The notes under the pieces are model-generated. The model ran no database searches. It was given only the letters and a program-made list of their open reading frames with translations, and had not been told where the DNA came from. From contig JBDSQB010000016.1 in the NCBI GenBank assembly GCA_039930045.1, forward strand, positions 310,001-374,000: a DNA stretch of 64,000 nucleotides, read 5' to 3'. The stretch comes from Chthoniobacterales bacterium. GTDB taxonomy: Bacteria > Verrucomicrobiota > Verrucomicrobiia > Chthoniobacterales > DASVRZ01. Below, one piece after another: positions 1 through 64,000 of this stretch. The position numbers and the translations under genes are program-made. Position 1 is the stretch's first letter. The number at the start of each line of letters is the position of its first letter.

Positions 1-374
1 CCACGCATACAGCCTTGGAAGACACCATTCAGTGTCTTGCGCATCTCGGCAGGATCGGTCCAGTTGTTAGTAGGACCCGCGTCGCGTTTGCGTTTGCTGC
101 AGATAAAGGTGCGGTCTTCAACACGCGCCACGTCGCTTGGATCGGAGAGGGCGAGATAACTGTTGGGACGTTTCACCGGATTCAGGCGTGTGAAAGTGCC
201 GGTGCCGACCATTTGTCCGCACAGCCGGTCATATTCTTCCTGCGTGCCGTTGCACCAATAGACGCTCTCGGGCTGACAGAGCTTTTGCATCCGCTCGACC
301 CAGGCGAGCAGCGATTTATTTCGAGTGATGGGCGCAGTGGATTTAGTTAGCGGTAGTTCAGATACAGTATTCAT
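1..374 (-). CDS. pckG: Phosphoenolpyruvate carboxykinase (GTP), N-terminal part, cut by window edge
   Basis: The reverse strand opens with ATG at 374-372 and reads without a stop to base 1, giving about 124 residues; the rest lies outside the window. The translation carries hallmark N-terminal stretches of GTP-dependent PEP carboxykinase: [19 protein letters not shown], then [13 protein letters not shown], then [17 protein letters not shown] and [11 protein letters not shown], in the usual order and spacing. The enzyme interconverts oxaloacetate and PEP with GTP/GDP in the cytoplasm, linking the C4 acids to glycolysis. It is divergent from gapA across about 200 bases that must hold both promoters. 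The forward reading frame over the same bases is a shadow. Identification is firm; only completeness is unknown. Confidence 0.93.
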
Positions 375-544
375 TGCGGCATCATTCTTCCACAGTTGCG
401 TCAGCCGCGATCCACAAGGGTTGTCCAACACCAAGCGTTTCTTGTTCTTTTAGTCATCATGAACTCACGAAACATCCTTGGCAATTTCTGCGTGTCTTCA
501 GGCAAATCGTGTAAAGCGGAATTTCACTTCATCGCCCAAGTTGA

Positions 545-1627
<1,083 letters not shown>

Positions 1628-1656
1628 TCCGGCGCCCCTCGATTGACCCTATTCGC

Positions 1657-2774
1657 ATGAGCAATCTCCATAGTAACCGCGCCAGAGCCGCCGTGTTGAC
1701 GGCGCCGAGCCGGATCGAAATCCGGGAGTTCCCCATTCCGGAAATCAAGGACGATGAAATCCTTCTCGGCATCGAAGGCTGCGGCATTTGCGGCACCGAC
1801 GTGCATGAATATAAACGTGATCCCTTCAAACTCATTCCAGTCGTGCTTGGGCACGAAGGCACGGGAACCATCCAAGTGCTCGGATCGGAGGTGAAAACCG
1901 ACAGCGCGGGAGAGTCGCTCTCTATTGGCGATCAGGTGGTAACATCCGTGCTGGTGCCGCACGACTGCGAATTCACGAAGGATTTCCCGGCACGCTCAAA
2001 CCTCAGCGATGGACTCGGTGTTTACGGGCTTTTCCCCGACTCGGAGGACTACCACTTGAATGGCTACTTCGCCACTCACATGGTGATTCGGGGGGGCTCG
2101 ACCGTTTTCAAAGTGAATGGCATGAGCGTAAAGCAGAGAATGCTCATCGAGCCCATGGCGGTGACAGTGCATGCGCTCGAACGCGCAAAAACCACAGGAT
2201 TGCTGAACTTCGCTAGTACCGTCCTCGTGCAAGGTTGCGGGCCGATCGGGCTGATGATGATCGCAACGCTTTTTGCCAATGGAAATGGGAATATCATCGC
2301 GGTGGACAGCGTGCCGCAGCGTCTCGAAATGGCCGCACGCATGGTGCGGCGACAACTATCGACGTTAGCACGAAAGAGGCGGCGGCGAGGCTGGTGGAAG
2401 TGCGTTCGCTGACCAAAGGGCGCGGAGTCGATTTTGCCTTTCAATGCACGGGCGTTCCCGCTGCTGCGGCGGCGATCTGGAAATATGTGCGCCGCGGCGG
2501 CGGCTTATGCGAAGTCGGTTTTTTCATGGACAATGGCGAGTGCTCGATTAATCCGCATGAGGACCTCTGTAAAAAGGAAATCACCGCTGTGGGTTCTTGG
2601 GTTTACACGGCGGGCGAGTATCCGGTCGCCATCGCGATGATCCGACATCTGGCGCGAATTGGGATTCAGATTGAAGACCTCGTGACGCACACCTTTTCAC
2701 TCGACGAAATCAACCAGGCGATGGAAACAAATATCGCGATGGAAGGTATCAAACTGGCAGTCGTGCCAAGTTAA
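1657..2774 (+). pseudogene. Zinc-dependent medium-chain alcohol dehydrogenase, broken by a one-base frameshift
   Basis: Two overlapping frames together make one 372-residue MDR dehydrogenase. The first (from 1657) gives GCGICGTDVHEY, with the catalytic-zinc Cys and His, and the cofactor motif VQGCGPIGL. It runs into unrelated sequence after MAARM. The second frame continues at once with GAATTIDV, FAFQCTG and the normal C-terminus to 2774. Adding one G in the short G run at 2343-2344 restores the whole protein. The lobe that usually carries four structural-zinc cysteines has only one (near HDCEFTKDF), so this subfamily probably lacks structural zinc. The substrate (polyol or alcohol) cannot be told. 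The lesion is either a sequencing error or a young pseudogene. It follows gapA by 29 bases. Confidence 0.85.
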
Positions 2775-2951
2775 TCAGAGCAGTTTAAGAAGTGTAGCCG
2801 CGCAAGAGTAGGAACTTGAGTGGGAAAACTCTGTGGAGCACATGCGCTACGCAGACGAAAACTGTCGTGAACTCGCCGCTATTCCATGCGCTGACAATTA
2901 CTGGAAATGTTGTGAGCGAGGTTTGCTCCGCTCGATTCACGTTATCACGTG

Positions 2952-5042
2952 TCACTCGGCCGCTTGAACGGCGGTGAGGGCGATGGTGTAGATGATGTCG
3001 TCAACTAGCGCGCCGCGTGAGAGATCGTTAACTGGGCGTCGCAGGCCCTGAAGCATGGGGCCGATCGAGATGACGTTAGCGCTTCGTTGCACCGCTTTGT
3101 AGGTGGTGTTCCCGGTATTCAGATCGGGAAAAACGAACACCGTCGCACGTCCGGCGACCAGACTGTCCGGTGCTTTTTGTTTGGCGACGTCGAGCGTGGC
3201 TGCGGCGTCGTATTGGAGGGGACCGTCGATGAGTAACTCGGGTCTCAATCCTTGAGCGATGAGAGTTGCCTCGCGCACTTTTTCCACATCCACTCCCGAG
3301 CCACTTTCGCCGGTGGAATAGGAAATCATGGCCACGCGTGGAAGTATGCCAAAGCGAGCGGCTGAGTCCGCACTCTGAATGGCTATTTCTGCCATCGTTG
3401 CAGCGTCTGGATCTTGTATCACCGCGCAATCTCCATAGACCAGAACCTGGTCTGGCAGACACATGAAAAAGACCGACGACACCGACTTGATACCCGGCTT
3501 GGTTTTGATGAGTTGAAGCGCAGGCCGGATAGTATTCGCGGAGGAGTGAACCGCACCCGAGACCAAGCCGTCCACCTCGCCGAGTGCTAACATCACCGTG
3601 CCGAGCACGACATTGTCTTCGAGTTGATCGGCCGCGGACTGGCGCGGAAGATTCTTGTGCTTTCGCATTTCAACCAAGGCATCGACGTAGTTGACGCGGA
3701 CCGCGTCGGCGTCAATAATTTCGACTCCGGGGGGAAGCTGCACATCCTGCGCAGCGGCGACACGTCGAATCTCGCCGGGATCTCCCAGCAGGACGCAACG
3801 GGCGAATCCGCGTTCTGTGCAGGTGGCCGCCGCACGAATGGTGCGAGGCTCCGAGCCTTCGGGAAGGATGATTCGTTTGTTAGCCACACGGGCGCGTTCG
3901 GTGAGTTGGAAGCAGAAAGCGGCTGGCGAAAGACGCGTTTCAAGATCGCGCTTGCACCGTTCCTCGATCCACTTGGCGTCGATGTATTCGGACACAAATT
4001 CCATGGCTTCATTGATGCGCTGTGAATCATCCGCAGGCACCTCGGTGCTCATGGCGTTAAGGCGGGAGGCGGTGTCGTAGGAATTCGTCTGCACGCGCAG
4101 TACTGGCAGACCGCTGACAATTCCGGGATAGCAAAGTTTGTAAATTCTCTCGTCCAGCACGGTATCACCGGTGAGGACGAGACCGGCAATCGGGATTTTA
4201 TTGAGCGCGGCCATGCATGTCGCCAGCAGGATATCGTCACGATCCGCCGGCGCCACGAGGATGTTTCCAGGCCGAAAAACGTGCATCATGTTAGGCACCG
4301 TTCGTGCCAGCAGATGGATCGCTTTCACACGCCGGGAATCGATTTCGCCAGCGGATAGAATTTCCGCGTCCAGATGGCGGGCAATGTCGATCGTGCGACA
4401 ATAAGTGAGCGCCTCGTTTTCCGGAACAAAGCCGACCAGCGGAGGCATGGTTTCGGACAAGGCTTCATAAGTTTTTCGTGCAGTGCGCAAGGCCTCCGCC
4501 GGATTTATTTCGCCTACACGAACGCGGTTTAAAATGCAGCCTGCAATTCGGCTTCGGTCGCCGCTCGCGAAACGTCGCGCGGCCAGATCGATTTGATCGC
4601 GAAGCTGCTGGGTCAGGCCGTTGGCGGCATTCCCCACAAGAATGACTTCCGCGCTCAACGTCCGAATTAATTCCGCGTTGAGCTTGCCAATGTAGGAATC
4701 GTCCGCGACCGGCACCAAACCTTCCATCACCATGATGTCGACATCCTGAGAGGACTCGTGGAATTCCCGCATGACGATCCCCATCAACTCATCGATTCGA
4801 CCTTCGCCGACCATCTTTTCGGCGCGGTCCAGACTGATCGGCGTCGCGGGCCGAAGGCTCGTTGTCGCGCGGATAAAATGGGTTGAGCGATCGGGCCCCT
4901 CCTCACCGAGCATGATCTGGCCAATGGGTTTGCAAAATCCGACACGCAACCCGCGTTTATCCAGCGCCCTCACGAGTCCTAGCGAAACTGCGGTGATGCC
5001 GGCTTTGCTGGAGATCGGAACGAGGAAAAAAGTGTGTTTCAT
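2952..5042 (-). CDS. pta: Phosphate acetyltransferase, long form
   Basis: This 696-residue protein has the two-part build of long bacterial Pta. The N-terminal half is a P-loop-like dethiobiotin-synthetase-type plus DRTGG regulatory region (FLVPISSKAGITAVSLGLVR at the start). The C-terminal half, from about residue 380, is the catalytic PTA domain with IILPEGSEPRT, LVSGAVHSSANTIRPALQ and DGPLQYDAA. It converts acetyl-CoA and phosphate to acetyl phosphate. Its ATG at 5042 overlaps the ackA stop in an ATGA arrangement, so the two are translationally coupled, and it is the last gene of the pyruvate-to-acetate operon. No clear terminator hairpin is visible in the 177 bases after it. Confidence 0.95.
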   Translation of the reverse strand: MKHTFFLVPISSKAGITAVSLGLVRALDKRGLRVGFCKPIGQIMLGEEGPDRSTHFIRATTSLRPATPISLDRAEKMVGEGRIDELMGIVMREFHESSQDVDIMVMEGLVPVADDSYIGKLNAELIRTLSAEVILVGNAANGLTQQLRDQIDLAARRFASGDRSRIAGCILNRVRVGEINPAEALRTARKTYEALSETMPPLVGFVPENEALTYCRTIDIARHLDAEILSAGEIDSRRVKAIHLLARTVPNMMHVFRPGNILVAPADRDDILLATCMAALNKIPIAGLVLTGDTVLDERIYKLCYPGIVSGLPVLRVQTNSYDTASRLNAMSTEVPADDSQRINEAMEFVSEYIDAKWIEERCKRDLETRLSPAAFCFQLTERARVANKRIILPEGSEPRTIRAAATCTERGFARCVLLGDPGEIRRVAAAQDVQLPPGVEIIDADAVRVNYVDALVEMRKHKNLPRQSAADQLEDNVVLGTVMLALGEVDGLVSGAVHSSANTIRPALQLIKTKPGIKSVSSVFFMCLPDQVLVYGDCAVIQDPDAATMAEIAIQSADSAARFGILPRVAMISYSTGESGSGVDVEKVREATLIAQGLRPELLIDGPLQYDAAATLDVAKQKAPDSLVAGRATVFVFPDLNTGNTTYKAVQRSANVISIGPMLQGLRRPVNDLSRGALVDDIIYTIALTAVQAAE

Positions 5043-6244
5043 GAGGGATCAAGTGGTTTGAGAAATTCTGCAGTGCAGGCGGCAATGGCGCGTTCCTCGC
5101 TGGTCGGAATCACGAGACAGGTGAGGCCCGAATCCGCCGAAGTAATCCTGCCATTGGTGTTTGCCCCGTGAACTGCGTTTAGCGCCGGATCGAGCTTCGG
5201 GCGCAGGAGAGCCAGGAAATCCAGTGTCCGCTCGCGAACTCGTGAGGTGTTTTCTCCAATGCCGCCTGTGAAAACCAGCGCATCGACCCGATCCAGTCCG
5301 GCCGCCATCGCGAGGACACCTTTGGCGAGACGATAACAAAAAAGATCAATCGCGAGAGTGGCGCGCTGGTAGCCTTCCCCGGCGGCCTGGATGATGGCGC
5401 GCATGTCGTTACTCACTCCGGAAACGCCCAGTAGCCCGCTCCGTCGATTGAGCATTTCATTAACCTCTTCAGCCGACATGCCGGCGACGCGCTGGAGATA
5501 GGATTGGATGTTAGGATCCACGTCTCCGCTGCGCGTTCCCATCATCAACCCCTCCAGCGGCGTCAGGCCCATCGTCGTATCGACGCTCTTTCCGTCGCGA
5601 ATGGCGCAGGCACTGCATCCGTTTCCCAAATGCGCCGTAATCAGATGCAACTCCGACAGCGGTCTGCCCAGGCTTTCCGCCGCTTTTCCCGCCACATATT
5701 GGTGACTGGTTCCGTGTGCTCCATAACGCCGAACCGCATACTTTTTGTAAATTTCGTAAGGCAACGCATAGGACCACGCGTGCTCAGGCATGGTTTGATG
5801 AAATGCCGTGTCGAACACCGCGACGTGAGGCACGTTGGGAAAAATCTTCCGCGCAATCCGAATCCCGATCGCGTGGGCGGGGTTGTGCAGCGGTGCCAGA
5901 TCGCGACAGAGCTCGATCTTCGCCAGCACGTCCGAGTTGATGAGGGTGGCTTTGTTAAAATATTCGCCGCCGTGAACCACACGATGCCCGACTGCATCGA
6001 CATGCAGTGGTTTTCCGAAAGCTTCTTCCAAGACATGGACCGCTTCCGTGAGAGCTTGTTCATGGTCCGCTCCGGCAAAGTCTCTAGTCGTTTCCAAGCC
6101 ACTGATCTTCCAGCGCCCTGTAGCATCGGGACCGCCGAGACGTTCAAAGACTCCCTCCGCGCGAAATTCGCCACCAACGAGCAATGCGAATTTCAGCGAC
6201 GAGCTGCCACAGTTAACAACGAGAATGTGGGGGAGGGGATTCAT
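5039..6244 (-). CDS. ackA: Acetate kinase
   Basis: This 401-residue protein is full length for AckA. Family motifs in order are VNCGSSSLKFAL at the N-terminus, GHRVVHGGEYF, VAVFDTAFHQTMP, the ITAHLGNGCS nucleotide loop, GLTPLEGLMMGTRSGDVDP and FTGGIGENTSRVRE. It transfers phosphate from acetyl phosphate to ADP, yielding acetate and ATP, the energy-saving step after Pta. The stop overlaps the pta start by four bases and the fumarase gene ends 21 bases upstream, so it is inside the PFOR-to-pta operon. Nothing is unusual in the sequence. Confidence 0.97.
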   Translation of the reverse strand: MNPLPHILVVNCGSSSLKFALLVGGEFRAEGVFERLGGPDATGRWKISGLETTRDFAGADHEQALTEAVHVLEEAFGKPLHVDAVGHRVVHGGEYFNKATLINSDVLAKIELCRDLAPLHNPAHAIGIRIARKIFPNVPHVAVFDTAFHQTMPEHAWSYALPYEIYKKYAVRRYGAHGTSHQYVAGKAAESLGRPLSELHLITAHLGNGCSACAIRDGKSVDTTMGLTPLEGLMMGTRSGDVDPNIQSYLQRVAGMSAEEVNEMLNRRSGLLGVSGVSNDMRAIIQAAGEGYQRATLAIDLFCYRLAKGVLAMAAGLDRVDALVFTGGIGENTSRVRERTLDFLALLRPKLDPALNAVHGANTNGRITSADSGLTCLVIPTSEERAIAACTAEFLKPLDPS

Positions 6245-6265
6245 GGAGTTTGGCGGATCGGCAAG

Positions 6266-7920
6266 TTAGGAGGCGTCCGATGGCACGCATTTGGCGCATG
6301 AACCGTTGTTGATTTGCTGAAAAAAATCGTTGCCTTTGTCATCAACGAGAATGAACGCCGGAAAGTCTTCGACTTCAATTTTCCAGATCGCTTCCATTCC
6401 GAGTTCGGGATATTCGAGGACCTCGACTTTCTTGATATTATTCTGGGCGAGGATGGCCGCCGGACCGCCGATGCTTCCGAGATAGAAGCCTCCGTAACGC
6501 TGACAGGCGTCTGTGACCTGCTGGCTGCGGTTTCCTTTGGCTAGCATAACCATCGAGCCGCCGTGGCTCTGAAAAAGATCGACATAGCTGTCCATCCGTC
6601 CTGCCGTGGTGGGTCCGAACGAGCCGCTGGGCATCCCCTTGGGCGTTTTGGCGGGACCCGCGTAATACACGGGATGCGACTTGAAATAATCCGGCAGGCC
6701 CGCGCCGGAATCAACGCGCTCTTTCAACTTGGCGTGCGCAATGTCGCGGCCAACGATGATCGTGCCGTTCAGCGAGAGTCGCGTGGCGACGGGATATTTG
6801 GTTAGTTCGGCGCGAATTTCAGCCATCGGGCGGTTCAGGTCGATTTTGACAACAGTGCCTTCCGTGGCGTTTTTCCGGTAACTTTCTGGAATGAAACGCT
6901 CCGGGTGATTTTCGAGTTTCTCGATCCAGACACCGTCGCGATTGATTTTCGCCTTAATGTTGCGATCCGCCGAACAGGAGACGCCCATCCCGACCGGACA
7001 CGACGCGCCGTGCCGCGGCAGACGGACCACGCGCACATCGAGTGCAAAATATTTCCCGCCAAATTGCGCCCCAATCCCGAGATCCTGCGCAGCCTTGAGT
7101 AAACGTGCTTCGAGGTCACGATCACGAAATGCCTGGCCGGTCGCGTTGCCTTTGTCAGGGAGCGCGTCGAGATATTTTACCGATGCCAGCTTCACGGTTT
7201 TCAGGCACGCCTCGGCGCTGGTCCCGCCGATGACGAACGCGATATGATAAGGTGGACACGCTGCGGTCCCGAGGCTTTTCATTTTTTCCACGAGTGTCTT
7301 TTCGAGAGTCTTGGGATTGAGGAGTGCCTTGGTTTCCTGAAAGAGGTAGGTTTTGTTCGCCGAGCCGCCGCCTTTGGCGATGAAAAGAAATTTATACTCG
7401 TCGCCATCAGTCGCGTAGAGGTCGATCTGCGCGGGCAGATTATTTCCTGAGTTTTGCTCCTCATACATATCGAGGGCCACCGTTTGCGAATAGCGCAGAT
7501 TTTCCCGCGTGTAGGTTTCGCAAATACCTCGTGATAGTGCTTCCTCGTCGCCACCGCCGGTCCAGACTTGCTCGCCTTTTTTTCCGACCACGGTTGCCGT
7601 GCCGGTATCCTGACAAAATGGGAGCACGCCTTTCGCGGCGACCTCCGCATTGCGCAGCAGGGTGAGCGCGACGTAGCGGTCGTTTCCGCTGGCCTCTGGG
7701 TCATCGAGAATCGCTGCCACCTGGGCGGATGCGCCGGGCGCAGCATGTAGGAGCAATCGTGAAACGCCGCACCGGCCAGCTTGGTTAGGGTTTCCGGCGC
7801 GACCTGCAGGATGGTTTTGCCTTGGAATTCCGCCGTCGAAACGCCGTCCGGGCTCAGTTGGTAGTATTCGGTCCCGTCTTTCCCGAGCGGGAAAGGTTCC
7901 TGATAGGTAAAGCTCGACAT
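6266..7920 (-). pseudogene. Fumarate hydratase class I, broken by a one-base frameshift
   Basis: The N-terminal 64 codons (from 7920, [15 protein letters not shown] to SYMLRPAH) and the remaining 486 codons lie in two frames that join at 7727-7728, where one base is missing. Repaired, the protein is about 551 residues, the usual size of FumA-type class I fumarase. The cysteines expected to bind the 4Fe-4S cluster are present: [19 protein letters not shown] and [12 protein letters not shown]. The [15 protein letters not shown] segment of the C-terminal swivel domain is intact. It hydrates fumarate to malate reversibly. It lies six bases after the tandem aldolase gene and 21 before ackA. The clean rescue by one base suggests a sequence error or very recent damage. 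A related tartrate dehydratase is less likely at this length. Confidence 0.87.
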
Positions 7921-7926
7921 AAATTT

Positions 7927-9219
7927 TTATACTCCCGGAAATGCCGCGAGAAGATCCCGGATCACCTCATCGTTCATCGGGCTGATTGGACCGACTGCGC
8001 GGCTTTGAATGATCGCCGTTGCGGTGGCTTCGAGCACTTCGAGGCGGTCGAAGGCGTCGAGGACAGTCCGCCCGGCAATGAGCACTCCATTATGCCGCAG
8101 GAGAGCGACAGGATTAGCCGGTGTGACGATTTTTGCCACTTCCCTGCAATCGCCAAACAGATGTTCAAACGGAATGGTCTGCACGTCCTTCAGGAATAAA
8201 TAACTCTCCGGGATGGTGCGCGTATCGAGAGGGAAATCACTAACACAAAACGAGCTCGCATGAACCGGCATGGCGTTGGTGATTGCATGGATTTCCGGAT
8301 GCGCCTCGTAAATGGCTGAGTGCAGCATGACGGCACGGCTGGGCATGCGGTGCTCGGGGCGTTGGCCATCACGAATAATAACCATGTCTTCAAGTTTCAG
8401 CTCGCGCCGGTCCACAAACGCCGGGGTAATCATAAACGCGTCCTCGTCGATTCGCGCGGAAAAGGTTCCTTCAGTACTAGTCATTAATCCATGCGCGTAG
8501 GCGCGGTGGACGAAATCGCAAATTTCTTTGCGCAGCTCCTTGCCCCGACTGGTCGGTGTGCGCGGCTGGCAGACCGGCAAAAGATTACGCGGCTTTTTCG
8601 ATAGCTCAATCTGCTCATCGGTCAGCGAATGGACGCTCCCCAACTGGTTGGCATAGATGTTGGTTTGCGCGGTGAATTCCAATGTTTCAAATCGCTTGAA
8701 GGCATCGGCCAGATCGGTCCCGCCGATCACGACTCCGTGATTTTCGAGTACGACACAATTCGGTTTTGACGCTGCCGCAAATTCAGCCGCTATCGTTTTA
8801 CCGAGCTCCTGACTACCCGGTACCTCATAACGCGCAAAGGCCACTTTTCCACACACATGCCATGGCTCGGGAAAAAGTCGTGTCTCCGGCACCTGGCTGC
8901 AAATGCTGAAGCTAACGAGGGCGCTCGGATGCGCGTGGATGATCGCGCGAATATCCGGACGTGCCTGATAAATGCTAAGGTGGAACGGATTTTCGGATGA
9001 TGCCGGATGCAGTCCGTCGCGTTTCCCGTCGGGATGAATGCAAACAATATCCTGCCGTCGCAGGCTGCCTTTGTCGACCCTGGCCGGTGTGATCCAGACG
9101 TCGTCATTTTCATCACGCACAGAAACATTGCCGCCGGATGTGGTGGTCATGTTGCGTCCGTAAACGCGCTCCATGACGGCAACAATTTGATCGCGTGGAT
9201 GAAGGAGATGGAATGTCAT
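7927..9219 (-). CDS. Tandem class II aldolase/adducin-domain protein
   Basis: At 430 residues this is about twice the size of a single class II aldolase. The first domain (about 5-205) has the expected features: [16 protein letters not shown], the zinc pair in IIHAHPSA (His95 and His97) and the third ligand in [10 protein letters not shown]. The second domain (about 225-425) is clearly homologous ([35 protein letters not shown]), but the HxH pair is replaced by TNAMP and the SSE motif by SRA, so it is unlikely to bind metal alone. The family cleaves phosphorylated sugars such as fuculose- or ribulose-phosphate; the substrate is unknown. It lies between the DHOD-like gene (22 bases) and the fumarase gene (6 bases) in the fermentation operon. 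Confidence 0.85.
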
Positions 9220-9241
9220 TATAAGTTTATTGGATTAAAAA

Positions 9242-10234
9242 TCAGGGGCGCCATCCTTGCAGGACACGCAGATAATTGGCGCGCTCAAAGGCGGCGGGAT
9301 CGGGGCAATGCCGCAGGCTCATCGAACCGCGGAGCTGATCGAGAGACTCATATTCGTGCTCCTCCAGCCAGCTGGTCATTTCGTCAAGGACACCACCGAG
9401 CCAATCCGGGCCACGCTTCAGCAACGCAGAAACCATCTGCACCGCATCCGCGCCGGTCATAATGGCTTTGATCGCATCTTTGGCCAGGTGGACGCCGCCG
9501 GTCACAGCGTAGGAAGTTTTCACGCTTGCACTCAAAATCGCGAGCCAGCGCAGGCGCAAAAGCAACTCGCTGGAATCGGAAAGTCGCAGTGCCGGCACGA
9601 CTTCCAGGGTCTCGATATCGATGTCGGGCTGATAGAAACGATTGAATAGCACCAGTCCATTCGCTCCGCTGTTAACGAGGGTTTGAGCGATATGAGGAAG
9701 TGCGGTGAAGAATGGCGAAAGTTTCACGGCTACTGGAATCGTGACATTCGATTTCACCGCCTCGAGTATCTCCGTGGCGCGTTTCAGTACATCGCCTCCG
9801 CTTTCGGTTGGTGATGTGGAAATGAAGTAAAAATTCAGCTCGAGCGCGTCCGCGCCGGCCTCTTCCATTAAATGCGCGTAGTTCACCCAGCCTCCCAGCG
9901 TGGTGCCATTCAGCGATGCGATCACAGGCAGTTGCACAGCCTCTTTGATCCGTGCGATTTGCGCCAGGTAATGATCCGGTGTTAGTGCGAATTCCAATGG
10001 GTCCGGCATGAAACTTTGCGCTTCATTGAAGAAGTTGTTGTGCTGCTCAAAATTTTCCGTGTAGAGGCGATCCTCAGTCGTAATTTGTTCTTCAAACAAC
10101 GAGTGCATCACGATTGCGGCAGCGCCGACATCTTCCAGACGACGCACTGTGTCGAGGTTATCCACCAGCGGCGACGCCCCGGGCATCAACGGGTTCTTGA
10201 GTTTCAGTCCGAGGTAGTTGGTCGAGAGATTCAT
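9242..10234 (-). CDS. Dihydroorotate-dehydrogenase-like flavoprotein
   Basis: This 330-residue TIM-barrel protein of the DHODH-like family begins MNLSTNYLGLKLKNPLMPG. VIASLNGTTLGGWVNYA, PVAVKLSPFF, GLVLFNRFYQPDID and SYAVTGGVHLAKDAIKAI follow, which match the FMN and active-site strands. The start at 10234 is chosen because its ATG overlaps the stop of the pyruvate:ferredoxin oxidoreductase gene (ATGA); a longer upstream frame exists but has no support. Proteins of this type often sit beside pyruvate:ferredoxin oxidoreductase rather than pyrimidine genes. No pyr gene is nearby, so a role in electron transfer around that enzyme is more plausible than orotate synthesis. That role is inference. 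Confidence 0.85.
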   Translation of the reverse strand: MNLSTNYLGLKLKNPLMPGASPLVDNLDTVRRLEDVGAAAIVMHSLFEEQITTEDRLYTENFEQHNNFFNEAQSFMPDPLEFALTPDHYLAQIARIKEAVQLPVIASLNGTTLGGWVNYAHLMEEAGADALELNFYFISTSPTESGGDVLKRATEILEAVKSNVTIPVAVKLSPFFTALPHIAQTLVNSGANGLVLFNRFYQPDIDIETLEVVPALRLSDSSELLLRLRWLAILSASVKTSYAVTGGVHLAKDAIKAIMTGADAVQMVSALLKRGPDWLGGVLDEMTSWLEEHEYESLDQLRGSMSLRHCPDPAAFERANYLRVLQGWRP

Positions 10235-13200
10235 GGTTTTTCCTCTGCCCCGGTTGTTAGCGTTGCCAGTTGCTCGTAGCGCTTCCACCGGCGTTTCAAG
10301 TCATGCTCAGCCTCGATCATAAGGTGTTTGAACCGCACCGGATCGCTCTTTTCCACCATGCGGAAACGCAGTTCGTTTTGGAGATAATTGATCAGCGGAA
10401 TCTTGGGCGGACCGCTATCGAGCTGGAGCAGGGGCTGTCCGATTTCCTGTCGGCGGGGATCGAACCGGAATAACGGCCAGGTCCCGGAATCGACGGCGAG
10501 TTTTTGCTGATTGAGCCCCAAGTGCAGCGAGTAACCGTGCGCAATACAATGGCTATACGCAATGATCAGCGACGTGCCTGGAAAACTCTCGGCTTCCTCT
10601 ATGGCTTTGACCATCTGGGAATCCTTCGCGCCGAAGGCAACGCGGGCGACATAGATCGAGCCGTAAGTCATCGCGATGCGACCGAGATCTTTTTTAGGCC
10701 GCGCTTTTCCTCCCATGGCAAATTTCGCGCTGGCTCCGAGCGGAGTTGCCTTGGATTGCTGGCCTCCGGTGTTCGAGTAAACCTCGGTGTCGAGCACGAG
10801 AATGTTAACATTGTAACCGAGCGACATCACATGGTCGAGGCCGCCGAAACCGATGTCATAAGCCCATCCGTCGCCGCCGATGATCCAGACGCTTTTCGGA
10901 ACGAGAAATTCCGCCAGCGTTTCCAGTCGCCTGGCTTCCGGGGTAGTAACGCCCCGTAATTTTTCCCGCACTAACAGCACGCGCTCCCGTTGTGCCGCGA
11001 TGGCTGCGTCGCCCTGTTTCGGGGCGTTGAGTATTTCTGTGACGAACGCGTCGCCGAGTTGCGGAGCGAGCTGGCCCAGTAGTTCGATGGCCATCTCTGC
11101 CTGCTTATCAATTGCGAAACGCATGCCCAATCCGTATTCGGCGTTGTCTTCAAACAGCGAGTTCGACCATGCCGGCCCGCGGCCTTGAGCATTCACCGTG
11201 TAAGGTGTGGTTGGCAGATTTCCGCCGTAAATCGACGAGCAACCAGTCGCATTCGCAATAACGGCGCGGTCGCCGAACATCTGCGTGACGAGCTTGATAT
11301 AAGGTGTTTCTCCGCAGCCCGCGCAGGCCCCGGAAAATTCGAACAATGGCTCGCGAAACTGGCTGCTTTTGACTTCCGGTTTAAGCTTCGTCACATCCGG
11401 CGAAGGCAGCTTGAGAAAGAAGTCCCAATTGACGCGCTCCGTCTCACGCAATGCGGGTTGTGGCTGCATGTTGATGGCTTTGCGGCGTGGATCCGCTTTG
11501 TCTTTCGCGGGACAAACCTGCACGCAAAGGGTGCAACCCGTGCAATCCTCCGGCGCGACCTGAAGCGTATATTTCAAGCCCGGGAATTCCGCCGAACGGA
11601 AATCAACGGCCTTGAAAGTTTCGGGAGCGTTCGCCAGTGCCTCGGGTGCGTAAAATTTCGGGCGAATCGTGGCGTGTGGGCAAACCAGAGCACACTTGTT
11701 GCACTGGATGCAGAGGTCGGTTTCCCAGACCGGAATTCGGTCTGCGATGTTCCGCTTTTCCCAACGAGCGGTTCCGGTCGGCCAGGTGCCGTCCACAGGA
11801 AAGGCGCTCACGGGCAGAAGATCGCCTTTGCCGGAAAGGATCGTTGCAGTGACTCTCTGCACGAACTCAGGCGCGCCCTCATACTGCGCCGATAACCCGC
11901 CTTGCCAGCCTGACAAGCCGGTCATAGTAGAACCTTCGATGGAGGCATCTTCAGCGATCCATTCAGGAATGGAAACTTCGTGTAATCCTGCGAGCGCTTG
12001 GTCCACGGCAGCGAAATTCTGTTGAACAATCGACGCTCCTTTTTTGCCGTAGGTCTTCTCGATCGCGTGTTTGATCTGAGCAATCGCTTCGTCCCGTGGC
12101 AGCACTCCGGAAAGAGCGAAAAAGCAGGTTTGCATGATCGTGTTGATCCGCCCGTTCATGCCGGCTTCGCGGGCTACGGTGGAAGCATCGATCACGTAGA
12201 ATCGCAGCCGCTTAAGTCGAATAACCTTCTGCGCTTCCAGCGGCAAACGGCTCCACACTCGGTCGCTGGAAAATGGGGTGTTCAGCAGAAAGGTCGCCCC
12301 GGGAATGGCGGAATCCAAGATATCCAACTGTTCGAGGAAATGGAAATGGTGGCAGGCAACAAAGCTCGCCCGCTTGATCAGGTAATGCGACGCAATCGGT
12401 CGAGGGCCGAAGCGCAAATGCGAGATTGTAATCGCGCCCGATTTCTTCGAATCGTAAACAAAATAACCTTGTGCAAAATTCGGCGTCTCTTCGCCAATGA
12501 TTTTGATCGAGTTCTTGTTCGCGCCAACCGTGCCGTCGGAACCGAGTCCGTAGAAAACGGCCCGAACCACGTCGTCAGGTTCGATGTCAAAGGCGGGGTC
12601 CCATTCCAGGGATCGGCCGCCCACGTCATCATTGATTCCGATTGTGAAATGGGTCCGCGGACGCTTCTTTGCAAGCTCGTCGAAAACTGCCTTGGCCATA
12701 GCGGGATCAAACTCTTTGGAAGATAGTCCGTAGCGTCCCGCAACCACAATGGGCTCGACTTCGAAATAGTCTGCATAGCCGTTCATGCGTGCTTGCGCGA
12801 GACCTGCAACGACATCGAGATAGAGTGGATCGCCCACTGCGCCAGGCTCTTTGGTGCGGTCGAGCACGGCGATACGGCGGACGGTTTTTGGCAGAGCGTT
12901 GATAAAGTCCGGGACGGAGAATGGCCGGTAAAGCCGGACCTTCAGGACTCCGACGCGGCCGCCTTTTTCGTTGAGCGCGCCCGCCGTTTCCTCGGCTGTT
13001 TCCGCGCCGGAACCGATTGCCACAATGACGCGCGTGGCTTCTGGATGACCGGCATAATCGAAGAGCTGATATTGTCGTCCCGTTAGCTCCGCAAACCGAT
13101 CCATCAATTCCTGCACCATGCCCGGCACCGCGTCGTAAAATCCATTGCAGGCTTCGCGTGCTTGGAAATAGACATCGGGATTCTGTGCCGTGCCGCGAAT

Positions 13201-13839
13201 CGCTGGTTTGTCCGGCAAAAGTGCCCGTTCCCGAAATGCGCGGATACAGTTTTCATCGACCATCGCCCGCAGAGTTTCGTCATCGAGCAATTCGATTTTT
13301 GCGATCTCATGCGAAGTGCGAAAACCGTCGAAAAAATGCATGAACGGCACGCGGGTCCGCAGCGTGGCGCAGTGGGAGATAGCAGCAAGATCCTGCGCTT
13401 CCTGGACGGAATTGGATGCCAGCATGGCCACGCCCGTCTGCCGACAGGCCATGACATCGGATTGATCGCCGAAGATCGAAAGCGCATGCGTCGCGATGGC
13501 ACGCGCAGTCACGTGAAAACAAAATGGCAGCAGCTCGCCCGCGATTTTGTAGAGATTCGGAATCATCAGGAGCAACCCCTGGGAGCAGGTAAAAGTCGTG
13601 GTCAATGCGCCCGTTTGCAGCATCCCGTGGACAGCCCCCGCGACGCCTGCTTCGGATTGCATCTCGACCAGGCGCGGGATGGTTCCCCATAAATTTGTGC
13701 GCTTTTTAACCGACCAATCATCACAAGACTCCGCCATTGCTGACGACGGGGTGATCGGATAAATTGCAATCGTTTCGCTAAACCGATAAGCGACTGAAGC
13801 TACCACTTCGTTCGCATCCAAGGTGGCCTTCTTTGTCAT
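10231..13839 (-). CDS. nifJ: Pyruvate:ferredoxin (flavodoxin) oxidoreductase
   Basis: This 1202-residue single-chain PFOR has domains in the usual order. Domain I (about 1-250) starts MTKKATLDANEVVASVAYR with YPITPSSAMAE. Domain II and the gamma-type domain follow. A two-cluster ferredoxin domain around residues 690-760 has CIQCNKCALVCPHATI and CTGCTLCVQVCPAKDK. The TPP domain has CAGCGETPY, NATGCSSIYGGNLP, GGDGWAYDIGFGG and DTEVYSNTGGQ, plus one further cluster. It makes acetyl-CoA, CO2 and reduced ferredoxin from pyruvate, pointing to anaerobic or micro-oxic metabolism. It is the first gene of the minus-strand operon and overlaps the DHOD-like gene. The 142-base divergent region upstream holds a pair of operator-like repeats. 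Confidence 0.96.
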   Translation of the reverse strand: MTKKATLDANEVVASVAYRFSETIAIYPITPSSAMAESCDDWSVKKRTNLWGTIPRLVEMQSEAGVAGAVHGMLQTGALTTTFTCSQGLLLMIPNLYKIAGELLPFCFHVTARAIATHALSIFGDQSDVMACRQTGVAMLASNSVQEAQDLAAISHCATLRTRVPFMHFFDGFRTSHEIAKIELLDDETLRAMVDENCIRAFRERALLPDKPAIRGTAQNPDVYFQAREACNGFYDAVPGMVQELMDRFAELTGRQYQLFDYAGHPEATRVIVAIGSGAETAEETAGALNEKGGRVGVLKVRLYRPFSVPDFINALPKTVRRIAVLDRTKEPGAVGDPLYLDVVAGLAQARMNGYADYFEVEPIVVAGRYGLSSKEFDPAMAKAVFDELAKKRPRTHFTIGINDDVGGRSLEWDPAFDIEPDDVVRAVFYGLGSDGTVGANKNSIKIIGEETPNFAQGYFVYDSKKSGAITISHLRFGPRPIASHYLIKRASFVACHHFHFLEQLDILDSAIPGATFLLNTPFSSDRVWSRLPLEAQKVIRLKRLRFYVIDASTVAREAGMNGRINTIMQTCFFALSGVLPRDEAIAQIKHAIEKTYGKKGASIVQQNFAAVDQALAGLHEVSIPEWIAEDASIEGSTMTGLSGWQGGLSAQYEGAPEFVQRVTATILSGKGDLLPVSAFPVDGTWPTGTARWEKRNIADRIPVWETDLCIQCNKCALVCPHATIRPKFYAPEALANAPETFKAVDFRSAEFPGLKYTLQVAPEDCTGCTLCVQVCPAKDKADPRRKAINMQPQPALRETERVNWDFFLKLPSPDVTKLKPEVKSSQFREPLFEFSGACAGCGETPYIKLVTQMFGDRAVIANATGCSSIYGGNLPTTPYTVNAQGRGPAWSNSLFEDNAEYGLGMRFAIDKQAEMAIELLGQLAPQLGDAFVTEILNAPKQGDAAIAAQRERVLLVREKLRGVTTPEARRLETLAEFLVPKSVWIIGGDGWAYDIGFGGLDHVMSLGYNVNILVLDTEVYSNTGGQQSKATPLGASAKFAMGGKARPKKDLGRIAMTYGSIYVARVAFGAKDSQMVKAIEEAESFPGTSLIIAYSHCIAHGYSLHLGLNQQKLAVDSGTWPLFRFDPRRQEIGQPLLQLDSGPPKIPLINYLQNELRFRMVEKSDPVRFKHLMIEAEHDLKRRWKRYEQLATLTTGAEEKP

Positions 13840-13913
13840 GAAATCAGTTAAAGGGCGGCAGGCACTTTGCGCTCACCGTATTTTGTCCGATTCCGGTCAT
13901 TTTCTGATGAGCA

Positions 13914-13969
13914 AGCGACAATGCTTATTGAACAAGCGAAGAGTGGCTCATTCGAGCGACAGGGCTTAT
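13914..13969. promoter_or_regulatory. Pair of operator-like 15-base direct repeats in the nifJ / sugar-kinase divergent region
   Basis: AGCGACAATGCTTAT at 13914-13928 and AGCGACAGGGCTTAT at 13955-13969 match at 13 of 15 positions and start 41 bases apart, close to four helical turns. Each has an inverted AGC-N6-GCT core, as a dimeric regulator would need. They lie between the divergent starts of the PFOR operon and the kdgK-like operon. The second repeat ends 12 bases before the kinase start, so a bound protein would block that gene. The reading is based on pattern only; the regulator is unknown. Confidence 0.35.
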
Positions 13970-13981
13970 GTATGACTTTCA

Positions 13982-14983
13982 ATGGCCACACTTGCAGCTT
14001 TCGGTGAAATTCTTCTGCGTCTCAACCCTCCCGGCTACCAACGTATTTCGCAAGCTGGGTCGTTCGAGTTCAGTGTGGCTGGAGCCGAAGCCAACGTGGC
14101 GGTGGCCTGCGCAAGTCTCGGGCATCAGACTTACTTTCTCTCAGTGGTGCCGGAAAATGAGGTCGCGAGCACTGCGTTGCGACACCTCAATTTCTGGCAC
14201 GTGAATACGGATCGGGTGATTCTGGCGGGCCGCCGTCTCGGGCTTTACTATCTTGAAAATGGCTTCGCCGCCCGACCTTCCAACGTGATCTACGACCGGG
14301 AAAACTCGGCCATCTCAGAAGCCGATCCGACGATCTATGATTGGTCAAAATTGCTCGCCGGTTGCGATTGGTTTCACACTTCCGGCATCACTGCCGCGCT
14401 ATCGGAAGTGGCCACCAGGGCAACCGCTGCGGGCCTGCGTCACGCCCACGAAGCAGGGCTGCGGACAAGTTTTGACATGAACTACCGCCGGAAACTATGG
14501 TCCCCGCAGCACGCCCGCGCCGCCATTGAATCCATGCTGCCAACGATCGATCTTTTGGTTTCCAGTCCTGATCAGCTCTCCGATATTTTCGGTCTGGGTT
14601 CGGTTGGTGGTGAAGAAGCGGAATCGGCTGAACAGCTTGCCGCCGAAGCTGTCAGAAGACTCCCGATCCGCTCGCTGGCAATGACCCTTCGTAAAACGGA
14701 AAATGAGCGGCACTATCGCGCGGCGGTCTGGGCGGACGCGGAAAAGACCGTCCGAACCCCGTGGCTGCGTTGCGACATTCTGGAGCGGATTGGGGGAGGT
14801 GATGCTTTTTCCGGCGGACTTATTTCCGCGCTGATGGAAGGGCAAAGCGGCGAGGAGGCTGCCATATTCGGTGTCGCAGCAGCATGCCTCAAGCACACCA
14901 TTCCGGGCGACTTTATCAAAATGACGCGCGAAGAAATCAACGCCATTGCCCGCCAGGAAAAATCCAGAGGCGTGGCGCGATGA
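13982..14983 (+). CDS. PfkB-family sugar kinase, 2-keto-3-deoxygluconate kinase-like
   Basis: This 333-residue ribokinase-fold protein starts AAFGEILLRLNPPGYQRI, has the GAEANVAVACASLG substrate loop, SFDMNYRRKLW, and the ATP/catalytic motif RIGGGDAFSGGL near residue 265. The final Asp of that motif is the usual catalytic base. Overall pattern and length fit 2-keto-3-deoxygluconate kinases, which phosphorylate KDG for the Entner-Doudoroff or uronate pathway; another sugar substrate is possible. It is divergent from the PFOR operon and its stop overlaps the sufS start (ATGA). That coupling of a sugar kinase to Fe-S assembly genes is uncommon. The ribosome site is weak, and no better start exists nearby. 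Confidence 0.8.
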   Translation: MATLAAFGEILLRLNPPGYQRISQAGSFEFSVAGAEANVAVACASLGHQTYFLSVVPENEVASTALRHLNFWHVNTDRVILAGRRLGLYYLENGFAARPSNVIYDRENSAISEADPTIYDWSKLLAGCDWFHTSGITAALSEVATRATAAGLRHAHEAGLRTSFDMNYRRKLWSPQHARAAIESMLPTIDLLVSSPDQLSDIFGLGSVGGEEAESAEQLAAEAVRRLPIRSLAMTLRKTENERHYRAAVWADAEKTVRTPWLRCDILERIGGGDAFSGGLISALMEGQSGEEAAIFGVAAACLKHTIPGDFIKMTREEINAIARQEKSRGVAR

Positions 14984-16233
14984 ACGAGTCGGAAGCTCCA
15001 CTCATCCAACGTCCCAGTTTGGATGCAGTCCGCGATGATTTTCCTGCGCTTCATCAGCAGATCCACGGTTTCCCGTTGGTCTATCTGGACAATGCGGCGA
15101 CCACGCAAAAGCCCCGGCAGGTGATGGAAACCCTTGCGCGTTTTTACTCCGAGGATAACAGCAACGTCCATCGAGGCCTGCACGAACTGAGCAATCGTGC
15201 GACCGCAGCCTTCGACCAAGCGCGGGTCACGGTGGCGCGGTTTTTGAATGCCCCGCACCCCGAAAACATCGTCTTCACTCACGGAACGACCGAGGCCATC
15301 AATCTGGTCGCCAACGCCTGGGGCGGTAAATTCGTGAAAGCAGGTGACACAATTCTGCTCACGGAAATGGAGCATCACAGCAACATCGTGCCGTGGCAAC
15401 TGCTCGCAGAACGCGTCGGTGCAAAAGTCGCTTACGTGCCGGTGACGGGCGATGATGGTCTGCTCGATTTGGATGTGGCGGAAAAGATGCTCGCACAAGG
15501 TCCGAAGATTTTTGGTTTTACCCATATTTCCAATACACTGGGAACGATCAACCCCGTGCGCGAACTCTGTGCCCTGGCCCGAAAGCAGGGCGTCGTCACG
15601 CTGGTGGATGCAGCGCAAAGTGCAGGCCACATGCCGGTAGATGTGCAGGAACTGGACTGTGATTTCCTCGCGTTATCCGGACACAAAACATGCGGACCGA
15701 CGGGCACGGGCATCCTTTATGGCAAAGCGGAACTGCTCGAATCCATGCCGCCATGGCATGGCGGTGGCGAAATGATCAACAGCGTTTCGTATGAGAAAGC
15801 GTCCTTCAAGGCGCCACCTGCCCGGTTTGAGGCGGGCACTCCTAACATCGCGGGTGTGATTGGTCTCGCCGCTGCGCTCGACTACCTCGAAAATGTTGGC
15901 CGCGCGGAGATTTTTGCTCACGATCAAGGTCTCGCTCAAGATGCCTTCCAACGACTCCAGAGCATCCCGGGTATCCGTCTTCTCGGGCCTGCAACCGGTC
16001 GGGCGGGATTGGTCACCTTTGCCTTGAAAGAAGCGCATGCGCACGATGTGGTCATGCTCGCCGATCAACGCGGTGTGGCATTGCGGGGAGGTCATCATTG
16101 CAACCAGCCATTGATGCGCAAACTGGGGCTGGCCTCTTCCGTTCGGGCGAGTTTTTATTTTTATAACACTGCGGATGAAGTGGATCGACTGATTGAAGTC
16201 ATTCGCGAAGTACACCAATTTTTCAGCCGATGA
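14980..16233 (+). CDS. sufS: Cysteine desulfurase SufS (class II)
   Basis: This is a 417-residue PLP enzyme. The N-terminal YLDNAATTQKP, ITHG-like FTHGTTEAINLVA, the PLP-binding lysine in LALSGHKTCGP (Lys236) and the active cysteine in ALRGGHHCNQP (Cys374) are all present. The short loop around the cysteine marks the SufS/CsdA class, which hands sulfur to SufU or SufE. The start at 14980 is chosen for the ATGA overlap with the kinase stop and fit to the family N-terminus; an upstream in-frame start lies inside the kinase gene. It overlaps sufU by four bases. It supplies persulfide for Fe-S clusters such as those of PFOR and fumarase encoded next door. Confidence 0.95.
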   Translation: MNESEAPLIQRPSLDAVRDDFPALHQQIHGFPLVYLDNAATTQKPRQVMETLARFYSEDNSNVHRGLHELSNRATAAFDQARVTVARFLNAPHPENIVFTHGTTEAINLVANAWGGKFVKAGDTILLTEMEHHSNIVPWQLLAERVGAKVAYVPVTGDDGLLDLDVAEKMLAQGPKIFGFTHISNTLGTINPVRELCALARKQGVVTLVDAAQSAGHMPVDVQELDCDFLALSGHKTCGPTGTGILYGKAELLESMPPWHGGGEMINSVSYEKASFKAPPARFEAGTPNIAGVIGLAAALDYLENVGRAEIFAHDQGLAQDAFQRLQSIPGIRLLGPATGRAGLVTFALKEAHAHDVVMLADQRGVALRGGHHCNQPLMRKLGLASSVRASFYFYNTADEVDRLIEVIREVHQFFSR

Positions 16234-16703
16234 ACTTCGACGAAATTTACCAGGACATCATTCTTGATCATTGCCGCGCACCGCGAAATTTCGGCCCGAT
16301 GGACGATGCGGACATTACCACCGAAGGAGAAAATCCGACCTGTGGCGACGAGATCAAACTCCAACTCAAAGTGCGTGCCGATGAAATCGAAGACGCGCGT
16401 TTCACGGGTCAGGGCTGCGCGATCTGCATGGCCTCAGCTTCTCTTATGACGCGGACCGTTAAAAAACATTCCACGACCTTTGCGCAAAAGGTATTCGAGC
16501 AATTTCACGGGGCCATTGGCGGCCAAACGGAGAACCTCGACGCCCTCGGTGATCTCGCCGCACTTGCTGGAGTGCAACAATTTCCGCAACGCGTCAAATG
16601 CGCCATGCTCCCATGGGAAACACTTCGGGTGGCCCTCACCCAACACGCCTCGATCGCTGTGGATCACAGCCTGAATCACGACTTCAGCAACCGCGGAAAA
16701 TAG
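16230..16703 (+). CDS. sufU: Fe-S assembly sulfur carrier SufU
   Basis: This 157-residue IscU-fold protein has the SufU-type insertion between the second and third metal ligands. Zinc/cluster ligands are visible in ENPTCGDE, GQGCAICMASAS and VKCAML, along with the family segment LGDLAALAGVQQFPQRV. In Gram-positive-type systems SufU is a zinc protein that takes persulfide from SufS. The start overlaps the sufS stop (ATGA), giving fixed stoichiometry. The rest of a SUF system (SufB, C, D) is not in this window. The tRNA-Asn gene follows 140 bases later on the opposite strand. Confidence 0.93.
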   Translation: MNFDEIYQDIILDHCRAPRNFGPMDDADITTEGENPTCGDEIKLQLKVRADEIEDARFTGQGCAICMASASLMTRTVKKHSTTFAQKVFEQFHGAIGGQTENLDALGDLAALAGVQQFPQRVKCAMLPWETLRVALTQHASIAVDHSLNHDFSNRGK

Positions 16704-16842
16704 TCAAGGTTAAGATAGTATCATCTTGGGGTGAATGAGTAGCCATCCAACCTGCGCAACTGGTGTCTCGCAGCATTGGGCTATTCCTCGCCAAGTGGCC
16801 TCTGGGAAATGTGAGAAGCTTTTGCATTACAGCCTTATGACT

Positions 16843-16917
<75 letters not shown>

Positions 16918-16978
16918 ATTTCCGCAACTGGCGGGTTGTATAATTGGACCATGGCGTTGGTTCCAGCAAGAAGTTTTT

Positions 16979-17638
16979 CTAGAGAAATAACGGGTGGATT
17001 TTCTCAAAAATAGCCTTGGGCAGAACGGATTGCCCAGTCTCGATTTCGCCCAGCACCGGGACCGGTGTGCCATGGAGAAGATCCTCTAAAACGCTCTGGT
17101 TTGTCAGGCAAGTGGGGTCGTCTGGGCAAATAGGAGCTAGGTTATTGAGAATAATTCCCGCACAGGTCAGCCCGGCAGATTGAATGGCATGAAGGGTGAG
17201 CAGGGTATGGTTTAGGACTCCGAGCCGGTTCGCTGCTATGAGGAGCACCGGCAGGCCAAGCTCCCGAGCCAGATCTCCTGTGTTGTAGTCGCGATGAATG
17301 GGTACCTGCCACCCGCCGACGCCTTCGACGATGACCGCTGGAAAACGCCCGCGTAACGCCTCCCAGTCCATCCGAATCTGACCCAAGTCTATGGGTCGTT
17401 CTTCGATGATGCTGGAGGTGTAGGGCGACGCCGGAAACCGCATCCAGACCGGGTTGCAGGCATTGATCGTGAGGGCGTCATCGGACGCTTTTGCGAGTTG
17501 AACCGCATCATCGCGGTCTCCGCAGCAGATCGGTTTGAAGCCAACGGCAGACACACCCGTTGCCCGGAGCTGACGGATCAATAGACACGAAAAATGCGTT
17601 TTCCCCACTCCAGTGTCGGTGCCGGTGATAAAGATCAT
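16979..17638 (-). CDS. bioD: Dethiobiotin synthetase
   Basis: This 219-residue protein begins MIFITGTDTGVGKTHFS, with the family P-loop. The substrate loop KPICCGDRDDA, the VEGVGGWQVPIHRDY strand and LILIAANRLG-type LLIAANRLGVLNH follow. It closes the ureido ring of dethiobiotin from diaminopelargonate, CO2 and ATP in biotin synthesis. The start at 17638 was chosen because the P-loop should begin within the first ten residues; the longer frame to 17767 would add 43 unlikely residues. No other bio gene is adjacent in this window. It is divergent from a secreted protein gene across about 90 bases. Confidence 0.9.
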   Translation of the reverse strand: MIFITGTDTGVGKTHFSCLLIRQLRATGVSAVGFKPICCGDRDDAVQLAKASDDALTINACNPVWMRFPASPYTSSIIEERPIDLGQIRMDWEALRGRFPAVIVEGVGGWQVPIHRDYNTGDLARELGLPVLLIAANRLGVLNHTLLTLHAIQSAGLTCAGIILNNLAPICPDDPTCLTNQSVLEDLLHGTPVPVLGEIETGQSVLPKAIFEKIHPLFL

Positions 17639-17730
17639 GCCCTGATTTAGATGGAACCCAGCCCAGAAAACAAGGCTGGACGGGCCGGCGTTGACACCGT
17701 CCGCCTCAGAGTTTAACCTTTTCCTCCGAT

Positions 17731-18570
17731 ATGAAGCGGCAAATCCTCCATTTTCTGACTTCGGCAAGCGTCTTGCTGGCGCTCCCGTTGTCAGGGCTTG
17801 CTCAACGCGACAGCGGTGGTCTCGACTTCACTTCGAGACTCCGAGAAAAAGTTTTAAGCAAGGTGGATGCTCTCCAGCCAGTGGTTTTCAAGGCCACCAC
17901 TCTCGGCAAATATGCATGGAAACCGGACATCGTGACGACGGTGTTTTGGATCGGGGAAAGTCCGGGTGGCAACAACCCTGTGCCCAATCATGCCAGCAGT
18001 TGGGACAAGGAATGGGGCCGCAACTACGGTGGCTATGACAATCCGAATCCGGCTTACCGACGAGGCTTTGTTCCGGCTAACTTCGTGCCGCGACAGAATC
18101 CTTTTTACATTGCGCTGCCTTACAACGATGTCATGCGAGGAGGCACGAAACCCGAGGCGCCTAGAGTCATTCCATGGTTTCGGTCTGCTTTTGAACGTCC
18201 CGGGAAAACGGTCTGCAAGGGCCGCTGGATTGCCATACGCAAGGGGGCGCGGGTCTGCTACGCGCAATGGGAGGATTGCGGTCCCTTTCGCACCGATCAC
18301 TGGGAATATGTCTTTGGCAATGAGCGTCCGCGGCGCAATTTGAACCAAGGTGCCGGCTTGGACGTCTCCCCAGCCGTGCGGGACTATTTGGGAATGGCCG
18401 GCACGGATGTGACCGATTGGAAATTTGTGGATTTCGATGAGGTGCCGCAAGGTCCGTGGTCGCTCTATGGCGACAATAATACCTTTGTGCAGAATCGCCG
18501 AAAACGGGCCGATGTGATTGTGCGCAACACCATTGCCGATGGTGTTGAGGACTATTCGGTCAAAGAATAA
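17731..18570 (+). CDS. Secreted protein with a probable double-psi beta-barrel domain
   Basis: This 279-residue protein has a clear signal peptide (MKRQILHFLTSASVLLALPL, cleavage probably after GLAQ near residue 25). The C-terminal half contains ARVCYAQWEDCGPF and GAGLDVSPAVRDYLG, reminiscent of the catalytic-type loops of RlpA-like double-psi barrels (DxGP followed by D-x-S). The specific function is not known. A peptidoglycan-related or extracellular role is a reasonable guess for such folds. The gene ends 19 bases inside the end of the convergent AsnC-type gene. It diverges from bioD but nothing else links the two. Confidence 0.6.
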   Translation: MKRQILHFLTSASVLLALPLSGLAQRDSGGLDFTSRLREKVLSKVDALQPVVFKATTLGKYAWKPDIVTTVFWIGESPGGNNPVPNHASSWDKEWGRNYGGYDNPNPAYRRGFVPANFVPRQNPFYIALPYNDVMRGGTKPEAPRVIPWFRSAFERPGKTVCKGRWIAIRKGARVCYAQWEDCGPFRTDHWEYVFGNERPRRNLNQGAGLDVSPAVRDYLGMAGTDVTDWKFVDFDEVPQGPWSLYGDNNTFVQNRRKRADVIVRNTIADGVEDYSVKE

Positions 18571-19670
18571 CCGTTGGCTGCATTCGACGCAGTCCATTCA
18601 CGATAAATCAGCGGCGAGATTTCCGAAGGTTTAATCTCGCTTCGGCCTCCCCAGAAGACGTTGGTGTAGCTGACTGGGATTCCGATCTTCGCGAGATGCG
18701 CGTCGATGGCCGCTTTGTGTTCCAGCAGACGCGGTTTCTCCGTGCCGTGGGCTACGGCCATGATGTTCACATTGCGGAACTCCGGCCCGCCTTCGCGCCA
18801 GTAGCAATGGGTCAAAATATCGTGTCTGCCTATTTCTGATCCGGCTTCGATTTCCCGACCAGCGGGGATCGCCCAATGGAAAAGTCCATTGAAACGCGTC
18901 ACGCGCACGCCGGTTTGGGAAGGCTTCACGTGCTCAAGAAAAGTGGAAAAGCGCCCGATGACTTTTCTCTGATTCAAGGCTTCCGCCGTCTCGCAAAAAT
19001 CCTCCAGAGAAACCCCGGCTTCCTCAGCGCGGGCCAGCCACGGATTGGCGGTGATTTCGTCGGGAGCAAACTCGCGTTTCAGGCTGAGAAGGATTTTCCA
19101 TTCGTGGTCCGTTAGCTGGACGACTCCGGTTTTAATCATCAAGGCAGGAGTTACAGCCTTGTCTCCAGGTTCGATGGTTTTGCGACGAACATGACCCACA
19201 CCCAAGGCAAAAATTCCCTTGGCTGGCATCAGTCGGTAAGTCTCTGCACCGGTCAATTCGCAGAGCAACTGGCAATGCGCGTCCAAGCTGAATCCAGCGG
19301 GGACTTTGACCGTGGTCCAGAGTTTGTATTCCGACCCGGCGGTAATGGAGTCGGTCGAGCGGATGACGACGTGACCCGAAAACGGATCGGTCTTCGACAT
19401 AAAATCAAAGGCGGAGTCCAGTTTGTCTGCGTCGATTTTCCAAGCGACCAAGGCACCTTCCGCCAGATTCGTGGCGATCAAGGTTTGGCGAACCCGGCGC
19501 ACGGTTTTTGCCTCCAACATGGCCCGAATCCGCTCAAGGACGGTGCTCAGCGGCAGTCCGCATTGCTCCGAGATTTGGGTAAATGGCTCGCGGACGAATC
19601 CTGGGATTTTATCCTCGGAGACAGCCAGAATTTGAGCGTTGATCGGGTCGTTGTGCTCGGTCGGAATCAT
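18552..19670 (-). CDS. Double-unit AsnC/Lrp-type protein, siroheme-decarboxylase-like
   Basis: The 372 residues contain two copies of an AsnC-like unit. The first (about 8-165) has a winged-helix stretch (ISEQCGLPLSTVLERIRAML) and ends with GIFALGVGHVRRKT. The second (about 190-350) has LSLKREFAP at its helix-turn-helix and then FNGLFHWAIP, THCYWREGGPEFRNVNIMAV and AHG. The HCYxR, aromatic and MxHG-like order resembles the AhbA/AhbB and NirDLGH siroheme decarboxylases more than DNA-binding Lrp regulators. It starts three bases after the gyrA stop, so it is probably transcribed with the gyrase genes. No other heme-pathway gene is visible. A transcription-factor role remains possible. Confidence 0.6.
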   Translation of the reverse strand: MIPTEHNDPINAQILAVSEDKIPGFVREPFTQISEQCGLPLSTVLERIRAMLEAKTVRRVRQTLIATNLAEGALVAWKIDADKLDSAFDFMSKTDPFSGHVVIRSTDSITAGSEYKLWTTVKVPAGFSLDAHCQLLCELTGAETYRLMPAKGIFALGVGHVRRKTIEPGDKAVTPALMIKTGVVQLTDHEWKILLSLKREFAPDEITANPWLARAEEAGVSLEDFCETAEALNQRKVIGRFSTFLEHVKPSQTGVRVTRFNGLFHWAIPAGREIEAGSEIGRHDILTHCYWREGGPEFRNVNIMAVAHGTEKPRLLEHKAAIDAHLAKIGIPVSYTNVFWGGRSEIKPSEISPLIYREWTASNAANGYSLTE

Positions 19671-19673
19671 ATC

Positions 19674-22262
19674 TTACTCCGCCGCGCTTTCCTCGACGAC
19701 CGCATCGTCCTCCTCGGTGGCGACAACCGGCGCGATGCCCTGGAGGCGCTCGCCTTCGCGCATGTCGATGAGAATCACGCCCTGCGCGTTGCGTCCCGTG
19801 GTGCGGATGCCGGCGACTTTGGTGCGAACCATTTTGCCTTTGTTGGTGATGAGCATGATTTCGTCATTTTCGCGAACGGTGAGAGCGCCGACGACGCCTC
19901 CGGTTTTCGCGTTGGTCTTCATCGTGATAACGCCTTTTCCACCTCGCGATTGGAGTCGGTAAACCGGGCCATTTTCGTCGTCGAATGGAGTGCGCTTACC
20001 GAGTCCATTTTCGCCAGCGACGAGAAGGGTGGAGTTCGGATCAACCAATGCGACGCCCACGATATAATCTTTTTTATCAGGACGAATGCCCCAAACGCCG
20101 ACGGTGTCGCGGCCTTGATCGCGCATCTCTTCCTCGCTGAAACGAATACTCATGCCTTCGTGGGTAATGAGAACAATTTCTTTGAAACCATCAGTGAGTT
20201 TGCACTCGATGAGCTGGTCGCCTTCTTCGATTTTGATAGCGATGATGCCGCCTTTGCGGATGTTTTTGAAGTCGGAGAGATTTGATTTTTTAACGATGCC
20301 GCTCCGCGTGGCGAAGACAATGTGCAGCTTGTCGGTCCAAGTTTCCTCGTCCGTTTTCTGACCTTGGATTCGGATCGTAGTGGCGATTTTTTCGTTGGGC
20401 CGAAGCTCCAGAAAATTCGCGATGCTGCGCCCGCGACTGGCCCGGCTCATTTCGGGAATTTCAAAAACGCGTTCGACGTAGCAGCGTCCGTCCTGGGTAA
20501 CGAAAAGCAGGAAATCGTGAGTCGTTGCTGTAAATAAACTCTCCACAAAATCGCTGTCTTCATCCTCGTGTTGCGATTCGCGCGCGACCATTCCGATGAC
20601 GCCTTTACCTCCACGACGTTGCGCTCGGTAAGAACTGACGGCGGTTCGTTTGATGAAGCCGTTGTGGGTGATGGTGATGATAGTCCCCTCGTCGGCGATG
20701 AGATCCTCGATGCTAATCTCGCCCTCGGCGGCGACGATTTGCGTTCGGCGTTCGTTGCCGTATTTGCGCTGAATTTCGCGGACTTCCTCCTTGATCATGG
20801 TGAGGACGCGCATCTCGTTGGCGAGGATGTCGAGGAGGTTTTTGATGACGGCGACGAGGTCGTCGTATTCCTTCTTGATCGCATCGCGCTCGAGGCCGGT
20901 GAGTTGATAGAGTCGCAGGTCGAGAATGTGCCCGACTTGCTTGTCGCTCAGTCGATAAAAACCATCGGCGACGCGTTGCTCGTTGCGAATGAGAACGCCC
21001 AATCCTTCCACCACTGCGCGGCTCCAGGAGAGTGCGGCGAGACGATTTTTTGCGTCATCGCGGTCATTTGAGTCGCGAATGATTCGGATGAAATCATCGA
21101 GATTATCGAGAGCGATAAGCAGGCCTTCCAGCTTCTCCGCGTCGGCCTCGGCTTGGGCTAGCAAATATTTCGTGCGGCGAATAATCACCTCGCGTCGATG
21201 CTCGATGTAACAACTGATCGCGTCTTTCAGTGACAGCAGACGCGGCTTGCCACGGTCGATCGCGAGCATGTTTACACTGAAGGAGGACTCCAGCGGCGTG
21301 TGCTTGTAGAGATTGTTGACAATCACCTTCGGATTGCCGTCGCGCTTCAAGTCGATCACGACTCGCGTGTCCTCCGAACTCTCATCACGAACATCGCTGA
21401 TACCGGTGAGAACTTTCTCGTTTACGAGATCGGCGATTTTCTTCACGAGTTCCGCACGATTCACGTTGAATGGAATCTCGGAAATGATGATCTGTTCGCG
21501 GCCACCCTTGATTTCTGTGGTGCCGATGCGGCCGCGAACTCGCACCGAACCGCGGCCAGTTTCAAAATACTGTTTGAGACCTGCATAGCCTTGAATGATG
21601 CAACCCGTCGGGAAATCCGGTCCTTTTACAAACTCCATCAAGCCCTCGATCGTGATGTCTGGATCGTCAATTTGGGCGCAAATGCCATTGATGACTTCGC
21701 TCAAATTATGCGGCGGCATGTTGGTCGCCATGCCGACGGCAATGCCTGTGCCGCCATTAACCAGCAAATTCGGAAACGCCGCCGGAAACACTGTAGGCTC
21801 GGTGCGAGTTTCATCGTAATTGGGAACGAAATCCACCGTGTCCTTGTCCATGTCCTGCATCAGGGCCGCGCCCAAATGTTGCAGTCGCGCTTCGGTATAA
21901 CGCATCGACGCAGGTGGATCGCCTTCGACCGAGCCGAAGTTGCCCTGGCCATCGATCAGCATCTCGCGCATCGCCCAAGGCTGGGCCATGTGGACGAGCG
22001 TAGGGTAAATCGCCTGATCGCCGTGCGGATGGTAGTTGCCCATGGTTTCGCCGACGATTTTCGCGCACTTCAGATGCTTACGATTTGGCTGCACGCCGAG
22101 ATCGTTCATCGCATAAAGAATGCGACGTTGGGAAGGTTTCAGACCGTCGCGTGCATCGGGCAGCGCACGGGAAATAATGACCGACATCGAGTAATCGAGA
22201 AACGATTTAGACATTTCCTCGGCGACGTTGACCTTTTCGACTTTTTCGTTGGAGTTATACAT
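19674..22262 (-). CDS. gyrA: DNA gyrase subunit A
   Basis: This 862-residue protein has all GyrA landmarks. These are the N-terminal YSMSVIISRALPDARDGLKP, the catalytic tyrosine Tyr122 in MRYTEARL, a breakage-reunion domain through about residue 490, and a C-terminal six-blade pinwheel with the GyrA box QRRGGKG that marks gyrase rather than topoisomerase IV. The quinolone-pocket segment reads NYHPHGDQAIYPT, so the usual Ser/Thr at position 83 is Gln and the acidic residue at 87 is Pro. It introduces negative supercoils together with GyrB. Only nine bases separate it from the toxin gene upstream, and three from the AsnC-type gene downstream. Confidence 0.97.
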   Translation of the reverse strand: MYNSNEKVEKVNVAEEMSKSFLDYSMSVIISRALPDARDGLKPSQRRILYAMNDLGVQPNRKHLKCAKIVGETMGNYHPHGDQAIYPTLVHMAQPWAMREMLIDGQGNFGSVEGDPPASMRYTEARLQHLGAALMQDMDKDTVDFVPNYDETRTEPTVFPAAFPNLLVNGGTGIAVGMATNMPPHNLSEVINGICAQIDDPDITIEGLMEFVKGPDFPTGCIIQGYAGLKQYFETGRGSVRVRGRIGTTEIKGGREQIIISEIPFNVNRAELVKKIADLVNEKVLTGISDVRDESSEDTRVVIDLKRDGNPKVIVNNLYKHTPLESSFSVNMLAIDRGKPRLLSLKDAISCYIEHRREVIIRRTKYLLAQAEADAEKLEGLLIALDNLDDFIRIIRDSNDRDDAKNRLAALSWSRAVVEGLGVLIRNEQRVADGFYRLSDKQVGHILDLRLYQLTGLERDAIKKEYDDLVAVIKNLLDILANEMRVLTMIKEEVREIQRKYGNERRTQIVAAEGEISIEDLIADEGTIITITHNGFIKRTAVSSYRAQRRGGKGVIGMVARESQHEDEDSDFVESLFTATTHDFLLFVTQDGRCYVERVFEIPEMSRASRGRSIANFLELRPNEKIATTIRIQGQKTDEETWTDKLHIVFATRSGIVKKSNLSDFKNIRKGGIIAIKIEEGDQLIECKLTDGFKEIVLITHEGMSIRFSEEEMRDQGRDTVGVWGIRPDKKDYIVGVALVDPNSTLLVAGENGLGKRTPFDDENGPVYRLQSRGGKGVITMKTNAKTGGVVGALTVRENDEIMLITNKGKMVRTKVAGIRTTGRNAQGVILIDMREGERLQGIAPVVATEEDDAVVEESAAE

Positions 22263-22271
22263 GTATGTAAA

Positions 22272-22694
22272 TTATTCGGGGAACACTGGGATGTGCAGCA
22301 GTTTGGCCGCATCCCTCATGCGTTTATCAGTGGCGCAAAGTGGAAAATCCTGACTCGAATCACACGCCGCCACGTGAATGGAATCCAGTGTGCGCAGAGG
22401 CACTGAGGGATGACATCGATCCAGAGTATGTCGGGCTTTTTTCAAGGTCAGGCTGTCCATAGAATGGATTTCGAGGCGCTCGTCCGCGATCCAGGAGGAA
22501 AATTCCTTCCAAGCCTGTTCGCGTTCCAATTCGGTAATGGATTGGGTCCGCTCCTTGGCCAGAAGAGCGGCCAGAACTTCCGTGACAGCCAGCTCGCTCG
22601 TGGAGATGGAATTGCCGGGAATCGCCTGTCTGAAGACGTGACTATCCGGCTCATCGACGAGCAGTTTAATGATGATGGCCGTATCCAAATACAC
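22272..22694 (-). CDS. vapC: PIN-domain toxin, VapC family
   Basis: This 140-residue PIN protein begins MYLDTAIIIKLLVDEPDS, with Asp4 as first metal ligand. Glu in TSELAVTEVLAAL, Asp in LRTLDSIHVAA and Asp in LCATDKRMRDAA complete the acidic cluster. VapC toxins are Mg-dependent RNases, often cutting tRNA or rRNA, held in check by a bound antitoxin. The cognate antitoxin gene ends four bases upstream. The unusual feature is position: the pair fills the space between gyrB and gyrA on the same strand with gaps of 17, 3 and 9 bases. Confidence 0.88.
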   Translation of the reverse strand: MYLDTAIIIKLLVDEPDSHVFRQAIPGNSISTSELAVTEVLAALLAKERTQSITELEREQAWKEFSSWIADERLEIHSMDSLTLKKARHTLDRCHPSVPLRTLDSIHVAACDSSQDFPLCATDKRMRDAAKLLHIPVFPE

Positions 22695-22697
22695 GAT

Positions 22698-23051
22698 TTA
22701 CCATCCTCGGCTGTCGCGATCTTCCCGCACGAGCTCGTCTGCCGTCGAGCCGCCGCGCCATGGAACTGGCTGGAAACCAGCGGAGAAGGCAAATGGCTTC
22801 GACTTGCGACCTGCTTCTGCAGAAACCAGCCGAGCCTTGGGTTTACCATTGCTGGTGATGACGACCTCGCGTCCTTGCTCCACCAGATCGAGCAGGCTGG
22901 AAAGCTGCGCTTTGGCCGTGCGAACGGAAACCATCTGCTCGCTGCCGAGAAGGCTGATGTCGTTCACGGCTGCGGATTCAAACGGCAAACCGTCGGTTAA
23001 TCTGCTGGATAAAGTCGGCTTCATTCCATTATTGTAGTCACGCGTAGTCAC
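22698..23051 (-). CDS. Phd/YefM-type antitoxin
   Basis: The frame encodes up to 117 residues from a GTG at 23051, preceded by AAAGGAAA. ATG starts at 23024 and 22934 are alternatives. The latter begins MVSVRTAKAQLSSLLDLVEQ and would give the typical 78-residue antitoxin. That core, followed by GREVVITSNGKPKARLV, is the classic Phd/YefM DNA-binding fold. The C-terminal tail (residues around VPWRGGSTADELVREDR) is the expected toxin-binding arm. Such antitoxins neutralise the toxin and repress their own promoter, so any internal promoter here would also feed gyrA. Start choice is uncertain; the function call is good. Confidence 0.83.
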   Translation of the reverse strand: MTTRDYNNGMKPTLSSRLTDGLPFESAAVNDISLLGSEQMVSVRTAKAQLSSLLDLVEQGREVVITSNGKPKARLVSAEAGRKSKPFAFSAGFQPVPWRGGSTADELVREDRDSRGW

Positions 23052-23068
23052 GTTGCAACTATTTTCCT

Positions 23069-25645
<2,577 letters not shown>

Positions 25646-25822
25646 TTACTGAGCGGGAAGTTAGCGGGTTTCCACCCAAATAACAACGCTTTTCTTCCGG
25701 CTAAACCCACCCGACACCACGAGATAGTGTGGTCGCGCCCGAGCCAGACCACAATTGGTGCTTTCCCGGTCCGAAAAACTCCGTGATCGACAACTTCCTC
25801 CCGCCAGAGGATTTTTGTCGCC

Positions 25823-27310
25823 TTGAAACGCGGGCTTCTTCTCCTCCTCAGCTTGGTGTTGATCGTCGCCGCGCGGCTCTGGAACCACGACCAGATTTTC
25901 GTCGGTCAGGAAACGTATTTCGTCGATGCCGACTGCTACTCGCGCATGACCCGCGTCGCGGCCGTCGTCGCGCATCCAGGCACGATTTTGCGGTATCACG
26001 ACTTTGAAAACTGGCCCGCCGGCACCACGCCGCACACCACCGCGCCACTGGATTACTGCATCGCCGCCGTCGCCTGGATCACGGGTCGCATCGACCTGGC
26101 AGGCGCGATCACGCCCATTTTAATGGCACTCGCCTCGGGCCTCATCCTGTGGAAATGGGCCCGCCGCTTTCGCTTCGTCACCCAGGTTGCCGTGCTTCTC
26201 ACCTTCGCCGTCAGCCCGATCCTCGTCCACGGCACCGTGCTCGGGCGCCCGGATCACCAGGCATTGCTCATCCTGCTCCTCATCGCCGCCTTCGCCACCG
26301 AATGGGAAATGCCGCAGTCACAGTCGAGTTTCATTCCGATCTGCAACGGACTTGCCTGGGGCCTCGCCCTTTGGACTTCGCTCTTTGAACCTTCCATTCT
26401 GCTAGGAGCCGCGGTTTTGCTGGGCATGGCGGCGAATGGAAAAAAATGGTTCAACCGCCAGCGCGCGATCTCCGCCATCACGATGGGACTCGCCCTGCTC
26501 GTCGCGCTCCTCATCGAACACTGGCATCTCGGCCCGCTCCCGACTGGGCCCCTCTTTGCACGCTGGTCGAAGTCGATTGGCGAACTCGCTCCACTCGGCT
26601 GGTTCTCGAAAACGTATTTGAGCTGGTTCGGACTCGCCCTGCTGGCGCTGCCGTTTGCGCTTTTTCGGAGTCGAGTTGCATTCCAATGGGGCGGGTTGCT
26701 TGTGCTCACGTTCATCCTTTGCACGACCGCCGCGCGCTGGGGGTATTTCCTGGGCATCGCCGTGATTTTCACCCTGCCATTCCTCTTAGAAAAATGGCGC
26801 GCGCCGTGGGTTGCCGTCCTCTTTTTTCTCGGTTTCTGGCCGGTCGCAGCGGAATGGGACTCGCGTCTCTGGCCGTCGCAGCCGGAGCAGGAACGCCTTG
26901 CTGAACAGGCCGAGGACTACCGCGAACTCCGCCAGATTTGCCAGTCCATCGACGGCGGCGGCGTCATCGCGCCGTGGTGGTTGTCGCCGCCCATCGCGTA
27001 TTGGAGTGGGGCGAAATGTGTGGCCGGTAGTTCGCATCAGAGCCTGCCGGGGAACGAGGATGTCGCGAATTTCTATCTGAGTCGATTCCCGGAAAAAGCC
27101 CGCGATATCGCTCTGCGTCGGCAAGTCCGCTGGGTCGTCGCGTATGAGCCGGAGCGCGTTCTTTCCACCGCTTCCGGTTTGGTGGACATCCCGGCGGCGA
27201 ACGACGCCCTCGGCGCCACCATCTATAATAGCCCGCGTCGCGCCCCGGCCTTTCTGCAACTGGAAAAGGAAACCCAGTTCTTCCGATTGTATCGGGTCGT
27301 CGATCCATAA
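25823..27310 (+). CDS. Multi-pass membrane protein, distant STT3/PglB-like glycosyltransferase
   Basis: At 495 residues with about ten hydrophobic helices in the first 350 and a soluble C-terminal part, it has the STT3 outline. The first outer loop has VDADCYSRMTRV with an acidic pair, then YHDFENWPAGT and APLDYC. A GRPDHQALLILLL helix matches the DHH-type segment of the family. The C-terminal WWLSPPIAYW stands where oligosaccharyltransferases have WWDYG, so the acceptor-site motif is altered. A role in moving a sugar from a lipid carrier is possible but unproven. The start is TTG with AGAGGA 12 bases before it; no in-frame ATG fits better. No glycan-synthesis gene cluster surrounds it. Confidence 0.55.
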   Translation: MKRGLLLLLSLVLIVAARLWNHDQIFVGQETYFVDADCYSRMTRVAAVVAHPGTILRYHDFENWPAGTTPHTTAPLDYCIAAVAWITGRIDLAGAITPILMALASGLILWKWARRFRFVTQVAVLLTFAVSPILVHGTVLGRPDHQALLILLLIAAFATEWEMPQSQSSFIPICNGLAWGLALWTSLFEPSILLGAAVLLGMAANGKKWFNRQRAISAITMGLALLVALLIEHWHLGPLPTGPLFARWSKSIGELAPLGWFSKTYLSWFGLALLALPFALFRSRVAFQWGGLLVLTFILCTTAARWGYFLGIAVIFTLPFLLEKWRAPWVAVLFFLGFWPVAAEWDSRLWPSQPEQERLAEQAEDYRELRQICQSIDGGGVIAPWWLSPPIAYWSGAKCVAGSSHQSLPGNEDVANFYLSRFPEKARDIALRRQVRWVVAYEPERVLSTASGLVDIPAANDALGATIYNSPRRAPAFLQLEKETQFFRLYRVVDP

Positions 27311-27311
27311 T

Positions 27312-27422
27312 CCCCGGGAGCGCACGCGTCTCGCGTGTTCCAGCGGACGTCTCGTCCGGTGGTGGAAACGGCCCTTTCGCGAGACGCAAAAGGGAACACG
27401 CGAGACGCGTGCGCTCCCGGGG
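27312..27422. repeat. Long palindromic repeat, copy 1, between convergent genes
   Basis: The arms at 27312-27341 and 27393-27422 are a perfect 30-base inverted repeat, with a 51-base centre that contains two smaller imperfect palindromes. It starts one base after the STT3-like gene stop codon and ends 13 bases before the mutL stop, exactly between two convergent genes. A diverged copy with the same centre lies at 33251-33355. On RNA it would fold into a very stable hairpin on either strand, so a shared transcription stop or RNA end-protector is likely. Confidence 0.9.
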
Positions 27423-27435
27423 AAGCCAGCTCCCG

Positions 27436-29379
27436 CTACACCTTGCGCCCGAATTTTTTCTCCAAGTCCCCGTAGTCGAATTGGATCAAAGTCGGACGGC
27501 CGTGGGGGCAGCAATAGGGGAGGTCGCAGGCCAGCAAATCCTGAATGAGATGCACCTGTTCCTCGCGATGCAGCACGTCGTTCGCCTTCACGGCGTGACG
27601 GCAGACCGTCTTGGCGATCACGTCTTCGCCGAGGCGCAGACTGCTCGTTTGCGTCGTGGCGGAACGCAAATCGTCGATCAGACGTCGAATCAACGTCAGC
27701 GGATCGCTCGTTTTAATGAAACTCGGCAGCGCATCGACCTTGTAAGTGGTATCGACCACGCCGTCGCCAAAGGGCTCAATGCCGATCCCCATCCGGTGCA
27801 ACGTCGCGAGATTTTCTGAGAGCCAGGCGTGATCGCGCGGCGCGACGCCGAGGGTCAGCGGCAGAAGGAGGCGTTGCGAGGCGACTCCCCGCGTTTCCAT
27901 GCTGCGCTGGAGTTGTTCAAAGAGGATGCGCTCGTGGGCGGCGTGCTGATCGACGAGGACCAGGCCGTCGGCGGACTCGAGGAGAATGTAGAGTTTGCCC
28001 AAGACGCCGAGGATTTTGAATTGGGGCACTGGAATGCCGGTAACCAAGTTGGCACTGCCTGTTCCGGCGTCGGTTGAGGCATTCGCAAAACTCGGAATGC
28101 CATTCCCGGTGTCGGTTGAGGCATTCGTGAAACTCGGAATGTCGTTCCCGGCGTCGGTTGAGGCGTTCGTGAAACTCGGAATGTCGTTCCCGGCGTCGGT
28201 TGAGGCATTCGCGAAACTCGGAATGCCATTCCCGGTGTCAGTTGGGGCATTCGTAAAACTCGGAATGCCGTTCCCGGCGTCAGTTGGGGCATTCGTGAAA
28301 CTCGGAATGCCATTCCCGGCGTCAGTTGGGGCATTCGTAAAACTCGGAATGCCCGAAATGGGCGAAAGTTGCCGCTGCCAACTGCCCCGGGTCGATTCCA
28401 ATGTCACTCGAATGGCCCGTGCCAAAATCTCCCGCACCAGACCCGGATCGCGGAAACGGACCTCGCGCTTGGCCGGGTGGACGTTGACATCGACGGCGGC
28501 GGGGTCCATTTCCAGAAATAGGAACGTGATCGGGTGCTGGCCGCGCATCAATGCGGTGTGATAGCCCTCGCGCAGGCCGTGGTTGATGGAGAGGTTTTCC
28601 ACGGCGCGTCCGTTCACGAAACTGATCTGCTGGCTGCGATTCGACCGCGAAATGCCCGGTTTGCCGATCAGGCCCCAAATACGGATGCCGGCGTCGTCGA
28701 TCACAGGCATCTCGACCAGTTGCTCGACGAACGGACTTCCATACAAATCGCGCAACCGCTCGGTGAGCGTGGCCGAAGCTGGCACTTGGAAGACCGTCCG
28801 GTCGTCGCGCAAATAGGTAAACGCCACACCCGGATGCCCGATGGCCTGGAGGTGCAGGGCGTGTTCGATGTGGCTCGCCTCGGTGTTTTCCGTGCGCAAA
28901 AACTTGCGCCGCGCGGGCAGATTATAAAAAAGTGAGCGGACTTCGATTTGAGTCCCCGGAGCCTCGCCACTGGAGCGGACGGCCTCGATTTTACCGCCGG
29001 AAATGAGGATTTCGGTGCCTTCCTCGGCGTCGCGTGGACGGGTGCTGAGGCGAAAACGCGACACGCTGGCGATGCTCGGCAACGCTTCCCCACGAAACCC
29101 GAGCGTGGCGATGGCGGCCAAATCTGATCCGAGTCGGATCTTGCTCGTGGCGTGGCGTTCGAGGCAAAGGAGGGCGTCGTCGCGGTCCATGCCCGAGCCG
29201 TCATCGACGACCTTGATCTGCGAATTGCCGCCGCGCCGGATGAGGACTTCGATGCGTTTCGCGCCTGCGTCGAGGCTGTTTTCGACGAGTTCCTTGATGA
29301 CCGACGCTGGCCGTTCCACGACTTCGCCCGCCGCCACTTGATTGGCAACGTCTTCGGGAAGGAGGCGGATGGAACCCAT
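27436..29379 (-). CDS. mutL: DNA mismatch repair protein MutL
   Basis: The 647-residue protein has the GHKL ATPase N-terminus: MGSIRLLPEDVANQVAAGEV, ELVENSLDAGA, DDGSGMD, TLGFRGEALPSI. The transducer domain runs to about residue 330. The MutL C-terminal dimerisation domain (from about 450) ends with ACDLPYCCPHGRPTLIQFD. ACHRAVK-type CRHAVKANDVL is present, but no DQHAX2EX4E endonuclease motif in full: VLVDQHAAHERILFEQ is there, which does match the DQHA(X)2E start. The disordered linker carries seven 14-residue repeats of the type GIPSFTNAPTDAGN. It couples mismatch recognition to strand incision. It converges with the STT3-like gene across the long palindrome. Confidence 0.95.
   Translation of the reverse strand: MGSIRLLPEDVANQVAAGEVVERPASVIKELVENSLDAGAKRIEVLIRRGGNSQIKVVDDGSGMDRDDALLCLERHATSKIRLGSDLAAIATLGFRGEALPSIASVSRFRLSTRPRDAEEGTEILISGGKIEAVRSSGEAPGTQIEVRSLFYNLPARRKFLRTENTEASHIEHALHLQAIGHPGVAFTYLRDDRTVFQVPASATLTERLRDLYGSPFVEQLVEMPVIDDAGIRIWGLIGKPGISRSNRSQQISFVNGRAVENLSINHGLREGYHTALMRGQHPITFLFLEMDPAAVDVNVHPAKREVRFRDPGLVREILARAIRVTLESTRGSWQRQLSPISGIPSFTNAPTDAGNGIPSFTNAPTDAGNGIPSFTNAPTDTGNGIPSFANASTDAGNDIPSFTNASTDAGNDIPSFTNASTDTGNGIPSFANASTDAGTGSANLVTGIPVPQFKILGVLGKLYILLESADGLVLVDQHAAHERILFEQLQRSMETRGVASQRLLLPLTLGVAPRDHAWLSENLATLHRMGIGIEPFGDGVVDTTYKVDALPSFIKTSDPLTLIRRLIDDLRSATTQTSSLRLGEDVIAKTVCRHAVKANDVLHREEQVHLIQDLLACDLPYCCPHGRPTLIQFDYGDLEKKFGRKV
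28060..28353. repeat. 42-base tandem repeat inside mutL (seven units)
   Basis: Seven near-identical 42-base units lie in frame in the linker-coding part of mutL and encode GIPSFTNAPTDAGN with changes at a few positions (F/T, P/S, A/T, G/D). Because the unit is a multiple of three, gain or loss of copies would lengthen or shorten the linker without breaking the frame. Units differ mostly by single-base changes, as expected for an array kept by slippage or recombination. Confidence 0.93.
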
Positions 29380-29409
29380 GCGGGAAGAATAAGAGGAAAG
29401 CTGAAAGCT

Positions 29410-29483
29410 GAAACCTGAAACTTGAAGGAAGACGGGGCGGCGGCTGCTTTTCTTCAGGTTTCGGGTTTCAAGTTTCAGGTTTC
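29410..29483. repeat. Inverted repeat between mutL and the iscA-like gene
   Basis: A perfect 17-base inverted repeat has arms at 29410-29426 and 29467-29483 (GAAACCTGAAACTTGAA and its complement), with a 40-base loop. The surrounding bases repeat the same AAACCTGAAA-like words. It lies in the 121-base divergent region and ends 17 bases before the iscA-like ATG, so it could be an operator, a hairpin in that leader RNA, or a small dispersed repeat. Confidence 0.75.
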
Positions 29484-29500
29484 TCTTCTACTTTCTCCCC

Positions 29501-29845
29501 ATGATGACCATTACGGAAAGTGCTGTCGCCGAACTGAAATCGCTGCTCGCCGCCAAAGGTCTGGGCGAGGGGAGCGGGCTGCGGATCGGCATCAGCAAGG
29601 GCGGTTGCGCCGGGCTGCAATACGATATGGAACTGGGCGAGTCGCAGTCGAATGACGAGGTGAGCGAGCGCGATGGCGTGCGGATTTTTGTGGATGCCGA
29701 GGCGGCGCGTTTGCTCGGCGGAGCGTCGCTCGATTATGTGGACGATCTGGCCGGGGCCGGGTTCCGAATTGTGAATCCCAATGCGGCGCGAAGCTGCGGC
29801 TGCGGGACGTCGTTTGAGCCGGCAGAGACGGCGGCTGGGGCGTGA
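29501..29845 (+). CDS. A-type iron-sulfur carrier (HesB/IscA/ErpA family)
   Basis: This 114-residue protein has the three cluster-binding cysteines of A-type carriers: Cys36 in SKGGCAGLQYD, and Cys99 and Cys101 in ARSCGCGTSF. It begins ITESAVAELKSLLA as expected. Such proteins bind and deliver Fe-S clusters to apo-enzymes. Two ATG codons stand in tandem at the start and either may be used. Its stop overlaps the GTG start of the next gene (GTGA), so it heads a four-gene operon ending in der. It is distinct from the sufS-sufU pair near 15-16.7 kb. Confidence 0.92.
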   Translation: MMTITESAVAELKSLLAAKGLGEGSGLRIGISKGGCAGLQYDMELGESQSNDEVSERDGVRIFVDAEAARLLGGASLDYVDDLAGAGFRIVNPNAARSCGCGTSFEPAETAAGA

Positions 29846-31302
29846 AGCGTCAGGCCAAAAACGACCGGCCCGGCATGGCCGTGGATGTGGAGTTGCTCTC
29901 GGAGCGGCAGTTGCGCGCGAAGAAGGGTCAGCGGGATAATCTCTACGCGTGGACGGTATTCATTCTCCTGCTCATCGGGGTGGTTTTTATCTGCTGGATT
30001 GGGAGTTTCTATGTTTTCCAGCATCCGGAAAATGCCAGGAGCTACAAGATTCTGCGCAAGCTGAAGAAGATCGATCCGCCGAAACGTTTCGAGCCGACGC
30101 TGGCGCCGAACGGGCGGTTTTATCATGCGAAGGATTTGGTGAAACTCTACGCCGACAAAACGGATACCGAGCTGGCCAAGATCAATCTGGAGCTGCTCCA
30201 GGCTTACATTGGGAATTACGGCGTCAAAGAATTTCAGGTGCCGTATCTGATGGGTCATTTCTCGGTTTTGCAATCGCGGGCGCTGACGAAGTCCGACTTG
30301 CTGACCACGGGTTACGTGGCGCTGGCGCGTTCGTTGGAGGAGCCGAGATTGATCATCGAGCAGCTTTATCCCGCCGAGCCGGAGGCGACCGAGGACCTGC
30401 GCCAGATGTTGCAGCCGGGTGTGGAAATCAAACTCGAACGCACTTACGATCTGTCTGCTGTGTTGCACATCGAGCGGCTGCCGAACGACGCCTGGCAGGT
30501 GACGATTGTGCCATTAAACTACGACTCCTATGGCCTCGGCGACGGACGCGAAGTCCATCTGGAGCCGCCCTTGATGCCGAATCTGGCGGGCCTGCTGCCC
30601 GTGTTGGAGCCGCGTTTGGAGGAGGAGGCGAGTTCCAATGCAATCGCAGGCGGAAAAGGCAAATCGCCGACTCCGGTGAAAGAGGATGCTCCCGTGCTCG
30701 CTCGCAGCGGACCGACGCCCGATCAATCGGTGATCCGCGTGGCCAAAGCGCTGCCGTTGAAGGAACTGCCTCCGCTCCCGAAGGCGACGCCGACTCCGGC
30801 GACCGTGGCCCAGTCGAGTCCGACTCCGATGGTGCTGGCGGCGATTCCATTGGCCACGCCCACGCCTGCGGAAACGCCGATGCCTACGCCCGCTGCGACG
30901 CCGAAACCGGTGATCATTTCCTCGGCGGCTCCGACTCCCAAGGCGGTGGCGAGCTGGCCCACGTATCGGGCCGGCCAGATGCCGCGCGGGCGGCTCATTG
31001 ACGTTCCAGACCTCGACGCGCTCGCGAAAAACGGCGGCCCAAAGAGCACCATGTATCTCCAGGGTGATTTCACGGTGAAAGCCATCGACGGCAACCGCGC
31101 CGTGATGCGCGCGAACTCCCGAAACTTGCTCGGACTCGGTTCAGCGCCGCGCGTGATCGTGGAATATCCAGCAGGACGGACCGCACCCGGAGCCGGGTCG
31201 CAAGTCAGCCGCGACAGCAGCCGGCCCTTTCAAATCACTGCCGTTCGCCGCGATGCCAAAGGCCAGATCAATGTGTTTGTCCGAGAAGTGACGGAGCCGT
31301 AG
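29842..31302 (+). CDS. Single-pass membrane protein with Pro/Thr-rich linker, unknown function
   Basis: The family of this 486-residue protein is not recognised. Residues about 35-60 form one membrane helix (YAWTVFILLLIGVVFICWIG). The part after it (to about 250) looks globular. Residues about 260-370 are a linker rich in PTP, ATPTP and AETPMPTP words, and the last 100 residues (from DVPDLDALAKNGG) look folded, ending in VFVREVTEP. The charged N-terminus before the helix suggests type II topology with the bulk outside the cytoplasm. The GTG start overlaps the iscA-like stop. Its 486-codon length, lack of internal stops and placement between conserved genes support it being real. Confidence 0.75.
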   Translation: MKRQAKNDRPGMAVDVELLSERQLRAKKGQRDNLYAWTVFILLLIGVVFICWIGSFYVFQHPENARSYKILRKLKKIDPPKRFEPTLAPNGRFYHAKDLVKLYADKTDTELAKINLELLQAYIGNYGVKEFQVPYLMGHFSVLQSRALTKSDLLTTGYVALARSLEEPRLIIEQLYPAEPEATEDLRQMLQPGVEIKLERTYDLSAVLHIERLPNDAWQVTIVPLNYDSYGLGDGREVHLEPPLMPNLAGLLPVLEPRLEEEASSNAIAGGKGKSPTPVKEDAPVLARSGPTPDQSVIRVAKALPLKELPPLPKATPTPATVAQSSPTPMVLAAIPLATPTPAETPMPTPAATPKPVIISSAAPTPKAVASWPTYRAGQMPRGRLIDVPDLDALAKNGGPKSTMYLQGDFTVKAIDGNRAVMRANSRNLLGLGSAPRVIVEYPAGRTAPGAGSQVSRDSSRPFQITAVRRDAKGQINVFVREVTEP

Positions 31303-31316
31303 AGTTGAGTTCCATC

Positions 31317-31886
31317 ATGATCACGACGGCAAGCAAAATCACCCTCGGGCGGATTTTTCTGATCCCGGTCTTTGTGTTGTTTGCGTGCTATTACGGGCAA
31401 AGTGTGCGCCATGGCGAGCCGCAGGAATGGATGCGCTTCACGGCCATCGCAGTGTTTCTCCTCGCGTCCTTGAGCGACGGCATCGACGGCTATGTGGCCC
31501 GCCATTACAACCAGAAGAGCCAGCTCGGAGTCATCCTCGACCCCATCGCCGACAAGGGCCTGCTCCTCGCGGCGCTGATCACATTGTCACTCGCAAACTG
31601 GCCTTACGAATTGCCGATTTGGTTCATGGTCCTCGTCATCGGTCGCGACATCGTGATCGTCTCTGGCAGCATGATCCTGCAACACCTCAACGGCGACGTG
31701 CACATTCGTGCGAGCTTCTTTGGAAAAATTTCCACCGTCCTGCAAATGACCGCCATCGGCTGGACCATGCTGCAGCTCCCGCATTATCTGCTGCCGATCT
31801 ACGCGGCGGGCCTGTTCACTTTAATTTCTGCTGTCGGATACATCCTCGACGGCTTGCAACAATTGAAGCACCCTCCCGCCAAATGA
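31317..31886 (+). CDS. pgsA: CDP-alcohol phosphatidyltransferase, PgsA-like
   Basis: A 189-residue integral membrane enzyme. The family signature with eight key positions is visible in SDGIDGYVARHY followed by LGVILDPIADK. Several hydrophobic helices follow. It most likely makes phosphatidylglycerophosphate from CDP-diacylglycerol and glycerol-3-phosphate; other alcohol acceptors cannot be excluded. Start at the ATG at 31317 (MITTASKITLGRIF fits the family); a TTG four codons upstream is less likely. Its stop overlaps the der start (ATGA). Neighbouring genes suggest a mixed housekeeping operon. Confidence 0.88.
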   Translation: MITTASKITLGRIFLIPVFVLFACYYGQSVRHGEPQEWMRFTAIAVFLLASLSDGIDGYVARHYNQKSQLGVILDPIADKGLLLAALITLSLANWPYELPIWFMVLVIGRDIVIVSGSMILQHLNGDVHIRASFFGKISTVLQMTAIGWTMLQLPHYLLPIYAAGLFTLISAVGYILDGLQQLKHPPAK

Positions 31887-33238
31887 ATTCTCTAGTCGCC
31901 ATCGTCGGTCGTCCCAATGTCGGAAAATCGGCCCTCTTCAACCGCCTCGCCGGACGCCGGATCGCCATCGTCCACGATCAACCCGGAGTCACCCGCGACC
32001 GGCTAAACGCGCTTTGCAAACTGGGCGACAAGCCGTTTGAAATCATCGACACGGGCGGCATCATCGCGACGACGAATGACAACTTCGACGAGGCCGTGCG
32101 CGTGGAGGCCGACATCGCGATGGCGACGGCGCAGGTGATATTATTCGTGGTCGATAGCACGGCGGGCTTCACCCCGGCGGATCAGGAACTGGCGAAGATT
32201 TTGCGCCGGGCGGACAAGCCGGTGCTGCTGTTGGTGAACAAGATGGATCACGCCAAACACGAGGGAATGGAGGAGGCTTTTTCCCGGCTCGGGTTTGAGG
32301 TGTTTCCGATTAGCGCCGAGCACAATCGGGGCATCAACGCCGTCGTGCAGCGCGTCGAGGCTTTGATCCCGGAAACGGAGGAAGAGTCGAATGCAACTCC
32401 CGACAAACCCATTAAGATCGCACTCGTGGGCCGTCCGAACGTCGGCAAATCGTCGCTCATCAATTCCATCTTAAACGACCAGCGAACCATCGTCAGCGAT
32501 GTCTCCGGCACGACCCGCGATGCGGTGGACATTCCGTATCGGCAGGGCGAGCAGGATTATCTCTTGATCGACACCGCAGGGATACGGCATCGCTCGAAGC
32601 AGGACACATCGGTGGAAATCTTTTCCGTGATGCGCTCCGAGAAAACCATCCGCCGCGCCGATCTTTGCGTGCTCGTGCTGGATGCTGCCGTCGGCCTCAC
32701 CGCGCAGGATAAAAAGATCGCGGGCCTCATTCAAAAAGCTGAGAAACCCTGCATCGTCGTGATCAACAAATCCGACTTGCTCGACAGCGCGGGCAAGGAT
32801 GCGCGCCGTGATTATTTGCAGATGCTGGGCACGGAATTGTTCTTCCTCGACCACGCTCCGAGGGCGCTCGTTTCCGCAAAAACCGGGCAGCGGATGGAGG
32901 ATCTTTTCAAGTGCATCGAACGGGTTGTGACTCAGTCGAAAAGCCAGCTCGCGACCGGCCCGCTCAATCGTTTGCTGAAGCAGGCGCTGACCGCGCATCC
33001 GCCGCCAGTGGTGGGCAACCGGCGCTTAAAGATCTACTATGCGACCCGCATCGACGACAAACGCCGCGACCTGATTCCCGTGCCACGCTTCCTGTTTTTC
33101 GTGAACAAACCCGACGCGCTTACGCAGACTTACGAGAAATATCTCGAGGGCCAGATTCGCGCGGCGACAGCTTACGAGGGACTTCCGGTGATCTTCAAAC
33201 TCCGCGAACGCGAGCACACCACGCCGGGGCCCGTGTAG
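31883..33238 (+). CDS. der: Ribosome-assembly GTPase Der (EngA)
   Basis: This 451-residue protein has two G domains. The first has GRPNVGKSALFNRLAG near residue 8, DTGG and NKMDH. The second has GRPNVGKSSLINSIL near residue 183, DTAGI and NKSDL. A KH-like C-terminal domain ends in FKLREREHTTPG-like sequence. Der acts in 50S subunit maturation. The start at 31883 was chosen for the ATGA overlap with pgsA and the immediate first G1 motif; the much longer open frame upstream in the same phase is a shadow of pgsA. It converges with the histidine kinase gene across copy 2 of the long palindrome. Confidence 0.96.
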   Translation: MNSLVAIVGRPNVGKSALFNRLAGRRIAIVHDQPGVTRDRLNALCKLGDKPFEIIDTGGIIATTNDNFDEAVRVEADIAMATAQVILFVVDSTAGFTPADQELAKILRRADKPVLLLVNKMDHAKHEGMEEAFSRLGFEVFPISAEHNRGINAVVQRVEALIPETEEESNATPDKPIKIALVGRPNVGKSSLINSILNDQRTIVSDVSGTTRDAVDIPYRQGEQDYLLIDTAGIRHRSKQDTSVEIFSVMRSEKTIRRADLCVLVLDAAVGLTAQDKKIAGLIQKAEKPCIVVINKSDLLDSAGKDARRDYLQMLGTELFFLDHAPRALVSAKTGQRMEDLFKCIERVVTQSKSQLATGPLNRLLKQALTAHPPPVVGNRRLKIYYATRIDDKRRDLIPVPRFLFFVNKPDALTQTYEKYLEGQIRAATAYEGLPVIFKLREREHTTPGPV

Positions 33239-33250
33239 CAGTTGGCGTTT

Positions 33251-33355
33251 CTCCGGGAGCGCACTCGTGTTCCAGCGGACGTCTCGTCCCATGGCGAGAA
33301 CCGGCCCTTTTGCGAGACGCAAAAGGGAACACGCGAAACGCGTGCGCTCTCGGAG
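33251..33355. repeat. Long palindromic repeat, copy 2, between convergent genes
   Basis: Shares with the copy at 27312-27422 the outer GGGAGCGCAC words, the central GCGGACGTCTCGTCC and GAGACGCAAAAGGGAACACGCGA-type segment (here 33312-33334), and the inverted outer arm. The left arm has lost about seven bases relative to copy 1 and the right arm has point changes, so the hairpin is less perfect. It fills nearly all of the 122 bases between the der stop and the histidine kinase stop. Confidence 0.82.
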
Positions 33356-33360
33356 AATTT

Positions 33361-36300
33361 CTAGCCGATCAGCGAATCTTCTTCCTGATCAAGCACGGCG
33401 CGGACTTTGCGGGCGAGCGTGCGTGCGGTGAAAGGTTTTCGCAGGAAATAGGCCTCGTCCTCACCGATATCCTCGCGGCTCAACATGTTTTCGAGGTAGC
33501 CCGAGGCGAAGAGAATTTTGGTCTCGGGATAGGTGATTTTCATCCAGTCGGCGAGTTCCTTTCCGCCCATTTTCGGCATCACCACGTCGGTTAGAAGCAG
33601 ATCGATCTTGGTGCCGTTGACTGTCTTCAAGCAATCCTGCGCCTCGATTCCGTTGCCCGCCTCCAAAACTGTGTAACCCAGCGAGCGCAGGATGTTCGTC
33701 GTCAGCGGGCGCACCGCCGGATCATCCTCCACGACGAGCAGCGTCTCTTTTCCGCCCTGCACTTTGACGTCGGCAATGCGGTTGGTCTCGCGTGCGCCAT
33801 CAGAGATCATCTTCGGGAAATACACGTCGAACGTCGAGCCGCGACCGAGCTTCGAGTGGACCGCGACGTAGCCGTTGCTCTGCGTGATAATGCCGTAACA
33901 CGTGGCCAGCCCAAGCCCGGTGCCCTTGCCTTTTTCCTTGGTCGTGAAGAACGGCTCGAACAAATGTTCCTTCGTGTGATCGTCCATGCCGGTGCCGTTG
34001 TCGCTGAGCGAAAGCAGCACGTAATCACCGGGAATGATTCCCGGAATATCGGCGACCAAGTCGGGACCGACAGTGACGTTGGCGGTGCGAATGGAGAGCA
34101 CGCCGCCCTCGGGCATGGCGTCGCGGGCGTTGATTGCGAGATTCAAAATGACTTGCTCGATTTGACTCGAACCCGCCTTGATGTCCGCCAGGCTGTCGTC
34201 GAGCAGGGTGCGAATCTCGATCGTTTCGCCGATGAGTCGGGCCAGCATTTGATACATGCCGCCGATGGATTTGTTGAGCGCGACGCGAGTCGGCTGGAGA
34301 TTTTGCTGACGGCTGAAGGCGAGCATCTGGCCGGTGAGCGAGGCGGCGCGCTCGGCGGCTTTCTGGATTTCTGCCGAGTTGCGACTGAGCATGGTGTCGC
34401 GCTCGATCATGCTCAGATTGATGTCGTTGTAGCCGATGATGGCTGTGAGCAGGTTGTTAAAATCGTGCGCGACACCGCCGGCGAGACGTCCGATAGCCTC
34501 CATTTTTTGCGACTGCCGGAACTGGGTTTCCAGTTTCTTGATGCTGGTGATATCGGTGTAAACGGCGACGTAATGCGACACGCGTCCGTCCGCATCCACG
34601 ATCGGAGAAAGGCTAATCGCGCTCTGAAATATCGTGCCGTCCTGACGATAGCTGCGCATCTCGACTGAGACTGGTTGCTCGCGGATGATCGCTTTTTCGA
34701 TGGCCTCGACTTCGCTGATTTCGCTCTCACTCCCAGTCAGCACGCGCCAGTTTTGGCCGAGAAGTTGGTCGTGCGTGTAGTGGGTGATTTTTTCAAATGC
34801 CGGGTTGGCGTAAATGATCGGGAACGACCCGTCGGGATGCCGCGCCATGATGACGATTCCCTGGCTGATCGCCTCCATCGCCTTGTCGCGCAAACGGAGG
34901 GCTTGCTCCGTGCGGCGGCGCTCGGTGACATCGAGAAACATCGCCACCATCTTGCCGGGCACGGTTTGAAATGCATTCACCTCGTAAGCCGCGCGCAGCT
35001 CGCCGCCGTCGTAGAGCACCTGGTCGGTCCACGAGGCTTTTCCCTCACCCGCCGCGCGTCGGTACATGCGTGGAATCTCGGTGCCGGAGAGCGCGGGAAA
35101 CGCTTCCTCGATGGTCTTGCCGAGGACGGCCTCGTTCTCGAAGCCCATGAAATTTTGCGCCGCAGGATTGGCTCCGATCAGGATCAAGTCCTCCCCGTCG
35201 CGCATTTCGTAAATTTGAATGCCCATCGGCGACGACTCGATCACAGAGCGAAATTTCTCCTCGGACTCGCGGACGGATTCCTTGATCGACTCACGGAGCG
35301 TCACGTCCTGCACGAGCGAGGCTGCGCCGATGACGTGACCTTTTTTGTCGGCCAGCGGCGTGTTAAACCACTCGCAAACGATCCGGTCGCCATTCTTGGT
35401 GATGTTCTCGTTGATGCTCCGAACCGGTTCGACCGTATCGACGATCTTGCCCCAGACTTTGGCCACATTCTCGCGAACGTTCTCGGGCACGATCAATTCC
35501 TGACCCAGCTTGCCGATGGCTTCCTCCTTGCTGAACCCGAAGATGCGCTCGGCGGCGGGATTCCATTCTGTGATCTCGAAATTCTGATTCCACTCGATCA
35601 CGCCTAGCGCGGTTTGCTGGATGTGCAGATTTAGCTTTTGCTCGGACTTGCGAAGATCGTCCTCGGTTCGCATCTGCTCGGTCACATCCTGGGCCAGAAA
35701 ATGAATCGCCGATTCGCCAAAGAAATCCGCTGAGCGGACTGTGAGTCGAACCTGGATTTTGTCTCCGCTTTTCGTCTTCAGCGAAGCCAGACTCGTTTCC
35801 GGTTTGCTCGCGGGGCTGGGTGAACTCGTCGGCACCTCGGCTACCAGCAGTTCGGACACATTCAACTGGAGAAATTCCTCGCGCGAAAAACCCAGGCGCT
35901 TGATTGCGGCCTCGTTGACCGCGACGATTTTTTGCGTTTGCGGACTGTAAATCCAGAGCGGATCGGGGCCGCTGTTGAAGAGCTCGCGATAGCGCCGCTC
36001 GGAGTTTTCCAGATGCTGGCTGCGGGCGAAAAGGTTAGTCGTTGTCGCCGAGACGAGCATGCTGACCACCGCGCAGACGATGATGAACATCTGCGCCTCC
36101 TGCGTTCCGCCCCAGGCCCCGCTGCTGGCGGTCTGAAATGGTCCAAACCCGTGGAGCGTGCCCCAGACGGTGATCACCGCTACCACCAACACAAAGGCCG
36201 TCGCCACGCGCTGGCTGAATCGCAGCGCGGCCCACGTCACGAAAAAGAACATCAGAAACGGCAACGAGCCGAAGTAGTTTTGCTGCTGCGGAGAGGTAAA

Positions 36301-36933
36301 GATGATCCAGCTCAAACTCGCCCCCAGAACGAAGCCGACCGCACATTCGATCTTGCGCCCGAGGGTAAACGACTGGCGCCCCGGGTTTGCCCAGGCCAGA
36401 ATCGTCGGAGTCATCACCAGCGTGCCGAGGATGTTGCCCGTCCACCAGAGGAGAAATGTGTCGGTGGTGGCGTAGCCGCGCACCAGGCCACCGATCACGA
36501 GAGAAGCTGTCCCGAAGATCGCGCTGCACAGACTCGCCAGCAGACCCGCGTAGAAAATAACCTGAAGCGCATCATTCAGCTTGCCGATGCGTGGGCTGAA
36601 ATTTTTCGACCGCCGCAGGAGCCACGCGCCGAGGAGAGCCTCCAGCGTGTTGCCTGCCGCGATGCCACCGCTCACCCCCAGCGGAGTGTGCGCGAGGAAA
36701 TTCACCACCATCGCCCCCGCAAAAATGGCGGGCCACAGATTCAATCCAAACAAATAGAGCACCGCAATCGAGACCCCAGCCACTGGCCAAAACCCGGTGT
36801 AATGTCCATCGACTGACGTGTGGGACAGGGTGAAATGCCCGATGGCGATATAGATCGCGGCGAGGACGATGACCTTTGCCAGCCACTTCAGAGGTGGCCG
36901 GGAGAGGATGGGACTGAGGAAAGAGGGAGGCAT
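33361..36933 (-). CDS. Hybrid sensor histidine kinase: MASE1, four PAS, HisKA/HATPase, receiver
   Basis: The 1190 residues read in order as follows. A MASE1 membrane sensor has about eight helices in 15-300. Four PAS/PAC units start near 315 (YRELFNSGPDPLW), 440 (ALGVIEWNQNFEI), 560 (FRSVIESSPMGIQ) and 700 (AMEAISQGIVIM). A HisKA domain has the phospho-acceptor His823 in GGVAHDFNNLL. A HATPase with NLAINARDAMPEGG and GKGTGLGLATCYGI follows. A receiver domain has Asp1116 in LLLTDVVMPKMGG and the conserved Lys in YFLRKPFT. It probably phosphorelays from His823 to its own Asp and onward; no partner regulator is adjacent. The ligand is unknown. The gene is single, convergent with der and divergent from a TPR gene. 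Confidence 0.93.
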   Translation of the reverse strand: MPPSFLSPILSRPPLKWLAKVIVLAAIYIAIGHFTLSHTSVDGHYTGFWPVAGVSIAVLYLFGLNLWPAIFAGAMVVNFLAHTPLGVSGGIAAGNTLEALLGAWLLRRSKNFSPRIGKLNDALQVIFYAGLLASLCSAIFGTASLVIGGLVRGYATTDTFLLWWTGNILGTLVMTPTILAWANPGRQSFTLGRKIECAVGFVLGASLSWIIFTSPQQQNYFGSLPFLMFFFVTWAALRFSQRVATAFVLVVAVITVWGTLHGFGPFQTASSGAWGGTQEAQMFIIVCAVVSMLVSATTTNLFARSQHLENSERRYRELFNSGPDPLWIYSPQTQKIVAVNEAAIKRLGFSREEFLQLNVSELLVAEVPTSSPSPASKPETSLASLKTKSGDKIQVRLTVRSADFFGESAIHFLAQDVTEQMRTEDDLRKSEQKLNLHIQQTALGVIEWNQNFEITEWNPAAERIFGFSKEEAIGKLGQELIVPENVRENVAKVWGKIVDTVEPVRSINENITKNGDRIVCEWFNTPLADKKGHVIGAASLVQDVTLRESIKESVRESEEKFRSVIESSPMGIQIYEMRDGEDLILIGANPAAQNFMGFENEAVLGKTIEEAFPALSGTEIPRMYRRAAGEGKASWTDQVLYDGGELRAAYEVNAFQTVPGKMVAMFLDVTERRRTEQALRLRDKAMEAISQGIVIMARHPDGSFPIIYANPAFEKITHYTHDQLLGQNWRVLTGSESEISEVEAIEKAIIREQPVSVEMRSYRQDGTIFQSAISLSPIVDADGRVSHYVAVYTDITSIKKLETQFRQSQKMEAIGRLAGGVAHDFNNLLTAIIGYNDINLSMIERDTMLSRNSAEIQKAAERAASLTGQMLAFSRQQNLQPTRVALNKSIGGMYQMLARLIGETIEIRTLLDDSLADIKAGSSQIEQVILNLAINARDAMPEGGVLSIRTANVTVGPDLVADIPGIIPGDYVLLSLSDNGTGMDDHTKEHLFEPFFTTKEKGKGTGLGLATCYGIITQSNGYVAVHSKLGRGSTFDVYFPKMISDGARETNRIADVKVQGGKETLLVVEDDPAVRPLTTNILRSLGYTVLEAGNGIEAQDCLKTVNGTKIDLLLTDVVMPKMGGKELADWMKITYPETKILFASGYLENMLSREDIGEDEAYFLRKPFTARTLARKVRAVLDQEEDSLIG

Positions 36934-37005
36934 CGAGGGAAGGGATTAGTTTTTGTAGAGTTCTTCCGCTTTGCAAGCCCTCTCTTTGAGAGTAATAGCG
37001 AACTC

Positions 37006-37545
37006 ATGTCTGCACCCACACCAAACGATTACGACGAGAAGCTGCGGGAGATGGGGAATTATCTGTTCACTCTCGACCAGGACGGCGACGTGGCGCATCG
37101 AGACGGCGACATCGTGCGCGTGACCGAGATCGAAAAGGAGATAGAACGGCTCGCACGCAAGGCCGATCATTTTACCAAGGTGGACGGGCCGCATTTCATC
37201 CTCGCCAGCCTCGTAAAAGGGCTCGCGCTGCGAATGCTCAAACGCTGGGAAGAGGCGTCGCAGGCATTCCTCGATGTGCTCGACGAGAACCCCATGAACG
37301 GCGAGGCCTGGCTCGAACTCACTTGGTGCCTGGGCGAGCAGGGCAAGTGGGATGAAGCCCGCATGGCTGCCGAAAAAGGCACCGATATCTATCCCGATGT
37401 CTCCGCCGCGTGGGGCAATCTGGGGCACGTCCTCATTCAACTAGGCGACAAAAAAGCCGCCGCCACCGCCCTCCAGAAAGCCGTGCAACTCGACCCGCAA
37501 GACCTTCGCAACCACGAACTTCTCGGCCAAATCTCCGGCTCCTAG
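37006..37545 (+). CDS. Tetratricopeptide-repeat protein
   Basis: This 179-residue soluble protein has about three TPR-like helical pairs in residues 65-175: ALRMLKRWEEASQAFLDVL, AWLELTWCLGEQGKWDEAR, AWGNLGHVLIQLGDKKAA. Specific partners are unknown. The ATG at 37006 follows a short CTCTC-TTT-GAGAG hairpin and was preferred over a longer frame because upstream codons run into the histidine kinase promoter region and give unstructured Phe-rich sequence. The gamma-carbonic-anhydrase-like gene follows after six bases, so they form a two-gene unit. Confidence 0.83.
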   Translation: MSAPTPNDYDEKLREMGNYLFTLDQDGDVAHRDGDIVRVTEIEKEIERLARKADHFTKVDGPHFILASLVKGLALRMLKRWEEASQAFLDVLDENPMNGEAWLELTWCLGEQGKWDEARMAAEKGTDIYPDVSAAWGNLGHVLIQLGDKKAAATALQKAVQLDPQDLRNHELLGQISGS

Positions 37546-37551
37546 ATAACC

Positions 37552-38073
37552 ATGGAACTCGCCCAGCGCATCCAGACCTATCTCGGTTCGCAGCCGCAGA
37601 TTCACCCCACGGCCTTCATCGCCAACACTGCCACCGTCCTCGGTGCAGTCGAGCTTGGGGAAAACGTCAGCATCTGGTTTAGTGCCGTGCTGAGGGGCGA
37701 CATCAACCGCATCGTCGTCGGCCCCGGCTCCAACGTGCAGGACGGCGCAGTCCTCCACATCGCCGACGATTATCCGTGTCTCGTCGGCGCGAACGTCACC
37801 ATCGGCCACGGAGCCATTGTCCACGCCTGCACCGTCGAAGATGAAGTCCTCATCGGCATGGGCGCCACCATCCTCGATGGAGCCGTCATCGGTCGCCGCA
37901 GCATCATCGGCGCTGGCGCGTTGGTCACCGGAAAATCCATTATCCCGCCCGGCTCCCTCGTCCTCGGCTCCCCGGCCAAAGTCCTCAAACCCCTCTCCGA
38001 GACCGAGCAAAACAGCATCAAAGAATGGGCCGAGAAATACGTCGCGCTTTCGCGGGTTTATCTCACTAGATAG
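37552..38073 (+). CDS. Gamma carbonic anhydrase family hexapeptide protein
   Basis: The 173 residues form a left-handed beta helix of hexapeptide repeats. The metal ligands of the Cam/YrdA family are in place at His69 (DGAVLHIADD), His86 and His91 (TIGHGAIVHA), along with Arg48 and Asp50 in AVLRGDIN. Family members bind zinc or iron, and many have no proven anhydrase activity, so hydration of CO2 is possible only. The last codons overlap the end of the convergent DppD-like gene by eight bases. The normal length and complete motif set indicate a functional protein. Confidence 0.9.
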   Translation: MELAQRIQTYLGSQPQIHPTAFIANTATVLGAVELGENVSIWFSAVLRGDINRIVVGPGSNVQDGAVLHIADDYPCLVGANVTIGHGAIVHACTVEDEVLIGMGATILDGAVIGRRSIIGAGALVTGKSIIPPGSLVLGSPAKVLKPLSETEQNSIKEWAEKYVALSRVYLTR

Positions 38074-38899
38074 CTGTCGCGAAATCGCCGATGACGGGGA
38101 GGCGGCGGAGGTGGGCGCCCATGCGGGGGATGCAGGCGATGAGGGCGCGGGTGTAGGGGTGTTGCGGTTCGCGGATGACGCGCTCGGCGTCGCCTTGCTC
38201 GACGATCTCGCCGCGATACATCACGATCACCCGGTCGGCCAGGCCGCGAACGAGGCCGAAATTATGGGTGATCATGAGGATAGACATGGCGAGTTCGGTC
38301 TTTAACTCCTTCAGCAAACCGATGACCTGCGCCTGCGTGGTGACATCGAGCGCGGTGGTCGGTTCGTCGGCCACGAGCAGGTTGGGCCGGGCGCAGAGGG
38401 CCATGGCAATCATCACGCGCTGCTGCATGCCGCCGCTGAGTTGAAACGGACGCGCATCGAGCCGGCTGGCGGCGTTGACGATCCCGACTTTCTCCAGCCA
38501 GAAGATGATTTCGCGGTCGAGGTCGCTCACGTCGGGCCGGTGGAGGCGAAGCATTTCGGCGAGTTGCGAGCGGATGCTGCGAACGGGGTTGAGCGAGGTG
38601 GAGGGTTCCTGGAAAACGTAGGCAATCTGGCGTCCGCGGAGTGAGCGGAGTTCTATTTCATTCATGGCGAGCACGTCGCGGCCCTCCCAGAAGATGCGAC
38701 CCGCCGGATACGAGACGGGCGGCGAGGGAAGCAGGCGGGTGAGTGCGAGCGCGGTGACGCTTTTGCCGCTGCCGCTCTCGCCCACGACGGCGAGGGTCTC
38801 GCCTTTTTCGATGGCAAAACTGATGCCATGGACGACTTCATTTCCGCCAAAGGCGATGTGCAAATCTTCAACGCGCAGGAGTTCGGGCATGGGGAACAT
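38066..38899 (-). CDS. Peptide/nickel-type ABC transporter ATP-binding protein (DppD/OppD family)
   Basis: The 277 residues hold a complete ABC domain. Walker A is GESGSGKSVTALAL, the Q-loop is AYVFQEPSTSLNPVR, the signature is FQLSGGMQQRV, and Walker B is LLVADEPTTALD. The C-terminal oligopeptide-transporter extension YTRALIACIPRMG follows. It should energise import of peptides or similar substrates, but no permease, partner ATPase or peptide-binding protein is next to it. A second in-frame ATG at 38890 is a possible start. The convergent gamma-carbonic-anhydrase gene overlaps its end. Confidence 0.88.
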   Translation of the reverse strand: MFPMPELLRVEDLHIAFGGNEVVHGISFAIEKGETLAVVGESGSGKSVTALALTRLLPSPPVSYPAGRIFWEGRDVLAMNEIELRSLRGRQIAYVFQEPSTSLNPVRSIRSQLAEMLRLHRPDVSDLDREIIFWLEKVGIVNAASRLDARPFQLSGGMQQRVMIAMALCARPNLLVADEPTTALDVTTQAQVIGLLKELKTELAMSILMITHNFGLVRGLADRVIVMYRGEIVEQGDAERVIREPQHPYTRALIACIPRMGAHLRRLPVIGDFATAI

Positions 38900-38974
38900 T
38901 TAGTCACAGTGGGCACGGAGGGCACAGAGAATTTTGTGTTCTTTGCGTTCTTTGTGGTTCAATAGTTTCCCGAC

Positions 38975-39757
38975 ATGCGGACACTTTCCTTTTTTCTCAT
39001 CCTCCTCTGCGGCCTTGCCTCTTGTGCGAAGAAACCCGAGGCCGCCAAGCCGATCGTGATTGGGATGGAACTCAACTTTCCGCCGTTTGAAATGAAGACG
39101 CCCGCAGGCGAGCCGAGCGGCGTGAGCGTGGATCTGGCGCAGGCGATGTCGCAGTTTCTCGGTCGCAAAATTCAGATCGAAGACATGCCGTTCGACGCGC
39201 TCATTCCATCGCTCAAGACTGGCAAGATCGACCTCATTCTTTCCTCCATGACGCGCACTGAGGAACGCGCGCAGTCGATTGATTTCTCCGATCCGTATCT
39301 GAGCACCGGCGTCTCGATTCTGGCGGGCAAAAACTCGGGCATTAACAGCGTCGCCGACCTCGATCAACCCGCCCGAACCATCGCGGTGAAGAAGGGGACC
39401 ACGAGCCACATCTACGCGACGGAGCATCTAAAAAAGGCGAAGGTGCTCGTCTTCGATAACGATGGAACTGGAGTCCTCGAAGTGACGCAGGGCAAGGCCG
39501 ATGCGTTCCTCTACGACCAGATGTCGATCTATCAATATTACAAAAAAAATCCCATGACCACGAAGGCGATCCTGGAGCCGTTTCAGAAGGAGAACTGGGC
39601 CATCGGCATCCGCAAAGACAACGACGCGTTGCGTAAAGACGTCAATCGTTTCCTGGCGGATTTCAAAGCTAGAAAAGGCTTCGACGCCCTCGGTGACAAG
39701 TATCTCGGCGAAGACAAGAAAGCCTTCGCAGCGATGGGGTTCCCGTTTTACTTCTAA
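38975..39757 (+). CDS. Polar amino-acid ABC transporter substrate-binding lipoprotein
   Basis: This 260-residue member of solute-binding family 3 has a lipoprotein signal (MRTLSFFLILLCGLASC, lipidation at Cys17). The mature part starts VIGMELNFPPFEM and contains GVSVDLAQAM, DLILSSMTRTEERAQSIDFS and YLSTGVSI. These match binding proteins for glutamine- or arginine-like amino acids. A permease and ATPase of the same class are not in this window; the adjacent DppD-like ATPase is of a different class and points the other way. The final FPFYF end is short and hydrophobic. Function call good, substrate open. Confidence 0.88.
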   Translation: MRTLSFFLILLCGLASCAKKPEAAKPIVIGMELNFPPFEMKTPAGEPSGVSVDLAQAMSQFLGRKIQIEDMPFDALIPSLKTGKIDLILSSMTRTEERAQSIDFSDPYLSTGVSILAGKNSGINSVADLDQPARTIAVKKGTTSHIYATEHLKKAKVLVFDNDGTGVLEVTQGKADAFLYDQMSIYQYYKKNPMTTKAILEPFQKENWAIGIRKDNDALRKDVNRFLADFKARKGFDALGDKYLGEDKKAFAAMGFPFYF

Positions 39758-39812
39758 CTACCTTGCGGGTTGTTAAGCTTGCAGAGTATGAGAGGACTAG
39801 CGAACTGACATA

Positions 39813-39970
39813 GACCCGTTGGGGTCGGCATATCTATAGACAATCGAGTTTCAGTTCAATCAGGTCCGTAGGACCGGCATCGTCTAGCTTGAGGAATTCC
39901 AATGTCGCACCTGCGGCGCTCAAGTATTTTTTCTAGCTTGCTGCTATAGATATTAGGCTCCCACGGAGCC
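39813..39970. repeat. Cluster of short REP-like hairpins with TATCTATAG words
   Basis: The 261-base gap between the binding-protein gene and the exonuclease gene holds four small hairpins: GACCC-GTTG-GGGTC at 39813, GGTCC-GTA-GGACC at 39863, a wobble-paired one near 39906-39918 and GGCTC-CCACG-GAGCC at 39956. TATCTATAG at 39831-39839 and CTATAGATA at 39944-39952 are exact inverses. The outer units thus read, in opposite directions, as hairpin with a CCGT-GGG core, three or four bases, then ATATCTATAG. This looks like two facing copies of a small dispersed repeat. Confidence 0.65.
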
Positions 39971-40018
39971 ATTAGCTGCGTTATGTGCGATTCCGAGTCG
40001 CTACCGTTAGGTTTCTCC

Positions 40019-40561
40019 CTAACTCCACTCGACCGGGAACGATTTCTTCTGGTTGAACTTGTCGTGGTAGTGGCACTTCTTGTTTTCCACTCCGTATTCG
40101 TGGACCATTTTGGTGACCTTCACGTCGAAGCAGCAATACTCGGCGATGTCGTGGATGCGGCCTTCTTTCCACCACTTGAGGGCGTCCATGCCGTCGGCGG
40201 TTTTGCCGACTCCGAGCGAGGCTTCGGCCAGTGAGTCGAGCTTCACGCGGTGGCCGAGTTTTTCCTCCACCGTCACTAACATATCGAGCGTGCGGCATTG
40301 GTCGGGCAGGTCGAGGATGGTGTAGCCCATGAGGACTTCGTAGTCGAAGCTGATGACGTTGAAGCCGACGACGAGATCGGCGCGGATGAGTTGTTGGATG
40401 AGTTCGTTGACGTTGCGTTCCTGATAGATGCGATACTCGCCGAGCTTCGTGCTGTAAGTGACGCCGATGGACATGCCCATGTCGCGCTTGCGGTCCCAGC
40501 CGCCGGCGTCGTTGGCGGTGCGGCGGGTTTCCAGATCGAAGTAAACGATGTCGCGACTCAT
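40019..40561 (-). CDS. RNase H-fold 3'-5' exonuclease-like protein
   Basis: The 180 residues have a DEDD-type layout: Asp9 and Glu11 in YFDLETRR, an N-x-x-x-FD motif in VVGFNVISFDYEVL, and a late Asp in EYCCFDVKVTK. Proteins of this kind (YprB-like) are found alone or beside helicases; this one is free-standing. It probably trims single-stranded DNA or RNA. It starts three bases after the nitroreductase gene and is the last of a three-gene unit (ABC ATPase, nitroreductase, exonuclease). No partner helicase is adjacent. Confidence 0.78.
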   Translation of the reverse strand: MSRDIVYFDLETRRTANDAGGWDRKRDMGMSIGVTYSTKLGEYRIYQERNVNELIQQLIRADLVVGFNVISFDYEVLMGYTILDLPDQCRTLDMLVTVEEKLGHRVKLDSLAEASLGVGKTADGMDALKWWKEGRIHDIAEYCCFDVKVTKMVHEYGVENKKCHYHDKFNQKKSFPVEWS

Positions 40562-40564
40562 CCC

Positions 40565-41215
40565 TTAAATATGCAGGACGACTTCGCTCGCTGGAAAGCG
40601 AACTTTCGGCACCGCGGCATATTTATCGGACGCGGCCCGGTAACCGACGGTGCAGGTGACGACCGAGCGGAGTCCCATGGTATTGAGGCCGAGGATCTCG
40701 TCGTATTTCGCGGGATCGAAACCTTCCATCGGGCAAGTGTCGATGCCAAGGAGCGCGGCGGAAGTCATCAAATTTCCCAGCGCGATGTAGGCCTGGCGCG
40801 TGATCCAATCCTTCACAGTGAGTCCAAACGGCGGGTCGGCGATGAAGTTCAAGATCACGTTTCTGTAGCCTGCGAGAGATTCCACTGGAACTCCTCTGGC
40901 GGCGGCGGTGTGCTCGATAAACGTATGCACATGGGCGTCTTCGAGTTCCGTCTTCACAGCAAAAACGACGACGTGTGAGGCATCAGCAAGCTGGCGCTGA
41001 CCCCACGAAACGGGCACGAGCGAGTCCTTCACCGCCTGGTCGGTGATGATGATAAATTTCCACGGCTGCAAACCGAACGACGAGGGCGTGAGGATGAGCG
41101 ATTGCTCCAGCGCGGCCCAGTCCGCGTCGCGGACTTTGCGGGTGGAGTCGAAGTTTTTCGTGGCGTAACGCCAGTTGAGAGACGCGAGAAGAGTGTCGGC
41201 GGTGATGGTTTGCAT
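40565..41215 (-). CDS. NAD(P)H-dependent nitroreductase-family oxidoreductase
   Basis: This 216-residue flavin oxidoreductase resembles NfsB. It begins ADTLLASLNWRYATKNFDST, then has LTPSSFGLQPWKFIIIT, the usual FMN and dimer-interface pieces. YIALGNLMTSAALLGIDTCP and the C-terminal VTCTVGYRA follow. It should reduce quinones or nitro compounds with an FMN cofactor; the natural substrate is not deducible. The start at 41215 fits the family; ten upstream codons of the longer frame are unlikely. The ABC ATPase ends 26 bases upstream and the exonuclease starts three bases downstream. Confidence 0.88.
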   Translation of the reverse strand: MQTITADTLLASLNWRYATKNFDSTRKVRDADWAALEQSLILTPSSFGLQPWKFIIITDQAVKDSLVPVSWGQRQLADASHVVVFAVKTELEDAHVHTFIEHTAAARGVPVESLAGYRNVILNFIADPPFGLTVKDWITRQAYIALGNLMTSAALLGIDTCPMEGFDPAKYDEILGLNTMGLRSVVTCTVGYRAASDKYAAVPKVRFPASEVVLHI

Positions 41216-41241
41216 GGTTGATGATACGAATGAAACTGGGA

Positions 41242-42222
41242 TCACAGTTTCTGCTGTTCGGCAAAAACTTCGCCGATTACGTCCTCAATGGGCACTTCGC
41301 CGACGCCGAAATCGGAGATCGGCAGACGTTCCAAGAGTTGGCGGCAAACGAGCGTCACTTGATCCTTCGGCACGCGCAGGCTGGCCGTGCCGGGCGCACC
41401 CTCGATGACGGTGCCGTAGGCGGAAAGGTCGTGCTTCGCGCCGTCGGAGAAGGTGAGCGTAAGGATTTTGTAACTCGCAAACCGGTCCACGATGGACTCC
41501 AGCGGGCCGTCGAAAAACAATTTCCCGTGGTCGATGATTAGCACGCGGCTGCAAAGTTCCTCGATGTCCTGCATGTAATGGCTGGTCAGGATCGTGGTGA
41601 TTTTTCGATCACGATTGTAATAGCGGAGAAACTCACGCACTTTTTTCTGGCTGATGACGTCGAGGCCGATGGTCGGTTCATCGAGAAACAAAATGCGCGG
41701 CTGATGGAGCAGGGCGGCGATGAGTTCCATTTTCATGCGTTCGCCGAGACTGAGTTCGCGCACCATGATGTTCAGCTTGTCCTTCACATCGAGCAGCTCA
41801 GTGAGTTCGTCCACCGTGCGTTGAAACTGGGCCGTCTCAATGCCGTAGATTGCGCGATTGAGTTCCAGCGATTCGCGCGCCGGCAAATCCCACCAGAGGG
41901 CGTTTTTTTGCCCGAGGAGCAGCGCAAACTGCCGCTTCAACGCATCCTGCCGCAGCCACGGCGTAAACCCGAGCACGGTGGCCGTGCCGCTGCTCGGATG
42001 GAGCAGGCCGGCAAGCATTTTCAGCACTGTCGTTTTCCCCGCGCCATTGGGCCCGAGAAATCCGACAAACTCGCCTTCCTCAATCGAAAACGACACATCG
42101 CGCGCGGCGTAAAGTTCCTCGTATTCGCGGTGAAAAAGCCCCTGCACCGCACCCTTCAGACCGGGGACTTTCTTGTAAGTGCGATAGGCTTTGGTGAGGC
42201 CCGTGGCCTGGATGGCAGACAT
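41242..42222 (-). CDS. ABC-2 type transporter ATP-binding protein
   Basis: This 326-residue ATPase has Walker A LGPNGAGKTTVLKML, signature VRELSLGERMKMELI, Walker B ILFLDEPTIGLD, and the C-terminal extension of export-type ABC-2 ATPases (SYKILTLTFSDGAKH onwards). The start MSAIQATGLTKAYR at 42222 was chosen; the longer frame reaches into the MoxR gene region. It should drive export of a small molecule or polysaccharide, but the permease that normally follows is absent: the next gene is a nitroreductase. The divergent MoxR gene begins 103 bases away. Confidence 0.88.
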   Translation of the reverse strand: MSAIQATGLTKAYRTYKKVPGLKGAVQGLFHREYEELYAARDVSFSIEEGEFVGFLGPNGAGKTTVLKMLAGLLHPSSGTATVLGFTPWLRQDALKRQFALLLGQKNALWWDLPARESLELNRAIYGIETAQFQRTVDELTELLDVKDKLNIMVRELSLGERMKMELIAALLHQPRILFLDEPTIGLDVISQKKVREFLRYYNRDRKITTILTSHYMQDIEELCSRVLIIDHGKLFFDGPLESIVDRFASYKILTLTFSDGAKHDLSAYGTVIEGAPGTASLRVPKDQVTLVCRQLLERLPISDFGVGEVPIEDVIGEVFAEQQKL

Positions 42223-42325
42223 GTCGCCACTAGATAAACGACATCGCGGCGTCCGACAACCCGCTTCCCGAGAAAGCATTTCGCTGCGCGGCACGCACGT
42301 TGCTCTTTACGGATGGGGAATTTCG

Positions 42326-43273
42326 GTGACTGTGTCGGCACCGGCGTTCCCCAAACAAATTGTGAGACCTAAAATAGACGAACTCGTGGCCCAGCTCGGG
42401 CAAATCATTGTCGGCAAGGAGCAGCAGCTTCGCCTCGCCATCGCCTGCATTCTCGCCCGCGGCCATCTTCTCATCGAGGACGTTCCGGGCGTGGGAAAAA
42501 CGACGCTCTCGCAGGCCATCGCGTTCTCCCTCGGGCTGGCCTTTCGCCGCATCCAGTTTACCAGCGATCTGCTGCCCGCCGACATCCTCGGCAACTCTAT
42601 TTTCGACCGCGAAACGAATCGCTTCGTCTTCCATCGCGGCCCAATTTTTTCCAACCTAATCCTCATCGACGAGGTCAATCGTGCTACGCCGAAGACGCAG
42701 AGCGCACTCCTTGAGGCGATGGAGGAGAATCAAGTCTCACTCGACGGCCTGACCCATCCGCTGCCGAAGCCATTTTTCGTCATCGCCACGCAAAATCCCA
42801 CGAATCAGATCGGCACATTTCCGCTGCCCGAGTCGCAGTTGGATCGCTTTATGATGCGCATCCATCTCGGCTTTCCCGACCGCGAGCGCGAGCGCGAAAT
42901 GCTCCTCGGCGGCGACCGCCGGCTCATGACGAAACAACTCAAACCCGTCTTTCCCATCGAGACGTTGGTGGATCTCCAGGAGAAAGCCGCCGCCGTTCAC
43001 GTCGCCCCGGCTTTGCTGGATTATTTGCTGAACATTTTCCAGGCCACCCGTGAGCGGCATCGAACTGGACTCAGCCCACGCGCCGGTCTCTCTATGCTCG
43101 CCGCCGCGCGCGCCTGGGCCTTTATTCAAGGCCGCGATCTCGTGCTACCCGAGGACGTGCAGGCGATTGCCATGTCCGTGATGGCGCATCGTCTGGGCGA
43201 TGACTCGGGTGTGGTCGGCGAGCAGGGCCAGTCGCTCGCCCGTGAAATCCTCGAAACCGTTCCCGTGGATTAA
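42326..43273 (+). CDS. MoxR-type AAA+ ATPase
   Basis: This 315-residue AAA+ protein has GQIIVGKEQQLRLAIACIL, Walker A EDVPGVGKTTL, Walker B NLILIDEVNRA, EENQVSLDG and the sensor region FVIATQNPTNQIGTFPLPE, all typical of MoxR. The GTG at 42326 is preferred because GGGGAA lies seven bases before it and the length then matches the family; earlier in-frame codons overlap the divergent ABC gene. MoxR ATPases act as chaperones for proteins with von Willebrand or DUF58 domains. The following DUF58 and transglutaminase genes form the standard three-gene set with it. Confidence 0.93.
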   Translation: MTVSAPAFPKQIVRPKIDELVAQLGQIIVGKEQQLRLAIACILARGHLLIEDVPGVGKTTLSQAIAFSLGLAFRRIQFTSDLLPADILGNSIFDRETNRFVFHRGPIFSNLILIDEVNRATPKTQSALLEAMEENQVSLDGLTHPLPKPFFVIATQNPTNQIGTFPLPESQLDRFMMRIHLGFPDREREREMLLGGDRRLMTKQLKPVFPIETLVDLQEKAAAVHVAPALLDYLLNIFQATRERHRTGLSPRAGLSMLAAARAWAFIQGRDLVLPEDVQAIAMSVMAHRLGDDSGVVGEQGQSLAREILETVPVD

Positions 43274-43287
43274 CGGAGATTTCCGCC

Positions 43288-44142
43288 ATGCCGACGCGTC
43301 ACTTGGTGAGCCTCTTCGCGGTCTTGATCGCCGTCGGGTACGCGGCCGTGAGTCAGGGAAACGGCCCGGCATATCTGCCGGCGTATGCGCTGATTTCGCT
43401 CTTACTCGTGTCTTGGCTGCACAACCGCGCGAACGTCCAGCAACTCGAGCTCACCACCCATCGCGAGGCCCATGGTTTCGCGGGCGCCGTCCTGCTCCTG
43501 CCTTTCAAGCTCGCCAACAAAAAGAAGCGCTTAAAGTTTGGCCTGCAACTCACCACGACGCTTGGTGGCAGCGCCAGCGTTGGCAAACTCGAAACCGAAA
43601 TCGAGGGCGCGATCAGCGTTCCCAATCTACAGCGCGGGGTGCATCGGGTGAATCAATTGGAAGTCGCCAGTATTTTTCCGCTGGCCGTCTTTCGGGCAAG
43701 ATCACGGCACCCAGTTTCCTGCACCTGCTATGTGTATCCCGAACCCATTGGAGAGCGGGAAATTCCCCTCGGCGGCGGAGTTGGCACTCCTGAGAAAAAG
43801 GGCGAACGAATCAGCGGCGACGATTTCGCCGGCGTCCGCAATTACCTCGTCGGCGAGTCGCAGCGGCACATCGATTGGAAAGCCGTCGCGCGCGGCCAGC
43901 CGATGATGATCAAGCAATTTGAATCCACTTCGCAGCAGGAAATCTGGCTGAGCAACAACAGCCTGCGCTCGCTCGATCTGGAGTCGCAGCTTTCCCAAAT
44001 GGCGCGCTGGATCATGCAAAGTGAGCGGGCTGGTTTGCGCTACGGGTTGCAGTGGAATGGAACTCGCATCGCGCCCGGTCAGGGCAACACGCACTACCAT
44101 CGCTGCCTGCGCGAGCTGGCCGCCGTGCCTTCGGTAAAATGA
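43288..44142 (+). CDS. DUF58-domain protein
   Basis: The 284 residues include two N-terminal membrane helices (about 5-45), a beta-rich middle and the DUF58 core GDDFAGVRNYLVGESQRHIDWKAVARG, whose R-x-Y and DW-K-x-x-A motif is diagnostic. The function of the family is not settled, and it is regularly found between MoxR and a TgpA-like transglutaminase, as here. It starts 14 bases after the MoxR stop, and its own stop overlaps the next start (ATGA). The set probably serves envelope protein maturation. Confidence 0.9.
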   Translation: MPTRHLVSLFAVLIAVGYAAVSQGNGPAYLPAYALISLLLVSWLHNRANVQQLELTTHREAHGFAGAVLLLPFKLANKKKRLKFGLQLTTTLGGSASVGKLETEIEGAISVPNLQRGVHRVNQLEVASIFPLAVFRARSRHPVSCTCYVYPEPIGEREIPLGGGVGTPEKKGERISGDDFAGVRNYLVGESQRHIDWKAVARGQPMMIKQFESTSQQEIWLSNNSLRSLDLESQLSQMARWIMQSERAGLRYGLQWNGTRIAPGQGNTHYHRCLRELAAVPSVK

Positions 44143-46175
44143 AGACAAAATCATTTTACCACCTGCCGCTCTCGTCATTGCAATGGCTGCTCACGGGCCT
44201 CTTTCTGGCTGCGCTGCCGCTCTGGTTTCAGCTTAAGTCGGCGATCATTTTCAGCTTTCTAGGATGTCTCGTTTGGCGCTTTATCTTGGAACGAAAAGGT
44301 CTGAAATGCCCCGGACTTTGGGTGCGTTGCGGCGTCGGCGTCATCGGAGTTCTGATGTTATACGGGCTCAACGGGACTTTGATTGGACTGGAGGCTGGCA
44401 TGGGACTGCTGCTGTTTTTGATCGCGCTCAAAGTCCTCGAAATGCGCACCGAGCGCGAGTTCATGCTCCTCGGTTTTCTGGCGTTTTTCATCCTGCTCAC
44501 CTCGCTCTTTTTCTCTCAGACACTGCTCGTCTGCGTCTATGTCTGCGCCGTTTTTATCGTGCTCACCGCGACCATCGTGCAATTCACCGGAGGTGCGGCG
44601 GAGGGATTTCGGCTGCGTTCGCTCCTGCGTTACACCGGGATGCTGGTCCTGCAAACGCTGCCGCTGGTCGTGCTCTTTTTCGTGTTTCTGCCGCGCATCA
44701 AAGGCGGGAGTTTGCTGCAAATCAACAAACCGAAGGGCGCCCAGTCTGGCATGTCCGAGCAGATCAACCCCGGCAGTTTCGCCGAGCTGGCGCAGAATGA
44801 TGAAGTCGCCTTTCGCGTCGATTTTCCCGATGGCGTGATGCCGCCCTACAACGAGCTTTACTGGCGCGTGGCCGTCTTCACGGATTGCCACGGCCTGAGC
44901 TGGCGCGCCGACAAGCGCGAGCGGCAAAACATCATGGCCAAGCCCCGGCTCACCGGCCCCATCGTCACCCAGCGCATCAGTATGGAACCCCACAGCGGCT
45001 TCTGGGTTTACAGCCTGGATCGTCCGCTCGCTGGATCGGGGCCAGTTTCGATGGTCACGGGAAATGTTTTATCGCTGAATGTGCCGACGCAAGACCGCCT
45101 GAATATCCGGGTCATTTCGCAGTTGGGGAATGATCACACGCCGATGTCGGGCAAGGACCAGGAAGCGCTCACCCAAGTGCCGCCGGACATCGCCCCGCGC
45201 AGCCGGCAGATGGTGAATTCCTGGCTGCAAAAAACGCGGCAGCCGAAGGAACTGGCCGGTCTGGCGCTGGCCTTGTTTCGCAAGGAAAAATTTCGCTACA
45301 CACTGTTGCCGGGAACTTACTCGCCGGATGGTTTGGATGAATTTCTCTTTGATCGGAAACTCGGTTTTTGCGAGCACTACGCGGCGGCCTTTGCGACTTT
45401 GATGCGAATGGCCGGGGTGCCCACGCGAATGGTTGCGGGCTACCACGGCGGCGAGCCCAATCCGTTTAGCAATTACCTCATTGTTCGCCAGGCCGACGCC
45501 CACGCCTGGGTCGAAATCTGGTCGGAAAACGACGGCTGGCAGCGCATCGATCCGGTGGACTCGATCAATCCATTGCGGGTCGATCCAGACACGCCGCTCG
45601 CCTCGCGTTTCCCCGTGGAAACCGCCAGCGGAAATGAAACCGGCACCGGTCGCAACAGCAGCAATCTCGTGCAAAGCCTCCTGCGCGGCGCACGTCTCGG
45701 CTGGGACACAGTCAACTTCCAATGGAATCTACACGTCGTGAGCTACGACCAGGAATCGCAGCGCGACTTCTACAAAGTCCTCGGCATTCGCAGCCTCTTC
45801 TCGTGGCGGCTGATTAGCATCCTACTCGGCGGCATGTTGGCCGTCCTCGGGGTGGTCTGGTTTCTCGTGCGGCAAAAGCCGGAAAAACCGGATCGCTCGC
45901 TCATCTTGTATCGTGAATTTTGCCGATTGCTGGCTCGTCATGGGCTGGCTCGTCATGGGCTGGCTCGTCATCCCAATGAAGGTCCGCTCGACTTCGCCGA
46001 TCGAGTGCGGAATCACTTCCCCGAGCACTCCGAAAAACTGGCCGCCGTCTTCGATCTTTTCATCGGCTTGCGCTATGGCAGCGCCGACTCGCGCCCGCAG
46101 GAACGTCAGATTCAGCTTCTCCTCAAAGAACTCCGCCGCACCCTGCGCCGCACGAAAACACCCATTCGAGTCTGA
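44139..46175 (+). CDS. Membrane transglutaminase-like protein (TgpA family)
   Basis: The 678 residues begin with six or seven membrane helices (to about residue 200). A periplasmic region follows and a transglutaminase-core domain has Cys411 in LGFCEHYAAAF, His455 in ADAHAWVEIW and Asp471 in RIDPVDS, the expected triad. A last helix near 570 and a cytoplasmic tail close the protein. Start at 44139 overlaps the DUF58 stop. In the tail three copies of LARHG are encoded by a 15-base direct repeat. By family it may cross-link or hydrolyse envelope proteins; the exact substrate is unknown. It closes the MoxR operon. Confidence 0.91.
   Translation: MKTKSFYHLPLSSLQWLLTGLFLAALPLWFQLKSAIIFSFLGCLVWRFILERKGLKCPGLWVRCGVGVIGVLMLYGLNGTLIGLEAGMGLLLFLIALKVLEMRTEREFMLLGFLAFFILLTSLFFSQTLLVCVYVCAVFIVLTATIVQFTGGAAEGFRLRSLLRYTGMLVLQTLPLVVLFFVFLPRIKGGSLLQINKPKGAQSGMSEQINPGSFAELAQNDEVAFRVDFPDGVMPPYNELYWRVAVFTDCHGLSWRADKRERQNIMAKPRLTGPIVTQRISMEPHSGFWVYSLDRPLAGSGPVSMVTGNVLSLNVPTQDRLNIRVISQLGNDHTPMSGKDQEALTQVPPDIAPRSRQMVNSWLQKTRQPKELAGLALALFRKEKFRYTLLPGTYSPDGLDEFLFDRKLGFCEHYAAAFATLMRMAGVPTRMVAGYHGGEPNPFSNYLIVRQADAHAWVEIWSENDGWQRIDPVDSINPLRVDPDTPLASRFPVETASGNETGTGRNSSNLVQSLLRGARLGWDTVNFQWNLHVVSYDQESQRDFYKVLGIRSLFSWRLISILLGGMLAVLGVVWFLVRQKPEKPDRSLILYREFCRLLARHGLARHGLARHPNEGPLDFADRVRNHFPEHSEKLAAVFDLFIGLRYGSADSRPQERQIQLLLKELRRTLRRTKTPIRV
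45930..45974 (+). repeat. 15-base triplicate inside the transglutaminase gene
   Basis: CTGGCTCGTCATGGG occurs twice in a row from 45930 and a third time with CCC at its end, to 45974. It encodes repeated LARHG in the cytoplasmic tail and stays in frame, so copy changes would not break the protein. It is probably replication slippage. Confidence 0.9.
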
Positions 46176-46237
46176 CTCGAATTTCTTCGGAAACCGGACT
46201 TGCGCCCGGCGGTTTTGGACACATCATTACCGCTCTT

Positions 46238-47212
46238 ATGTCATCACCCGTCCGCGCTTTCATCGACCACCACTACCGCCACTTCAACGCCGCCTCGCTG
46301 AAAGACGCCGCGCAAGGTTACGAGGCGCATCTCGCCGGCGGTGGGAAAATGATGATCACCCTCGGCGGCGCGATGAGCACAGCCGAACTCGGCCTCTCGC
46401 TTGCGGAGATGATTCGCCAGGACAAAGTCCATCTCATTACCTGCACTGGCGCAAATCTGGAAGAGGACATTTTCAACCTCGTGGCGCACGATTTCTACGA
46501 GCGCGTGCCCAATTATCGCGAACTCACGCCCGCCGACGAGCAGGCACTTCTGGAGCGTCACATGAACCGCGTCACCGATACTTGCATTCCCGAAATGGAG
46601 GCGATGCGCCGCATGGAAACCGCCATGCTCGAAGTCTGGATGGCCGCCGACGCGAAGGGTGAACGCTATTTTCCGCACGAGTTTTTTTATCAGGTTTTGC
46701 GCAGTGGAAAATACGAGGAGCACTATCAGATCGATCCAAAAAATTCCTGGATGCTGGCGGCTGCGGAGAAAAATTTGCCCATCGTCACGCCCGGCTGGGA
46801 AGATTCGACTTTGGGAAATATGTACGCGGCGGCGGTGATTCGCGGCGACGTGAAAAATGTCCATACCGTCCGGACCGGTATCGAATTCATGACCTGGCTC
46901 GCTGAGTTTTACACGCAAATCACCAAGGACACCACGCTCGGAATGTTCCAGATCGGCGGCGGCATTGCGGGCGATTTCCCGATCTGCGTGGTGCCGATGT
47001 TGCACCAGGATTTAGAGCGGACTTCCGTTCCACTCTGGGGCTATTTTTGCCAGATCAGCGATTCCACCACCAGCTACGGCAGCTATTCCGGCGCGGTGCC
47101 GAATGAGAAAATCACTTGGGGAAAACTGGCTCAGGACACGCCGAAATTCATCATCGAAAGCGATGCGACTATTGTGGCCCCGCTGATTTTTGCCTACCTG
47201 CTCGGCTGGTAA
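46238..47212 (+). CDS. Deoxyhypusine synthase-like protein (possible homospermidine synthase)
   Basis: The 324 residues align with the deoxyhypusine synthase fold. They have HYRHFNAASL, GGKMMITLGGAMSTAELG, the NAD-site region LITCTGANLEEDIFNLVAH, and the catalytic lysine motif EKITWGKL with Lys296 in the position of the enzyme-imine lysine. Bacteria have no eIF5A, so the bacterial members are thought to join polyamines, for example spermidine plus putrescine to homospermidine. That is established for some homologues and inferred here. No other polyamine gene is in this window. It lies 62 bases after the transglutaminase gene and converges with a glycosyltransferase. Confidence 0.85.
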   Translation: MSSPVRAFIDHHYRHFNAASLKDAAQGYEAHLAGGGKMMITLGGAMSTAELGLSLAEMIRQDKVHLITCTGANLEEDIFNLVAHDFYERVPNYRELTPADEQALLERHMNRVTDTCIPEMEAMRRMETAMLEVWMAADAKGERYFPHEFFYQVLRSGKYEEHYQIDPKNSWMLAAAEKNLPIVTPGWEDSTLGNMYAAAVIRGDVKNVHTVRTGIEFMTWLAEFYTQITKDTTLGMFQIGGGIAGDFPICVVPMLHQDLERTSVPLWGYFCQISDSTTSYGSYSGAVPNEKITWGKLAQDTPKFIIESDATIVAPLIFAYLLGW

Positions 47213-47217
47213 AAAAC

Positions 47218-48303
47218 TCAGTAAACCATCTTCTGCCCGCGCAGTGCCGACTCTTCCTGGAGGACTTTTTCGCGGGCGCGCTTGATGGCGGTTTCGTAGA
47301 TGCGCAGGTATTGCGTGACCATTCCGTTCTGGCTGAAATGGTCGATCACGCGCTGGCGCACCTGACGCCGGTCGATCGTGCGGACTTGGCCGATGGCTTC
47401 AATGAGACTTTCGTACCCAGTGACGAGATACCCGGTTTTCCGATGCTGGACGATTTCCAGATTCGAGCCGGAGCGCAATGCGATGACCGGCGTTCCGCAA
47501 GCCATCGCCTCGACCATCGAGAGCCGGAACGGCTGCGGCTTTTCACTGAGATGCACCAGTGCCAGGGCGCGGCCAAAAATCTCGTTGCGCCGTTCGCGGC
47601 TGATCGGGCCAAGATAAATCAGGCGATGATCGGAGGCGAGGGGATGGATCACTTTCTCGAAATAAGGCGCGTCCTCGATCGGACCACCGACGACTAGCGG
47701 GACGTTCATTTTGTCGGCAGCCTCGATGATTCTCTCCAGGCCGCGATTCGGCGCGATGGTGCCGACGAATAAAAGGTAATCGCCGGGGCTGTTGTTCAGC
47801 CGGTATTCCTCCAATGGGACTCCGGGTAAAATGGTGGTCGTGTAAGGCAGTCCGGGAAGTTTGCTGGCCTCGCTGATAGCGATGTAACTCGAGTTGCGCG
47901 CGAAGCGATGGAAGATCGGCAACTGCCGCGAGGTGGGCGTTTCGTGCAGCGTGAGGACGACCGGCGTGTCCACCATTTCCGTGTAAGCCAGCGCCGAAAC
48001 GTCGGTGTGGCAATGGATCACATCAAACTCGTGCGCCCGGGCAAAAACCTCGGCCGTGTGCAGCAAATTCCAGACTCCGGGATCGAGCGCGCTGTCCTCG
48101 CGCAGCGGTCGCGGACAGATCGCCCGCAGCTTCGCCGTGCTCGTGGAATCTGCCGTGGCGAAAAGCGTCACGTCCAGCCCGCGAGCCACGAGGCCGTCGG
48201 CCAGACTGGCGGCGATCAATTCGCGAATGCCGGAATGCCGGGGTGGGGTGCGCCAGTCGAGTGACGAGACAATGGCGATGCGCATTCGGGGTTCTGATTT
48301 CAT
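47218..48303 (-). CDS. GT4-family glycosyltransferase
   Basis: This 361-residue GT-B fold protein has an N-terminal domain with FATADSTSTAKLRA and VIHCHTDVSALAY. A C-terminal nucleotide-sugar domain has LLFVGTIAPNRGLERIIEAA and the family motif PFRLSMVEAMACGTPVIAL (E-x7-E pattern). It should retain the sugar anomer while moving it to an acceptor, perhaps in exopolysaccharide or glycolipid. A second ATG at codon 7 fits MRIAIVSSLDW better than the first. It is convergent with the DHS-like gene (five bases between stops). Confidence 0.9.
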   Translation of the reverse strand: MKSEPRMRIAIVSSLDWRTPPRHSGIRELIAASLADGLVARGLDVTLFATADSTSTAKLRAICPRPLREDSALDPGVWNLLHTAEVFARAHEFDVIHCHTDVSALAYTEMVDTPVVLTLHETPTSRQLPIFHRFARNSSYIAISEASKLPGLPYTTTILPGVPLEEYRLNNSPGDYLLFVGTIAPNRGLERIIEAADKMNVPLVVGGPIEDAPYFEKVIHPLASDHRLIYLGPISRERRNEIFGRALALVHLSEKPQPFRLSMVEAMACGTPVIALRSGSNLEIVQHRKTGYLVTGYESLIEAIGQVRTIDRRQVRQRVIDHFSQNGMVTQYLRIYETAIKRAREKVLQEESALRGQKMVY

Positions 48304-48371
48304 GCGGGGAACGACGATACAACCATGTCAGTGCATTAACTAAAGCAAGAAGTGAACCATTCGGAGAGGTG

Positions 48372-49412
48372 TCAGGCAGTGCTGCGGCTTTGTTGCAAAA
48401 CTTTGAAGGCGCTGCCTGCTCCAATGGGATCGAGCACGCGGGCCTCGCCGGTCGTCTCGGGTGTGAGATGGCCGAGGTGGCGGGTGATAAATTCGCGTTG
48501 GGTTTCGAGGAGATCGTTGGCGAGCCCGGCTTCGGCCCCCCAATTTTGCAAGTCGGTGAAATTAACATCGGCAGTGAGATCCTGCTGGCCGATGCGCGTA
48601 TAGATTTCGGCTCCTTCGACGCGCTGATGATGAAAATATCCCCGGACCGTTCCCTGCGGCTGACGGTGGTAAAGCGCGGGAAAAATGTCGCCATAATCAA
48701 TCGTCAGCCAAGCGCCACGGGTGAGCAGCGGAGCTGTTTTCAGGAGTTCCTCGCGATAAGCTGCGTGCACTTCGATGATCTGATTTTCCGGGAGCGCAGC
48801 AACGCACTCCAGCAGCGGCCTGCAAGATTCCTGAATCTGACCACATTCGAGTTTGAGTCCAATCTCGTGCCATTCCGATCCCACCCGGCGCAATCTCCGG
48901 CAGGGATACGCATCGACGAGTTCATTGGAAAAAATCAGGGCCATTCCTTCAGCAGCCTGAAGCGCGTCTGCGATGGAATCGTGCCAGCGCACATTGCGGC
49001 CGCGAAGTTTTTCCTTCTGGCGCTGACGCAACGGTTGGGAAATTTCCACGAGGTGATACGTCAATCCCAGCCGCCCGAAAATCCCCAAGCTTTGCAGGAT
49101 GGTCGCAGCCATCTCTCCCGTGCCGCCGCCGACCTCGACGAGATGCCAGTGGAAGTCGAATCGGAAGCGCTTTTTCTGGTCTTTCGCCCAGCGAGCGATG
49201 GCTTGCCCAAGCGGTGAATTTCCCTGCGCGGATGTGGTGAAATCTCCCGTGCGGCCCACGTCCCGGATCTGGGTGGCATAGTAACCAAACTCCGGATCGT
49301 AGAGCGCAGCAGCCATGAATTTTTCGAACGAAAGCCAGCCGTCATGCCTCGCGATTAGCGCCCGCAATATCGCCTCGGATCGCGTGGAGGAAGGTTTGAA
49401 ATCGACAGACAT
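48372..49412 (-). CDS. SAM-dependent methyltransferase of the MidA/NDUFAF7 family
   Basis: The 346-residue protein has the family start FEKFMAAALYDPEFGYYA, RTGDFTTSAQGNSPLGQAI, then the SAM motif WHLVEVGGGTGEMAATIL, FSNELVDAYPCRR and LTIDYGD. In mitochondria the homologue methylates an arginine of complex I; in bacteria the target is often unknown. Start at the ATG 49412; the TTG two codons earlier is less likely. It is separated by 68 bases from the glycosyltransferase gene and by 152 from the TPR gene, with which it diverges. Confidence 0.88.
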   Translation of the reverse strand: MSVDFKPSSTRSEAILRALIARHDGWLSFEKFMAAALYDPEFGYYATQIRDVGRTGDFTTSAQGNSPLGQAIARWAKDQKKRFRFDFHWHLVEVGGGTGEMAATILQSLGIFGRLGLTYHLVEISQPLRQRQKEKLRGRNVRWHDSIADALQAAEGMALIFSNELVDAYPCRRLRRVGSEWHEIGLKLECGQIQESCRPLLECVAALPENQIIEVHAAYREELLKTAPLLTRGAWLTIDYGDIFPALYHRQPQGTVRGYFHHQRVEGAEIYTRIGQQDLTADVNFTDLQNWGAEAGLANDLLETQREFITRHLGHLTPETTGEARVLDPIGAGSAFKVLQQSRSTA

Positions 49413-49564
49413 TATCAATTGTGGCTAAAAAATGCGGGCGGCGAGGTAATTGTATTCGCTTTTTTAAGAGAAGACTGTACATCCGCACTTTGCAGATGGG
49501 AATTTTGACTCACAAATAACATTCTTCTTCTCTGCTGCTGCCGTTCTTATATAGATTCCCGCTT

Positions 49565-51349
49565 ATGAAATTCCGCGCCTTGCTCACCAGCCTTTTACTT
49601 GTTTCGCAGCTTGCGTTCGCTCAGGACAAGCAGACCAGCGAGCAGTTATATCAGGAGGCTTACGAAAATTTCGTCAAACGCGATTATACCGCCGCCTCAG
49701 CCTCGCTGGATAAAATCAATCCGGTCGATCAGAAAAAAGCCGACATTCTCAACCTGCGCGGCGCGATCTACAAGCGGCTCGGCGAGTTGGACAACGCCGC
49801 CAATGCCTACAGCGACGCGCTCAAGATCAACCCGAAAGACTGGGTGCCGAAGTATAACCTGGCCGAGGTGAATTTTCTGCGTGAGCAATACAAGCCGGCC
49901 CGCACTTTTCTCGAGCAAGCCCTGGCCTCCATGCCCGAGGCAGACCGTCTGCAAAAGCAGGATCTGATTCTCTACAAAGTGTATCTGACCTATCTGCTGC
50001 AAGGCGACGATGAGAAGGCCAAACTGCTCCTCGATAGTTTCGACATCAACTCGCCAAACCCGGTTTATTATTTCGCCCAAGCCGCTTGGAGCTATAAGAA
50101 AAAGGACCTCGCCAAAGCGAAGACTTGGGTGAACTCCACCGACGGTCTCTATTCGCAGGACCTCCGCAACAGCTATAGCCAGGCTCTCGTTGATGTCGGC
50201 TGGCTCGAGCCTTCAGAAGGAGTCGCCGCCACATCGCTCACGGCCAATCCCGCACCAAGCGTCACTCCAATGGAAGTCGCCATGACTTCGCCGACCCCGG
50301 CTGCAGCAGTGGTTCCGCTGGCGACCAACAATGCGACTCCCATCGCGGTGGTCGAGCCGAGTGCCACTCCACAACCTTCTGCCACGTCGGCAGCGACTCC
50401 GGTGGCCTCCATTCCGGAGCCTGCCGTTGCGAGCGAAACCAAGAAATCCGACAGTGGTTTCATAGCCAAGATCATCGCCGTCCTCGCCCTGCTGGGCGTG
50501 ACCTCGATTCTTCTCATCAATCTCGCCAAAAAGAGCCGCATCGTTCCTCCGCCTGAGGACAACATCGGCTACGACGCCATTGCCGCCAGCGGCAGTCCCG
50601 ACGCCACAAATGCCATCGCCTTCAGCCCCGAGGGCACGGGAGTCGTCATTGAGCAGGATGAAAATGGGGGAGTCCCTCCGGCGGCCATTCGAGTTTCACC
50701 GATTCATCGCGAATACCCCGAGGCAGCCGCCGACGCTCCGACGCGCAAGGGCCGCAAAACCTCCACTGGGAAAACTTCGTCGGGCGGGAAACCTTCTCCG
50801 AAATCGGTTCTCAACGCCGAAACCAAGGAGCCGGTCTCGCTCAAGAAGACGCCTGCCAAGGCTGCTGTGAAAACCACTTCCGCTGCAGCCGCACCTGCTG
50901 CCCGATCCACCAAAGCCGCCAAGCCAGAGGTAAAGCCAGCACCTGCCGCCAAAGCTCCGACCAAGCCCGCCAAGGCAACCACGAAATCCACGGGCGGCAA
51001 GCGCGTTCGCCTCGTTCCAGTTTCAACCATTGACGTTCCGCCGCCGGAAGTGCCGCCAGCCAAGCTGATGGTTTCCAACATTGAAGTGTTGCGCGCCGAT
51101 CCCACCAAGGAATCCGCACCAGCCGAGGCCAAGCCTGCTTCCAAACCCGCTTCCAAGACAAAAGCCAAACCTGCCAAGGCTACCGCCAAAGTCGCAGCCA
51201 AGCCCGCTCCGAAAGCCCCGGCTCCGCGTCCAGCCTCGCTGATCACGATCCCAGAGTTTGAAGATGCTGGTTTGGAACCCGCTCCGACCACTGTCATTCG
51301 ACTGGTACCCGAATCTGCCCCGAAAGAGGACGATTCGAAGAACGTCTAG
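49565..51349 (+). CDS. TPR membrane protein with Lys/Ala/Pro-rich C-terminal tail
   Basis: The 594 residues start with a signal peptide (MKFRALLTSLLLVSQLAFAQ). TPR units follow in residues 25-200 (YQEAYENFVKRDYTAASASL, AIYKRLGELDNAANAYSDAL). A Pro/Thr/Ala-rich region covers 220-290. A membrane helix lies near 300-320 (IAKIIAVLALLGVTSILLI). The tail (about 390-560) is full of KPA, AKA, KAPTKPAKATTK words and resembles histone-H1-like or DNA-binding basic tails. The periplasmic TPR part and the tail would be on opposite sides of the membrane. Function unknown. argD follows 36 bases later. Confidence 0.83.
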   Translation: MKFRALLTSLLLVSQLAFAQDKQTSEQLYQEAYENFVKRDYTAASASLDKINPVDQKKADILNLRGAIYKRLGELDNAANAYSDALKINPKDWVPKYNLAEVNFLREQYKPARTFLEQALASMPEADRLQKQDLILYKVYLTYLLQGDDEKAKLLLDSFDINSPNPVYYFAQAAWSYKKKDLAKAKTWVNSTDGLYSQDLRNSYSQALVDVGWLEPSEGVAATSLTANPAPSVTPMEVAMTSPTPAAAVVPLATNNATPIAVVEPSATPQPSATSAATPVASIPEPAVASETKKSDSGFIAKIIAVLALLGVTSILLINLAKKSRIVPPPEDNIGYDAIAASGSPDATNAIAFSPEGTGVVIEQDENGGVPPAAIRVSPIHREYPEAAADAPTRKGRKTSTGKTSSGGKPSPKSVLNAETKEPVSLKKTPAKAAVKTTSAAAAPAARSTKAAKPEVKPAPAAKAPTKPAKATTKSTGGKRVRLVPVSTIDVPPPEVPPAKLMVSNIEVLRADPTKESAPAEAKPASKPASKTKAKPAKATAKVAAKPAPKAPAPRPASLITIPEFEDAGLEPAPTTVIRLVPESAPKEDDSKNV

Positions 51350-51385
51350 GTTCTTCGTTTCCACTTGGCCGCCCGGTCGATTGCC

Positions 51386-52681
51386 ATGGTCGAACCCACG
51401 ACATCCAGCTCTGTCACAGAGCTTTACGAGCAATTTGTGCTGCCGACGTATGGGCGTTTTCCCATCGTTATCGAGCGCGGCACGGGCTGCCATGTCTGGG
51501 ATGAAAATGGCACGGAGTATCTCGATTTCGGAGCCGGCATCGCGGTCTGTTCCATCGGTCATTCGCACCCGCGACTGGTCCAGGCCATTGCGGATCAGGC
51601 GGCCAAACTGATTCACACCTCGAACCTGTATTACACCGCGCCGCAAGGGAAACTGGCCCAGCGTCTCGCTGAATGCATTGGAACTCCGGGCAAAATTTTC
51701 TTCTGCAACAGCGGCGGCGAAGCCAATGAGGGACTCTACAAACTCGGGCGCAAATACGGCTCCGTCACCGGTGGCACGCGCCATGAAATCATCACTTTCG
51801 AGGGCTCCTTCCACGGACGCACCATGGGCGGCATTTCCGCCACGGCGCAACAAAAAGTGAAGGTCGGGTTCGACCCGTTGCTGCCCGGTTTTCGTCACGT
51901 TCCCTTCAACGACGTTCCGGCTTTGCTCGCAGCGATCAACGACAAAACCATCGGCATTTTGGTCGAACCCATACAAGGCGAAGGCGGCATTAACTCGGCA
52001 AACGCGGAGTTTCTCCGAACCCTGCGCAGCCTCTGCGACGAGCACGATCTGCTCCTCATGTTCGACGAAGTCCAATGCGGTCTCGGACGCACCGGCGACT
52101 GGTGCGGCTGGAAAACTCTTACTGGCGACGACCTTGTGCCCGACGCGATCAGTTGGGCCAAAGGCATCGCCGGCGGTTTTCCAATGGGCGCGTTTTGGGT
52201 GCGGAGTAAACCAGTCGAACTCGCCGACGGCACAACTTCTCGTTTGTCCGATCTTTTTGGCCCCGGCACGCACGGCACGACTTTTGGCGGCACGCCGCTG
52301 GCCTGCGCGGCAGCCCACGCTGTTCTGGATGTGATCGAGGAGGAAAACCTCTTGGAAAACGCCACGAGGCGCGGTGCCTACGCGTTGCAAAAAATTCGCG
52401 GTTTACAGTCGCCGCACATCCGCGAAGTGCGCGGGGCCGGTCTGATGATTGGCATCGAACTCGACTCAGCGCTTCCGCAAAAACTGCAACAGCCGACCAA
52501 AACCTCCTCGCAAATTCTCGTCCAATTGCTCCACGAACAGCATCAACTCGCCATTCCGGCGGGAGCCAACGTGGTGCGCTGGCTGCCTCCGCTCAACGTC
52601 ACCGAGGCGGACATTGATCAAGCCGTCGGACAACTCGCCGCCGCGCTGGCCGAGTTGGATTCCAATCTCGCCAGCGTATGA
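51386..52681 (+). CDS. argD: Acetylornithine/succinyl-ornithine aminotransferase
   Basis: The 431-residue class III aminotransferase has LDFGAGIAVCSIGHSHP, KIFFCNSGGEANEGLYKL, EPIQGEGGINSA, FDEVQCGLGRTG and the PLP lysine in AISWAKGIAGGFPMGAF, followed by GPGTHGTTFGGTPLACAAA. It transaminates N-acetylglutamate semialdehyde in arginine synthesis. The start at 51386 puts MVEPTTSSSVTELYEQF at the front; an extra seven codons upstream are unlikely. Its stop overlaps argF (ATGA), so argD and argF are coupled. The preceding TPR gene may be read through into it. Confidence 0.94.
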   Translation: MVEPTTSSSVTELYEQFVLPTYGRFPIVIERGTGCHVWDENGTEYLDFGAGIAVCSIGHSHPRLVQAIADQAAKLIHTSNLYYTAPQGKLAQRLAECIGTPGKIFFCNSGGEANEGLYKLGRKYGSVTGGTRHEIITFEGSFHGRTMGGISATAQQKVKVGFDPLLPGFRHVPFNDVPALLAAINDKTIGILVEPIQGEGGINSANAEFLRTLRSLCDEHDLLLMFDEVQCGLGRTGDWCGWKTLTGDDLVPDAISWAKGIAGGFPMGAFWVRSKPVELADGTTSRLSDLFGPGTHGTTFGGTPLACAAAHAVLDVIEEENLLENATRRGAYALQKIRGLQSPHIREVRGAGLMIGIELDSALPQKLQQPTKTSSQILVQLLHEQHQLAIPAGANVVRWLPPLNVTEADIDQAVGQLAAALAELDSNLASV

Positions 52682-53586
52682 AAAATCTCCTCTCCATGCG
52701 CGAGTTGGAGGCGGCGCAGATTCGCGAACTGGTCGCCCTCGGAGCCGTGATGAAGGCGGAGCGCGGGCACCACGCCTCGCATCCGCTGCGGCACGAATGC
52801 TGGGGCATGATCTTCAATAAATCTTCTACTCGGACGCGAGTTAGCTTCGAAGTGGGCATTCGCGAACTCGGCGGTGACGTGCTGTTTCTCTCCGCGAATG
52901 ATATTCAACTCGGGCGTGGCGAGCCGATCAAGGACACCGCGCGTGTCCTCGGGCGTATGTTGCATGGGGCAGTCATCCGCACGTTCGCGCAGGCCGATGT
53001 GGTGGATTTTGCTAACTTCAGCGGACTGCCGACGATCAATGCGCTGACCGATGAAGAGCATCCCTGCCAGGTGCTCGCGGACCTGCTCACGATGCAGGAA
53101 AAACTCGGGCGCATCGACGGAACGAAAGTCTGTTACGTCGGCGACGGCGACTCCAACATGGCGCGTTCCTGGATCTGGGCGGCGGAGCGGATTGGCTTCG
53201 AACTGGTTATTGCCGCACCCAAAAAATACCAGCCATCTGATGCGTATCTCACTCAACTGAAGAGCGGCACCGTCACCTGTAACGAGGACGTTTTCGCCGC
53301 CGCGAAGAACGCCGATGTCCTCTACACCGATGTTTTTGTGAGCATGGGGCAGGAGGCGGAAAGCGCCGTCCGACTGAAGGAACTGGCGGGGTATCAGATC
53401 AATTCCGCGCTGGTCGCCGAGGCGAAAAGCGGCGCGCTGGTGATGCATTGTCTGCCGGCCTATCGCGGCAAGGAAATCACCGAGGACGTGCTCGAAGCTC
53501 ACGCGCAGACGATTTTTGATGAGGCCGAAAACCGGCTGCACGCGCAAAAGGCCGTGCTCATGCAAGTCTGCCGCAAGGCGAGTTAG
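52678..53586 (+). CDS. argF: Ornithine carbamoyltransferase
   Basis: The 302 residues hold the carbamoyl-phosphate motif FNKSSTRTRVSFEVG, HPCQVLADLLTMQE, the ornithine motif region YTDVFVSMGQEAE and HCLPAYRGKEI. This is the usual ArgF layout. It makes citrulline from ornithine and carbamoyl phosphate. Start overlaps argD by four bases. The gene ends in TTAG, where the last TAG shares bases with the TAA of the convergent epimerase gene. A catabolic role cannot be excluded, but the pairing with argD argues for biosynthesis. Confidence 0.95.
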   Translation: MKNLLSMRELEAAQIRELVALGAVMKAERGHHASHPLRHECWGMIFNKSSTRTRVSFEVGIRELGGDVLFLSANDIQLGRGEPIKDTARVLGRMLHGAVIRTFAQADVVDFANFSGLPTINALTDEEHPCQVLADLLTMQEKLGRIDGTKVCYVGDGDSNMARSWIWAAERIGFELVIAAPKKYQPSDAYLTQLKSGTVTCNEDVFAAAKNADVLYTDVFVSMGQEAESAVRLKELAGYQINSALVAEAKSGALVMHCLPAYRGKEITEDVLEAHAQTIFDEAENRLHAQKAVLMQVCRKAS

Positions 53587-54461
53587 ACCAAATCGTCGAA
53601 GGCAGATTTCAGCGTCGGGTAGCTGAAGGAAAAGCCGCTTTCGATTGCTTTTTTTGGCAGCGCCCGCTGACTTTCCAGAACAATGCTGGAGAGATCGCCG
53701 AGAGCCGCGCGAATCAGAAATTCGGGAACGGCAAACACAGTCGGGCGATGCAGCGCCGAGCCGAGCGCGTGGGTGAAGGCGAGGTTGGTGCATTCCTCTG
53801 GAGCCACGGCGTTAATGGGACCGGCGAGTGTTTCGTTTTCCAACGCGTGCAGGTAAAGCGCGGCGATGTCGGCGAGATGAATCCACGGCAGGTATTGCTG
53901 GCCGTGGCCCATTTTACCTCCGAGACCAAGGGAAAATATCCGGCGCAAAAGCGGGAACGCGCCACCGCTTTTCGCCAGCACCATGCCGGTCCGTAGCTGG
54001 CAACTGCGGATGCCGTGTTCCTCAGCCGACTTGGCTTCTGCCTCCCAGACTTCAGACACCTCGGCGAGAAACCCGGAGCCGGGACCAGCGGTTTCATCGA
54101 GTTTTTCCGCGCCGCGATTTCCGTAGAACCCGGTGCCGGACGCGCAGAGCAAAATCTTTGGCCCCTGGCTCGCCATGCTTTGCACCAAGTGCCGCGTGCT
54201 CTCACGGCGGCTGGCCACGATGAGGCGGCGTTTTTGCGAAGTCCACAGGCCGATGACCGGTTCGCCGGCGAGATGAATGATCGCATTGAGTCCGCTGACA
54301 TCTACCGGCTTTTCCAGTGAAAACAGACGCACATCGTTGCAGCCTGGCAGCTTGGAATGCGCTTTTCTCGAGAAGCCCGTGATTTGGTGTCCGCGTTGCT
54401 GGCAGAGTGCGGCGAGCGCGCTCCCGATGAGACCCGTCACGCCGGTGATCCCGACTTTCAT
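53583..54461 (-). CDS. SDR-type epimerase, YfcH/TIGR01777 family
   Basis: The 292 residues begin MKVGITGVTGLIGSALAALC, the Rossmann motif of the YfcH (SDR39U1) family. Then come AIIHLAGEPVIGLWTSQKRR, LLCASGTGFYGNRG, the catalytic Tyr as YGN-type and the late PINAVAPEECTN and AAL-LGDLSS segments. It is probably an NAD(P)H-dependent sugar- or cofactor-modifying enzyme of unknown substrate. The start at 54461 lies two bases after the amidase stop (TAA-A-ATG), so it is co-transcribed with it; earlier in-frame codons lie inside the amidase gene. Confidence 0.88.
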   Translation of the reverse strand: MKVGITGVTGLIGSALAALCQQRGHQITGFSRKAHSKLPGCNDVRLFSLEKPVDVSGLNAIIHLAGEPVIGLWTSQKRRLIVASRRESTRHLVQSMASQGPKILLCASGTGFYGNRGAEKLDETAGPGSGFLAEVSEVWEAEAKSAEEHGIRSCQLRTGMVLAKSGGAFPLLRRIFSLGLGGKMGHGQQYLPWIHLADIAALYLHALENETLAGPINAVAPEECTNLAFTHALGSALHRPTVFAVPEFLIRAALGDLSSIVLESQRALPKKAIESGFSFSYPTLKSAFDDLV

Positions 54462-54462
54462 T

Positions 54463-55506
54463 TTAATCAAACCGCCGGTGCAGCCAGGCCACCGGGAAAC
54501 GATCGCCAGGGCAATCGGTGGGCACGGGATTGATCTCCTTGTGAGCGCGAACGATGGAATATTTTCCCTCGACCTTGCCGCAACGGCTGCGCAGATAACG
54601 AATGAGTTCGTCCAGCGCCTCGAGTTGTTTCTGAGTCGGTTTGTCGCGGTTGAAATCGCCAACCAGGCAGATGCCGAGTGAGATATAATTCAGGTAATCG
54701 CTGTGCACGTGGCCGCCGTTGATCTGCTTCACCCAGCGGCTGCCGAGTTCGATCTGACCATCACCGGTCGAGGTGCCGTTACCGATGACGAAATGGTAGG
54801 CCATGCCGTTCGGCATTTTGCGCGTGTGCCGATGGTAGTAATCGAAAATCTTCGCGTTGCCCTGCCGAGTTCCACTGTTATGGACGACGATATATTTCCA
54901 GCGGCCGCGTTTGACTGGGGCACCGTCGATGCCGCGTTTCACATTGCCGACGATGTAGCGATACTTCGGCCCACCCCACCAACTGCGCGGGGGCGGAACG
55001 ACTTCCACTTCTTCGTTGCCCGAGCGCCGGATGGTGATCGGAGCCTGCGGAGTGGCAGTGCTTTGGAAAAATGGCTTCGCGGTGGGCTTGGGAAATGGCG
55101 TGGGCGCGGGCGTCGGAGAAGGCGTGGCGCGCGGCGTGCGCTCGGGCGTCTCCTCAGCGGTCGGACGGGGAGTCGGACGCGGCGTTTCCTCGGGAGTTTC
55201 ACGCGGCGTCTCGCGGGGAGTGCGGCGCGGCGTGGGTGTCTCCTCCGGTGTTTCCACCGGAGTGGGTTTGGGGCGAGGGGAGGATCGGGGTTTCGGAGTC
55301 GCAGTCGGCTCGGGCGGCAGCGTGTGCATTTGCTCGCGGGCCTTTAGAAACATCTCGCGCTTTTTCCGCGTGTCGTCCGAGATCTGACTCTGCGAAAACG
55401 ATCCGCCCAGCAGGAGAAACGCGAGAACGAGGGACAAATGGCGGAGCACGGAGCGGAGAGTAAAAGAATTGTCGAAGTGAGGCAAGGCACGCTTGGAAAA
55501 ATCCAC
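54463..55506 (-). CDS. Secreted N-acetylmuramoyl-L-alanine amidase (Amidase_2/PGRP fold) with Pro/Thr-Glu-rich spacer
   Basis: The 347 residues have a signal or N-terminal anchor (HLSLVLAFLLLGGSFSQSQ near 24-42). A spacer (about 68-150) is built of TPEETPTPRRTPRETP-type repeats. The catalytic domain has YIVVHNSGTRQGN, GMAYHFVIGNG, HVHSDYLNYISLGIC and the late AHKEINPVPTDCPGD, giving the zinc His, His and Cys of the Amidase_2 family. It should cut the lactyl-amide bond of peptidoglycan outside the membrane. The epimerase follows two bases later. The spacer probably lets the catalytic part reach into the wall. Confidence 0.88.
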   Translation of the reverse strand: MDFSKRALPHFDNSFTLRSVLRHLSLVLAFLLLGGSFSQSQISDDTRKKREMFLKAREQMHTLPPEPTATPKPRSSPRPKPTPVETPEETPTPRRTPRETPRETPEETPRPTPRPTAEETPERTPRATPSPTPAPTPFPKPTAKPFFQSTATPQAPITIRRSGNEEVEVVPPPRSWWGGPKYRYIVGNVKRGIDGAPVKRGRWKYIVVHNSGTRQGNAKIFDYYHRHTRKMPNGMAYHFVIGNGTSTGDGQIELGSRWVKQINGGHVHSDYLNYISLGICLVGDFNRDKPTQKQLEALDELIRYLRSRCGKVEGKYSIVRAHKEINPVPTDCPGDRFPVAWLHRRFD

Positions 55507-55648
55507 TTTTACTCCCGTCTCGGTTTCGTGAGAAAGGTTACGATCCGGTGACGACGCCGGAAAAATCTTCCCAAAAGCCGTCGCCTAAGTTATTCACAGC
55601 TTGTTCACAAACGAACGATTTCCCGCTCCCCCACAGCTCTCATTTCCT

Positions 55649-57586
55649 ATGAAGAAAATCCTCATTTTCACCGCAGGTTATGGCGAAGGCCACAACACCG
55701 CCGCCCGCAACATCCGCGACGCGCTCGAGTTTATCGCCGCCGACGAAGTCCAGGTCGAAGTCCTCGATCTCTTTGAAACCTGTTACGGCAAACTCAACGA
55801 GTTCGTCAAAAAAGCCTACCTCACCGCCATCAACAAAGCCCCCAAAGTCTGGGGCAAAATCTACGAGCTGATCGACAACACCCGCATGGTCCAGAGCAAC
55901 ATGGTGGCTCTCGGTCGCATGAAAAAAGCGTTGGCCGAACTCCTCCAGAGCACCGAACCGGACGTCATCCTCTGCACCTATCCGATCTATAATTATCTCA
56001 TCGACGATATCTATAGCGACGGACGCCCTCGGCATTTCTCCCAAGTCACCGTCATCACCGACTCCCTCACGATCAACTCCGTCTGGTATCGTTGCCACAG
56101 CGATTACCTCCTCGTCGCCAACGACGACAGCGCCCGTGTCCTCCGGCAGGCCGGCATCGAGGACGAAAAAATCCGCGTCTTCGGCTTCCCCGTCACCCAT
56201 CAATTTGCCTCGCTCACCAGCCAGCGCGGCCCCATGGAGAACGTCCTGAAAGTCCTCTTCATGATCAACTCCGGCAAAAAGGAAGCTCCCGAAGTCGCCC
56301 GCAAACTCGCCGCCCGCAAAGACGTGCAACTCACCGTCACCGTCGGACGCGACCTCACCCTGCGGAAGGAAATCGAAGACGCCGTCTCCGGTGCCGCCAA
56401 CCCCGTGGAACTCCACGGCTGGACCACGAAAATCCCCGAACTCCTCCTCTCCCACCACGTCCTCATCAGCAAAGCCGGGGGAGCCACCGTGCAGGAATCC
56501 ATCGCCAGTTGCACCCCCATGATCATTACCCAGGTCGTCCCTGGGCAGGAGGAAGGCAACGCCCGGCTCATCGTCGAAAACCACTGCGGCACCCTCGCCA
56601 CCAACGCCGACGCCATCGTCAGCGCCATCGATATTGCCCTCGAGGATCGCGGCGCGCTTTACCAGCAATGGCAGACCAACATCACCCGTCTCAGCCGTCC
56701 CGAAGCCTCCCTCGACATCGCCCGCTTTGTCCTCGAACTCGGTGTCCCCGACAACACGCCCCCGCGCAAGATCGCGAGCTTCGACCGCCACGTTCCACCC
56801 GCCTCCAGCTCGCGCAACCTCCTGATGTGCGACCTGCACACCCACAGCCATTTCTCCGACGGCAAACTCAGCATCCGCGACCTTGTCGATCTCTACGGAC
56901 AGCACGCCTTCGACGCCCTCTGCATCACCGACCACATCTGCGACCACCAGCGTTTATTGGGCAAACTCACCAACCTCACTGGCATGGTCCTCACCCCCGA
57001 TCAAGTCTCCGAATACTTTGAAACCATCGAGCGCGAAAAGAAGCGCGCCTGGGAAAAATACCGCATGATCCTCATGGCCGGGCTCGAGTTTAATAAAGAT
57101 GGGCTCACCAAAAAAACCTCCGCCCACCTCCTCGCCATCGACCTCCAGCAACCCATCGACCCCAGCCTCAGCATCATCGACACCATCGCCGAGATCCACC
57201 GGCAGGGTGCGCTCGCCGTCGCCTCCCACCCGCACGAATTCAAATCCGCCTGGGGCAAGGACACCCTTTACTTCTGGGAAAACATCGACACCTACGCCCC
57301 GCTCCTCGACGCCTGGGAAGTGGCCAACCGCGACGACATCTTCAACCCCGTCGGCCTGAAGCGCCTGCCCTTTATCGCCAACAGCGACTTCCACAAACCG
57401 AAACATCTTTTCTCCTGGAAGACCGCCCTCTTCTGCGAAAAAAGCCCCGAAGCCATCAAAGAATGCATCCGCATCAACCGCGACGTTTTCATCACCCTCT
57501 ACCGCGACGCCAAGATCGGCTTCAGCCACAGCCAGTTGGAAGAGATCGAGACGACGCCTCTGATCCCGCTGCAAATGGCCGGGTAA
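55649..57586 (+). CDS. Fusion of MGDG-synthase-like glycosyltransferase and PHP-domain phosphoesterase
   Basis: From the ATG at 55649 the protein has 645 residues. Part one (1-370) starts MKKILIFTAGYGEGHNTAAR, the UDP-sugar-dependent diacylglycerol galactosyltransferase/UgtP pattern. It includes CTYPIYNYLIDDI, VITDSLTINSVWYR, the KAGGATVQES and PMIITQVVPGQEEGNA donor loops. Part two (about 400-640) is a PHP domain: DLHTHSHFSDGKLSI, ALCITDHICDHQRL, VASHPHEF and FIANSDFHKP, with the expected metal histidines. The first half should make glycolipid; the second would hydrolyse a phosphoester. Fusion of the two is unusual. A TTG 16 codons upstream could extend it, and the start lacks a good ribosome site. 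Confidence 0.88.
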   Translation: MKKILIFTAGYGEGHNTAARNIRDALEFIAADEVQVEVLDLFETCYGKLNEFVKKAYLTAINKAPKVWGKIYELIDNTRMVQSNMVALGRMKKALAELLQSTEPDVILCTYPIYNYLIDDIYSDGRPRHFSQVTVITDSLTINSVWYRCHSDYLLVANDDSARVLRQAGIEDEKIRVFGFPVTHQFASLTSQRGPMENVLKVLFMINSGKKEAPEVARKLAARKDVQLTVTVGRDLTLRKEIEDAVSGAANPVELHGWTTKIPELLLSHHVLISKAGGATVQESIASCTPMIITQVVPGQEEGNARLIVENHCGTLATNADAIVSAIDIALEDRGALYQQWQTNITRLSRPEASLDIARFVLELGVPDNTPPRKIASFDRHVPPASSSRNLLMCDLHTHSHFSDGKLSIRDLVDLYGQHAFDALCITDHICDHQRLLGKLTNLTGMVLTPDQVSEYFETIEREKKRAWEKYRMILMAGLEFNKDGLTKKTSAHLLAIDLQQPIDPSLSIIDTIAEIHRQGALAVASHPHEFKSAWGKDTLYFWENIDTYAPLLDAWEVANRDDIFNPVGLKRLPFIANSDFHKPKHLFSWKTALFCEKSPEAIKECIRINRDVFITLYRDAKIGFSHSQLEEIETTPLIPLQMAG

Positions 57587-57591
57587 AAATC

Positions 57592-60500
57592 CTATGGCGC
57601 TCCGGTCGCGACAATGTTGCCGGCAAACTCCGAAGTGTTGTTTGAAGAGCTGGTCGCAGTGGCCGAAACGCTGTTGCCAATCGGAATGGGCGACGTGAAA
57701 TAAACGCTAAAAGAACCATTGCCTGAGCCATTCGTGGCCACATTTGTGTAGCCCAGAAAGTAGCGGCATCCGCCATGCTGGGAGGCATCGCCCGCAGGCC
57801 CGTGGAAAAATTCGATGCGATAGGATTGATTGGGCTGGCTGTTGAGAGTTCCGGTGAGTGTGGTCCGTGTCGAGCTAACCAAAACAGAGGTTAGAATCGG
57901 GAAATTTTGCAGAGTATTGGGGCCGGTATCGGTGTCGCCGATATCATTGGCGGTGACGCCAAACCCATCCTCGCTGCCTGCGGCCAGGTTGATGGCGAGT
58001 TGCGCGTTTCCGTAGATGGCGTTGCGCTGGATGCGGTTGCCAAACGTGGTGGCGTCGAAAAGGTCGATGCCGCGCAGGTTGTTTCCAGAGATCAGATTGC
58101 CCTGGCCGGAGTTGAGGCCGCCAATGAGATTGCCCGTGGCACCGGAAAAGAGGGCGATGCCACTCCACATGTTTCCAATGGCTGCGGTGGAGCCGGCATT
58201 GAGGCCGATGGTGTTGTTGAGAATGGAGTTATTGGAGGTGCCTGCGCCGCTGAGAGAGACGCCGTAGTTGCCGTTGCCGGAAATGATGTTTGGAGTGCCG
58301 ATGTTGCCGATGACGTTGGCCTGCGCTTCGCCGAAAATATCCACGCCGCTCCAGCCATTGGGCAGGGCCGATGTGCCGGCCGGGTTAAGTCCGATGTAAT
58401 TGTAGGTGATGCTGTTCGAGTTGGTGCCGGTGCCGGAAATGGTGATGCCCTGCTGCTGGTTGCCGGAGATAAAGTTGCGCGCGCCGGAGACAGTGCCGCC
58501 AATGAGGTTGCCCTGGGTTCCGCCGAAGAGGGCGACACCCGGCCCGACGTTGGCGCTGGCGGCAGTGCCGGGGCCGTTGAGTCCGATATAATTGGCGGAG
58601 ACCGTGTTGCCATTGGTTCCCGCACCGTAGATGCCGATGCCGCGATAGTTGTTGCCAGAGATGTAGTTGCGGGAGGCGGCGCTGATGCCGCCAATGGTGT
58701 TGGCCGTGGCGGCGCCAGAGATGTCGATGCCGACATTATTGGGGATGGCCACGGTGCCGGCAGGGCTGAGGCCGATGTAATTGCCGGCAACCACATTGCC
58801 ACTACTGCCTGTTCCATCGATGGCGATGCCCTGGCCTGCATTTCCCGAGATGTAATTACGGCTGCCGGAAACAGTTCCGCCGACCGTGTTGTTTTGCGCG
58901 CCTCCATAGATGCCGACTCCCGAGAAGGCGTTGGCGCGGGCGGCGGAACCAGTGGAATTGAGGCCAATGTAATTGGCGGCGATGGTATTTTGGTTGGTGC
59001 CGACTCCGCTGATGCTCACTCCCTGACTGGCGTTGCCGGAAATGACATTGCGGCTGGCAGAGGTGGTGCCGCCGATGAGGTTGCCACTGGCTCCGTCGGA
59101 GATTTGCACCCCGGCATAACCGTTGGGCACAGATGTGAGTCCCGTATTATTCAGGCCAATGAAGTTGCCGGAGACGATGTTGCCCGTGGTGCCGGGATCG
59201 GCAATGACGATGCCTTGCTGTGTGTTGCCACAAATGACGTTGCGGGCTGTGGAGGTGGTGCCCCCGACGGTGTTGCCACTGGCTCCGGCAGCGATGGTGA
59301 TGCCAGCGTATCGATTGGCGAGGGCGGTGACACCGCTGTATTTGGTGCCAATGTAATTGCCCAGAACCCGGTTGCCGCTGGTGCCGGAACCTGTGATGTA
59401 AATGCCGGAGGCTGTGTTGCCAGAGATCACGTTGCGATCTGCGGCAGTGGTGCCCCCAATGCTGTTATTGATGGCTCCGCCGCTGAGGGTGATGCCGTCG
59501 AAGGCATTTGGCGCGGCAGTGGTGCCGTTCCAGCTCAGGCCGATGTAGCAACCCACGATTTTGTTGGCCTGGGCAGCAGCGCCTGTGATGAGGATGCCTT
59601 CCTGGGAAAAACCATAGATGACGAGGTGGCGGATGGTGCAGTTGGCTGACACCAGCTTCAAACCTGGCGCATAAACATCCGGCGGCTGGGCATAAGTGCC
59701 CGTGAGGACAATGGATGGGCCATACGGATTGGTGTCTCCACCCGCGAGGGTGCCATCGATGGTGGTATTATCCCCGGGAGCGAAAAGCGGGGCAGAAGGA
59801 CGAATGGCAAAGACATGGCCGGCGTACCCCGGGTCGGTGGTCGGGATATTAAAAGTGATCGTCGTCCCCGGATGATCGAAACCATAATAAAGCGCCGCGC
59901 GCAGACTGCCGGGGCCGCTGTCCCGGGTGTTGGTCACGATGGGCGACAAAGCCGTAGCCGCGCCATAGAGGATCGCCATCCCGGCGCGGTCACCGGGGCT
60001 GAGTGGGCGATCGTATTGCTGACCGTAAATGTCGAGATACGCACTGTAGGCGGGTTTCGGCTCGATGGTGTTGAGAGTGGCGGGATTGATCGAAAAAGCA
60101 TTCCGCGCGTAATGCATGATCGAATAAAAATCATACGGCCCATTATTCAGCGAGCTGGGTATGAGGGTGAAATTCCCGTTGCTGGCACCTCCATTGATAT
60201 TCGACGTGAGGATGTTCACATACGTGTCGCGGTCGGAGCGTTGATGCTCGTGGATGAGCCCCAGGGTGTGACCGATCTCGTGGAGAAGCGTTCCCCGATT
60301 CCAGCTCCCGATCAGAAACGTTTGTGCCGGGCCCACCATGCCCACGGCGGATTGTCCGCCTGAAATAGCGGCATTCTCGACCCACATGTAATTTGTCTGC
60401 GTAGTGCGTGGGGTAAATTGCACATTCGCAAAAGTGGTCCACTCGGCGGCGGCATCACGAAACGCGCGTTGATGGGCAGCCGTAACGCCGCTGGCAAACG

Positions 60501-60837
60501 CATAATAAACAATCCCACCGGGCCATTTGACGAGTCCACTCGGACCCGCGCTGCTGGGAGTGGCACTGAAAGTGGAGACGCCTCCCTTGCTGGTAGTGGA
60601 CGTTCCAGCGAGATGATCACGCCAATTTCTAATCACCCCCGCCCGGACTTGCATATCCCCCAGACTCACCAAGTCGTCGTCGCTGGTGGTTTTCTGGAGG
60701 ATTTGGTTATAGGCAGCGAGGCTTGCCGAGGCAGTGCTGCTTTTGATTTGTGCCCAACCGGTGGCCAAAGGCACCAGAAACAATAAAACGACGATCCTTT
60801 GCAGAATAACGCGGATAAGTGGAATGGACACGAGCAT
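57592..60837 (-). CDS. Secreted astacin-like metalloprotease with eight beta-helix repeats
   Basis: The 1081 residues have a signal peptide (cleavage near residue 29, TGWAQ), then an astacin-type catalytic domain. His186 to His198 reads HEIGHTLGLIHEH, with Glu187, and the Met-turn SIMHYARN lies near 240. After a linker (TNTRDSGPGSLRAAL near 305) come about eight 65-residue repeats from about residue 420 to 960. Each contains NTIGGTTSA-type, RNVISGN, GTSGN and NYIGLN words, the pattern of right-handed beta-helix surface proteins. No PEP-CTERM or LPXTG end is visible. It likely acts outside the cell on proteins or host material. The gene is single and its stop lies five bases after the GT-PHP gene. 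Confidence 0.9.
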   Translation of the reverse strand: MLVSIPLIRVILQRIVVLLFLVPLATGWAQIKSSTASASLAAYNQILQKTTSDDDLVSLGDMQVRAGVIRNWRDHLAGTSTTSKGGVSTFSATPSSAGPSGLVKWPGGIVYYAFASGVTAAHQRAFRDAAAEWTTFANVQFTPRTTQTNYMWVENAAISGGQSAVGMVGPAQTFLIGSWNRGTLLHEIGHTLGLIHEHQRSDRDTYVNILTSNINGGASNGNFTLIPSSLNNGPYDFYSIMHYARNAFSINPATLNTIEPKPAYSAYLDIYGQQYDRPLSPGDRAGMAILYGAATALSPIVTNTRDSGPGSLRAALYYGFDHPGTTITFNIPTTDPGYAGHVFAIRPSAPLFAPGDNTTIDGTLAGGDTNPYGPSIVLTGTYAQPPDVYAPGLKLVSANCTIRHLVIYGFSQEGILITGAAAQANKIVGCYIGLSWNGTTAAPNAFDGITLSGGAINNSIGGTTAADRNVISGNTASGIYITGSGTSGNRVLGNYIGTKYSGVTALANRYAGITIAAGASGNTVGGTTSTARNVICGNTQQGIVIADPGTTGNIVSGNFIGLNNTGLTSVPNGYAGVQISDGASGNLIGGTTSASRNVISGNASQGVSISGVGTNQNTIAANYIGLNSTGSAARANAFSGVGIYGGAQNNTVGGTVSGSRNYISGNAGQGIAIDGTGSSGNVVAGNYIGLSPAGTVAIPNNVGIDISGAATANTIGGISAASRNYISGNNYRGIGIYGAGTNGNTVSANYIGLNGPGTAASANVGPGVALFGGTQGNLIGGTVSGARNFISGNQQQGITISGTGTNSNSITYNYIGLNPAGTSALPNGWSGVDIFGEAQANVIGNIGTPNIISGNGNYGVSLSGAGTSNNSILNNTIGLNAGSTAAIGNMWSGIALFSGATGNLIGGLNSGQGNLISGNNLRGIDLFDATTFGNRIQRNAIYGNAQLAINLAAGSEDGFGVTANDIGDTDTGPNTLQNFPILTSVLVSSTRTTLTGTLNSQPNQSYRIEFFHGPAGDASQHGGCRYFLGYTNVATNGSGNGSFSVYFTSPIPIGNSVSATATSSSNNTSEFAGNIVATGAP

Positions 60838-61312
60838 GAGAATCCTTTCGCAGATGGGCAGAAGATTTTTCTAGCCAGATCCTGCCCAAAACACAAGCGG
60901 CGAAGATTGCCCGGACGCACAGTTCCGATTGACAATGTGGAGACGAAACCGCTAGTCTTGCCGCATTGGGAAATGAGACAATCCCATTCGTGGTTTTAGT
61001 TCTTTGCGACGTTTGAATTTGCCCTGCGGTGTGCGGGATCAAAGGTATCAACTCCCGGACCGATAATTAATTATTCCTTGGAGGCCGGTTTGGACGGTCA
61101 ATGACAGGCCTTAATTGGAAGTCAGCCACCGAACCACAAGCCACCACCCTTACTTGGGGGAACGGGAAAGGTGCCTGAACGGCATTGCGGGGCATATTCA
61201 GACGTTGCGGAGAGTAGGGGTTGGCCAGTGGCTTGCTGTTCAGCGACGAAAATTAAACGTGTACGATGGGGCGAATACAGTCGTCCGTGATGAGACGGTC
61301 AAAGCGAAATAA
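60838..61312. other. Gene-free region upstream of the metalloprotease gene
   Basis: No supported gene is seen. Short frames on both strands lack ribosome sites, known motifs and realistic composition. The stretch near 61065-61080 is AT-rich (TAATTAATTATT) and could hold a promoter for the metalloprotease. The part next to 61313 abuts a decayed methyltransferase tail. Confidence 0.6.
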
Positions 61313-61459
61313 TTAGAAGGCAGCCGGGCGGTAAACGGCGGCATCGAGTGCAGCGTGGGCGTCCTTGAGCAGGTTGGCACTAAGGAGTTCGAGCGTACGT
61401 TAGAGGGTGCGCAGTCCGCCCTGGAGCTTCGGCAACGCATCCGCCCGGATACGTCGCAT
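61313..61459 (-). pseudogene. Decayed C-terminal remnant, probably of a type II DNA methyltransferase
   Basis: Reading the reverse strand from the ATG at 61459 gives 19 codons, a TAA, and 28 more codons ending TAA at 61313. The second part, RTLELLSANLLKDAHAAL then DAAVYRPAAF, resembles the last residues of COG1002-type restriction-modification methyltransferases (RTL, then a helix with AHxxLDxAV, then an AYG-like end). It begins eight bases after the OLD gene stop. Together with the short methyltransferase start at 63143-63262 it frames the OLD gene. The match is by eye only and could be chance. Confidence 0.33.
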
Positions 61460-61466
61460 CACGCTA

Positions 61467-63146
61467 TCACGCTTGGAAGACGACTGATTTTACAAACCGC
61501 TTTGCTTGGTCCGCGGCCTCTGACGAAATCATCTCACGCGTGAAAACATCTGCGACGAATGCGGGCCCATGCCCGTCTGCTGCTGGGAAAAAACATTCCA
61601 GTTCGCCAACGGGTACCACATGGATGCGAAGGGCGGCAAGAGCAGCGAGGAGCTGCTCCCCCGTCCGATAGTCTTGTCCCTTTAGAAAGGAAAGCCCCAC
61701 GCTCTTCACCTGTTGCCATGGTGTCGCTCGCCGCAGCAGCCTGTCTATTTCCTTTCCTGCCTTCTTGGGAAAAATCGGCTCCGTTATGTCGTTAAGGATG
61801 CCAGTAATTGCGTCACGGGTTTCTTGAGTCGAAAGCTCCGGCTTTTTGTGGCTGATGACGTGATGCACCGGCTTCCAGAGCGTTTCGATTTGTGTCCAGT
61901 CCCCGCCGTGTGCCTCGACGATGGATCGAAGAGGCTCTTCAGCGCTGAGGACATCAAAATCCGCCACCGTCGAAATTGGAACACCGACACGCTTCAAAGC
62001 GCGAATCACAACCGGCATACGACTTTTCCCGCCGCAGTGCAGAAAGAGTAGATCTGGTCGGCGCAGCGTCGCGTCGTATTGGCAAAGCTCGTCGAGCACC
62101 GCTCCATAGAGAAGACAATCGGAGTCACTCTCGCAAAGGACTACCGCTTCGTGGAACAGACCATCCAAGACGTTGGAGTAGCGCAGGAGCGGGTCTTTCC
62201 ATAACTCTTGAATTTCCGTGGCCTGCAATTCGTTCACGCGATTGACGTTCCCGTCGCGAGTGAGGCGAAGCACGCGTGTTCGGGCGTTCCCAGCATCGAG
62301 CACGCCTTTCAGGAAGTCGCCGCTATGAGTAGCAATGATTGTCTGTGCTCCGGCCGCCTTATCATTAGCGAGCACCGTTCCGAGGAGGCGTGCCTGCGGT
62401 GGGTGGAGAAATGCCTCCGGTTCGTCGAGCAGGATCACCGACCATTCGCCAACAGTGACCTGCAATAGCACGCCGATGTAGCTACGAATTCCGTCGCCCT
62501 GCTGGTGAACCGGCTCCAGCTTTTCAACCGCTCGAACATATTCGACCGAAACACGGTCCTTTCCAGCAGGTGGAATGGGTCGCACGCCGCAATAAAGTGG
62601 TATTTTGGTTCCGGCATTACGATGAACGACAAGGTCTTTATCGAAGGCGGCTTTGAAATAGGTTGAAATCCGGCTTTCAAGGCTGTCATCGCGGGCAAGA
62701 AACTGAATCGGGTGACTTAGCGACTGCTCAGTAAATGGAATGTTCGGCGCTGGTTCGCAAGTCTTAAGACGCTCCTCAGTGTTGATCAGCGTCGCGAAGA
62801 TACCCGTTGCTTGGCCAGGCCCTTCAGGCAGTTGCCAGAAATGAGAGAGGAACTCTATCTGGAAGTTGACGTCGCGGAAACTCACCATTCTCTGCGCTCC
62901 TCCACGGACACAGCCTAGCGCCTCGATGTGTTTTAAAACATCTTGATGGGTTCCTTGACGTCGACTCTTCACAGCGCGGATGACCTGCGTTGGCGGTTCA
63001 TTCTTCATCCGGCTTAAAACATCCCGGAGCGCACGACTCTTGCCGGTGTTATTTGGCCCAACGATGAGCAGCAAGTCGCCCGTCTCCATGGTGACCGTTG
63101 TCCCGTCGCTGAAGGTTAGTGTTTCGATCGTGAGAGAGGGCTTCAT
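61467..63146 (-). CDS. OLD-family ATPase with TOPRIM nuclease domain
   Basis: The 559 residues open with an SMC-like ABC ATPase half: Walker A at 30-37 (IVGPNNTGKS), Walker B VILLDEPEAFLHPP and IIATHSGDFLKG as the switch. From about residue 350 a TOPRIM half has the catalytic Glu in AVVLCESDSDCLLYGAVL and a D-x-D in STVADFDVLS. OLD nucleases act in phage defence and DNA repair; class assignment is uncertain without a partner helicase, and no GajB-like gene is adjacent. The start at 63146 was chosen because its ATG overlaps the stop of a 39-codon upstream gene (ATGA) and the P-loop then falls at residue 30. Codons before it read as an unlikely extension. Confidence 0.87.
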   Translation of the reverse strand: MKPSLTIETLTFSDGTTVTMETGDLLLIVGPNNTGKSRALRDVLSRMKNEPPTQVIRAVKSRRQGTHQDVLKHIEALGCVRGGAQRMVSFRDVNFQIEFLSHFWQLPEGPGQATGIFATLINTEERLKTCEPAPNIPFTEQSLSHPIQFLARDDSLESRISTYFKAAFDKDLVVHRNAGTKIPLYCGVRPIPPAGKDRVSVEYVRAVEKLEPVHQQGDGIRSYIGVLLQVTVGEWSVILLDEPEAFLHPPQARLLGTVLANDKAAGAQTIIATHSGDFLKGVLDAGNARTRVLRLTRDGNVNRVNELQATEIQELWKDPLLRYSNVLDGLFHEAVVLCESDSDCLLYGAVLDELCQYDATLRRPDLLFLHCGGKSRMPVVIRALKRVGVPISTVADFDVLSAEEPLRSIVEAHGGDWTQIETLWKPVHHVISHKKPELSTQETRDAITGILNDITEPIFPKKAGKEIDRLLRRATPWQQVKSVGLSFLKGQDYRTGEQLLAALAALRIHVVPVGELECFFPAADGHGPAFVADVFTREMISSEAADQAKRFVKSVVFQA

Positions 63147-63262
63147 AATGCTTGGGAAAGGCGATCGAGGAAGATTTGTGCCTGCCTTTTTTCTTCCACT
63201 GTGATGTGGGCCTGAGTCCATGCGACAAAGGCTGCTAGTTTGTGGGTAAGGGGGTCGGTCAT
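63143..63262 (-). pseudogene. N-terminal 39-codon remnant of a COG1002-type DNA methyltransferase
   Basis: From the ATG at 63262 the reverse strand encodes 39 residues (MTDPLTHKLAAFVAWTQAHI, then TVEEKRQAQIFLDRLSQAL) and a TGA that overlaps the OLD start. The pattern AFVAWTQAHI followed by EEK-x-QAQIFLDRL is the start of the large single-chain type II restriction-modification methyltransferases (usual form GDEKGEAQIFLDRLFQAFG). There the protein should continue for about 900 residues, but here it stops and the OLD gene begins. It might still be translated as a small coupled leader. Identification is by pattern memory and fairly specific. Confidence 0.6.
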
Positions 63263-63342
63263 GTGCGAAGACTAATGATCACCACAGGTAGTAGACGAGG
63301 CCGTTTGAGTACCGTTGAAATGAACAAATATCAGAAGCGATT

Positions 63343-63388
63343 AAAAAATATCGTCGGGAAATACACACATCTCCCGACGATATTTTTT
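63343..63388. terminator. Perfect bidirectional rho-independent terminator
   Basis: A 17-base perfect inverted repeat has arms at 63343-63359 and 63372-63388 and a 12-base loop. The GC core is CGTCGGGA / TCCCGACG. An A run flanks the left side and a T run the right, so transcripts from either direction end in U. It sits just beyond the stop of the DUF3606 gene on the minus strand. Confidence 0.9.
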
Positions 63389-63397
63389 TCATTCAGG

Positions 63398-63577
63398 CTA
63401 TTTACCAGCCAAATAAGCTGCCACGTGGTGCGCTCCATTGCCTACCGCATGAACTGCTTCCCTCAGTTTCGCTTCGGTGCAGCCAAAATGGCCGGTCCAA
63501 TAGCGAACTTCCCAAGATTCCGTAAGACTTATCTTACTAGCATCTTGAGGCCGACGTTTATTTAAGTCATCACTCAT
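63398..63577 (-). CDS. DUF3606-domain small protein
   Basis: The reverse strand from ATG 63577 to TAG at 63398 encodes 59 residues. The core SLTESWEVRYWTGHFGC followed by EAKLREAVHAVGNGA is the DUF3606 pattern (E-x-x-E-V-x-Y-W-T, then LREAV-x-x-VG). A good ribosome site (AAAGGAAC) lies about eight bases before the start, and a perfect terminator follows the stop. The family is short, widespread and of unknown function. It stands upstream of the OLD gene on the same strand, but the terminator should separate them. Confidence 0.85.
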   Translation of the reverse strand: MSDDLNKRRPQDASKISLTESWEVRYWTGHFGCTEAKLREAVHAVGNGAHHVAAYLAGK

Positions 63578-63720
63578 AAACTTTGTTCCTTTCTAAGCAC
63601 CCACAACTGATTGGGGGTAACGCGTCAACAAACCACATTACTATGTGGTTTCAAGGCTTTGCTTGGGTTGAACAACCCGCGCCAAACCCACAAATCATAC
63701 GTCTGGCCTTTTTAACGCTG

Positions 63721-64000
63721 AAACATACCCCTCTCTCACCCAAACATAACGTCCTTCGACCCAAGCATACCCATCTTGAAGTCAAACATAGCGCCCTTGC
63801 ACCCAAACATAGCGGTCTTGAAGTCAAACATAGCGTCCTGCAACTCAAACATAGGCCTCTTTCACTCAAACATGGCGGATGTGAGGTAAAACATACGGCT
63901 TTGCAGTGGTGACATTCGCGCAGTGAAAGCAAACATACGCAATCGGCTGTCGATCTTTGCGTCCTCGCAGTGGTGCATGGCGGGCTTGCAGGCAAACATA
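63721..64000. repeat. Array of 21-base units with an AAACATA core, running to the window edge
   Basis: From 63721 the sequence is built of 21-base units: 7 bases AAACATA (nine of the first ten units within one change) then 14 variable bases often like GCGTCCTTGCACCC. The phase is exact: unit 14 starts at 63994, the window end. Units 10, 12 and 13 are degenerate in the core. Plus-strand frame 1 gives KHSxLxx heptads but stops in unit 10; the minus frame gives LCLxxR heptads through the whole array. No coding evidence is decisive. The array probably continues outside. Confidence 0.85.

Follow-up and report, generated by a model that had tools for sequence, protein, structure and literature searches.

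A toxin-antitoxin module between gyrB and gyrA of Verrucomicrobiota with a conserved candidate operator and signs of allele exchange in place

Introduction

Why should a toxin-antitoxin (TA) pair lie between gyrB and gyrA, does it bear on the expression of gyrA, and can it be lost from such a place? These questions are raised by a 64,000-nucleotide stretch of DNA from a Chthoniobacterales bacterium (contig JBDSQB010000016.1, positions 310,001 to 374,000), which was analysed as a whole and is called the window here. Chromosomal TA pairs are usually regarded as short-lived, erratically distributed inserts. The original prediction held that expression of gyrA would be tied to TA autoregulation, or that the pair is locked into an essential operon and cannot be lost. 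As a kind, a TA pair inside a housekeeping operon is already known; a report of one between gyrB and gyrA was not found in the open literature searched.

Results

The gene order given in the original prediction was borne out, with all four genes on the minus strand and supported by Pfam: gyrB (23069..25630, 853 aa; gyraseB, Toprim and HATPase domains), a Phd/YefM-family antitoxin (22698..23024, 108 aa; PF02604, 1.4e-11; TIGR01552 phd_fam, 1.4e-11, 43.5 bits against a cut-off of 20.8), a PIN-domain VapC-type toxin (22272..22694, 140 aa with a GTG start; PF01850, 3.2e-11) and gyrA (19674..22262, 862 aa). The two small genes, adjacent and co-directional with the antitoxin first, have the layout of a type II TA pair. 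A chance arrangement or a mis-assembly was dismissed on finding the same gene order in many independent genomes. The gyrase seems to be the sole enzyme of its type in the window's genome, given that a single GyrA-type match was found there.

Two of the three intergenic distances first given held, namely 3 nt between antitoxin and toxin (-1 to 13 nt in relatives) and 9 nt between the toxin stop and the gyrA start. The third, 17 nt between gyrB and the antitoxin, did not; this gap is most likely 44 nt, since the start codon conserved in relatives, ATGAAR at 5-7 nt after the -10 box, corresponds to the ATG at 23024. The antitoxin reading frame as first called (22698-23051) begins with a GTG at 23051, which was rejected as the start because it is the first triplet of the putative operator described below and is not conserved as a start. 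In an alignment with nine orthologues, the Phd domain is preceded by an N-terminal extension that is conserved and about 30 aa long.

In the case of the toxin, the acidic residues D4, E39 and D104 are invariant and D123 is nearly so among 32 sequences. Its AlphaFold model (pLDDT 96.6) has VapC structures among its top fold matches in Foldseek, including Mycobacterium tuberculosis VapC20 (5wzf) and VapBC15 (4chg). The PIN fold, the acidic residues and the antitoxin-first order are shared with these systems, but identity to the matched PIN structures is only 10-21%, a search of the PDB by sequence returned one weak match only, and the antitoxin, unlike in the VapBC systems compared, is of the Phd/YefM type with its 30-aa N-terminal extension. 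The toxin dN/dS is 0.08-0.10 in four pairs of loci without a TA swap (L111/L112, L120/L130, L114/L115 and L105/L107). Inactive toxin residues in all relatives, named in the original prediction as evidence against it, were not what we observed. Both the conservation of the acidic residues and the purifying selection argue that the toxin looks active.

The 44 nt between gyrB and the antitoxin ATG appear to contain both a promoter and an operator. The -35 box of the predicted TA promoter is TTGCAA (23053..23058, minus strand) and the -10 box, 6 nt before the antitoxin ATG, is TACAAT (23031..23036, minus strand). Two 8-bp half-sites fill the spacer and overlap the -10 box, forming a putative operator of the form GTGACTAC-GC-GTGACTAC-A (23033..23051, minus strand). 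The window has one occurrence of this 19-bp sequence, GTGACTACGCGTGACTACA when read from 23051 to 23033, where 0 are expected, and a search of the whole genome that allowed up to three mismatches also found it once; it is conserved in relatives. In the window, 10 nt separate the gyrB stop codon from the -35 box downstream of it; in many relatives the two overlap.

A scan of both strands of positions 19500-26100 (6.6 kb) returned a single promoter-like site, the TA promoter. The count of such sites is by itself not above that in shuffles, and the argument for the promoter therefore rests on its conservation. A TTG-type -35 box in the same position, a spacer of 16-18 nt made up of two 8-bp half-sites and a TACATT-type -10 box were found in 34 of the 36 named loci, and in these 34 the -10 box is 5-7 nt from the antitoxin start codon. 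Most relatives have TTGACA/G and TACATT where the window has TTGCAA and TACAAT, and the -35 box of the window is weak (9 of 12 promoter matches). Since the -10 box is so near the start codon, the TA transcript is probably leaderless.

The half-sites come in two arrangements. In the window's order they form a direct repeat, GTGAC(T/C)AC-NN-GTGACTAC, whereas in a second order the left half-site is reverse-complemented (GTRGTCAC-NN-GTGACTAC) and the operator becomes an inverted repeat, that is, a palindrome. Published Phd/YefM operators are palindromes (PMC4803016), as in the second order and unlike the direct repeat of the window's order. Phd-Doc and YefM-YoeB resemble the present module in combining a Phd/YefM antitoxin with an operator that overlaps the -10 box (PMC4803016), and differ from it in the toxin, which is Doc or YoeB there and a PIN protein here. 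The same kind of site is present at TA copies outside the gyrase locus (L121, L126, L145, L155 and L158), which argues that the operator is part of the TA module. Paired half-sites within a conserved promoter appear to travel with the module, and are a candidate autoregulatory operator.

Between toxin and gyrA, neither a promoter nor a terminator was found in the scan of positions 19500-26100. Most members of the window's order have 3-18 nt between toxin and gyrA; in the second order, the distance to the gyrA ATG is about 5-35 nt once an N-terminal extension of gyrA is counted. A separate gyrA promoter in this gap was discarded as an explanation, given that there is little room for it and that the seeming gap of 50-90 nt in the second order is mostly the gyrA extension. 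With no such element between the toxin gene and gyrA, the TA promoter should feed gyrA, which may be partly driven by it. As regards the proposed tie between gyrA and TA autoregulation, the anatomy supports it, with a promoter and putative operator belonging to the pair and none of the separate promoters or terminators that would speak against it found before gyrA; an effect on gyrA would follow from this anatomy. In a few relatives (L100, L101 and L104), the toxin and gyrA are separated by a further gene. The additional DNA lies at L101:6436-7533, L100:917-1514 and L104:3615-4573, and includes a Stf0 sulfotransferase-like ORF in L101 and a DUF4160-like ORF in L100, both recognised by eye only.

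The module was found at the gyrB-gyrA junction in at least 76 sampled Verrucomicrobiota genomes, and the carriers are nearly all metagenome assemblies. In the window's order, a toxin profile search, in which orthologues scored 209-246 bits and paralogues at most 81 bits, identified the orthologous toxin in 17 of 213 genomes. As far as the contigs reach, all 17 carry it at the gyrase locus; in G066 and G088 the contig ends, yet the gyrA start or the toxin tail can be seen. A homologue is present in 83 of 320 genomes of the second order, and adjoins gyrA in 54 of these. Five further gyrA-adjacent cases came from neither order search (G288, G294, G390, G408 and G463). The scan of named genomes gave 36 loci, all from Verrucomicrobiota (records of Chthoniobacter, Spartobacteria, Terrimicrobiaceae, Limisphaerales/subdivision 3 and others); 32 are at the gyrase locus, and 28 have gyrB and gyrA flanking the TA pair on a single contig. 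The arrangement had been called rare, and it is indeed patchy, yet it recurs in two orders (17/213 and 54/320 genomes).

Some copies are not linked to gyrase. One lies directly downstream of a Wadjet cluster with JetB, JetC and JetD matches (L121:363-6429), has the same type of promoter and operator, and is nearly identical to a TA pair in L122. Eleven genomes of genus g120 also have a TA pair away from gyrA. Another copy sits between two same-strand nucleotide-sugar-type genes (L145:1-3426), which indicates that the module can live in other operons too. No plasmid relative of the pair was found and viral contigs hold only relatives of 26-27% identity, so carriage by plasmids or phages was dropped.

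Comparison of the gyrB-gyrA spacing in relatives, as suggested with the original prediction, gave a divided picture, with many empty junctions of 6-24 nt (among them L041, L047, L049 and L052-L054) and others that carry the TA pair. On a GyrA tree of 37 genomes, presence and absence require about 6 changes, compared with 12.5 in shuffles. In one genome (L057, G023) both ends of a deleted TA module remain between an intact gyrB and an intact gyrA. The 5' frame of this remnant matches the antitoxin N-terminus with a protein score of 62, the maximum of the shuffles being 46 (0/1000), and the nucleotide match of the same part is not above shuffles. Its 3' end scores 26 against the toxin C-terminus of the sister genome G083, with 3/500 shuffles as good, and 40 against those of L118 and L119. 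Another small ORF or remnant occupies the gap in the TA-free loci L044, L045 and L060; judging from its sequence, the ORF may be GxxExxY-like.

The deep split between the orders is congruent in the TA and gyrase trees, with support of 100/100 in the TA tree. Within orders, simple vertical inheritance of TA alleles together with gyrase was abandoned on the strength of AU tests, which rejected TA monophyly for sets of gyrase sisters: L118/L119 (p 6e-48), L106/L120/L130 (1e-17), L102/L124 (1e-48) and L109/L114/L115 (3e-4), p values that are optimistic in that the sets were picked after inspection of the trees. The window's own allele is divergent, with an end branch of 0.81 in the TA tree.

The edges of the swaps fall within the antitoxin and close to the 3' end of the toxin. 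In L118/L119 and L106/L120, identity in gyrB and gyrA is mostly 93-99% up to these edges, compared with 45-60% for most of the toxin. The edge in L115/L109 is inside the antitoxin, whose first 64 residues hardly differ, in contrast to residues from about 64 to 80 and to the toxin. Fast evolution of the toxin was rejected as the cause of the divergence, since synonymous divergence is also far above that of gyrA (dS 1.4-2.4 for the toxin and 0.16-0.40 for gyrA in three pairs of loci with a swap) and since the four pairs without a swap have a dN/dS of only about 0.1. Across sets, toxin distance correlates with that of the antitoxin C-half at r 0.67-0.74 (Mantel p 0.0005 for every set), as against 0.00-0.32 with gyrase; in the best-sampled family the two values are 0.74 and 0.00. 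The antitoxin N-half correlates about equally with gyrase (0.34-0.43) and with the toxin (0.33-0.45). By the C-half correlation, toxin and antitoxin evolve as a matched pair: the antitoxin C-half moves with the toxin, and the DNA-binding half partly tracks gyrase. This pattern fits homologous exchange, in which the specificity part would be replaced and the gyrase flanks, the operator and the DNA-binding half would act as common ground. Two tandem divergent TA copies lie between gyrB and gyrA in L113 (L113:5729-7317), with toxins 47% and 41% identical to that of the window; they are possibly an intermediate of allele exchange.

Discussion

We consider it probable that the pair is a VapBC-like module, self-contained and autoregulated, whose promoter also feeds gyrA and which is swapped in place through recombination in the gyrase flanks. 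Accepting this, a type II TA module, composed of a Phd/YefM antitoxin and a VapC-type PIN ribonuclease, would have settled long ago at the gyrB-gyrA junction of Verrucomicrobiota. Its antitoxin, either by itself or together with the toxin, would bind the two half-sites between the -35 and -10 boxes and repress its own promoter; transcripts would begin at or beside the antitoxin ATG, and the TA promoter would add to the gyrA transcription that reads through from gyrB. The module would be passed on with the gyrase locus and deleted at times, and homologous recombination within the gyrase genes on either side would let related genomes exchange it. In such an exchange the toxin would be replaced jointly with the C-half of the antitoxin that binds it, while the operator and the DNA-binding half would tend to stay. 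Of this reading, the sequences themselves show the anatomy, the conserved promoter with its half-sites, the conserved catalytic residues, the purifying selection, the swapping of alleles in place and the loss that left a remnant, whereas repression by the antitoxin, the leaderless start, the supply of gyrA and the activity of the toxin are inferred. A bolder proposal, which we regard as somewhat unlikely, is a multi-allelic TA locus with gyrase homology arms and exchanged toxin/antitoxin-C cassettes, in which a leaderless TA-regulated promoter sets gyrA output. If this were true, the state of the TA pair would be read out as gyrase level.

How far a functional link to gyrase exists is where the evidence divides, as the frequent loss of the TA pair argues against such a link and its conserved spacing and position argue for one. 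The module may be a passive passenger, an accessory insert at a junction that tolerates insertions, and whatever transcription it adds to gyrA would be a neutral by-product. This is quite conceivable, although we lean away from it: TA-free relatives keep a tight gyrB-gyrA pair, few changes account for presence and absence, other ORFs occupy the junction too, the same module and operator are found elsewhere, and mazEF in relA-mazG and yafNO in dinB-yafP are precedents (PMC7167474). It accounts less well for one orthologous module kept, with conserved strand and spacing, at one junction in at least two orders, and for close homologues of the second order being mostly at gyrA. Selected coupling is a more doubtful alternative. 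According to it, TA autoregulation sets gyrA, so that loss of the antitoxin under stress would raise gyrA and alter the GyrA:GyrB ratio. In its favour are the pair's own conserved promoter directly upstream, the failure to find a terminator or promoter ahead of gyrA, and a toxin-gyrA spacing that is consistently short in both orders; the frequent loss, the additional genes that some genomes have between toxin and gyrA, and the same operator at copies away from gyrase weigh against it.

Repeated independent insertion of a mobile TA pair at a hotspot, instead of long residence with allele exchange, would explain the patchy distribution, the several unlinked copies and the tandem copies in L113. 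We judge it improbable, given the order-level split in the TA tree, the positions of the swap edges, which are those expected of homologous exchange between resident copies, the loss in place in L057, and the lack of closer relatives on the plasmids and viral contigs searched. The idea that position makes the pair impossible to lose draws on its essential flanks and one-strand arrangement; the pair is absent from most relatives, clean empty junctions are common even in close relatives, and the L057 remnant has its gyrase genes intact, so that this part of the original prediction fails and lock-in is very improbable. The location of the pair also raised the idea of a toxin that targets gyrase, as CcdB and ParE do, or that responds to supercoiling. 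VapC toxins are RNases and are not known as gyrase poisons. The toxin has a PIN/VapC fold with conserved nuclease residues and not that of CcdB or ParE, nothing points to a response to supercoiling, and we find this idea scarcely credible.

In Escherichia coli, relA-mazEF-mazG and dinB-yafNO-yafP likewise have a type II TA pair inside a housekeeping operon; other strains lack the TA pair and have its flanking genes side by side without interruption, and these TA pairs were judged to have no functional link to their operons (PMC7167474). The present case differs from these in the gyrase operon, the Phd-PIN composition, a position kept across at least two orders and the exchange of divergent alleles. 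At folA-ccd-apaH of E. coli O157:H7, a core-gene junction is plastic and holds a TA pair or other elements depending on the strain (PMC7167474), just as the gyrB-gyrA junction has a TA pair, nothing or other ORFs. The folA-apaH junction varies between strains of one species, whereas here orthologous modules with a conserved operator persist across orders. What is new is the gyrase location, the depth of conservation, the exchange of specificity cassettes in place and the re-oriented half-site.

Taken together, one orthologous module holds its position within an essential operon in at least two bacterial orders, even as its specificity part is swapped in place. The empty, remnant and allelic sites form a natural series in which to study what makes TA pairs persist, how the specificity between toxin and antitoxin evolves, and whether control of a core gene can pass to a TA promoter.

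Two features of the neighbouring DNA may be added. A siroheme decarboxylase (NirDL-like) gene (18552-19670, minus strand) follows the gyrA stop at a distance of 3 nt and may share a transcript with the gyrase genes. Farther away, in the linker of a mutL-like ORF (27436-29379), a unit of about 14 residues (GIPSFTNAPTDAGN and variants) is repeated in tandem, at window positions 28000-28340 on the minus strand.

Follow-up and report, generated by a model that had tools for sequence, protein, structure and literature searches.

The window, a 64,000-nucleotide stretch from a Chthoniobacterales bacterium, carries on its forward strand a single uninterrupted frame of 645 amino acids that opens with an ATG at position 55649 and closes with the stop codon at 57584-57586. 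A TTG at 55601 provides an alternative, longer start; the ATG is supported by the alignment of relatives, which match from its Met and most of which have ATG, GTG or TTG at the equivalent site. The initial annotation had read the frame as an MGDG-synthase/UgtP-like glycosyltransferase joined to a PHP phosphoesterase. Both transferase motifs and all four PHP motifs that it named are present and Pfam searches agree, confirming that the glycosyltransferase-PHP fusion is real (Table 1). An AlphaFold model of the protein, built from 59 fused sequences, had a mean pLDDT of 85.5 and a pTM of 0.77.

Table 1. The fused gene, its parts and its immediate surroundings (positions in the window).
Feature	Position	Strand	Basis
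Fused gene: MGDG-synthase/UgtP-like glycosyltransferase + PHP phosphoesterase, 645 aa	55649..57586	+	ORF, Pfam, structure model
Glycosyltransferase half, residues 1-368; motifs GYGEGH, KAGGATVQES, VPGQEEGN	55649..56752	+	Pfam MGDG_synth + Glyco_tran_28_C; MGD1 fold match
Low-confidence linker, residues 374-381	56768..56791	+	pLDDT <50 in model
PHP half, residues 389-623	56813..57517	+	Pfam PHP; 2ANU match in sequence and fold
Two DnaA-box-like copies, 11 bp apart, TTATTCACAGCTTGTTCACAA, 5′ of the fused-gene start	55590..55610	+	Read from sequence; element common to relatives' promoters
Divergent Amidase_2 neighbour	54463..55506	-	Synteny marker with fused and PHP-less same-order relatives; outside the proposed function

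Other ORFs lie beyond the fused gene. On the reverse strand, positions 57592-60837 encode a secreted-looking protein of 1081 amino acids with long GG/GN-rich repeats and a HEIGHTLGLIHEHQR motif that we take to be astacin-like, and positions 61467-63221 a protein of 584 amino acids with an ATPase-like GPNNTGKS motif, which by eye resembles AAA/OLD nucleases. A small forward ORF (63583-63912) consists of a repeated 'LxxKH'-type unit; the opposite strand is open there too.

Pfam assigned residues 15-182 of the fused protein to MGDG_synth (PF06925; 83.2 bits, gathering score 25) and residues 213-321 to Glyco_tran_28_C (23.7 bits, gathering score 22). MGD1 (4WYI) was the best match to this half among solved structures, both by sequence (residues 2-373, E 7.9e-28) and by the fold of the AlphaFold model (Z 35.0, rmsd 2.4 over 315 residues, 28% identity). 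By fold and sequence together, the transferase half is nearest to this galactolipid synthase and to processive diacylglycerol glucosyltransferases. What residues 1-368 share with MGD1 and UgtP/YpfP is the MGD1 fold, the MGDG_synth family and the motifs; the protein differs from them by its low identity to MGD1, by a score of 155.2 bits against the UgtP (PRK13609) diglucosyl diacylglycerol synthase equivalog, which is under the NCBIfam cut-off of 500, and by the added PHP domain. In the alignment of relatives H15 is conserved in 72 of 77 sequences and E283 in all 82. A clade of five loci (L046, L049, L050, L052 and L053) combines an H15 to E and a K275 to R change with an intact PHP domain; as a side reading, sugar transfer may be altered or lost in this clade and the phosphoesterase retained.

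The PHP domain, starting from residue 395, scored 34.1 bits in Pfam against a gathering score of 26.4. Among solved structures, TM0559 of Thermotoga maritima (2ANU) was the top sequence match to residues 387-623 (E 8.4e-59, 41-42% identity) and also the top fold match, whether the PHP half was taken within the whole-protein model (Z 32.8, rmsd 1.6 over 219 residues, 41% identity) or modelled alone (Z 32.5). The next PHP proteins reached Z 21 and below, and known nucleases, polymerases and phosphatases about 8 to 17 (Endonuclease Q 16.4, RNase AM 14.9). TM0559 is free-standing, where the PHP domain described here is fused to a transferase. One paper mentions TM0559 as a solved structure; searches of print found no function for it, and no assay or activity for any family member, TM0559 included. 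The named PHP subfamilies of NCBIfam all scored under their cut-offs (CehA/McbA 40.2 against 80 bits, HisJ 27.9 against 90.2, RNase Rnm 27.0 against 375), and the 3',5'-bisphosphate phosphatase model was likewise far under its own. Because of these scores, and because fold matches other than TM0559 stay at Z 21 or less, no characterised enzyme tells what the PHP half acts on. Nine residues (H397, H399, D404, H429, E480, H493, H527, D580 and H582) probably make up the metal site, their ligand roles being those known from PHP structures; all nine, and the conserved H529 as well, are invariant across the alignment (89 of 89 sequences). The ligands are therefore kept; their loss is what the initial annotation had listed as evidence against its reading. 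The PHP domain is also better conserved than the transferase, at 70% versus 30% in L049 and 70% versus 39% in L053.

The distribution of the fusion was surveyed at three levels. Within the order, 57 genomes including the window's own yielded PHP in eight, fused in seven (one of them with the gene divided across a contig end) and free-standing in one (G033), whose 3.7-kb locus contains no lipid transferase or other lipid gene. When named genomes were searched with the PHP alignment, 139 relatives emerged; the best 80 were analysed and comprise 75 Verrucomicrobiota-type loci (L038-L112), some filed under other names and probably misnamed metagenome-assembled genomes, and five free-standing Nitrospirota-type ones. 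Of the 75 Verrucomicrobiota-type loci among these best 80, 73 have the transferase within the same ORF, some of them clipped at the end of a contig; the remaining two are a contig-edge case (L093) and an apparent loss of the transferase (L087). Across the phylum, a strong PHP match was obtained in nine of 387 genomes, the window's included, and the remaining eight (L119-L126) all carry the fusion. Carriers include Methylacidiphilum sp. Yel (L061), Methylacidimicrobium cyclopophantes (L058) and M. tartarophylax (L059). Since the same architecture recurs in 73 of 75 loci and in all eight further loci of the phylum, the fusion is not an accident of sequencing or assembly; by the sequence comparisons it is old and conserved. 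The search for similar fusions that the initial annotation called for had a mixed outcome: the fusion is not a one-off, being common within Verrucomicrobiota, while literature searches found no published description or function of a PHP-MGDG-synthase fusion or of a bifunctional equivalent.

In L087, positions 4852-5886 encode the PHP domain behind a brief N-terminal stretch, and no transferase could be detected; its neighbour, cluster c31, also stands beside the fused genes of L084 and L091.

Transferases without PHP also occur in the window's order. The transferase halves of 59 fused sequences were compared with 23 PHP-less transferases from this order and a paralog as outgroup in a quick maximum-likelihood tree, which placed the PHP-less transferases in one group beside the fused ones of the order, inside a set of 49 of which 26 are fused (support 97 and 99); the root of this tree is insecure. 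The divergent amidase adjoins the window's gene, six other fused loci and nine of 20 PHP-less loci. Given the position in the tree within the same order, the long-branch outgroup and the shared amidase synteny, these sequence data are best read as a single loss of PHP within the order. No replacement phosphatase recurred consistently beside the 20 PHP-less transferases, whose neighbours include BrkB, an amidohydrolase, LpxI and others, with a HAD-hydrolase cluster beside two of them. Since PHP-less relatives exist, retention of the transferase does not require PHP.

Sequences 5′ of the fused genes were compared after removal of loci lacking the N-terminus, having less than 150 bp upstream or sharing identical last 80 bases, which left 71. 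Expectation maximisation (EM) revealed tandem 11-bp repeats, and random starts recovered the same motif, the best of them being T.ACc...cCGTCAC..g.tCGTCACat. In cross-validation, 48 of the 71 upstreams scored above the 95th percentile of 528 control upstreams on the repeat model, and 40 above the 99th. A strict pair, [TC]GT[ACT]AC-N5-[TC]GT[ACT]AC, was found in 13/71 fused upstreams versus 5/478 controls (p 5e-9) and a looser pair in 24/71 versus none of the 20 PHP-less ones (p 9e-4), the p-values being descriptive because the relatives are not independent. The 11-bp repeat was seen in 0/20 upstreams of the PHP-less transferases of the same order. A DnaA-box-like element, TTATTCACA (TGTGAA[CT]A), occurs in 30/71 fused upstreams, 8/478 controls and 0/20 PHP-less upstreams, often as two copies 11-12 bp apart, and at 11 bp in the window (Table 1); its carriers include L045-L053, L078, L079, L084, L086, L091, L094-L097 and L101. 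For all these counts, the EM starting consensus, the strict expression and the TGTGAA[CT]A pattern were picked after the upstreams had been viewed, and the controls derive from crude gene starts.

In ten of 12 genomes, among them that of the window, the strict pair is also present upstream of pstC, at a distance of up to 3.6 kb and a density of 0.25 per kb versus a background of 0.015; this sample consisted of 13 regions, minus two on short contigs (L214, L217), plus that of the own genome (L234). Because the pair precedes pstC as well, the tandem 11-bp repeat is probably the Pho box of this clade of Verrucomicrobiota. A weight-matrix scan of the entire pst regions, with a score above 15, gave no match in L234 and six in the relatives' 11 regions, approximately the background level (elsewhere 0.033 per kb). 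The window's own upstream scored -0.15 on the repeat model, with 68% of controls higher, and its TTCACA pair, 11 bp apart, is of a looser type also present in 35 of the 478 controls. Loci named Methylacidiphilum or Methylacidimicrobium were mostly low on the model (L058 2.5, L059 3.2), but L056 reached 12.8 and L062 24.9. Since its own upstream scores low, we infer Pho control in the window's organism from its relatives.

Gene clusters c12 and c13 adjoin the fused gene in four loci (L069, L073, L074 and L112). Their L069 copies score as OlsA/OlsB-like, under the equivalog cut-offs, and the next gene encodes a PhoB-like receiver. An assignment of c12/c13 to PstB/A/C was rejected, the L069 copies scoring as OlsA/OlsB-like acyltransferases.

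A split version of the system was found in Nitrospirota, which among the best 80 of the 139 relatives supplied the closest free-standing PHP proteins (45-47% identity). PHP was detected at E 1e-25 or better in 27 of 148 Nitrospirota genomes; together with two from the named scan these make up 29 loci (L113-L117, L173-L196), some on short contigs. In all 29, an HpnI-like family-21 glycosyltransferase follows PHP on the same strand, with gaps of -9 to 290 bp. Pst, PhoU or PhoA genes are near PHP in 13 of the 29 (in L186 by a weak PhoA match alone), and a less strict pair, T.AC spaced by 11 bp, precedes PHP in 11 of the 29, compared with 0-5 for the twelve alternative spacings between 7 and 19 bp. 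Thus, the same PHP family adjoins a lipid-type transferase in both phyla, in Nitrospirota as separate genes with a family-21 partner and in Verrucomicrobiota as one chain with a partner of the MGDG-synthase type. Pgt of Agrobacterium is itself a family-21 enzyme. The Nitrospirota pairing recalls the PlcP-transferase pairs described for marine bacteria (PMC4796936) and the Pgt of rhizobia, the Agrobacterium enzyme being reported to prefer diacylglycerol and to have a predicted Pho box (PMC3972451).

In 24 of the 29 loci the PHP-GT21 pair also has a GH1 glycosidase-like gene nearby. It might serve in glycolipid breakdown upon the return of phosphate.

A transferase that acts on diacylglycerol needs a supply of it, and under phosphate stress phospholipids can be the source. 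In marine Proteobacteria the supplier is PlcP, as reported in PMC4796936. As the PHP domain is fused to one lipid transferase and adjoins another of an unrelated family, amid Pho genes and under Pho-like boxes, it would most simply be the diacylglycerol supplier. The reading that we favour, with somewhat more belief than doubt, is that the fused protein is a two-step lipid-remodelling enzyme of phosphate starvation. The C-terminal PHP domain, with a site of the three-metal type, would hydrolyse a phosphoester of a membrane lipid, removing the head group of a phospholipid in the manner of a phospholipase C or the phosphate of phosphatidate, and would leave diacylglycerol; the N-terminal domain of the MGDG-synthase/UgtP type would then move sugar from a UDP-sugar onto that diacylglycerol. 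If the two sites are coupled, the net outcome would be conversion of a phosphorus-containing lipid to a glycolipid with phosphate freed, and in many relatives the gene is apparently under the phosphate-starvation (Pho) system. The observations behind this proposal are the domain architecture with its conserved ligands, the persistence of the fusion among relatives, the pairing of PHP with a lipid transferase in Nitrospirota, the neighbours that belong to the Pho regulon or to ornithine-lipid synthesis, and the 11-bp repeats. Weighing on the other side are the low repeat score of the window's own upstream, the free-standing G033, the transferase-less L087, the five loci with altered transferase motifs, the PHP subfamily scores under cut-off and the existence of PHP-less relatives. 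Because PHP enzymes can cleave phosphate diesters, as reported for Sb-PDE of Sphingobium TCM1 (PMC5460133), action of the phospholipase C type is plausible on chemical grounds, with dephosphorylation of phosphatidate as a near alternative. Sb-PDE, likened here by its description, is a PHP-superfamily zinc enzyme of 413 amino acids, an environmental phosphodiesterase for which the portion of PMC5460133 that we cite describes no transferase domain.

PlcP is a calcineurin-like phosphoesterase. The corresponding Metallophos family has no Pfam match in the fused protein, which contains PHP instead. The predicted conversion otherwise resembles that of the PlcP-Agt system of Proteobacteria (PMC4796936; for Methylosinus OB3b, PMC9239053), described as a phosphoesterase and a lipid glycosyltransferase, encoded within the Pho regulon or close to it, that turn phospholipid into glycolipid via diacylglycerol. 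Cells with that system are described as also making ornithine lipids, and OlsA/OlsB-like genes adjoin four of the fused loci. The differences are that PlcP and Agt are two separate proteins and that Agt is classed as a GT4-group enzyme (PMC9239053), whereas here PHP and an MGDG-synthase type transferase form one chain. PlcP is reported as absent from verrucomicrobial methanotrophs (PMC9239053), whereas records named Methylacidiphilum and Methylacidimicrobium have the fusion, which speaks for the favoured reading; this absence is not phylum-wide, since PMC4796936 lists PlcP in Verrucomicrobia among marine clades. More broadly, the PHP family may be a new phospholipase C or phosphatidate phosphatase family of the PHP superfamily, unrelated to PlcP and recruited at least twice to phosphate-starvation remodelling, beside GT21 in Nitrospirota and fused to the MGDG-synthase type in Verrucomicrobiota, which would account for how verrucomicrobial methanotrophs do without PlcP; we regard this as a tentative extension, possible and somewhat short of probable.

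The initial annotation had suggested that the fused enzyme may link sugar transfer with loss of a phosphate from a lipid or a sugar nucleotide. The lipid half of that suggestion, still a prediction, fits all the findings; a new sugar-nucleotide step is less likely than phospholipid-to-glycolipid conversion because of the Pho-box-like repeats, the Pst/Pho and ornithine-lipid neighbours and the split version in Nitrospirota. The best rival, itself unlikely, has the PHP half splitting UDP, the by-product of the transferase, into UMP and phosphate, thus driving the transfer and saving phosphate with no action on the lipid. Such a role would account for the pairing with two unrelated UDP-sugar transferases, is compatible with the Pho setting and has a precedent in the by-product removal once proposed for the PHP domain of replicative polymerases, as cited in PMC3666897. 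By-product removal does not, however, predict that both partners should be lipid transferases or that four loci should lie beside genes of the ornithine-lipid type, and the PHP models for enzymes acting on nucleotides (RNase Rnm and the 3',5'-bisphosphate phosphatase) score far under cut-off. Next in likelihood, and already rather improbable, comes the general idea of the initial annotation, in which sugar transfer would come first and PHP would then dephosphorylate a phosphorylated or phosphoglycosylated lipid, as a trimming step in the synthesis of a special glycolipid. The same domain facts and the reported ability of Sb-PDE to act on phosphate diesters (PMC5460133) would suit it, but no gene for a phosphorylated intermediate was recognised nearby, and the Nitrospirota neighbours are Pst/Pho genes and the GH1 glycosidase-like gene.

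Nucleases such as Endonuclease Q and RNase AM are among the fold relatives of the PHP half (see Z scores above), which could indicate another task under phosphate stress, for example the scavenging of nucleic acids or phosphodiesters, with a non-lipid acceptor for the transferase. We give this only a low probability; it sits poorly with a transferase that is specifically MGDG-synthase-like and with an HpnI-like partner in Nitrospirota. Least probable is that the PHP half serves chiefly as a regulator or scaffold, which would sense metal, nucleotide or phosphate and catalyse little. The PHP domain of Escherichia coli DNA polymerase III is described as having a structural role; it has, according to the same source, lost several ligands (PMC3666897), whereas the likely ligands are invariant in the family described here. 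The greater conservation of PHP than of the transferase in L049 and L053 argues in the same direction.

Many bacteria cope with scarce phosphate by exchanging phospholipids for sugar lipids, a process for which PlcP has served as the marker in genomes and metagenomes. This remodelling has so far been credited to two unrelated, separate enzymes. If the favoured reading, conversion of phospholipid to glycolipid by the fused protein, is true, surveys based on PlcP would overlook part of Verrucomicrobiota and Nitrospirota. The TM0559 family of PHP proteins would also gain its first proposed function. A natural single-chain converter of phospholipid to glycolipid would be a handy enzyme, and the cultivable methanotrophs that carry the gene would allow a direct test.
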